Origin: a virus
Strand: one strand, 5' to 3'
Virus record (IMG/VR): IMGVR_UViG_3300027963_000274
Coordinates: 1-27,703 of that record
DNA length: 27,703 bases
The notes below the pieces were generated by a model. The model worked only from the letters and a program-made list of their open reading frames with translations, ran no database searches and had not been told where the DNA came from. How positions within the stretch are numbered: position 1 is the stretch's first letter; each line of letters opens with the position of its first letter. The translations under genes were made by a program, and so were the position numbers. Shown here piece by piece: positions 1 through 27,703 of this stretch.

Positions 1-195
1 ACTGATTGGGCTGGATTAGCCGTAGCATTAACCACACTTATTGGAGCACTTGCAGCAGGAGTTAGATGGATGGTTAAACATTATCTTGCTGAACTTAAAC
101 CGAATGGTGGCTCAAGCCTACGTGATAAAGTCAATCAGTTAGATGACAAAGTAGAGTTCTTAACAGAGTTAATAATACAATCACTAAAGAAGTAG
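1..195 (+). CDS. Membrane protein of the lysis cassette, 3' end only
   Basis: The reading frame is open from the first base and stops with TAG at 193-195, giving the last 64 residues of a protein whose start lies outside the window. A hydrophobic stretch covers roughly residues 3-22 (alanine, leucine, glycine rich), followed by a charged, probably coiled-coil tail that ends in lysines. One membrane span followed by a coiled coil is a common layout of small phage holin or lysis-accessory proteins, and the endolysin follows 7 bases later, so a lysis role is likely. This rests on layout and neighbours, not on a recognised family. Confidence 0.6.
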   Translation, partial: TDWAGLAVALTTLIGALAAGVRWMVKHYLAELKPNGGSSLRDKVNQLDDKVEFLTELIIQSLKK

Positions 196-202
196 GGACA
201 TA

Positions 203-658
203 ATGAGCGTAGTAGACATAGCCAAATCTCAGGTAGGATACAAAGAGGTTGGCAAGAATAATGACAGTATATATGGCAAGTGGTATGGATTAAACAATAA
301 CCCTTGGTGTGCGATGTTTGTATCTTGGTGCTTTGACCAAGCAGGACTAGCACCTAAGGTAGCAGCCCAAACTAAAAAGGGATTTGCTTCCTGTCAAGCA
401 GGACTTAAATGGTTTACAAGTAAAGGCAAGATAGTTCCAGTCGGCAAAGCGCAGGCTGGAGACATAGTTTTCTTTCAATTCGATGCTGATGTAGAGGCTG
501 ACCACGTTGGTATCTGTGCCAGTAACGATGGAAAGAAATACCTTATGGTTTATGAGGGTAATACCTCAGGGGATAATAAGGGCAGTCAATCAAACGGAGA
601 TGGTGTGTTTCTAAAGAAGCGTGCTTACTCCCTAGTAATGGGCGTTGCTCGCCCTTAA
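203..658 (+). CDS. CHAP-domain endolysin (peptidoglycan amidase/endopeptidase)
   Basis: This 151-residue protein is a single CHAP (NlpC/P60-like) domain that would cleave peptide bonds of the host cell wall at lysis. The nucleophile is Cys36 in the NPWCAMFVSW motif, the catalytic His is His101 in ADHVGI, and Glu118 or Asn120 in YEGN completes the site. No separate cell-wall-binding domain or signal peptide is visible, so it should need the neighbouring holin to reach the wall. The ATG at 203 follows a GGGACATA stretch at a reasonable distance. It sits between two membrane proteins in a three-gene lysis cassette. The family call is firm; the exact bond cut is not known. Confidence 0.9.
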   Translation: MSVVDIAKSQVGYKEVGKNNDSIYGKWYGLNNNPWCAMFVSWCFDQAGLAPKVAAQTKKGFASCQAGLKWFTSKGKIVPVGKAQAGDIVFFQFDADVEADHVGICASNDGKKYLMVYEGNTSGDNKGSQSNGDGVFLKKRAYSLVMGVARP

Positions 659-666
659 AGGACAAT

Positions 667-858
667 ATGAATACAACTAAATTAAAAGCAATCGTATCAA
701 CTTATCTGCGTGCTGCAGTAGCAGCCGTGCTTGCTCTATACCTTACTGGTACAACTGACCTAAAGGCATTAGCATTAGCAGGAGTTGCAGCCGTTGCAGG
801 ACCTATTCTAAAGGCAATAGACCCATCAGCCACAGAATTTGGTATTGGAAGCAAGTAA
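667..858 (+). CDS. Holin-like small membrane protein
   Basis: This 63-residue protein has two hydrophobic segments (about residues 12-27 and 33-48) separated by a short polar turn with TGTTDLK, and a short soluble tail. It resembles the small holins found beside endolysins in actinophages: they oligomerise in the cytoplasmic membrane and release the endolysin. It follows the CHAP endolysin by 8 bases, with an AAAGGACAAT ribosome site before the ATG. It is the last gene of the lysis cassette and is followed by a terminator. The holin role is inferred from size, topology and position. Confidence 0.75.
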   Translation: MNTTKLKAIVSTYLRAAVAAVLALYLTGTTDLKALALAGVAAVAGPILKAIDPSATEFGIGSK

Positions 859-904
859 TTATATACCCCTAATCGGGCTTTAAACGCCCTTTAGAGACAC
901 TAAT

Positions 905-945
905 GACCCCCAACCTAGTAGAGATACTGGGAAGGGGGTCTTTTT
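905..945 (+). terminator. Rho-independent terminator after the lysis genes
   Basis: GACCCCC at 905-911 pairs perfectly with GGGGGTC at 934-940 and is followed directly by five T residues at 941-945. The T tract is only on the plus-strand side, so it should stop transcription arriving from the lysis genes. It lies in the gap before the oppositely oriented methyltransferase gene, whose stop codon is at 947-949. Confidence 0.85.
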
Positions 946-946
946 G

Positions 947-1537
947 TCATTTCTTTTGCACCCATAATTGCTGGTTGTCACCAATAATTTCAAGTTCTAA
1001 CTGCTTGGCCCAACAAAAAAAGTTGATTGCTGACTTAGGTTCATACAGTGCTCCCTTGTCGTGGACCCAGGTGTAGTCATCAAATGCCATAATACCACCA
1101 GACTTCAGGTGCTGCCAAGCCATTACTGCATCATCTAGCACGGATGATGCCGTGTGATCTGCATCTATATAAATGAAATCATACCACCAATTACCCTCGT
1201 CTTCGTGGACGTTTAGAAAATGGTTGGTAGATGTTCTATTAGGAAATACGTTATTGTAATCTTTTATTCTATGAAGGTAACTTTTCCACACACCCTCAAA
1301 GTTTATCTCGTTATGGACATCTTCTGTGGGTGAGCCAAGCCAAGTGTCAACATCGGTAAGTTCTGATGTCTCGTCAGTTAGTACATTATCTAACATCCAT
1401 ATACTTGCATCTCCATTAAACACCCCAAGTTGTAGGAACTGTAGGTCAGGCTTGCCCTTGAACTGAGATAAATGAAGTTCAAAGTTTCCTTTAGCGTGCT
1501 CATTAAACCAATTAGGATATGTAGTTGCATCTTCCAT
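947..1537 (-). CDS. Class I SAM-dependent methyltransferase
   Basis: This 196-residue protein has the Rossmann methyltransferase pattern. The SAM-binding glycine loop is FLQLGVFNGDAS near residues 34-45, an acidic DTW follows near residue 64, and the fourth strand reads DFIYIDADH near residues 120-128, followed by GGIMAFDDY near 147-155. This resembles the Methyltransf_24 (macrocin O-methyltransferase-like) group, which often acts on sugars or small metabolites. The substrate cannot be told from sequence. The ATG follows AGGAGT with 7 bases between. The gene stands alone, opposite to its neighbours, with its own promoter-like region, as expected for an accessory gene. Confidence 0.75.
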   Translation of the reverse strand: MEDATTYPNWFNEHAKGNFELHLSQFKGKPDLQFLQLGVFNGDASIWMLDNVLTDETSELTDVDTWLGSPTEDVHNEINFEGVWKSYLHRIKDYNNVFPNRTSTNHFLNVHEDEGNWWYDFIYIDADHTASSVLDDAVMAWQHLKSGGIMAFDDYTWVHDKGALYEPKSAINFFCWAKQLELEIIGDNQQLWVQKK

Positions 1538-1556
1538 ATTTATACTCCTAGTATAT

Positions 1557-1562
1557 ATTATA
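1557..1562 (-). promoter_or_regulatory. Candidate -10 element for the methyltransferase gene
   Basis: On the minus strand 1562-1557 reads TATAAT, about 20 bases upstream of the start codon at 1537. A second TATAAT is at 1592-1587. No good TTGACA-type -35 hexamer is found at 17 bases from either, so the active one cannot be chosen. Confidence 0.4.
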
Positions 1563-1578
1563 GACCCCTACGGGGTCT
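1562..1578. repeat. Perfect 7-bp hairpin AGACCCC/GGGGTCT
   Basis: AGACCCC at 1562-1568 pairs with GGGGTCT at 1572-1578 around a 3-base loop. It lies next to the candidate -10 of the methyltransferase gene. It has no T tract, so it is more likely an operator or leader structure than a terminator. Confidence 0.5.
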
Positions 1579-1590
1579 TATATAGTATTA

Positions 1591-1604
1591 TATACCTAAG
1601 TATA
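1591..1604. promoter_or_regulatory. Palindrome TATACctaaGTATA, copy 1
   Basis: Five-base arms TATAC and GTATA flank a 4-base spacer. The same 14 bases recur at 12811-12824, there overlapping a good minus-strand promoter. Here it lies upstream of the minus-strand methyltransferase gene. A shared operator or -10 region is possible; this is inference from the repeat. Confidence 0.4.
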
Positions 1605-1625
1605 CACCTAGGAATACCGATTGAT

Positions 1626-1649
1626 GGTAGGCGCAAGATCCTGCCTACC
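1626..1649. promoter_or_regulatory. Inverted repeat upstream of the replication operon
   Basis: GGTAGGC at 1626-1632 is the exact inverse complement of GCCTACC at 1643-1649, with a 10-base spacer. It ends 21 bases before the candidate -10 of the replication operon, where a regulator binding site would be expected. Confidence 0.4.
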
Positions 1650-1670
1650 TACAATGCCTGTCCATTATGA

Positions 1671-1676
1671 TATACT
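1671..1676 (+). promoter_or_regulatory. -10 element for a leaderless replication-operon transcript
   Basis: TATACT lies 6 bases before the ATG at 1683, so transcription would start at about the A of the start codon. There is no Shine-Dalgarno sequence before this ATG, unlike most genes here. Leaderless mRNAs are common in Actinobacteria. No clear -35 hexamer was seen. Confidence 0.45.
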
Positions 1677-1682
1677 ACTGCT

Positions 1683-1874
1683 ATGACTATTGAATTGGGT
1701 GAATACACCTTACCAGAACATATATCTTACTCCGCATTTACTACCTTTATCGACTGTGGCTACCAGTATTACCTAGGTCGACTGCTACAATTACCTGAGG
1801 CACCATCTGTATGGTCAGTAGGTGGCTCATCATTTCATACCGCTACCGAGATGTGGGATTTGGAGAACTTATGA
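1683..1874 (+). CDS. RecB/Cas4-like nuclease, N-terminal fragment
   Basis: This 63-residue ORF carries the start of a PD-(D/E)XK exonuclease of the RecB/Cas4 kind (PDDEXK_1). It contains ISYSAFTTFIDCGYQYYL with Cys25, the position where Fe-S members of this family place their first cluster cysteine, and SSFHTATE near residues 49-56, the usual N-terminal His motif. The rest of the domain is encoded in the same frame from 2091. The ORF ends at TGA 1872-1874, which overlaps the ATG of the intervening ORF as ATGA. It is either one part of a split enzyme or the head of an inactivated gene. Confidence 0.65.
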   Translation: MTIELGEYTLPEHISYSAFTTFIDCGYQYYLGRLLQLPEAPSVWSVGGSSFHTATEMWDLENL

Positions 1875-2104
1875 TTAGTATTGTTAATGAAGAGGGTGGT
1901 ATCACCACTATGCAATGGGAGACTTACAACACTATTATGCGTGAGCGATACGAGGATGGACTACAAGAAACAAAAGCAATGATAGTTGGTGCTATACAAA
2001 ATGCTATTGACAAAACAGTTCATACCCAAGAACACCCAGAAAATTTAGCAGGACTAAGTATTGCCCTACGATTAGCAAAGCAGGTTACAATTGGTAACAA
2101 GTGA
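1871..2104 (+). CDS. Small ORF inserted inside the split nuclease gene
   Basis: This 77-residue, mostly helical, charged protein has no family that I recognise. Its ATG at 1871 overlaps the stop of the N-terminal nuclease fragment and is preceded by GGAG at 1862-1865 with a 5-base gap, so it has its own ribosome site. It is in a different frame from the two nuclease parts. Removing 1871-2092 (222 bases) would join the parts cleanly in frame as LENLVTSDTL. It could be an acquired small gene, or a domain reached by frameshifting; it is too short for a homing endonuclease or intein. Confidence 0.5.
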   Translation: MISIVNEEGGITTMQWETYNTIMRERYEDGLQETKAMIVGAIQNAIDKTVHTQEHPENLAGLSIALRLAKQVTIGNK

Positions 2105-2702
2105 CACACTTGCTTTATGGGATAAGGCTTGGATTAAGGAAGCAGAAGGTGTTGACTTAACCTTTGCACGTGTAGGTGGTAGAACATCTAAAGCATTCCC
2201 TAACAGGGAGAACGTAGATTTCTGGCAACAGACAGGGCCTGAGTGGGTTCAGTCTTATATTGATTGGCGTAAGGCTAATCATAACTGGAAGATTTGGTTC
2301 ACTCCTGAAGGCGCACCCGCCATAGAGTTGGGGTTGACTCCTATTTTTGCTGGCGTGCCAGTGAAGATGGTTCTCGATAGAGTGTTTGAAGTCGATGGTG
2401 AGTTGGTCGTGGTTGACCTCAAGACTTCACAACAGACCCCAACTTCTACCTTACAACTTGGCTTCTATAAACTAGGACTTAAGCAAGTCTTAGGTATAGA
2501 TGTAAAGTATGGTGCATACTGGATGGCTAGGCAAGAAGGTACTTCTGCTATGGTTGATCTAAGTGGCTACACTGAAGAGAAACTTGAGTACTTAGTTAGT
2601 AACTTTGATAAGGCTCGCAAGGCTAGTATATTTATTCCCAACACAAACAACTGCAATCGTTGTGGACTAACAGAACACTGTCAGTTCACTTCGAAGAAAT
2701 GA
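2091..2702 (+). CDS. RecB/Cas4-like nuclease, catalytic and Fe-S fragment
   Basis: This 203-residue ORF has the nuclease core of the RecB/Cas4-like family: LDRVF with Asp96, VVDLKTS with Asp109 and Lys111, and a QLGFYKLGL motif with Gln122 and Tyr126. It ends with Cys188, Cys191 and Cys197 in a CxxCx5C pattern. Together with Cys25 of the upstream fragment these would make the four ligands of an AddB/Cas4-type 4Fe-4S cluster. The only plausible start is TTG at 2091, overlapping the intervening ORF, with a weak CAGG ribosome site. It would process DNA ends in replication or recombination. Confidence 0.75.
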   Translation: MVTSDTLALWDKAWIKEAEGVDLTFARVGGRTSKAFPNRENVDFWQQTGPEWVQSYIDWRKANHNWKIWFTPEGAPAIELGLTPIFAGVPVKMVLDRVFEVDGELVVVDLKTSQQTPTSTLQLGFYKLGLKQVLGIDVKYGAYWMARQEGTSAMVDLSGYTEEKLEYLVSNFDKARKASIFIPNTNNCNRCGLTEHCQFTSKK

Positions 2703-2710
2703 GAGAAACA

Positions 2711-3100
2711 ATGGCAAACGAAGACTGGAAACTACAAGTTTCCTACAAAACACCATCAGGTGATATGATAAACGTACGCGCTAATACTGCTGATGAACTA
2801 TCAGTATTGTTAGAAGGCGTAGGAGATTACTCTCCACAAATTGCTGCTACTCAGCAAAAGATCGTAGGTTCATACGCTCTAAACCCGTCCTCGACATCGA
2901 GTTCCACTACAAGCACAAGGCCCTCGAGTTACTCCGCTCCAACCCCAGTCTCAGCAGCGTCAGGTACAGCGTCACCCGTATGCAAACACGGAGCCCGTAT
3001 ATGGCGAGAGGGAATCAGTAAAGCAAGCGGTAAACCATATGCATTCTGGTCTTGTCCTTCACCACAAGGAACACCTGACCAATGCAAACCAGTAAACTAA
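2711..3100 (+). CDS. Small phage protein with C-terminal zinc finger
   Basis: The protein has about 129 residues: an N-terminal beta-rich region with DMINVRANTADELSVLLEG, a Ser/Thr/Pro-rich linker, and a C-terminal zinc finger. In that finger CKHG, FWSCP and DQCKPV supply three Cys and one His. Proteins of this layout sit beside RecB-like nucleases in many actinophages and are usually unnamed; DNA binding in replication is plausible. I chose the ATG at 2711 because GAGAG lies 5 bases before it. The in-frame ATG at 2699 overlaps the upstream stop as ATGA and is the alternative. Confidence 0.75.
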   Translation: MANEDWKLQVSYKTPSGDMINVRANTADELSVLLEGVGDYSPQIAATQQKIVGSYALNPSSTSSSTTSTRPSSYSAPTPVSAASGTASPVCKHGARIWREGISKASGKPYAFWSCPSPQGTPDQCKPVN

Positions 3101-3143
3101 AAGACTGGAACAAATCTTTTTTCGGAACTAGAAAGGAACTAGG

Positions 3144-3926
3144 ATGCGTACACTTGTCAGATCAGTTGGTCGTGCCAGTATTGGTGGGGAACCATTACCA
3201 TCTTGCTTTAAGGCATTCGAATCAAACAAGATCATCATACGTCGGTCTGAAGTTTCTATGTTCGCAGCAGCACCAGGAGTGGGAAAGTCTACACTAGCAT
3301 TAGCGTTAGCGTTGAAGATGAAAGTGCCAACACTTTACATCTCAGCCGATACTAATGCACATACTATGGCTATGCGATTAGCGTCTATGATTTCGGGAAA
3401 AAACCAAACAGATGTAGAGGGGATGCTACATTCTGATGTTGGTTGGACTAAGGCTACTCTATCTAAGAGTAGCCATATAGTCTGGTCATTTGAATCAGCA
3501 CCAACACTACAAGATATTGATGAGGAAGTTCAAGCCTTTGAAGAATTATGGGGTTGTTCACCTACACTTATTATAGTAGATAACTTAATGGATGTAGCCA
3601 CAGATGGTGGCGAAGAGTTTGCTTCAATGCGTGCTATTATGAAGGAGTTAAAGTATCTTGCTCGTGCTACTAATTCGGCTGTTGTCGTTCTTCATCACAC
3701 TAGTGAGGCTGTGCTTGGGTCACCGTGTCAGCCACGCTCTGCTATCCAAGGTAAAGTGGCACAACTTCCAGCGCTTATATGTACACTTGGTGTTGTCGGA
3801 ACTTCAATGGGTGTTGCTCCAGTCAAGAATAGATATGGCAGAGCAGACGCAGGTGGAGGACTAATGACTTGGATTGCATTTAATCCTGAGTATATGTTTG
3901 TCGATGATATTCCAGAGAACCACTAA
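3144..3926 (+). CDS. RecA/DnaB-type ATPase (probable replicative helicase)
   Basis: This 260-residue protein has one RecA-fold ATPase domain. Walker A is APGVGKST at residues 43-50 (Lys48), Walker B is LIIVDN with Asp146, and VVLHHTSE near 182-188 fits motif H3 of DnaB/RadA-like enzymes. It lacks a DnaB N-terminal domain and is short for full DnaB. Actinophages encode similar proteins as DnaB-like helicases, so it probably unwinds or remodels DNA at the fork with the primase encoded downstream. The ATG follows GAAAGGAACTAGG. Helicase versus recombination ATPase is not settled by sequence. Confidence 0.8.
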   Translation: MRTLVRSVGRASIGGEPLPSCFKAFESNKIIIRRSEVSMFAAAPGVGKSTLALALALKMKVPTLYISADTNAHTMAMRLASMISGKNQTDVEGMLHSDVGWTKATLSKSSHIVWSFESAPTLQDIDEEVQAFEELWGCSPTLIIVDNLMDVATDGGEEFASMRAIMKELKYLARATNSAVVVLHHTSEAVLGSPCQPRSAIQGKVAQLPALICTLGVVGTSMGVAPVKNRYGRADAGGGLMTWIAFNPEYMFVDDIPENH

Positions 3927-4126
3927 TGCAAAAAGATATTAATAATTATACTATAACTACAAGTAAGAATTCTCTGGACTGTTGGGGAATTGGAATGGAG
4001 TACTATGCACTATTTGAATTTACTAATGATAATGTTCCACGAGTTGACGCTAGGGTTGTTAGGTTTGATCTCATATTTTTCTCTGTTAACATAACTAAAT
4101 ATCCTAAGGTGGCGTGGCGTGAGTAA
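3926..4126 (+). CDS. Small protein of unknown function
   Basis: This 66-residue ORF begins with an ATG that shares a base with the stop codon before it (TAATG), as in translationally coupled genes, and overlaps the next small ORF by 8 bases. I recognise no family. It is rich in aromatic and beta-forming residues, with no membrane segment and a single Cys. The packing of the operon supports it as a real gene. Confidence 0.5.
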   Translation: MQKDINNYTITTSKNSLDCWGIGMEYYALFEFTNDNVPRVDARVVRFDLIFFSVNITKYPKVAWRE

Positions 4127-4268
4127 GAAACTAAGGATTAGGAATCCATTTTATTTTGTTGACAACACAACTGATTGGACATCTATTAATTGTTTTCATT
4201 GTGGTAGAAATTTTGTAATGTATATACCACATATTCGGACATCAAATTACTGTACGGAATGCGAATGA
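4119..4268 (+). CDS. Small zinc-knuckle protein
   Basis: This 49-residue ORF starts with GTG at 4119 and contains CFHC and CTEC separated by about 21 residues, a CxxC/CxxC pair typical of a small zinc ribbon. AAGG lies 9 bases before the start. It overlaps the gene before it by 8 bases and the resolvase after it by 4 bases (ATGA), which fits the surrounding operon. No specific family was recognised; nucleic-acid or protein binding is plausible. Confidence 0.55.
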   Translation: MSKKLRIRNPFYFVDNTTDWTSINCFHCGRNFVMYIPHIRTSNYCTECE

Positions 4269-4618
4269 GTTCATATGGCAAGCGTAAAGGCGCTACCTTT
4301 GAGACTAGTGTAGTTAAGTGGCTACGCTCCAAGGATATACTAGCCGAGAGATTAACCAAGGCTGGTGCTAAAGATGAAGGTGATGTAGTTGCTTTCTTAG
4401 ATGGAGCAGCAAACATACTAGAGTTAAAGGCAACAAAGAAGTTAGACTTACCGCAGTTCTGGCGTGAGGCTGAGGTTGAGGCAGAGAATTATGCTAAGGC
4501 TAGAGGATTAAAAGAAATACCATATAAGTTCGTAATAGTTAAACGTAGACAGGCAGGCATAGACAAGGCTTGGGTGGTGGAAGATTTTGAACAATGGACT
4601 AAGAGGGCAGGCAAATGA
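4265..4618 (+). CDS. Hjc-like Holliday junction resolvase
   Basis: This 117-residue protein has the PD-(D/E)XK layout of archaeal Hjc-type resolvases: KRKGATFETSVVKWL with Glu13, GDVVAF with Asp40, and LELKATKK with Glu53 and Lys55. A C-terminal YKFVIVKRR strand follows. It would cut branched DNA made in recombination or replication before packaging. The ATG at 4265 overlaps the stop of the zinc-knuckle gene and has GGA 6 bases before it; another ATG at 4259 is too close to that site. Confidence 0.8.
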   Translation: MSSYGKRKGATFETSVVKWLRSKDILAERLTKAGAKDEGDVVAFLDGAANILELKATKKLDLPQFWREAEVEAENYAKARGLKEIPYKFVIVKRRQAGIDKAWVVEDFEQWTKRAGK

Positions 4619-4976
4619 CTTACCAAGTATTAGAGAAATACTTATACACTACGGAGCACAAGTCCGACAAGGACACGGGCAGGTTAATCTCAAATGCCCT
4701 TTCCACTCCGACACTCACCAATCAGGGAGTGCTAATCTCGACGATAACATATATATATGCTTCGCCTGCGGAGTCCAAGGTAACAGTTTACAAATTGTCG
4801 CACAGCAAGAGAGGGTAGATATACGTGAAGCAAAGTCAATCGCAGAAAGAATTACTGGGACAGGCAGTTCAGAAGTACGCGGCAAACATCTATCAGGCAG
4901 AAGATTACCTGCGAAGCAGGGGTATATCAATGGAAGCAGCACGTCTGGCTCGATTCGGCGTAGTCGTGGAACCTGA
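4587..4976 (+). CDS. DNA primase, N-terminal zinc-binding part
   Basis: This ORF carries a DnaG-type CHC2 zinc domain: CPFH (Cys37, His40 counted from TTG 4587) and CFAC (Cys58, Cys61), followed by GVQGN. It would recognise template for primer synthesis with the TOPRIM part encoded next. The start is a problem. The recognisable domain begins LPSIREIL, but its frame has only TTG 4587 upstream, deep in the resolvase gene. The ATG at 4615 has a strong GAGGGCAGG site but reads in another frame; one extra T near 4619 would give an ATG start. After about residue 91 the protein becomes Arg/Gly/Ser-rich where it overlaps the TOPRIM frame, so the true product may be shorter. Confidence 0.7.
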   Translation: MNNGLRGQANDLPSIREILIHYGAQVRQGHGQVNLKCPFHSDTHQSGSANLDDNIYICFACGVQGNSLQIVAQQERVDIREAKSIAERITGTGSSEVRGKHLSGRRLPAKQGYINGSSTSGSIRRSRGT

Positions 4977-5448
4977 GATAGGACACGAATCATTTACTGG
5001 CAGGCTATCTATTCCTTATATTACGAAGAGTGGTGTAGTTGATTTAAGATTTAGATCTCTTAACCCAGCAGTTGAACCTAAGTATATGGGTATGACTGGG
5101 GCTGAGACCAAGATGTATAATGTATTAGATATAGAACGAGCAGGCGATTTTATAGGAGTGTGTGAAGGTGAATTGGATACAGTTACTTTGTCTAGTTGTG
5201 TTGGTATTCCTTGCGTCGGCGTACCTGGTGCTAACAGTTGGAAAAAACATTATACAAGATTACTCGCAGACTTTGAAAGAGTATATGTATTTGCAGATGG
5301 AGATCAACCAGGCAAAGAGTTTGCCAATAGTCTCGCAAGGGAGTTGCCCGTCACAGTCGTGCAATTGCCAGACGGAGAAGATGTAAACAGTGCATATGTA
5401 AAGTATGGTTCTGATTACATTAGAGAGAGGGCTGGATTAAATGGATAG
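4825..5448 (+). CDS. DNA primase, TOPRIM catalytic part
   Basis: This 207-residue protein has a TOPRIM domain: VCEGELD with Glu114 and Asp118, then VFADGDQPG with Asp158 and Asp160, the metal-binding residues of DnaG-type primases. Its N-terminal region with YLRSRGI resembles the part that normally follows the zinc domain in one-chain primases. The GTG at 4825 follows GAGAGGG by 9 bases. It overlaps the zinc-domain ORF by 152 bases in another frame. Split, overlapping primase ORFs are known in cluster A mycobacteriophages such as L5. Two proteins or a frameshifted single chain are both possible. Confidence 0.8.
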   Translation: MKQSQSQKELLGQAVQKYAANIYQAEDYLRSRGISMEAARLARFGVVVEPEIGHESFTGRLSIPYITKSGVVDLRFRSLNPAVEPKYMGMTGAETKMYNVLDIERAGDFIGVCEGELDTVTLSSCVGIPCVGVPGANSWKKHYTRLLADFERVYVFADGDQPGKEFANSLARELPVTVVQLPDGEDVNSAYVKYGSDYIRERAGLNG

Positions 5449-5779
5449 AAGTATACCGCCTTGCCCTGAATGTGGTGAACGATTTGCTAATGTGTTTGAG
5501 GCAACAGATCATTTGCTAGAAGATGATGATGAGTTTGATCCCGCATTAGTATTACCTAATGGGGCTAGGTTAATGATAGGTTCATTGCTTAGGTGCCTGT
5601 ATAAATATGCAGACAAACCAGATCAGATAAAGACTATAACCCAGTCTACATATATGACATTGTTTACGGCAGAGACACAGCCCGAAGCAATCAAAGATAT
5701 AGTAGAGGAAATGATAATCGAATCGCAGATGATGGAAATAGATAATGAACTCAAGCAATTACTGGAAGAGGGGAAGTGA
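5441..5779 (+). CDS. Conserved phage protein with N-terminal zinc finger
   Basis: This 112-residue acidic protein begins with CPECGERF and a following TDHL, resembling a C2H2-like finger, then DDEFDPALVLPNGARL and helical segments rich in Glu. Similar short proteins occur in the replication modules of actinophages without an assigned role. It overlaps the TOPRIM gene by 8 bases and precedes the Nmad1 gene by 3 bases. DNA or protein binding is likely, but function is unknown. Confidence 0.7.
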   Translation: MDRSIPPCPECGERFANVFEATDHLLEDDDEFDPALVLPNGARLMIGSLLRCLYKYADKPDQIKTITQSTYMTLFTAETQPEAIKDIVEEMIIESQMMEIDNELKQLLEEGK

Positions 5780-5782
5780 AGA

Positions 5783-6163
5783 ATGGCAGATTATAATCCA
5801 CTTGGAGGAACAAGGTTTCCATATAAGTCAAGTACAGAAGATGGATGGGAGACTCGTAGTTACCCTGACAGTACCTCTTTTGAGTCAGCAGTTGGAGCAA
5901 CATACCAAGAACTATTAGATCTATTGTTAACTAAACATAAGGATTACGGCCCAAAGAATATTGCTGATGCACCTGGTGGTGCCATCAATGGACTGCGTGT
6001 GCGTATGCACGATAAGTTAGCACGGATAAATAATCTGTATGAATATATGGAAGACACCAAGGGGTTTCAACCCCAGCACGAATCCATTGAAGATTCCTTC
6101 AAGGATATGGCAAACTATGCAATCATAGGGTTGCTAGTACTTAGAGGAAAGTGGGACAAATGA
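5783..6163 (+). CDS. Nmad1/DUF1599 nucleotide-modification-associated protein
   Basis: The 126-residue protein matches the phage nucleotide-modification-associated domain 1 (DUF1599) pattern: KHKDYGPKNIADAPGGAING, RMHDKLARINNL, and SIEDSFKDMANYAIIGLLVL near the C-terminus. The Asp and Glu residues suit a metal-dependent all-alpha nucleotide hydrolase fold. In other phages this family lies near genes that alter DNA bases or nucleotide pools. No thymidylate synthase or base-modifying enzyme is visible in this window. Its last 4 bases overlap the next gene (ATGA). Confidence 0.75.
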   Translation: MADYNPLGGTRFPYKSSTEDGWETRSYPDSTSFESAVGATYQELLDLLLTKHKDYGPKNIADAPGGAINGLRVRMHDKLARINNLYEYMEDTKGFQPQHESIEDSFKDMANYAIIGLLVLRGKWDK

Positions 6164-6900
6164 AGGTTATAGTCTGCGTGTCTGACTTACAGGTACCATA
6201 CCACGATAGGAAGGCAGTCTCAGCACTGTCTAATTTCATAAAGAAATATAAACCTGATGAGGTAGTATCTGTTGGGGATGAGATGGATATGCAGACTATC
6301 TCAAAGTGGAGTAAGGGTACCGATCTTGAACACGAGAAGTCTATTGCTAGAGATAGAGATGAGACTCATCGTGTGCTTGAATCATTAAAGATTAAACATA
6401 TGATTAGAAGTAATCATACTGATAGATTATTTAATACAATTAGAATGAGAGCGCCAGGACTTGCTGGTTTACCTGAGTTAGAGTTAAAGAACTTCTTAAG
6501 ACTTGATGACCTAGGTATTACATACCACGAAAAGCCGTATGAATTAGCACCTAACTGGTTGCTATTGCACGGCGACGAGGGTAATGTGCAACCTACTGCT
6601 GGTGCTACCGCACTTGGACTAGCCAAACGTGCTGGTATGTCTGTTGTGTGTGGTCATACGCACCGTGCTGGCTTGACACATTACACTCAGTCGTACTTTG
6701 GTGGCACACCTAAGACTGTATGGGGACTAGAGACTGGTTGCTTAATGGACTTTAAGTTTGCTAAGTATATTAGAGGTGGCTTGTTTACGTGGCACAAAGG
6801 TTTTGGTGTCTTATATGTAGATGGGAATAAGGTTACACCACAGTTGGTTCCAGTTAATATGGATGGTTCATTCGTATTCGACAAGAAGGTGTGGAAGTAA
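6160..6900 (+). CDS. Calcineurin-like metallophosphoesterase
   Basis: This 246-residue protein has the order of calcineurin-like phosphoesterase motifs: SDLQVPYHD near residue 8, VVSVGDEMD near 38, RSNHTDR near 84, LLHGDEG near 136, and VVCGHTHRAG near 162. The first motif has Gln where Asp-x-His is usual, and the third has Ser-Asn-His instead of Gly-Asn-His. It should hydrolyse phosphoesters using two metals; phage relatives may act on DNA or nucleotides. I chose the ATG at 6160, which overlaps the upstream stop as ATGA; GTG 6151 is an in-frame alternative. Confidence 0.8.
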   Translation: MKVIVCVSDLQVPYHDRKAVSALSNFIKKYKPDEVVSVGDEMDMQTISKWSKGTDLEHEKSIARDRDETHRVLESLKIKHMIRSNHTDRLFNTIRMRAPGLAGLPELELKNFLRLDDLGITYHEKPYELAPNWLLLHGDEGNVQPTAGATALGLAKRAGMSVVCGHTHRAGLTHYTQSYFGGTPKTVWGLETGCLMDFKFAKYIRGGLFTWHKGFGVLYVDGNKVTPQLVPVNMDGSFVFDKKVWK

Positions 6901-7548
6901 TTGGACTGGGATAGTATTGAGAAGTGGGACTACATTGTAACAGCGGTTGCTTCTGAGTACCATAGAAAGTTTCCTATGGTAGAGTTAGAGGACATAAGAC
7001 AATCGCTGTATCAATGGTTTACCGAGCACCCAAATAAACTTAAAGACTGGGAAGCAATAGGTGAGAAGGATGCTAAGAATTTAATCTATCGTTCTCTTCG
7101 CAATGATGCATTAGATTATTGCCAACGATGGAAAGCAAAGTCTGTTGGCTATGATGTTACTGATATTCATTACTATGAATCTGAAATAGTTGAAGCATTG
7201 CTACCACCTGTGTTACGTGGTGAGTATGGTGTTACACATAAATTAAATCTTGGTAGACCTGGCAGGCCGTCTGCTCCCGCCGAAGGTGGCAACCTAACTA
7301 TAATGATGTTAGAAGTTGACTCAGGTTATTGGAAGTTAAACAAAGATGATAGAAGAATTATCTTCTTACGCTTTGCTGAACATCTAGACTTCGGCGAGAT
7401 AGCAAACTATTTGGAACTTGGTACTGATAGTGCTGCACGAATGAGACTTAAGCGTGCCATTAGTAGACTTATCAATAAGATAGGTGGGTACAAACCTTAC
7501 AATGATATCGATACTGTTAGTTCTGAAGATCAAGAATCTGAAGAATAG
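6901..7548 (+). CDS. Sigma-70-like transcription factor
   Basis: This 215-residue protein looks like a small sigma factor. Residues about 22-75 contain MVELEDIRQSLYQWF and SLRNDALDYCQRW, resembling region 2, and residues about 155-195 contain DRRIIFLRFAEHLDFGEI and a second helix with RLKRAISRL, resembling the region 4 helix-turn-helix. Between them lies a Pro/Gly-rich linker. It could direct host RNA polymerase to late phage promoters. The start is TTG at 6901, directly after the preceding stop, with GGAAG upstream. It ends the plus-strand operon, overlapping a convergent gene by 19 bases. A non-sigma HTH protein is the alternative. Confidence 0.65.
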   Translation: MDWDSIEKWDYIVTAVASEYHRKFPMVELEDIRQSLYQWFTEHPNKLKDWEAIGEKDAKNLIYRSLRNDALDYCQRWKAKSVGYDVTDIHYYESEIVEALLPPVLRGEYGVTHKLNLGRPGRPSAPAEGGNLTIMMLEVDSGYWKLNKDDRRIIFLRFAEHLDFGEIANYLELGTDSAARMRLKRAISRLINKIGGYKPYNDIDTVSSEDQESEE

Positions 7549-8030
7549 TATCCGTCATCAGGGTCGAACTCAATTTCCCCATCAGACCATAGATCACTAT
7601 CGTTCATAGCAAAATCTTCTATCTCTTCGTCGTCATAGAACTCAGGAAATAATTTCTTACCCTTGGAAATGGGCAGGAAACCTACGGTTTTAACTACTTT
7701 TTCGATGTCTTCGAACTCGGTAGTCTTAGGTAGATTATCTTTATCTTCCCAAATAACTTTGATAGTATCAAGGTTGAACTCCCATACACCATCAGGTGTT
7801 GAGCAAATATATACTGGTGTCTTGCCAGTTATGTTTGCTTGTTCTATTACTTTATCATACTTATATTTTTCTATAAGCAAATCATCATAGTGTGTATGCC
7901 TACACTTTAATTCTATATATAAATCTTCACGCTCTGATACACAATCAAAGTTAGAATACTCATCGCTAACCATAGTTAGATCAGGATAGTATTCATCTTT
8001 AAGCATACTAAAGAGTTGTTCTTCGTTCAT
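7530..8030 (-). CDS. Putative PD-(D/E)XK nuclease-like protein
   Basis: This 166-residue protein has NFDCVSEREDLYIELKCR near residues 27-44. The Asp about 13 residues before ExK fits a PD-(D/E)XK active site. A hydrophobic strand PVYICSTPDGVWEF follows, and the C-terminal quarter is very acidic with repeated Asp/Glu. It could degrade or nick DNA, or bind a partner through the acidic tail. Its ATG shares bases with the stop of the gene before it (TAATG), and its ribosome site AGGAGG lies inside that gene's last codons. The fold call is from a short motif only. Confidence 0.55.
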   Translation of the reverse strand: MNEEQLFSMLKDEYYPDLTMVSDEYSNFDCVSEREDLYIELKCRHTHYDDLLIEKYKYDKVIEQANITGKTPVYICSTPDGVWEFNLDTIKVIWEDKDNLPKTTEFEDIEKVVKTVGFLPISKGKKLFPEFYDDEEIEDFAMNDSDLWSDGEIEFDPDDGYYSSDS

Positions 8031-8206
8031 TATCCTCCTGTTGAATAGAACCCTGTCCCTTTGAAATGAACTGGGTTGGCTTGGTATTCTCTTGTCATCT
8101 CTCTCTTACATTGCGGACACTCAACCAAGTCATCTCGTTCATCAACGCTACGACTTAGTTCTACTAGTGTCTTATCGTCAAGACATCTGTATGAATAGGT
8201 TGGCAT
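8030..8206 (-). CDS. FmdB-family zinc ribbon protein
   Basis: The 58-residue protein begins MPTYSYRCLDD and has CPQC at residues 31-34 and a C-terminal FKGTGFYST, the hallmarks of FmdB-type zinc ribbons. The first cysteine pair is incomplete: Cys8 is followed by LDD where a second Cys is usual, so metal binding may be weaker or changed. The start is the ATG at 8206 with GAGGAAC before it. FmdB proteins are small regulators of uncertain mechanism. It is coupled to genes on both sides by TAATG overlaps. Confidence 0.75.
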   Translation of the reverse strand: MPTYSYRCLDDKTLVELSRSVDERDDLVECPQCKREMTREYQANPVHFKGTGFYSTGG

Positions 8207-8382
8207 TATAGTTCCTCGCTGTCTTCGGGTGTTGGTGCTGTTGCAAGAGTGCCACATAAAGCACACTCCATATCTAAAAAGTACATATCTATATCACCAG
8301 TCTCATCATCGAACACAGTCTTTAAGTTCCATATATTACAACCACAAGGACAGACAGTAGTGGCTCTACCTCTGATATCCAT
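8206..8382 (-). CDS. Small zinc ribbon protein
   Basis: This 58-residue ORF has CPCGC near residues 11-15 and CALC at 40-43, which would hold one zinc. The only ATG in frame is at 8382, but it has no ribosome site. The frame stays open upstream (HITELKPDYKSA) to near an AAGAAGGG site at about 8440, with no ATG, GTG or TTG on the way. The true start may therefore lie upstream at a rare codon. The stop overlaps the next ATG (TAATG). Confidence 0.55.
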   Translation of the reverse strand: MDIRGRATTVCPCGCNIWNLKTVFDDETGDIDMYFLDMECALCGTLATAPTPEDSEEL

Positions 8383-8432
8383 AGCGGATTTGTAATCAGG
8401 TTTAAGTTCTGTTATATGTTTGCGATCTTTGA

Positions 8433-8837
8433 TTAGTAGTATCCCTTCTTAGTAAAGAACTTCCACGCCTCGCAAGGGGTGTGATATCTGTTGTATATAT
8501 AAGATAACCCACGATCTATTTGCTTTGGTGCTGGTGTTCTAGGGTCGAGCCCTAATAATTGTGGAATACCTCCAGCATTTTTGCCCATAACTTTTACTTT
8601 GTTGTAAGCATTGGGTCTCCAATTACTTTCTTTAGTCCACAATTTATTAAGGCACAACCATTGTTTGTATTGCCACTCATATAACTTATCCTGAGCGTAT
8701 GCTTTGCTATCCATTACTGTCCAGCCTTCTTCAACAACTTCTCCTGTTGGATTAGGTTGGCTAGTAGGCGTAGCAAATCTTATACCTAGCATAAGCAGTA
8801 AGCCTATGATAAGTATGAATACAAATATTTTTCTCAT
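8433..8837 (-). CDS. Membrane-anchored transglycosylase-like (SLT) protein
   Basis: This 134-residue protein has an N-terminal signal anchor (basic RK then a hydrophobic stretch to about residue 19), a short linker, and a compact lysozyme-like domain. KESNWRPNAY holds the probable catalytic Glu70; GGIPQLLGLDP and GLSYIYNRY follow. Cys62 and Cys122 could form a disulfide outside the cell. It would cut glycan strands of peptidoglycan from the membrane side. It is in the minus-strand block, away from the endolysin at 203-658. A role in entry, superinfection or wall remodelling is possible. Confidence 0.65.
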   Translation of the reverse strand: MRKIFVFILIIGLLLMLGIRFATPTSQPNPTGEVVEEGWTVMDSKAYAQDKLYEWQYKQWLCLNKLWTKESNWRPNAYNKVKVMGKNAGGIPQLLGLDPRTPAPKQIDRGLSYIYNRYHTPCEAWKFFTKKGYY

Positions 8838-8953
8838 ATTAAAGCACCTATAAAGTATAGAACTAAAAGAAATACAAGGGTATATGGTATGGTAGTGCCA
8901 CCCATTATTAGTAGCAAACTAACTACCAAATTAAATCCTATAAACTTTAGTAT
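8834..8953 (-). CDS. Very small membrane protein, start uncertain
   Basis: This open frame of about 39 residues is almost wholly hydrophobic, with two short membrane segments around a GGTTIPY turn. Its TGA overlaps the ATG of the transglycosylase-like gene (ATGA), as in other coupled genes here. A strong GAGGGG site lies 5 bases before ATA at 8951-8953, but there is no ATG, GTG or TTG at that spacing; the first usual start is TTG at 8929. It may be a partner of the next gene. Confidence 0.45.
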   Translation of the reverse strand: MLKFIGFNLVVSLLLIMGGTTIPYTLVFLLVLYFIGALI

Positions 8954-8966
8954 CTTTACCCCTCTC

Positions 8967-9146
8967 TCAGATTTCCTCTGCTTCTACATCAGTTCCAAGT
9001 GGCATATCAAAATCATATACTTCCCACTCCTTAAATGGTGCTTCTATTGCTTGGTTAATTGCCGCCTCGATATCATACTCTGATATATAATATACCAGCG
9101 TAGCACGAACCGCATTAACCTTAACTCTATACTGCTTCGCTTCCAC
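8967..9146 (-). CDS. Small acidic protein of unknown function
   Basis: This 59-residue ORF begins with GTG at 9146, preceded by GAGGGG with 5 bases between, and overlaps the WhiB gene end by 20 bases. It is predicted to be an alpha/beta protein with an acidic C-terminus (GTDVEAEEI). No family was recognised. The good ribosome site and tight packing support it. Confidence 0.6.
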   Translation of the reverse strand: MEAKQYRVKVNAVRATLVYYISEYDIEAAINQAIEAPFKEWEVYDFDMPLGTDVEAEEI

Positions 9147-9540
9147 TTATTCCCCTCTCTTTCATAGCACGCCTAACCTTGCGAGCAAACATTAACTTCT
9201 GTTTGTTAGCAGAGTTCTTCATTGACCTACCTGCCGTAAGCAATCGTTCTCCTGCCATAGTGCCACCATATATACCGAAGTATAACTGATGCCCACGCTT
9301 GCCTATCTCTAGGCAGTTATCTTTAGCAGGACAACCCTTACATACTGATAGAGCAACGATAGCCTTATCTACTTCTGCTTGTACTGCCGTTGAATTTGTA
9401 TTGACGCTACTGTTAGGGTCACTTAAATCAACCTCGCCTGCGAACCATAAGTCAGGGTCGTCGTGCTTAACACATAGACCATTACTTATATCTAAATCTT
9501 TATCGTTAGATAAATATAAATCTATCATACCTTTAGCCAT
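9127..9540 (-). CDS. WhiB-family Fe-S transcription factor
   Basis: This 137-residue protein has the four WhiB cysteines: Cys23, then Cys67 and Cys70, then Cys76, in the pattern C, CxxC, x5, C. The signature GIYGGTMAGER follows, then a basic C-terminal helix. WhiB proteins hold a 4Fe-4S cluster and bind the host primary sigma factor to change promoter choice or respond to redox. Known phage WhiBs, such as that of mycobacteriophage TM4, can interfere with a host WhiB. The 42-residue loop between Cys23 and Cys67 is longer than usual. Its ATG overlaps the upstream stop (TGATG). Confidence 0.9.
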   Translation of the reverse strand: MAKGMIDLYLSNDKDLDISNGLCVKHDDPDLWFAGEVDLSDPNSSVNTNSTAVQAEVDKAIVALSVCKGCPAKDNCLEIGKRGHQLYFGIYGGTMAGERLLTAGRSMKNSANKQKLMFARKVRRAMKERGISGSEAV

Positions 9541-9680
9541 CAGTTGTGTATCCCATACTCAAAGCATATACGACTGACTGCTGAACTTAACTCTGTTGTC
9601 ATCTGTTTAATCTCCTCATCTGACAGGTGTTCTGTATCTTGCTTCCTAATATATGAAGTCCAAGTATAATTCTCTAGCAT
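9540..9680 (-). CDS. Small protein coupled to WhiB
   Basis: This 46-residue ORF starts at ATG 9680 with GAGAGGA before it and ends in a TGATG overlap with the WhiB start. It is mostly helical (DEEIKQMTTELSSAVSRI) with one Cys. It has no recognised family. Coupling suggests it is made together with WhiB. Confidence 0.55.
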   Translation of the reverse strand: MLENYTWTSYIRKQDTEHLSDEEIKQMTTELSSAVSRICFEYGIHN

Positions 9681-9703
9681 AGTGTCCTCTCTATGTTGGT
9701 GTA

Positions 9704-9723
9704 GGTGGGGCAATAACCCCACC
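9704..9723. repeat. Perfect 7-bp hairpin in the gap before the WhiB gene pair
   Basis: GGTGGGG at 9704-9710 pairs with CCCCACC at 9717-9723 around a 6-base loop. Neither strand has a T tract after it. It may slow polymerase or protect mRNA ends between 9741 and 9680, but it is not a standard terminator. Confidence 0.45.
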
Positions 9724-9740
9724 CACAATTAACTAGTTTA

Positions 9741-10028
9741 TTATGGGCGGAATACTACTGAAGTATAACCTTCTAGGCGTGAGTGCTTGGCGATTAAGCC
9801 CTTCTCACCAGTCAAGTGTTGATACTTGCCATTACCTAGTGATACCCACATAGACTTAGGTTTGAACCTAGACTGTGTTGGTAGTGCTTTTAGGATAGTG
9901 CCTTTAGGTTCATACCCATTGACGCTATCTACATCAAACTGAACTGTAGCAAGTTCATCTGCTAAGTCAGCAAGTGTTAGTGATATGCTAGCCAAGTAGT
10001 CCTCTACTTGTATAGTCGTGGTTGTCAT
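9741..10028 (-). CDS. Small protein of unknown function
   Basis: This 95-residue ORF starts at ATG 10028 with AAAGG and a 7-base gap before it; an upstream ATG at 10043 has no such site. The sequence begins MTTTTIQVEDYLAS, has an acidic first half and ends with a beta-rich basic part. I do not recognise the family. It is the first gene after a consensus-like promoter at 10094-10122. Confidence 0.6.
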   Translation of the reverse strand: MTTTTIQVEDYLASISLTLADLADELATVQFDVDSVNGYEPKGTILKALPTQSRFKPKSMWVSLGNGKYQHLTGEKGLIAKHSRLEGYTSVVFRP

Positions 10029-10093
10029 TGTATTACCTTTCATTGTTATCCGCTTGGCAATTTACCAAGTGGTATCTGTTGGTATCGATAGTG

Positions 10094-10122
10094 ATTATAT
10101 CACTACCAATTCTAGAAGTCAA
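10094..10122 (-). promoter_or_regulatory. Sigma-70-type promoter, TTGACT-17-TATAAT
   Basis: On the minus strand -35 TTGACT is at 10122-10117 and -10 TATAAT at 10099-10094, with exactly 17 bases between. It overlaps the end of the amidotransferase gene and should drive 10028 and the WhiB genes. Start of transcription would be near 10087. Confidence 0.8.
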
Positions 10123-10957
10123 GTGGCTCTTTACTATACCACTTGTTGTCAATAAATCCATACTCATCTCTTATCATACCCTTAGCATTAGGGTTGTAGC
10201 ATAGGCAGTCTAAGAACTGTGCGCTACAATCAAAGCAACACTCACACATCAAGCAGTAGAGTTCGCTATCCCATAAATCTATTAACGCATTACAATTAGG
10301 ACACTCGAACTTGTTTTCCTCATACGCAGTAGGTTCGAAGTGCTTGTCTGCTACTACTATATCATACACACTAGCCTCATACTTGTAAGTCGGGGTAGCC
10401 TTGTGTGAATTATTACTCCACCATATACCATTGTCGTCCCAACTACCAGCACTCTCGTTGATAATATACATCTTGTATTGTGCGCTAGGGTCATTGGTCA
10501 TAACTGCTACCTTACTACCGCTAGCCCACGAACTCATCATATCATATAGATAGTCATCATCTAACGCAGACACACCGCCTAGTCGTGGCAGTAATTCCTC
10601 TGCTAAGATACGAGTATCGCTACGCTTATCATCTTTAGGTATTAGAATATCTAACACGCCATTGTGCGCTAAGTAAGTATCGTGCTCACCTGCTACCTTA
10701 AATGGGTGGCAGTTAAGTTCGTTCTTAACTCCGTGAGTAGCATACCTAGCGTGCCACATAGCATAGCCATTAGGATACTGCTCTCTAAGTTCTAAGAACC
10801 TAGCGATAGACTTCTTAGCAGACATACTGCGCTCAGATATAATACCCTCGCCAGTATCTATCGCAAAGCCAAAGCCGTGTGGGTTCTTACACGCACCCTG
10901 CTTTAGTTCATCTTTACTCGGTGTGGAATTAGGATTACACACCACTAACAAACACAT
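10112..10957 (-). CDS. Class II glutamine amidotransferase-like protein with Cys-rich tail
   Basis: This 281-residue protein is an Ntn-type glutamine amidotransferase. MCLLVV gives Cys2, the nucleophile after Met removal; GFGFAI near residues 28-33, WHARYATHG at 68-76 and LAHNG at 96-100 (Asn99, Gly100) are the glutaminase motifs. The C-terminal about 60 residues hold a Cys-rich, zinc-ribbon-like region (CPNC, CLMC, CCFDC). It would release ammonia from glutamine for a partner ligase. The partner is very probably the amidoligase 11 bases upstream, whose stop lies near this gene's AAGGGGG ribosome site. Confidence 0.75.
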   Translation of the reverse strand: MCLLVVCNPNSTPSKDELKQGACKNPHGFGFAIDTGEGIISERSMSAKKSIARFLELREQYPNGYAMWHARYATHGVKNELNCHPFKVAGEHDTYLAHNGVLDILIPKDDKRSDTRILAEELLPRLGGVSALDDDYLYDMMSSWASGSKVAVMTNDPSAQYKMYIINESAGSWDDNGIWWSNNSHKATPTYKYEASVYDIVVADKHFEPTAYEENKFECPNCNALIDLWDSELYCLMCECCFDCSAQFLDCLCYNPNAKGMIRDEYGFIDNKWYSKEPLDF

Positions 10958-10968
10958 ACTTAACCCCC

Positions 10969-12162
10969 TTACGCATTGACTAACTCTTTACTATTTAGAA
11001 CTAACTTATCCACTCTACTCATACGCATATAGAGTTCAGGATACCTGCCGTTGTTGGCTTGTATCCAGTCAGCGAACCACTCCCAACTTAACGCACCCAT
11101 TTTAACATCAGATAGGGTCAAGTCCCTTGTGTATTCTACTGTTGCGTGTGCTAATTGTATAGCACTAAGAACACTACTAGGGTTCATAGTTCCTCTAAAG
11201 AACCTGAGTTCTAGCGTGTGTTCGTTCTGCGTATTTACCGCAGAATATCTCTCGGTCATAGCCCTGCTAGGGTGTGCGACCTTGTTTGCTAATGTGAAGT
11301 ATGGTCGGTCATACTCATCATACTGCCACACATCACTAAACTTAGCATAGGTAGAACTTCTACCGCCTAACTTCATCATCTTATCTGAGTTCTTATAGAT
11401 AAGGGATAAGAACCTATGCGTGTGTGCGCCACCCTTAAACCCTGCCCTGCTTATATGAATATGAAGTCCGCAACTCTTAGCGTCCCAACTCCTAGCCGTA
11501 TGAACCCTGCGTAGATAGTCTAGCGTAGTCCATAAGTTCTTATGGTCAGCGAAGTAATCTAATGTAGCAGGGTGAGATACCATTTCGAACCCACGATACC
11601 CGCCACTATTGATACTGCTATCCTCTTTAAGATATACGAACTCGCCTAACATCTCGCCAATATACTCGGCACTATCACTTAGGTTGTTATCCCTAATCTC
11701 CATCTCTAATTCTATACCGAAGTGTAGTTTATTCTTATCCTCACCATAGAATATAGGGTGTGGCTTGTAGGAATAATTATTGATTAACCTACCACCACTC
11801 TCACACTCACACTCATCTCGGTTATACTGTTCACAACTATCGCACCAAGTCGCACCATTTTGGCAACAGTCCTCGCACCAATAGACACCAATATCTGCCA
11901 CCTCATAACTAGAGTGGTTGTCCGAGTAAGTATCCTCGCACCTCTCACACCAGAAGGTATAGTTATCAGCGCATACCTCGCAATAAGTTCCACAACCCTG
12001 AACATATCTACTATTATCAGCGTAGTCATACTCCTCGCAACGCTCACACCATATACGACAGTCAGCGCATATCTTATCGCCATTACGATTACTCTCTAGT
12101 TCATCAGGTCTATAATCACTAGAGCAACTAGAACACTCTACTAATTCTATATCCTCAGACAT
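10969..12162 (-). CDS. Amidoligase-family enzyme with multi-zinc-knuckle N-terminus
   Basis: This 397-residue protein has two parts. Residues 1-120 hold at least seven CxxC pairs (such as 10/13, 32/35, 39/42, 61/64, 72/75, 96/99 and 107/110), a tandem zinc-knuckle region. Residues about 145-390 show the COOH-NH2 amidoligase pattern: FGIELEMEI near 148-156, GGYRGFEMVSHP near 187-198, CGLHIHIS near 231-238 and LELRFFRGTMNP near 315-326. This glutamine-synthetase-like fold joins an acid and an amine using ATP. Such enzymes pair with class II amidotransferases, as here. Substrate, perhaps a protein or wall peptide, is unknown. AAGGAG precedes its ATG. Confidence 0.75.
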   Translation of the reverse strand: MSEDIELVECSSCSSDYRPDELESNRNGDKICADCRIWCERCEEYDYADNSRYVQGCGTYCEVCADNYTFWCERCEDTYSDNHSSYEVADIGVYWCEDCCQNGATWCDSCEQYNRDECECESGGRLINNYSYKPHPIFYGEDKNKLHFGIELEMEIRDNNLSDSAEYIGEMLGEFVYLKEDSSINSGGYRGFEMVSHPATLDYFADHKNLWTTLDYLRRVHTARSWDAKSCGLHIHISRAGFKGGAHTHRFLSLIYKNSDKMMKLGGRSSTYAKFSDVWQYDEYDRPYFTLANKVAHPSRAMTERYSAVNTQNEHTLELRFFRGTMNPSSVLSAIQLAHATVEYTRDLTLSDVKMGALSWEWFADWIQANNGRYPELYMRMSRVDKLVLNSKELVNA

Positions 12163-12163
12163 A

Positions 12164-12343
12164 TTAACTCCTTACTTTACCCGATACTTCGATTATTATA
12201 TCACTAATCTTATTCTTTAGCAAGTCAGCAGATATAGCCATACCCTTAAAGTCGCCTCTATCATACCAATTCGCTTGGGTTCTAAGAGATGTTCTAATAA
12301 GTTCTAGTTCATCTCTAGTTAATTCTATCACTATATTATCCAC
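12164..12343 (-). CDS. Small helical protein of unknown function
   Basis: This 59-residue ORF starts with GTG at 12343 and ends with TAA just before the amidoligase ATG. It looks like two helices (ELTRDELELIRTSL and ISADLLKNKISDII). The ribosome site is weak. Its codons also contain a promoter-like pair for the amidoligase. No family recognised. Confidence 0.5.
   Translation of the reverse strand: MDNIVIELTRDELELIRTSLRTQANWYDRGDFKGMAISADLLKNKISDIIIEVSGKVRS
12195..12223 (-). promoter_or_regulatory. Promoter candidate for the amidoligase pair, TTGCTA-17-TATAAT
   Basis: On the minus strand TTGCTA at 12223-12218 and TATAAT at 12200-12195 are 17 bases apart, within the small gene upstream of the amidoligase. 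The -10 is consensus and the -35 matches 4 of 6. Confidence 0.5.
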
Positions 12344-12345
12344 GA

Positions 12346-12507
12346 TTACTTACGCTCTCGGAATAACTTGATACTTCTTAGGGTGATAGCAATTACTGCC
12401 ATTAGAACAAGTGTTCTATGTGGTAGCCATATCTCACCGAAGTAAGTGCTTAGGTAGGTAGCAACGCTATCCACGCTAAACTCTCGGATTATCTCCATAG
12501 TTCTCAT
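12346..12507 (-). CDS. Small single-span membrane protein
   Basis: This 53-residue ORF has one hydrophobic segment (TLVLMAVIAITL) with a basic end (RSIKLFRERK), so the C-terminus is likely inside. AGGAG precedes the ATG at 12507 closely; the second Met at 12498 is another possible start. The leader also holds CCTAA and TTAGG inverted arms that partly cover the ribosome site. Function unknown. Confidence 0.5.
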   Translation of the reverse strand: MRTMEIIREFSVDSVATYLSTYFGEIWLPHRTLVLMAVIAITLRSIKLFRERK

Positions 12508-12541
12508 CTCTCCTAACCATTAGTGATTAGGCTACCCTCTA

Positions 12542-12570
12542 AGGATACCATACCCTTAAAGGATAGTCAA
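12542..12570 (-). promoter_or_regulatory. Sigma-70-type promoter, TTGACT-17-TATCCT
   Basis: On the minus strand TTGACT at 12570-12565 and TATCCT at 12547-12542 are exactly 17 bases apart, upstream of the small membrane protein gene. Start of transcription would be near 12535. Confidence 0.7.
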
Positions 12571-12574
12571 GCCA

Positions 12575-12790
12575 CTACTTTAATCTATTAAATATCTTCT
12601 CAATAGTGCCGTCATAACTCTCAGCACCCTCGCCGTCAGCACCTTCTAGCCAAACAATTTTCTTACCCACTCTAATCGTAGAACCTTCTCCGTGAAGGCT
12701 CATTAGTAATGGTGCGCCGTAATCATCTGAATTACACTTAGCAATTAAGCGACCTTCAGGGTCGTAAGCGTCTAAGGTTATCTTAGCCAT
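12575..12790 (-). CDS. Small acidic protein of unknown function
   Basis: This 71-residue ORF has a good AAGGAG site before its ATG at 12790 and its own promoter at 12819-12847. It appears beta-rich (AKITLDAYDPEGRLIA and IRVGKKIVWLEG) followed by an acidic helix. No family recognised. It ends just beyond the next promoter, so it is probably a single-gene unit. Confidence 0.6.
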   Translation of the reverse strand: MAKITLDAYDPEGRLIAKCNSDDYGAPLLMSLHGEGSTIRVGKKIVWLEGADGEGAESYDGTIEKIFNRLK

Positions 12791-12810
12791 TTATTCTCCT
12801 TCTATTAAGT

Positions 12811-12824
12811 TATACCTAAGTATA
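12811..12824. promoter_or_regulatory. Palindrome TATACctaaGTATA, copy 2
   Basis: Identical over 14 bases to 1591-1604. Here the -10 TATACT of the minus-strand promoter is part of it, so a protein bound here would block that promoter. Confidence 0.5.
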
Positions 12825-12847
12825 GCATACTCAGGGCTACAAGTCAA
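12819..12847 (-). promoter_or_regulatory. Sigma-70-type promoter, TTGACT-17-TATACT
   Basis: On the minus strand TTGACT at 12847-12842 and TATACT at 12824-12819 are exactly 17 bases apart. The -35 lies inside an inverted repeat (AAGTCA at 12841-12846 with TGACTT at 12852-12857) and the -10 inside the TATACctaaGTATA palindrome. Confidence 0.75.
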
Positions 12848-12863
12848 GTTCTGACTTATGGCG

Positions 12864-12914
12864 TGTCCTAGTAGGGTATCGAACCCTAAGCATACCGAAC
12901 CTATCGGCTAGGAC
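12864..12914 (-). ncRNA. tRNA-like RNA lacking an anticodon arm
   Basis: On the minus strand a 7-bp acceptor-like stem forms from GTCCTAG (12914-12908) and CTAGGAC (12871-12865), followed by an unpaired A at 12864. A T-arm of 5 perfect pairs, TAGGG (12888-12884) with CCCTA (12876-12872), closes a canonical TTCGATA loop. A 4-bp D-arm-like hairpin, CCGA (12907-12904) and TCGG (12898-12895), has GG in its loop. Only 6 bases join it to the T-arm, so there is no anticodon arm. No CCA is encoded. It begins 10 bases after the stop of the 12925-13242 gene. It could be a processing signal, a tRNA mimic or a decayed tRNA. Confidence 0.7.
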
Positions 12915-12924
12915 TATCTTACAA

Positions 12925-13242
12925 TTATAGGTAGTTCTCAGCAGGTCTAGCCAATAGACTAGCCATTAGAGCCTTGCGCTCATCAAGCGCAATTCTACGC
13001 AACTCATCAGCACTTAAAGGTTTAGGGGTAGTGTCGGGCTTAGGTTTGGCGTTCTTAATAGTTCGCCGTGCCAGTTTAACCGCTTGACTATCCTCGATAG
13101 CCACGATTAAATTGCCCTCTTTATCACGCACCTCTAGGTTGCTGAACCGCTTACTGCGCGAACCTAGCCACGCAGGGGCAGAACGAACATCTCTAGGGGG
13201 TGTGATAATGCTACCGCTAACCCCATAGGGGTTATACGACAC
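12925..13242 (-). CDS. Basic phage protein of unknown function
   Basis: This 105-residue ORF starts with GTG at 13242, with GAGAGGA and 6 bases before it. It is basic and Pro-rich, with a beta segment (NLEVRDKEGNLIVAIED), a Lys/Pro linker and a C-terminal helix. I recognise no family. It is the first gene of the leftward block and is preceded by a structured leader, and the tRNA-like RNA follows it. A regulator would fit its place, but this is a guess from position only. Confidence 0.6.
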   Translation of the reverse strand: MSYNPYGVSGSIITPPRDVRSAPAWLGSRSKRFSNLEVRDKEGNLIVAIEDSQAVKLARRTIKNAKPKPDTTPKPLSADELRRIALDERKALMASLLARPAENYL

Positions 13243-13264
13243 TATCTATCCTCTCACTAGGGGC

Positions 13265-13363
13265 TAGATTACTTAGTGAGTAAGTGGCTAAGAGCCCTCG
13301 GTCAGCGCACCCGCCGACACTACTAGGAAGGCAAACCCACCCACCTACTTACTAAGTAATCTA
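13265..13363. repeat. Long inverted repeat in the leftward leader
   Basis: Arms 13265-13287 and 13341-13363 are inverse complements over 23 bases with two differences, one of which would be a G-U pair in RNA. A 53-base loop separates them. The leftward transcript from the 13378-13406 promoter would begin just before this hairpin and carry it as a leader of about 130 bases ahead of the GTG at 13242. It may be an attenuator, a small RNA or a protein-binding site. Confidence 0.65.
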
Positions 13364-13377
13364 ACCTTGTAGAACTT

Positions 13378-13406
13378 ACTCTACACTATCCCTCACCGCT
13401 TGTCAA
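13378..13406 (-). promoter_or_regulatory. Sigma-70-type promoter, TTGACA-17-TAGAGT
   Basis: On the minus strand TTGACA at 13406-13401 (perfect consensus) and TAGAGT at 13383-13378 are 17 bases apart. It faces the 12925-13242 gene. CGGCGTGTCG lies upstream, as at the next promoter. Confidence 0.7.
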
Positions 13407-13486
13407 GTTCGACACGCCGTAAGTTCTAAATATATTTTAAGTTCTTTATTTAGTTATATCGGGCTATTACTAACCTGATAAAGAGA

Positions 13487-13515
13487 ATACTACCACGCTT
13501 AAATTGTAAAGTCAA
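13487..13515 (-). promoter_or_regulatory. Sigma-70-type promoter, TTGACT-17-TAGTAT
   Basis: On the minus strand TTGACT at 13515-13510 and TAGTAT at 13492-13487 are exactly 17 bases apart. It lies about 110 bases upstream of the previous promoter, in the same direction and with the same CGGCGTGTCG before the -35. Confidence 0.7.
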
Positions 13516-13537
13516 GCGACACGCCGACCCTATTATG

Positions 13538-13546
13538 TTATCTACA
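13538..13546 (+). other. DnaA-box-like site TTATCTACA
   Basis: It differs by one base from the TTATCCACA DnaA box. By itself this is weak; it matters only together with the site at 13867-13875 and the AT-rich tract. Confidence 0.25.
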
Positions 13547-13550
13547 TCAC

Positions 13551-13566
13551 ACAAACATCTGTTCGA
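13551..13566. promoter_or_regulatory. Degenerate LexA (SOS) box
   Basis: ACAAAC-4 bases-GTTCGA matches the actinobacterial LexA site TCGAAC-N4-GTTCGA at 10 of 12 positions. It lies exactly 50 bases before the perfect copy. Confidence 0.45.
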
Positions 13567-13600
13567 TTACTGGCGGGTAATATATGGTCGGGGAGATAGT

Positions 13601-13616
13601 TCGAACAAGTGTTCGA
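13601..13616. promoter_or_regulatory. Perfect actinobacterial LexA (SOS) box
   Basis: TCGAAC-AAGT-GTTCGA is an exact match to the SOS box described for mycobacteria (TCGAAC-N4-GTTCGA) and also to the corynebacterial form ending TGTTCGA. It is in the divergent control region, about 85 bases upstream of the leftward promoter at 13487-13515. Host LexA binding here is inferred from the match. Confidence 0.7.
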
Positions 13617-13866
13617 GTATTTCAGTATTTTAATTACACTCAGGTAGTTCTAAGGTATCTCTCAGGAAACTATCAGGTAATTCCTACTGGTCGGTAAGTA
13701 AATAAGTCTATAAATCGATAAGTCGACAATTCTTTGACCCAGAGTGCTTAACTTTTACTGCGGTAATATATATATGTCTTAGGTAATAACTTTATGTTAG
13801 GTGGCCTAATATGTATACAAATAGGACATTATAAAAATATATCACCCTAAGTTGTGCGTTTTTCAG

Positions 13867-13875
13867 TTATTCACA
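13867..13875 (+). other. DnaA-box-like site TTATTCACA
   Basis: It matches the relaxed DnaA box TTATNCACA fully. It is in the AT-rich tract before the terminase gene. A single site is modest support for an origin. Confidence 0.35.
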
Positions 13876-13912
13876 GGTTATCTATATATGTAAATATAAA
13901 ATATTATATATA

Positions 13913-13945
13913 AGGAGTTGTCTCCTTTTAATCCCGACAACTCCT
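13913..13945. promoter_or_regulatory. Perfect 10-bp inverted repeat touching a TATAAT box
   Basis: AGGAGTTGTC at 13913-13922 is the inverse complement of GACAACTCCT at 13936-13945, with a 13-base loop. Its right arm runs into TATAAT at 13945-13950, a plus-strand -10 candidate for the packaging genes, although no good -35 is found. It could be an operator controlling late transcription. Confidence 0.55.
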
Positions 13946-13986
13946 ATAATAGTATATATATAAAATATATATAGTGGGATACCTAT

Positions 13987-13999
13987 GCCGTTAGACGGC
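13987..13999. repeat. Leader hairpin before terminase
   Basis: GCCGT at 13987-13991 and ACGGC at 13995-13999 form a perfect stem. CCGTTAGA overlapping it recurs 8 bases later. It lies 30 bases before the terminase ATG. Confidence 0.4.
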
Positions 14000-14028
14000 T
14001 ACCGTTAGATTAGTCTTAGGGGCGTTAA

Positions 14029-15885
14029 ATGGCAAAGCAGAACCTTACCAAGGAAGAGGCCCAGTACAAGGTCCTCACCCAACTTAAACAGGGTCAGACC
14101 ATCAAGATGGCTATGGAGTCGGTTGGCCGATCTGAGGCCGCTTACCGCCAATGGACCCTTACCGAGCCAAGTTTTAAAGAACAGGCTGACAAGGCTAGGT
14201 TAGACTCCAAGGGTATCAAGACTGATCTTGCCGAACTTAAGAATATCTCCTTCGAGGATTTCTCTCAGGAGTTTCTAGAGACCACACTTTTTGACCACCA
14301 CCTTGACTGGGTGGATCTGGTAGAGGGCAGAGAACCTAGGTTCCTCCACCCATCTATGACTTACGAACAAGGCGCTTCCAATCGTGTACTTATCAATGTA
14401 CCCCCTGAACACGCCAAGTCAACCGTTATCACAATCAACTACGTTACCTACCGCCTAGCCGTAGATCCTAACGTCAGAATCATTATTGTTTCAAAAACCC
14501 AGGGTATGGCCCGAAAGTTCCTTTCAGCCATCAAGACCCGCCTTAGCCATCCTAACTGGACTAAGTTGCAGGTAGCCTTTGGCCCACAGGGTGGATACAA
14601 AGCAGACTCCAACACTTGGTCTGCTGATATGATCTACCTGGGAACTGGCCGAGACTCTGGTGAGAAAGACCCGACTGTACAAGCATTAGGCTTTGGATCT
14701 CAGATTTACGGTGCTCGCGCCGATCTGATTATCCTTGACGATGTGGTGATGAATGCAAATGCCCACGAGTGGGAGAAGCAAATTGAATGGCTTCAAAAAG
14801 AAGTCATCACCCGTTTGGGTCGACACGGAAAACTACTTATTGTAGGAACCCGTGTCGCACCTATTGATCTTTATAAGATGATGAGAGATCCTGGTCAATG
14901 GACTGGTGGTAAATCTCCATTCACTTACTTTAGTCAACCAGCAGTATTAGAATTTGATGAGAAGCCTGCCAACTGGAAAACCTTATGGCCAAAGACTGAC
15001 AGGCCTGAGGGGGAACAAGATGAGGCAGATGAACAAGGATTATATACAAAGTGGGATGGACCCTCGTTATTTACTAGAAGGTCTGAAGTCGCTCCCTCAG
15101 TATGGGCGCTGGTCTACCAGCAAGAAGATGTTATGGAAGACTCGATCTTCTCGCCAACTGTTGTCGCTGGATGCGTCAACGGTATGCGAAAGAGAGGCCC
15201 ACTCAAGGCTGGAGTCCCAGGCCATCCAAAACATATTGATGGTTCTTACACCGTTATCGGCCTCGACCCTGCAATGGCAGGAGCCACAGGAGCAGTAGTA
15301 ATAACCTACAATCGCTCTGATGGTAAGATCTATGTCCTTGACTGCGTCAATATGACAGATACCACTCCGCAAAGAATTAGAGATCTCATAGAAGAATGGG
15401 TCATTAAATACAAACCCCAAGAGATCCGAATAGAGATTAACGCCCACCAGAAGGCTTACGCCCTAGATGATGATCTACGTAACTGGTTGGCTCAGTATGG
15501 CTGTACCCTAAACTCTCACTTCACAGGTAAGAACAAATGGGATACAGGATTTGGTGTAGCCTCTATGGCTTCGCTATTTGGGACAACAAGAGATTCTCGT
15601 TTCCAAGATAATAACCTAATTGAACTTCCTTCTAATGAAGGCTCTGAGGGCTTGAAGTCCTTAGTACAGCAATTGATTACTTGGAAACCTGATACTAAAA
15701 ACCCTACAGATACCGTAATGGCGCTGTGGTTTGCTGTTATTAAAGTTCGTGAACTTATGCAGCAATCATCTTATGCTACCAAGTTTGCCAATAATCGTTG
15801 GGCAACTAGAGCACAAAAAGATAAAAGATACGGAATCAATTTAGACGACGCCTTTGCAGAGCAATGGCAAGAAACCTACGGATAG
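14029..15885 (+). CDS. terL: Terminase large subunit
   Basis: This 618-residue protein is the DNA-packaging motor. Residues 1-60 look like a helix-turn-helix (LKQGQTIKMAMESVGRSE), as if a small-terminase DNA-binding region were fused in front. The ATPase has a divergent Walker A, VPPEHAKST (Lys130), and Walker B LIILDD (233-238). The C-terminal RNase H-like nuclease has Asp413 in GLDPAMAG, Glu469 in RIEINA and Asp561 in NPTDTVMA. AGGGGC lies 5 bases before the ATG. No separate small subunit gene is seen. The portal gene is two genes downstream, as usual. Confidence 0.93.
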   Translation: MAKQNLTKEEAQYKVLTQLKQGQTIKMAMESVGRSEAAYRQWTLTEPSFKEQADKARLDSKGIKTDLAELKNISFEDFSQEFLETTLFDHHLDWVDLVEGREPRFLHPSMTYEQGASNRVLINVPPEHAKSTVITINYVTYRLAVDPNVRIIIVSKTQGMARKFLSAIKTRLSHPNWTKLQVAFGPQGGYKADSNTWSADMIYLGTGRDSGEKDPTVQALGFGSQIYGARADLIILDDVVMNANAHEWEKQIEWLQKEVITRLGRHGKLLIVGTRVAPIDLYKMMRDPGQWTGGKSPFTYFSQPAVLEFDEKPANWKTLWPKTDRPEGEQDEADEQGLYTKWDGPSLFTRRSEVAPSVWALVYQQEDVMEDSIFSPTVVAGCVNGMRKRGPLKAGVPGHPKHIDGSYTVIGLDPAMAGATGAVVITYNRSDGKIYVLDCVNMTDTTPQRIRDLIEEWVIKYKPQEIRIEINAHQKAYALDDDLRNWLAQYGCTLNSHFTGKNKWDTGFGVASMASLFGTTRDSRFQDNNLIELPSNEGSEGLKSLVQQLITWKPDTKNPTDTVMALWFAVIKVRELMQQSSYATKFANNRWATRAQKDKRYGINLDDAFAEQWQETYG

Positions 15886-15893
15886 GATATAGC

Positions 15894-16145
15894 GTGTCAA
15901 TCATAGGACCTATAGTAGCAGCAGCAAGAGCGGCAAGAGTTGTTGGCGGCATTAAAGGTGCTAAGACCGTAAATAAAATTTACCGCGAAGGAACTACTCC
16001 ACCTATTGAAGTATCTAAAGCAAAGATTAGAAAAGATCTAGGCATTCCAGAAAAAGGAACACCTGAGTATAGCAAGTGGCAATCAAGCCTAGCAAAGCAA
16101 CGCGACAGAGATCTTTCAAAGAGCAGAATTAAAAGAGGAAACTAA
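15894..16145 (+). CDS. Small basic protein between terminase and portal
   Basis: This 83-residue ORF starts at GTG 15894, with AGGA 6 bases before it; an upstream in-frame ATG at 15864 lies inside the terminase gene without a good site. The N-terminal part is an Ala/Gly/Arg-rich helix (IIGPIVAAARAARVVGG), then a basic soluble region. Its stop overlaps the portal ATG. No family is recognised; a virion or assembly factor is likely from position. Confidence 0.6.
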   Translation: MSIIGPIVAAARAARVVGGIKGAKTVNKIYREGTTPPIEVSKAKIRKDLGIPEKGTPEYSKWQSSLAKQRDRDLSKSRIKRGN

Positions 16146-17941
16146 TGGCATTATCGATTGAACAAATTGCAGCACGAGTAGACTCACTTAAATATCGTGC
16201 TTCAGAACGCGATGCTCGCGCAGGTGACGTCCTTTCTGTGCGTCAAGGTAAAATCTCACAGGTATATCCCGATTTTTTTCCAGATGGTGTAGACGCTAAT
16301 GTCGTTGCAAATTTTATTGATATTGTTGCCAAAGACCTTTCTGAAGTTATGGCGCCTCTTCCAGCGGTTAACTGCTCATCCGCTAGCCAGGTCAATGATC
16401 GTGCTCGTAGGTTTGCTGACAATCGTACTCGCATTGCTTCTAACTATTTTAATAATTCCGATTTACAAGTTTCTATGTACACAGGTGCAGACCACTACAT
16501 AACATACGGATTCCTCCCATTCATTATTGAAATGGACGAGGAAGCAAAACTGCCACGCATTCGCCTAGAAAACCCAAGGATGGCTTATCCTGAATTTGAT
16601 CGCTATGGACGATGCGTTGCATTTGCAAAACGTTACACACTTACACTTGGTGAGTTAGTAGCACAGTTCCCAGAGTATGAAGGTCAACTACTTGGACCTA
16701 CTGGGTTTAAACAAGAAATAAACAACTTGGTTGAAATCATTCGTTACTACGATAAAGATCAATCTGTTGTATATATACCTGCACGCCAAAATTTAGTTTT
16801 ATCTCAAGCACGTAATCCACTTGGTAAGATGATGGTTGTTGTTGCTAAACGCCCATCTGTTGATGGTGAGATGCGTGGACAGTTTGATGATGTACTAGGA
16901 ATTCAATTACTTCGTAATCGCTTTGCTATGTTGGCTATGGAGGCTGCAGAAAAATCTGTACAGGCTCCTATTGTACTTCCTCAAGATGTACAAGAACTAC
17001 AGTTGGGTGGCGATGCGGTTATCCGTACAGCAAATCCAGCAGGTGTTCGTCGTGTGGAACTTACGTTACCACAAGGTGCATTTACAGAACAGCAATTACT
17101 TAATCAAGAACTTAGAGTTGGTGCTCGTTATCCAGAGGGACGTACTGGAAACATTGATGCATCTATTGTTACAGGTCAAGGCATCCAAGCACTTATGGGA
17201 GCCTTTGATACACAAGTTAAATCAGCACAAGCAATCTTTGCTACAGCCCTTCGTGATGTTATTGGTTTATGTTTTGAAGTTGACGAGATGTTCTTCGATG
17301 AACTTAAAACAATTCGCGGTGTAGATGCTGGCTCACCTTACGCATTAGAGTACAAGCCAAGCAAAGATATCAAGGGCGATTATTCTGCAGATGTTCGTTA
17401 CGGAATGCTTGCTGGTCTTAATCCAGCCCAAGGTCTTATCTTTATGCTGCAAGCACTTGGCGGCAAATTAATCTCCAAAGATATGGCTATGAGAGAGTTA
17501 CCGTTTAATGTCAATGTTACACAAGAGCAAGAGAAAATTGAAATTGAAGATATGCGTAATGCTCTTGTATCTTCACTTCAAGCATACACCCAAGTCATTC
17601 CACAAATGGCCGCTAGTGGACAGAATCCTACAGACATTGTTAGAAAAATTGCTGAAGTTATTAAGTCAAGACAAAAGGGACAAACGATAGAGGATGCAAT
17701 TGCAGAAATCTTTGCACCCGAACCACAACAGGTTCCTCCTGCTGGGGCGCAATCTCAGGTTGAGCAAACGTCCCCTGCTCCCGCTGCTGCTTCAGTAGGA
17801 GGCGCTCTTCCGCCAGAACAAGGTGGACAAGCACAGGAGTTACCACCTCAAGAACAAGCACCAGATATTCAAAGTCTTTTATCTAGCCTAACATCAGGCG
17901 GAGAAGCAAACGCAAGCGTAAGAACCATTCGACGCCGATAA
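16145..17941 (+). CDS. Portal protein
   Basis: This 598-residue protein follows terminase and has the profile of a phage portal, the ring through which DNA is packed and ejected. It begins with a helical region, and the middle contains GADHYITYGFLPFIIEMD and NPRMAYPEFDRYGRC, typical of portals, followed by a long stem-like helical region and a Gln/Pro/Ala-rich C-terminal tail with repeated PPEQ-type segments. Its start overlaps the stop of the preceding ORF. The family assignment rests on these segments, length and order; the exact portal subgroup is not clear. Confidence 0.85.
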   Translation: MALSIEQIAARVDSLKYRASERDARAGDVLSVRQGKISQVYPDFFPDGVDANVVANFIDIVAKDLSEVMAPLPAVNCSSASQVNDRARRFADNRTRIASNYFNNSDLQVSMYTGADHYITYGFLPFIIEMDEEAKLPRIRLENPRMAYPEFDRYGRCVAFAKRYTLTLGELVAQFPEYEGQLLGPTGFKQEINNLVEIIRYYDKDQSVVYIPARQNLVLSQARNPLGKMMVVVAKRPSVDGEMRGQFDDVLGIQLLRNRFAMLAMEAAEKSVQAPIVLPQDVQELQLGGDAVIRTANPAGVRRVELTLPQGAFTEQQLLNQELRVGARYPEGRTGNIDASIVTGQGIQALMGAFDTQVKSAQAIFATALRDVIGLCFEVDEMFFDELKTIRGVDAGSPYALEYKPSKDIKGDYSADVRYGMLAGLNPAQGLIFMLQALGGKLISKDMAMRELPFNVNVTQEQEKIEIEDMRNALVSSLQAYTQVIPQMAASGQNPTDIVRKIAEVIKSRQKGQTIEDAIAEIFAPEPQQVPPAGAQSQVEQTSPAPAAASVGGALPPEQGGQAQELPPQEQAPDIQSLLSSLTSGGEANASVRTIRRR

Positions 17942-17955
17942 TTAAGTAGGGGACA

Positions 17956-18498
17956 ATGACAACAATTATTGGATTAGAACACAAAGATCGTTGCTTTATA
18001 GTTGCTGATAGTCAGACCACTGACGCTGATGGTAGAATCTATACACACCCTGAAGTTAAAAAGATTTCAGAGAATGGTATGTTTCTAATTGCTGGATCTG
18101 GTGAAACATTACCTTGCGATATAGCACAACATATTTGGGAGCCACCAACTCCAACTAAGCAAGATAGAGAAGATTTATATCATTTTATGATTGTAAAGGC
18201 AATGCCATCTCTTCGTAAATGTATGACAGAGAATGGTTATAATTTTGAAGAAGATAGTAAAGATTCTCGCTTTCAGTTTATAATGGCTGTTGGTGGAGAG
18301 ATCTTTGATGTTGATCAAGAGTTATCAATAAGTAAATCTGCAGATGGAGTATATGCTGCAGGATCTGGAGCAACCTATGCATTAGGTGCTTTATATGCTG
18401 GAGCAGATGCATTTGAAGCAATGGAGATTGCATCTAAACTTACAGCGTTTACAGCAGGACCATACATATCAAAAGAACAACCTAGAAAAATTAAGTAG
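17956..18498 (+). CDS. Proteasome/HslV-like Ntn hydrolase
   Basis: This 180-residue protein has the proteasome beta/HslV pattern. After Met removal Thr1 would be the nucleophile in TTIIG; Asp17 in VADSQTT is at the usual place, and Lys34 or Lys35 in EVKKI matches the proteasome Lys33. GVYAAGSGATYALGALYAG near residues 110-130 fits the second half of the fold. It would be a peptidase. It lies between the portal and internal virion genes, where head-maturation proteases usually are, and no other protease is visible. Processing of scaffold or internal proteins is a plausible role. Confidence 0.75.
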   Translation: MTTIIGLEHKDRCFIVADSQTTDADGRIYTHPEVKKISENGMFLIAGSGETLPCDIAQHIWEPPTPTKQDREDLYHFMIVKAMPSLRKCMTENGYNFEEDSKDSRFQFIMAVGGEIFDVDQELSISKSADGVYAAGSGATYALGALYAGADAFEAMEIASKLTAFTAGPYISKEQPRKIK

Positions 18499-18506
18499 GA
18501 GGAACT

Positions 18507-18956
18507 ATGGCAAAGAACAGAGGCGGTTATCGTCCAACTGCACCACAGAACAATCCTGCAAACGTATCAGCAACTGGCGGAGCAGGACAGTCAGGAACAC
18601 AACCTGCACGTTATATGTCTGGATTAGCCTATGGACAAGGTCAAGCACAAATGGAACAACAGACTGCAGCACCTATGGCTGGTAACCCTGTGGCAGCAAC
18701 ACCTTCAGCACCAAAGCCACAATTAAAAAGTCTTATGGGACTAATGGATCCTACATCTGACAGTAGCCTACCAATAACAAATGGAGTTGATTCAGGTGCT
18801 GGAGCAGGATCAGAAATATTATCATTGCCTTCAGTTGTACCTGGAATGAACTTAGATAGTTCAACACAGTTAATCAAAGCACTATATCAAATGGATCCAA
18901 ACAATGCGGATGTCCGTCGTATGATGGAAGTAATGAGCGCCGAAGGTAGGATCTAG
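18507..18956 (+). CDS. Gly/Ala/Pro/Gln-rich head-module protein
   Basis: This 149-residue protein begins MAKNRGGYRPTAPQNN, is low complexity and disordered for about 80 residues, and ends in a short helical part (DVRRMMEVMSAEGRI). Proteins of the same make-up, starting with an NRGGYR motif, are found in head modules of other actinophages without a known role. AGGAGG precedes its ATG at 4 bases. It may be an assembly or internal protein. Confidence 0.65.
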   Translation: MAKNRGGYRPTAPQNNPANVSATGGAGQSGTQPARYMSGLAYGQGQAQMEQQTAAPMAGNPVAATPSAPKPQLKSLMGLMDPTSDSSLPITNGVDSGAGAGSEILSLPSVVPGMNLDSSTQLIKALYQMDPNNADVRRMMEVMSAEGRI

Positions 18957-21900
18957 TGGCATACCCAAATATTAAAAAGGATGCCAATGGAAACTATATT
19001 GTTGAGGGCATTAAAGAACCTAACTTTACTGAAGAACAATTAAACTATATTGATATCTCTCAGCAAGCAGAAACACTTACTGGTGCTGATGCTGACATTT
19101 TAAGAAAAACTATCTCTACAAATCCAACTGCTTCTGCTGGCGCTATATCAGCACTTTATAAGAGTGGTACTATTGGATCAAGTAAATTAACAGATACATT
19201 TTTAGAGATTGACAAGCAAACAAAAGCACAAAGAGAATTAGATCAATTAAAAGAAAACCAAAGAATAGCAAATGAAAATTTTAAAAGTAAAATGTGGGGC
19301 ATTCCATACAACATATGGACTGGCATCAAGGGCGTTAGTCGTTTAACAACAACAGGTTTATTCGCTCCAGTTGAGGCCGTAATTAACTCATTTGGAAATG
19401 CTGTTGCCAATGTTGCTACTGGCCAAAACTCTAACTGGGTGTGGGAAGGTATTGACCAGACACACGCAGTTCAATCAATTAAACAACTCTTTTCTGAAGG
19501 AAAAGTAGACACTGGTTCTGGATTTTTTATCAACGAAGAAAGTGGCGTAGGATTTAAAGTACGTCAAGAAAAATTAAAATTAGGTAAAATTTCTGTATTA
19601 GATGGAGAAGGTAACAAAGTTCTAGATAAAGAGGGAAATCCTTTATATAGACCGTACTCACCAATTGATCCAATCTCATACATTATGACTGGTGGAAATT
19701 TAGAAAGTGGCAATGCTAGACTTATAAATGCTATCGGTGAAATTGGATTAATGATCTATGCTGATCCAGTAACTAAAGCAAATAAAGCAAGGCGTGCTAT
19801 TGACTCTATAAAGAAATCAAAAGCATACGCTGCTGGACGTGCATCTGCGGAAGACTTAAAAAAGTTAACCGCTCTAGAGGCGCAGGTTGCAACTGCAAAT
19901 GATGATGTAGTTAAAGCATTAGAGGATTTAAATCTAACTGAAAGAGCAGTTAACGCTGGAGTTCCAGTTGCTGATAGCCAACTGTTAGCCTTTCAAAAAT
20001 CTTATAACGATGCCTTTGCAAAGAAGGTTAAACTTGATGAAGAATCTCAAGCAGTCCAAAAAGGAATTAATTACAACGCTATTGCAGAATTTTTAAATGG
20101 TGCATCCGCTAAACCTATATTAAATGAAATTGCAGAAATCGATGACTACTACAAGATTATGCAAATCAGTAAAAGACGCGGACAACCTGGCTTTACATTA
20201 CAACAAGCAAAAGATCTTGCTAACGCAAAGACACGCGAAGAAGTTCTTCAGGTATTAGCGCCATATGTTGCAGATGGTACAGTAGTTCAAAACATTTTAG
20301 AAAGCGGAACAGTAACATCTAGAGCCTTGAGTGGAATTGTAAAGGGACCAATTGCTAGACCAGCACAAGGAATCGCTGGATGGGCAACTAAAGGTATTAA
20401 AAAAATACCTAATGCTGAAAAATTATACAATGGTTTAAGTAAGAGTTATAATACTTACGTTCCAAAGACTGGAACTCTGGTTCACTTTGAAGATAAAGAT
20501 GCCCTGATTGATGTGGTAATTAACTTTGCTAGATCACTAAAGGTAGATGAAACTCAAATCAGAGCAATAGTTGATGACATTGCTTTTAATACTGACCCAA
20601 GTGTGTCTGCATATCAGTCCGCAACTAAAGTTTATGATATTGTATTTAAATCAAATGCTGCTGCCTTTGAAAAAGCAGGTATTAGTCCTGATAAATTAGA
20701 AGAATTAACAAGAGTGTTTGCAAAAAATGCTGACGAACAGGCTACTTACTGGGCAGAACTTCACAGAGGCAATGCTAATATAGACTTTGTTATATCTGGT
20801 GGACGAAAAGTAACCCTTAGTGGACCTCATCTAGAGTCAGAACGCTTAAAATCTATGGTTTATTTTCCACCAGCAACTGAATTAATGAAAGAAATAAGAA
20901 GAGTATCAAAACTTAACCAATATGCTAAGGGTGCCACTGGCAAAACCTTTAATGCTATTGATGAATTTACAAGTAACTACTGGAAAAGAGTTATTTTAAC
21001 CAGACCAGCCTATATTATTCGTAACATAGGTGAAGAGCAGATACGCATTATGCTTAATGGCCATATATCTTTCTATAATAATCCACTTGCTGCTATTGGT
21101 ATGTGGCAAGGAAAGAATGATGGACCTGGTTGGAAGCGTTTAGCAAATAGCCTTGATCAATGGCAACACAATGTGTTTGGCCAAAATATTAAACTTTCTA
21201 AAGCAGAAGAATTAGCAAATGAAACCATAGCAAATGGTGCTAAATCTGACTATCACACATTTATGGATGATCTATCTGTTGGCTCACGAGGTGAAGTAGA
21301 TAAAGTATCTGTAATGCGTGGCTATAATCTTGTTTACTCAAAAGATCAAAACTGGTTCTTGGGTTTAGCAAATGAAATTAGAATTCTAAATCAAAGTAAC
21401 TTAGCAAAAGCAGTTGCAAGAACATCACCAGGTAAAGAAGCCGATACCGTTACATACTTTTTGTATGGAGAGGGTCGACCAGCCTGGGATAGATTTTTAA
21501 ATGGTATACAGAGTCCAGAAACAAGGGCAGTCTTTGATACTCCTGAGGGGGCAATGGCTTACCTATTTACTGGCAAAGATACTTTGAATAGAGCAACTTC
21601 TGTACGTGCTCGTATCGAGCAAGTTGCTGGCCAAGATGGCGCATCTGCTGAAGCAATTATGAAACTAATTGGCGAAGGCGCTATAGAGACATCTGGATAT
21701 TCTATTAAGGTACCTAAAGAAGCAGATGACGCTTTAAACTCAATTCTAAATGCTGAGCAAGTTAAGGCTGGCAAAAAGAAAATTAAAGATGCTAATGAAG
21801 AATTTGCGGCTCAACTTAAAAAGGCTTTTGAAGGTATAGCAAACTGGGACAATGTTGCTATGAAGATACCTAAAGAAGTAGCAGTAATTGACAAAAAGAG

Positions 21901-23803
21901 ACAGTCTGGTCTTACCGCTGTTAGTGATGCATTCTTTGATTATGCGGTTAAAATTGAAAAGAATTCAAGTATGGGTCCTGAATGGCGTATGAAATATTGG
22001 GATACTGTAAGAGATGTAATCTATGCAGCAGATGCTGATGCCATAGCGCAAATCAGCAAGGTTGCTCCTAAGTCATTAAGCCCACTATTAAGCGCTAATG
22101 GCAAAGAACAAATAGGAATTAAGCACGGTTTCTGGAAGTCTGTTGAAAAAGCAGACGGCAAAGGAACTATGACTCTTGAAGAAATCAATACTTATGCTAG
22201 CAGAGTTGCAAGTATGCACGTTAAAGACTTATTTTATGATGCATCAAAGAAGCGTTTATTGTGGCATCAATTAAGATTAGTTGCACCATTTGGTCAAGCC
22301 TGGGCTGATACAATTGGCACCTGGGGAAGATTAGCATTTGATAATCCTGGTGAAGTATATAAGGTTGCTCGTGCTTTAGACTTCCTTAACTCCCCAGAAT
22401 CATCAGCACTGTATCAAGTAACTGATGCTAAGAATTTCTATGATCCAAATCAAGGATTTTTCTTTACAAACTCATACGGTCAACGTCAGTTCTACGTACC
22501 ATTTATGTCAACTGGTATGAACTTTATGACTAATCTTTTGAGTGGAAAGATAAGCACTGAAGGACCTTTTGGTTCTCAAGGTAGCCCACAATCATTTAAC
22601 TTTGCGCTTGGTTCAGGAATCCTACCAGGGTTTGGACCAGGATTAGTTATACCTTTAAATATAATTGAAGGTTTTGGATTCGATCCACTACAAGCACTGC
22701 CGCCAACAACAAGAGAACTGGCAGAGAAGTTCTTATTTCCTTTTGGAAGACCGAACTTAACTACTGCTCCTGGTGTTGTTCAAGCATTGAGCACAAATAA
22801 TATATCTAGAATTGCATCTGGTATATTCGGCTGGGAAGAAGGTTATGCTGCAGCGTATGCTCCAGTAATGAACTATCTTGCTAGCGGTGGCGATTACAAT
22901 CTCGATGACCCTAGTGATCAAAACAGATTGATGAAAGATGCAGATAAGTTTGCAAAATGGTTCACTATGTCAAGAGGTATATTTGGACTAGGAAGTCCAG
23001 TAGCCGTATCTACAGTAGAACTTACTAAAGATAAAAGCGGTGACACTATGCTAGTTGCTGCGCTTACATCAGATTTTAAAGATTTAGAGAATAAGTATTC
23101 TGGCGACACATATAAGGCTTATGCCGATTTCTTAGACTTATACGGCCCTGAGCAAATATTTGCTCTTATATCTAGTTGGTCTGGCCCTAATGGAACAGCA
23201 ACTCCACCAAGTAATCTAATGACATATCAAATGATACTTAGAGACCCAAGCGTAGTAGAAGAATACCGTGATGTATATGGATATTTCTATCCTAATGGTG
23301 GATTCTCTACAGAGTTATACAACTGGAACAAAAGAAAAGGCAATTCTGAACTATTAACTAAACAACAGATTATAGATAAGGCAACTGGCCTACGCTATTC
23401 TGCTGCTAAAGATAGATTACTTACTCGTTCAGTAGCCGAAAATTGGACTAGCCAATATACCGCTGCTGCACTATCTAACCTTGGTGATAGTTATAACTTA
23501 ATGGGTCGTAAGACTGTGTTTGATGCAAGCAAAGAAGATAGAACGTTAAACCAACTAAGACAAGCAACACAAGATGATAGATTCCTGGATTCAGAGGCAG
23601 TTGCTGGTATGAGAGATTACTTATACTTAAGAGACAAGACTCTTGAACTTAATGGCAAAAAGCCAAATGACAGTTTAGATACTAAGGGCTTCGAGGCTCA
23701 ACGTACCTATCTAGCACAACAAGCACTAGAGATAATCAAGAGAAATCCTGATTTCCAGAAAATATTTTATTCATTCTTTAAGAGAGAGTTGGAGACTAAC
23801 TAG
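18956..23803 (+). CDS. Very large internal virion protein
   Basis: This 1615-residue protein begins at a GTG that shares a base with the previous stop (TAGTG). It has long helical and coiled-coil regions (for example EDLKKLTALEAQVATANDDV), hydrophobic stretches with Gly and Pro in the region of residues 1190-1270, and few cysteines. I see no enzyme motif. Its size and place between the portal and scaffold suit internal or ejection proteins of podovirus-like particles, which enter the host envelope with DNA. Exact role is inferred; a minor tail protein is less likely from its position. Confidence 0.6.
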   Translation: MAYPNIKKDANGNYIVEGIKEPNFTEEQLNYIDISQQAETLTGADADILRKTISTNPTASAGAISALYKSGTIGSSKLTDTFLEIDKQTKAQRELDQLKENQRIANENFKSKMWGIPYNIWTGIKGVSRLTTTGLFAPVEAVINSFGNAVANVATGQNSNWVWEGIDQTHAVQSIKQLFSEGKVDTGSGFFINEESGVGFKVRQEKLKLGKISVLDGEGNKVLDKEGNPLYRPYSPIDPISYIMTGGNLESGNARLINAIGEIGLMIYADPVTKANKARRAIDSIKKSKAYAAGRASAEDLKKLTALEAQVATANDDVVKALEDLNLTERAVNAGVPVADSQLLAFQKSYNDAFAKKVKLDEESQAVQKGINYNAIAEFLNGASAKPILNEIAEIDDYYKIMQISKRRGQPGFTLQQAKDLANAKTREEVLQVLAPYVADGTVVQNILESGTVTSRALSGIVKGPIARPAQGIAGWATKGIKKIPNAEKLYNGLSKSYNTYVPKTGTLVHFEDKDALIDVVINFARSLKVDETQIRAIVDDIAFNTDPSVSAYQSATKVYDIVFKSNAAAFEKAGISPDKLEELTRVFAKNADEQATYWAELHRGNANIDFVISGGRKVTLSGPHLESERLKSMVYFPPATELMKEIRRVSKLNQYAKGATGKTFNAIDEFTSNYWKRVILTRPAYIIRNIGEEQIRIMLNGHISFYNNPLAAIGMWQGKNDGPGWKRLANSLDQWQHNVFGQNIKLSKAEELANETIANGAKSDYHTFMDDLSVGSRGEVDKVSVMRGYNLVYSKDQNWFLGLANEIRILNQSNLAKAVARTSPGKEADTVTYFLYGEGRPAWDRFLNGIQSPETRAVFDTPEGAMAYLFTGKDTLNRATSVRARIEQVAGQDGASAEAIMKLIGEGAIETSGYSIKVPKEADDALNSILNAEQVKAGKKKIKDANEEFAAQLKKAFEGIANWDNVAMKIPKEVAVIDKKRQSGLTAVSDAFFDYAVKIEKNSSMGPEWRMKYWDTVRDVIYAADADAIAQISKVAPKSLSPLLSANGKEQIGIKHGFWKSVEKADGKGTMTLEEINTYASRVASMHVKDLFYDASKKRLLWHQLRLVAPFGQAWADTIGTWGRLAFDNPGEVYKVARALDFLNSPESSALYQVTDAKNFYDPNQGFFFTNSYGQRQFYVPFMSTGMNFMTNLLSGKISTEGPFGSQGSPQSFNFALGSGILPGFGPGLVIPLNIIEGFGFDPLQALPPTTRELAEKFLFPFGRPNLTTAPGVVQALSTNNISRIASGIFGWEEGYAAAYAPVMNYLASGGDYNLDDPSDQNRLMKDADKFAKWFTMSRGIFGLGSPVAVSTVELTKDKSGDTMLVAALTSDFKDLENKYSGDTYKAYADFLDLYGPEQIFALISSWSGPNGTATPPSNLMTYQMILRDPSVVEEYRDVYGYFYPNGGFSTELYNWNKRKGNSELLTKQQIIDKATGLRYSAAKDRLLTRSVAENWTSQYTAAALSNLGDSYNLMGRKTVFDASKEDRTLNQLRQATQDDRFLDSEAVAGMRDYLYLRDKTLELNGKKPNDSLDTKGFEAQRTYLAQQALEIIKRNPDFQKIFYSFFKRELETN

Positions 23804-25014
23804 TGGTAGGATTAGATATCTTTGCACTTCCTAGTACTAAAGAGGCTAAGAAGAAAAAGGATGCTGCAAAGGCAGGCACTCCGCCAAAAACAACTGGAAC
23901 TCAACCAACAGAATCTGCTACTAATGCAACTGCTGGCATTCCAATTGGCCAGACTAATGATAGTAAAACTTTATCTGGACTACCTAAAGGTACACAAATT
24001 AAAGGTGCTGGCACAGCCACCTATGAAAAAGGTGCTGGTGCATTAAAGTTTGCTAACCTGAGTCTAGATGATAGGGCAACATTACTTCTTCGTATGGGTC
24101 AGATTCCTGGACTATACGCTACTGGATTAGCCCCAACCCCCGATTTCATAAGCAAGCAAATTAAAAGTGGATCTATAGTCCCAAGAGATGTAGACTTCCA
24201 GGCACTTGAAAAGATTGCTGCTATATCTGACTGGAGTGGCGACACTACAGACAATACTATTATTAAATTATCTAGCAATAGAGCAATGGCTGAGCAGTTC
24301 TTTGGTAAGGTTACCCCTGCTGTTAAGGCTGTTACTTCTTATTCCGCTATTGAGGCTGATTTAAATAGCAAGTTTTTAGATCTATTTGAATCAAAACCTG
24401 ACTCTGGTTTAATCAAGGCATATGCTAAAGAAGTTAATGCGCTTGAGTCATCTAAGTCTGGCATAACTGCCCAGCAAAAAGAAGATATACTTTTAAAATA
24501 TGTGCAGAAAAAAGCCAATGATTTATATAATCTTAATCAAACTGGTATGGCTCCAGGCACTACAGACAAGGGTGCTCTAGGTCGGTATGTTAGAAACATA
24601 CGAACAGCCTATAACAACAATGGTATTCCTATCAATGAGAAACAAATATATAGCAAAGCAGTTGAATCTTTAAGAAGTCAAGATGCATATAAGAACGTAC
24701 TTGATGGTGTTACAATGCAAGCCACTGCTATCCTCCCAGCATTTAAAGACTTTTTTGCTCAAGGCAAAACAGCAAGAGAAATACTTTCTCCCTGGATTAA
24801 TCTACGGTCTCAGATACTTGAGATTCCAGAAGATCAAATTAGTATACAGGATATGTATAACGTTGGGTCTGGCGAAAAGGCTATGAGTATTAATGAATAT
24901 AAAAAAATGCTTTACGCAAGCGATGAATTTAAGAAAACAAATGCTTTTAAAAGTAGATCTACAAATGATTTACAAGCATTACTAAGAGCATTTAATATTG
25001 GAGGTAGAGGTTAA
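23803..25014 (+). CDS. Probable internal virion protein, 403 residues
   Basis: This protein follows the large one with a TAGTG overlap. It has a basic, Thr/Ala-rich disordered N-terminus (about residues 10-80), then helical regions, and ends GGRG. No family was recognised. Disordered head plus helices and the company of the next gene suggest a set of structural or ejected proteins made in similar amounts. Confidence 0.55.
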   Translation: MVGLDIFALPSTKEAKKKKDAAKAGTPPKTTGTQPTESATNATAGIPIGQTNDSKTLSGLPKGTQIKGAGTATYEKGAGALKFANLSLDDRATLLLRMGQIPGLYATGLAPTPDFISKQIKSGSIVPRDVDFQALEKIAAISDWSGDTTDNTIIKLSSNRAMAEQFFGKVTPAVKAVTSYSAIEADLNSKFLDLFESKPDSGLIKAYAKEVNALESSKSGITAQQKEDILLKYVQKKANDLYNLNQTGMAPGTTDKGALGRYVRNIRTAYNNNGIPINEKQIYSKAVESLRSQDAYKNVLDGVTMQATAILPAFKDFFAQGKTAREILSPWINLRSQILEIPEDQISIQDMYNVGSGEKAMSINEYKKMLYASDEFKKTNAFKSRSTNDLQALLRAFNIGGRG

Positions 25015-26357
25015 TGGCAGGCTTAATAGTTCCGTCAGTACAAAAGGCTAAACTTGATGCCGCTAAAGCAACTACTACCAATGCAAAAACCACTGGTGGT
25101 TATAGTGGTATTCCTGCTGTTATTGCTAAACCTGCTGCACCTACATTTTCCCAAAGTTTAAATCTTTACGGTACTCCCGCATCTGGTGGTTATAGTGGTA
25201 TTCCTTTCACCCCTGCAAAACCAACCACAAATAAAGCGCCAACAGTCGGAAAAACAACTGGTGCTACAAATACGTTTATCCCTGGATATATGCCACCAGA
25301 TACTGGTGAAGGTGGTGGCGGTGGAGCACCTGCGGCTCCAGAAAAAACTGTTGTAAGTCGTATACCTAAAACCGATTCAAAAGGCAAAATAATTGGTTGG
25401 ACGGTTACATATAGTGATGGTAGCGTTTCTTGGGAAGACAACCCAGAATATGGCAAACAAGATACATCTACCTCAAATCCTGCATATGCTACTATATCAA
25501 AGATTCTTGAATCATATGGTATTACAGATCTTGCTTCAGTGTTAGAACAGATACGTTTGGAGTATCCAGAGGCAAGTAGCGATGATATTGTAACTTTGTT
25601 ACAGTTTGATGATAGATATAACGCCAAGTTTAATCAAAGATTTAGTGCTAACTTAGAGCGTCAAAAGGCTGGTATGTCAGTCCTGTCTCCAGCAGACTAC
25701 CTTGCTATGGAACAAGGATATAAGTCAACATTATCAGCATATGGATTAACTAACTTTAATACCCAAGCATATTATAATAAGTTTATTGCTAACGATTTAA
25801 AGGTAACAGATATAGCAGATAGAGTATCTCTTGCATTTGATAGAGTTATGAATGATGAAATGGTAACAAACACATTTAAGAAGTTCTATCCATCTTTAAC
25901 TACTGTTGATATTGTATCTGGTATGTTAGACCCAGCCAACCAATTCCCAGCCCTAGAGCGCAAAGTAAAGGCAGCCGAAATAGGTGGAGCCGCACTTCGT
26001 CAAGGCATCATTGCAACCGAACTAGGTTCAATGGAAACAAATATTGGAAGTGCTTATACTAATGTTAATAGAGGAACCGTTGGCGCAGACGTACTAGGTC
26101 AAATGGGTACTACAAAAGCAGAGGCTGAAAAGGGATACAAAACCATAGCCGAACTGCTTCCAACTGCCGAAAAACTTAGTTCTATCTATGGTGGAACTGA
26201 AGATCAATACGGATTACTACAAGCAGAACAAGAGAATCTACAAGGATTAGCATCTGCCAAACGTAAACGTGAAAGACTTACCGCCATTGAAATGGCACAA
26301 TTTGGTAAGAAATCTGGACTAGCACAAGGTGCATTAAGCAGCCAGACAAACATATAA
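25014..26357 (+). CDS. Probable internal virion protein, 447 residues
   Basis: This protein overlaps the stop before it (TAATG), with GGAGGTAGAGG as ribosome site. Residues 1-110 are low complexity and contain GGYSGIP twice, then a Gly-rich stretch. Residues about 110-150 hold a beta element (GWTVTYSDGSVSWEDNPEYG), and the rest is helical with a charged C-terminus (AKRKRERLTAIEMAQFG). Function is unknown; it belongs with the two preceding large proteins by position and style. Confidence 0.55.
   Translation: MAGLIVPSVQKAKLDAAKATTTNAKTTGGYSGIPAVIAKPAAPTFSQSLNLYGTPASGGYSGIPFTPAKPTTNKAPTVGKTTGATNTFIPGYMPPDTGEGGGGGAPAAPEKTVVSRIPKTDSKGKIIGWTVTYSDGSVSWEDNPEYGKQDTSTSNPAYATISKILESYGITDLASVLEQIRLEYPEASSDDIVTLLQFDDRYNAKFNQRFSANLERQKAGMSVLSPADYLAMEQGYKSTLSAYGLTNFNTQAYYNKFIANDLKVTDIADRVSLAFDRVMNDEMVTNTFKKFYPSLTTVDIVSGMLDPANQFPALERKVKAAEIGGAALRQGIIATELGSMETNIGSAYTNVNRGTVGADVLGQMGTTKAEAEKGYKTIAELLPTAEKLSSIYGGTEDQYGLLQAEQENLQGLASAKRKRERLTAIEMAQFGKKSGLAQGALSSQTNI
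25093..25205 (+). repeat. Two 23-base direct repeats within coding sequence
   Basis: The 23 bases at 25093-25115 recur exactly at 25183-25205, 90 bases apart and in frame, and encode GGYSGIP twice. This is an internal duplication in the disordered N-terminus. Confidence 0.8.
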
Positions 26358-26478
26358 TAGAATCCTGACGCGGATCCATCGGCCCTCGCGCAGTGTATAA
26401 GACCGATAGCAAGAGCCAACCTATTTCCCCGAATAGACTTGAGGCTTGCGACTACAACGAATAGAAGGGTGGGTTGCT
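26358..26478 (+). promoter_or_regulatory. Non-coding leader before scaffold and capsid genes
   Basis: This 121-base gap is the longest within the structural block. It has short inverted arms (ATCGG with CCGAT; GCAAGAGCC with GGCTTGC) and two CGAATAGA copies at 26430 and 26458, and it is richer in GC than its surroundings. The end gives a GAAGGGTGGG ribosome site. No good promoter or T-tailed hairpin was found, so a leader controlling capsid expression is only a suggestion. Confidence 0.4.
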
Positions 26479-26955
26479 ATGAGCAACAACTACTGGGAAG
26501 ACGAAGACGACGATCTGGATACAGATTCAGATGGACAGATGGATGGAAGTGACTTACTTAAAAAGTTACGCAAAGCCAAACGTTCAGATGAAAAACGTAT
26601 CAAAGAACTCACTGAGCAACTTGAGGGATTATCCAAGGCGCAGCGTGAACGAGTTGTCAAAGAAGTCCTAGAAAAGAAGGGTGTCAACGCCAAAGCGGCT
26701 AGATTAGTTCTTAAAGATTTGGATGATGTTAACGAAGAGTCAGTGAATAACTGGCTTGATGATAACGCAGACTTATTTGGAATTACAGTTGCCAAGGAAG
26801 AGCCTAAAGCGTCAGAACAAGACCGTGCCGCATTACGTCAACAGGATGTTCTAACGTCTAGTGCTATGACCCCAGACCGAGCAGAAGACTTAAATCTTCG
26901 CATCGATAACGCGGATTCAATGGACGCGTTACTGGATGTACTTCGCTCACAATAA
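26479..26955 (+). CDS. Capsid scaffolding protein
   Basis: This 158-residue protein is directly before the capsid gene. It begins with a strongly acidic patch (EDEDDDLDTDSD), then a long coiled coil (about residues 25-75, KKLRKAKRSDEKRIKELTEQ), then an acidic helical region. This acidic, helical make-up next to the capsid gene is typical of scaffolding proteins. I chose the ATG at 26479 with the GAAGGGTGGG site; an upstream TTG in frame at 26446 is unlikely. Confidence 0.75.
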   Translation: MSNNYWEDEDDDLDTDSDGQMDGSDLLKKLRKAKRSDEKRIKELTEQLEGLSKAQRERVVKEVLEKKGVNAKAARLVLKDLDDVNEESVNNWLDDNADLFGITVAKEEPKASEQDRAALRQQDVLTSSAMTPDRAEDLNLRIDNADSMDALLDVLRSQ

Positions 26956-26966
26956 TTCCGTTCATA

Positions 26967-26982
26967 GTCACTTGGAGGTGAC
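26967..26982 (+). promoter_or_regulatory. Hairpin holding the capsid gene ribosome site
   Basis: GTCAC at 26967-26971 pairs with GTGAC at 26978-26982. The ribosome site GGAGG at 26974-26978 lies in the 6-base loop and first stem base, 7 bases before the ATG. Loop display could give efficient capsid translation. Confidence 0.5.
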
Positions 26983-26985
26983 GAT

Positions 26986-27703
26986 ATGGCTAATGCCTAT
27001 GTAACCGCTGGTTCTTCCTCTCTTGGAGGTACCGCAGGTTCTGCTGGTTTAGTACAGAAGGCGTATGACCGTCTTCTTGAATTCGCTCTCCGTTCAGAAC
27101 CACTAATTCGTTCTGTCGCAGATAAGCGTCCAGCAAGACAAGCAATTCCAGGCTCAACAGTCGTTCTACAACGTTATGTTGACCTATCTGCTGCAACTAC
27201 AGCCCTTACTGAGGATGCTGACCCAGATGCAGTAGCAATGTCCACACCAACAACAGTAACCATTACTCTTAACGAGTACGGTAACTCAGTGTTGGTAACA
27301 CGTGCGTTGGAACTATTCAGCCTTGCTGATGTAGACCCAGCAATCGCAAACATTATCGCGTTCAACCTTGCAGATTCTATTGACTCCGTAGCAATGACAA
27401 CATTGCGTGGCGGAACAAACGTAATCTACTCAGGTTCAACTGCAACTTCAACTGCAACTGTAACTGCTGCTGCAACACTATCTTCTGCTAACATCCGTAA
27501 GGCTGTTGCTAAGTTACGTGCTGGTAAGTCCGTTGCTCGTAAGGGTTCACTATACTGGGCTGGTATCCACCCAGAGGTATCCCACGACCTACGTGCTGAG
27601 ACAGGTTCAGCAGGATGGTTGCTTCCTAACCAATACGGCTCTGTTCAAGACCGTATCTGGGCAGGAGAAATCGGAACATACGAGGGTGCATACTTCGTAG
27701 AGT
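26986..27703 (+). CDS. Major capsid protein, N4-gp56-like, 3' end missing
   Basis: The ATG at 26986 opens a frame that runs off the end, giving 239 residues. The sequence after residue 30 resembles the N4-gp56 family of HK97-fold capsid proteins: LITEDADPD-type region, NEYGNSVLVTRALELFSLAD near residue 96, a helix with NIRKAVAKLRAGK, and a strand region with YWAGIHPEVSHDL. It forms the head shell. The N-terminal 20 residues are Gly/Ser-rich. Its strong ribosome site suits the most abundant virion protein. Confidence 0.85.
   Translation, partial: MANAYVTAGSSSLGGTAGSAGLVQKAYDRLLEFALRSEPLIRSVADKRPARQAIPGSTVVLQRYVDLSAATTALTEDADPDAVAMSTPTTVTITLNEYGNSVLVTRALELFSLADVDPAIANIIAFNLADSIDSVAMTTLRGGTNVIYSGSTATSTATVTAAATLSSANIRKAVAKLRAGKSVARKGSLYWAGIHPEVSHDLRAETGSAGWLLPNQYGSVQDRIWAGEIGTYEGAYFVE

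Follow-up and report, generated by a model that had tools for sequence, protein, structure and literature searches.

The DNA analysed here is a stretch of 27,703 nucleotides from a virus record (IMGVR_UViG_3300027963_000274), referred to as the window. Its genes include terL, a portal gene, a WhiB-like gene (9127-9540) and a sigma gene (6901-7548); an amidoligase-like gene adjoins a class II glutamine amidotransferase-like gene on the minus strand (10112-12162). The terL of the window is 77% identical to that of the Planktophila phages LanE43AprE7 (E7; OX376640) and AprF5 (F5; OX376641), which were isolated on 'Ca. Planktophila' (PMC10202952). By sequence, the window is assigned to the E7/F5 family of Nanopelagicales actinophages, and from this relationship its own host is presumed to be of the Planktophila type. 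ARAGORN found no ordinary tRNA gene in F5 or in ten related genomes and large contigs that were scanned.

A gene for a protein of 105 aa (12925-13242, minus strand), for which no family match was found, ends with a stop codon at 12925-12927, and a second in-frame stop lies beyond it (TAATTGTAA). Between this gene and terL there is a 26-nt inverted repeat (88%; 13341-13366 and 13262-13287). A tRNA-like element (12864-12914) follows on the same strand, and its first base, G1, is located 10 nt past the stop codon, in the spacing and direction given by the initial annotation. Read from 12914 to 12864, it consists of the 5' strand of an acceptor stem, GTCCTAG (G1-G7; 12908-12914); a D-like arm, CCGA-TAGGT-TCGG, with GG in its loop (12895-12907); a linker, TATGCT (12889-12894); a T arm, TAGGG-TTCGATA-CCCTA (12872-12888); the 3' strand of the acceptor stem, CTAGGAC, ending at C72 (12865-12871); and a discriminator A. 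This A73 is followed by C74, G75, C and C, not by CCA (12860-12864). The 16 pairs (7 + 4 + 5) are all Watson-Crick, the T-type loop has 7 nt, A73 is unpaired, and the T arm stacks directly on the acceptor stem to give 7 + 5 = 12 bp. The element therefore has the 12-bp acceptor/T stack, the 7-nt T-loop and the discriminator base of a tRNA but no anticodon arm; 6 nt replace this arm and the variable loop, and the same length is found in close relatives. The predicted minimum-energy structure is a three-way junction of -21.9 kcal/mol (z = -3.5), which additionally closes a T54-A60 pair, and none of 200 shuffles folded as well. ARAGORN did not recognise the element as a tRNA, and Rfam gave no match to it, including at relaxed E-values near the element. 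The description from the window sequence of a minimal tRNA-like RNA, with three arms in tRNA order and 6 bases in place of the anticodon arm, is thus confirmed.

The downstream gene (71 aa; 12575-12790, minus) starts 74 nt beyond C72. The gap contains a promoter-like sequence, TTGACT-17-TATACT, with an extended -10 box (TGC), conserved in close relatives (12819-12847, minus). An inverted repeat, AAGTCA-N5-TGACTT, overlaps the -35 box (12841-12857, minus), and a near-palindrome, CCTGAGTAT-GCT-ATACTTAGG, lies over the -10 box (12815-12835, minus). The arms of the near-palindrome change together in relatives of the L158/L163 type (CGTA.../...TACG). This joint change of both arms suggests an operator. 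The stretch 12815-12857 as a whole resembles a promoter, contains two inverted repeats and is highly conserved. In three other loci (L216, L221 and L238), short palindromes (GTATGAAATTCATAC, TGTAAGATAATCTTACA and TGTCCGATAATCGGACA) recur in the same region downstream of the element and are likely to be operators of phage regulators. In L222, L227 and E7 (L277), the motif GCAAGAC flanks the element as a direct repeat, with one copy immediately 5' of it and the other ahead of the following ribosome-binding site. A terminator reading of the window element was also considered; no terminator-like site was found there, and no T run follows the element. Beyond the downstream gene, a 16-bp hairpin and immediately after it an 8-bp hairpin (12512-12566, minus; z = -4.1) begin about 8 nt past the stop codon. 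Double hairpins (GACTATC...) occur at equivalent places after genes in L171 and L180, and the arms of their second hairpin co-vary.

Pairing in close relatives

The upstream gene, used as a query, gave 15 viral contigs, and the element was present in 15/15. Further close relatives were found by two scans with the flank and the promoter. The covariation alignment consists of 11 distinct versions of the element from close relatives, and the comparison set is without the close relatives KU886271 and KU886273. Across the 16 pairs, 99.4% of pair cells were standard in these 11 versions. Both-sided changes were found in 20 cells at nine of the 16 pairs and were spread over all three helices. No shuffle out of 500 reached the observed value for pairing or for both-sided changes, and sliding the pairing register by one column reduced the paired cells to about 40%. 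The lengths of the helices were constant at 7/4/5.

Each arm of the window element is backed by such changes. Acceptor stems of relatives read GTCGTAG/CTACGAC or GTCCTGC/GCAGGAC, with changes on both sides, and the position of the 3' strand is given by the sequence and the alignment of relatives. The D-like stem has the compensatory variants CCCG/CGGG, GCGA/TCGC and GCAG/CTGC, and the T stem has TGGGG/CCCCA, CAGGG/CCCTG and TAGGT/ACCTA. The linker is fixed in length and variable in sequence. The loops are less constant: 5-nt loops, TCGCA or TCATA, substitute for the T-loop in three of the 11 versions, and two of these three have TAAGT, not TAGGT, as the D-like loop. Given L156, L162 and L166, the idea that a T-loop is essential in every member was dropped. 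The perfect TTCGATA loop emphasised in the initial annotation is real in the window, but it is not universal, since these three close variants and most of the wider family described below differ.

The genes on both sides of the element also vary. In relatives, the upstream gene can be swapped for a second, dissimilar protein with the element retained, and the downstream gene is one of several. This indicates that the element outlives the exchange of its neighbours. The comparison with relatives, in which pairing and both-sided changes exceed those of shuffles, excludes a chance origin, which had already been judged improbable from the window. The initial annotation had also named a pattern that would speak against a functional fold, namely that homologous phages keep the bases and lose the pairing. 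The reverse was observed; relatives keep the pairing and change the bases. On this comparative evidence, the element almost certainly forms a genuine tRNA-like RNA fold that is maintained by selection.

Two other readings are affected by these results. A tRNA gene that has decayed, as proposed at the outset, or was captured and has no function would account for three arms standing in tRNA order. Every helix, however, shows compensatory change, many unrelated sequences share one shape and one place, no host tRNA match was found, and selection on pairing is strong throughout; we therefore regard this origin as hardly credible. The other reading operates on DNA: a cruciform or a recombination joint for the exchange of gene cassettes, or an attachment site, including the copied host tRNA site proposed at the outset. 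The flanking genes are mosaic about a conserved cassette, and some elements are flanked by direct GCAAGAC motifs. Nevertheless, the T-loop/GG signature described below appears on one strand alone, and the fold is kept while the sequence diverges, unlike in a homology-based joint. The exact pattern of the 3' half matched no tRNA gene in a collection of bacterial and archaeal species, the sole match being the same phage cassette on a 3.3-kb contig, and no integrase was found among the window genes scanned. A role in DNA is thus very improbable, and a copied host tRNA site is disfavoured. One contig of 3.3 kb, L168 (RFQY01000240.1), was assigned to a Rhodobacteraceae MAG; it has two elements along with the phage cassette and is probably misbinned phage DNA.

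A wider family beside terL

A wider survey with terL as bait gave 90 loci. These were scanned with a shape descriptor comprising a 12-bp acceptor-T stack, an inserted hairpin, a T-like loop and an A after the stem. A fold descriptor lacking loop constraints was not clearly above shuffles; therefore, constraints on loop and ends were added and then relaxed singly. A loose pattern run on viral contigs gave matches that were mostly due to chance. The shape descriptor gave 53 hits in the 90 loci, whereas a shuffled pass gave 5.4. Of the 53 hits, 51 were located upstream of terL on the strand of the small genes. When the loop constraint was relaxed, elements were also found in most of the remaining loci. 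Of the 66 loci in which 2.4 kb or more of sequence lies upstream of terL, about 59 have one to three elements, a count combined from three descriptor lists. The cultured phage E7 has three elements between successive small genes, and F5 has two. The E7 copies occupy 1387-1434, 1753-1794 and 2163-2208 of its record, on the minus strand. No promoter-like sequence was found between element and next gene in the E7 gaps inspected.

The catalogue from this survey contains 83 distinct sequences of about 40-52 bases, among which 22 different six-pair acceptor ends occur. When each acceptor end was taken once (n = 22), 93% of the seven acceptor positions were Watson-Crick. Reshuffling the 3' strands among these 22 ends gave a mean of 54% and a maximum of 69% in 2000 trials. 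For 75 of the 83 members, the predicted structure of lowest energy is the three-way junction. A73, C74 and a coaxial acceptor-T stack of 11-13 bp recur. This length is as parsed; the descriptors favoured values near 12 bp, and the way in which 5-nt and 7-nt loops are counted changes it by one or two. The outer three acceptor pairs are nearly fixed as G1-C72 (with three G-U), C2-G71 or U2-A71, and C3-G70. N-1 is solely A or C in the 83 sequences and hence cannot pair with A73. Position 75 is never C (83/83), which means that no catalogue member encodes CCA. A scan without demands on positions 1, 72, 73 and 74 returned A73 in 66/87 and C74 in 66/87 distinct target-strand hits. The same scan gave 85 raw hits on the opposite strand, because reverse complements of true elements fold too and the settings were permissive, and solely the base preferences at positions 1, 72, 73, 74 and 75 were used from it. 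The end of the window element, with A73, C74 and G75, agrees with these preferences. In the window and in eight related loci, Rfam found no family above the gathering threshold (tRNA, Y RNA, tmRNA and others), and relaxed thresholds added unrelated weak matches alone. Taken by sequence and predicted fold, the window element is one of a cis-encoded, anticodon-less family that punctuates the small-gene operon beside terL, and this family shares shape, ends and place rather than sequence.

The place is narrow. The distance from stop codon to G1 is 6-12 nt in 67 of the 83 members (frames of at least 40 codons). In 18/83 (L277, L279, L327 and others), a TGAN-GNRA-NTCA hairpin can form in the 16 nt before G1, and this mini-hairpin can contain the TGA stop codon. 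Both observations would suit a fold that abuts the ribosome at the stop codon and alters termination, recycling or reinitiation. We consider such coupling to translation very unlikely, since the next genes often start some 30-75 nt away and have their own ribosome-binding sites, readthrough would enter a non-coding structure, and the window has the second in-frame stop.

A subset of the family resembles tRNA in one more respect. The D-like loop contains GG in 16 of the 20 members with a canonical T-loop and in 2 of the 63 others (Fisher p about 1e-11, a value too small because the sequences are related). The association is present in at least four unrelated sequence groups. Canonical T-loops are TTCGATA, TTCGATT, TTCAATT, TGCGAAC and similar, and the partner D-like loops are TAGGT, AGTGGC, GCTGG and TGGT. 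Contacts like G18-55 and G19-C56 in tRNA would give rise to such a link, and we infer that they underlie it. In the window, TAGGT occurs together with TTCGATA, so that a GG of the G18-G19 type is present and the contact can be proposed from sequence. About three quarters of the 83 are without the canonical T-loop/GG pair and have loops such as TTCACGA, AGCGAGA and CTCAAGA. As judged from the loops, mimicry of the tRNA elbow is confined to a subset that includes the window and is unsupported for the other three quarters.

Elbow-type members mimic parts that are read by several tRNA enzymes, and across the family the outer pairs and A73-C74 vary unusually little. A processed, stable small RNA might therefore act as a decoy, as had been proposed earlier, and bait the CCA-adding enzyme, RNase P or Z, T-loop modification enzymes or a tRNA-cleaving defence. 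Strict placement after stops, with up to three elements per operon, points instead to a role in cis, and most members are missing the canonical T-loop. A decoy is thus quite unlikely.

Processing by host tRNA enzymes as a candidate role

Several known RNAs resemble the phage elements. In the punctuation model of mitochondria, as outlined in PMC4919922 and PMC8601606, intergenic tRNAs are excised and mRNAs are thereby released. The t-elements of plant mitochondria are likewise tRNA-like structures in transcripts and are cut there by RNase P-type enzymes; PMC4919922 names RNase P or Z as the nuclease for t-elements and for the tRNA-like elements of MALAT1 and MEN-beta. Here, by contrast, dsDNA phages of bacteria carry many sequence-unrelated copies in small-gene operons, and other enzymes would be involved. 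MALAT1 mascRNA and MEN-beta menRNA are tRNA-like elements at the 3' end of an RNA, where RNase P and RNase Z cut (PMC4919922). These belong to eukaryotic nuclear lncRNAs, whereas the phage elements are located behind protein genes and are without a remnant anticodon arm. Plant RNA viruses such as TYMV also mimic tRNA, by means of tRNA-like structures at the 3' end, which are reported RNase P substrates (PMC11143913). The phage element differs from the TYMV type, as it is a plain three-way junction inside operons and has no CCA. TYMV-type structures have a pseudoknotted acceptor and a CCA end. In the bacterial Y RNA YrlA, a module that resembles tRNA and has D and T loops is part of a larger two-module RNA that binds Ro; the phage elements, unlike YrlA, have no Rfam match. 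T7-like phages have RNase III sites between early genes, which are long hairpins and serve as intercistronic processing signals. The double hairpin at 12512-12566 may resemble this kind of site more than the tRNA-like element does. No description of an anticodon-less phage element family was found in Rfam or in the literature searched, the coverage of which is incomplete. To our knowledge, phage RNase P substrates are individual cases, and we know of no dispersed intercistronic family with tRNA-type D/T loops. On sequence and fold, the elements are classed as putative tRNA-like processing elements, not as tRNAs, as the anticodon arm is lacking.

Among the roles listed in the initial annotation, processing by RNase P is favoured by the intercistronic place after stops, the tRNA measuring length, the unpaired N-1/A73 and G1-C72. 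The 12-bp acceptor/T stack is described as the measuring device of RNase P, and this enzyme cleaves model hairpins composed of acceptor, T-stem and T-loop (PMC11143913). Its natural substrates include mRNAs and phage transcripts, namely the C4 antisense RNA of P1/P7, M3 RNA and the T4 gene 32 mRNA (PMC11143913). The phage elements keep the half of a tRNA that is measured by the enzymes and drop the decoding half, lie inside messages after stops and encode no CCA, which fits the tRNA-maturation nucleases. An encoded CCA would block RNase Z. The spacing in the 67 members and the three elements in the E7 operon place the family, in the direction of the genes, between or at the ends of protein genes, as expected of punctuation. 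We propose, at slightly less than an even chance of being right, that the elements are signals for host RNase P and/or RNase Z to cut phage mRNA between cistrons. Somewhat more tentatively, the family may represent an anticodon-less tRNA, defined by shape and placed after small genes, with which host tRNA-maturation enzymes split messages, that is, tRNA punctuation without a tRNA. In the proposed mechanism, the nascent polycistronic mRNA would fold the tRNA-like module, and host tRNA-processing enzymes would mistake it for a precursor tRNA. Cleavage would fall immediately 5' of G1 (RNase P), immediately 3' of A73 (RNase Z) or at both places. The upstream message would then be parted from the downstream message and keep some 6-12 nt as its 3' UTR. 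Transcripts such as gene-element-gene in E7 would be split in this way, and cleavage would set mRNA ends and relative stability. The anticodon arm would be absent because neither aminoacylation nor decoding is needed.

Some features argue against processing. RNase P usually pairs with R73-C74-C75. As A73-C74 is kept and C75 is absent, at most two of these three 3' pairs are possible in the phage elements, and the usual C75 contact is missing. In sequence, G1-C72, Y2-R71, C3-G70 and A73-C74 vary less than a tRNA-like shape by itself would require, a hint that they are recognised by something more specific. In the lineage of the window, cleavage from the downstream gene is not obviously needed, since a promoter follows the element. 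In the close relatives L171 and L180, long hairpins lie at equivalent places, so that a plain structured 3' end may suffice. These points lead to another explanation, in which the compact fold would stay on the upstream mRNA and block 3'-5' exonucleases or help to define the end, and would not be a substrate of tRNA enzymes. It agrees with the strong hairpins behind genes at similar places in the window and L171/L180, and with the fact that the distance of 6-12 nt after the stop is the constant feature while the downstream part varies (promoter, operator-like palindrome or leader hairpin). A plain hairpin would be enough for such protection. It is left unexplained why the stack is like that of a tRNA, why A73-C74 is unpaired, why C75 is excluded and why GG goes with the T-loop, and the T run is absent after the element. 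Protection of the 3' end is therefore possible but rather unlikely.

Cleavage by host RNase P and/or RNase Z, the reading preferred here, can be tested directly, because the phages E7 and F5 and a host are in culture, and the 83 sequences are a ready substrate library for both enzymes. The family would supply widespread natural minimal tRNA mimics and indicate what persists once decoding goes. The hosts of this phage group are very abundant freshwater Actinobacteria (Nanopelagicales). If the proposal is true, their phages shape the ends of their mRNAs by way of the tRNA processing of the host.
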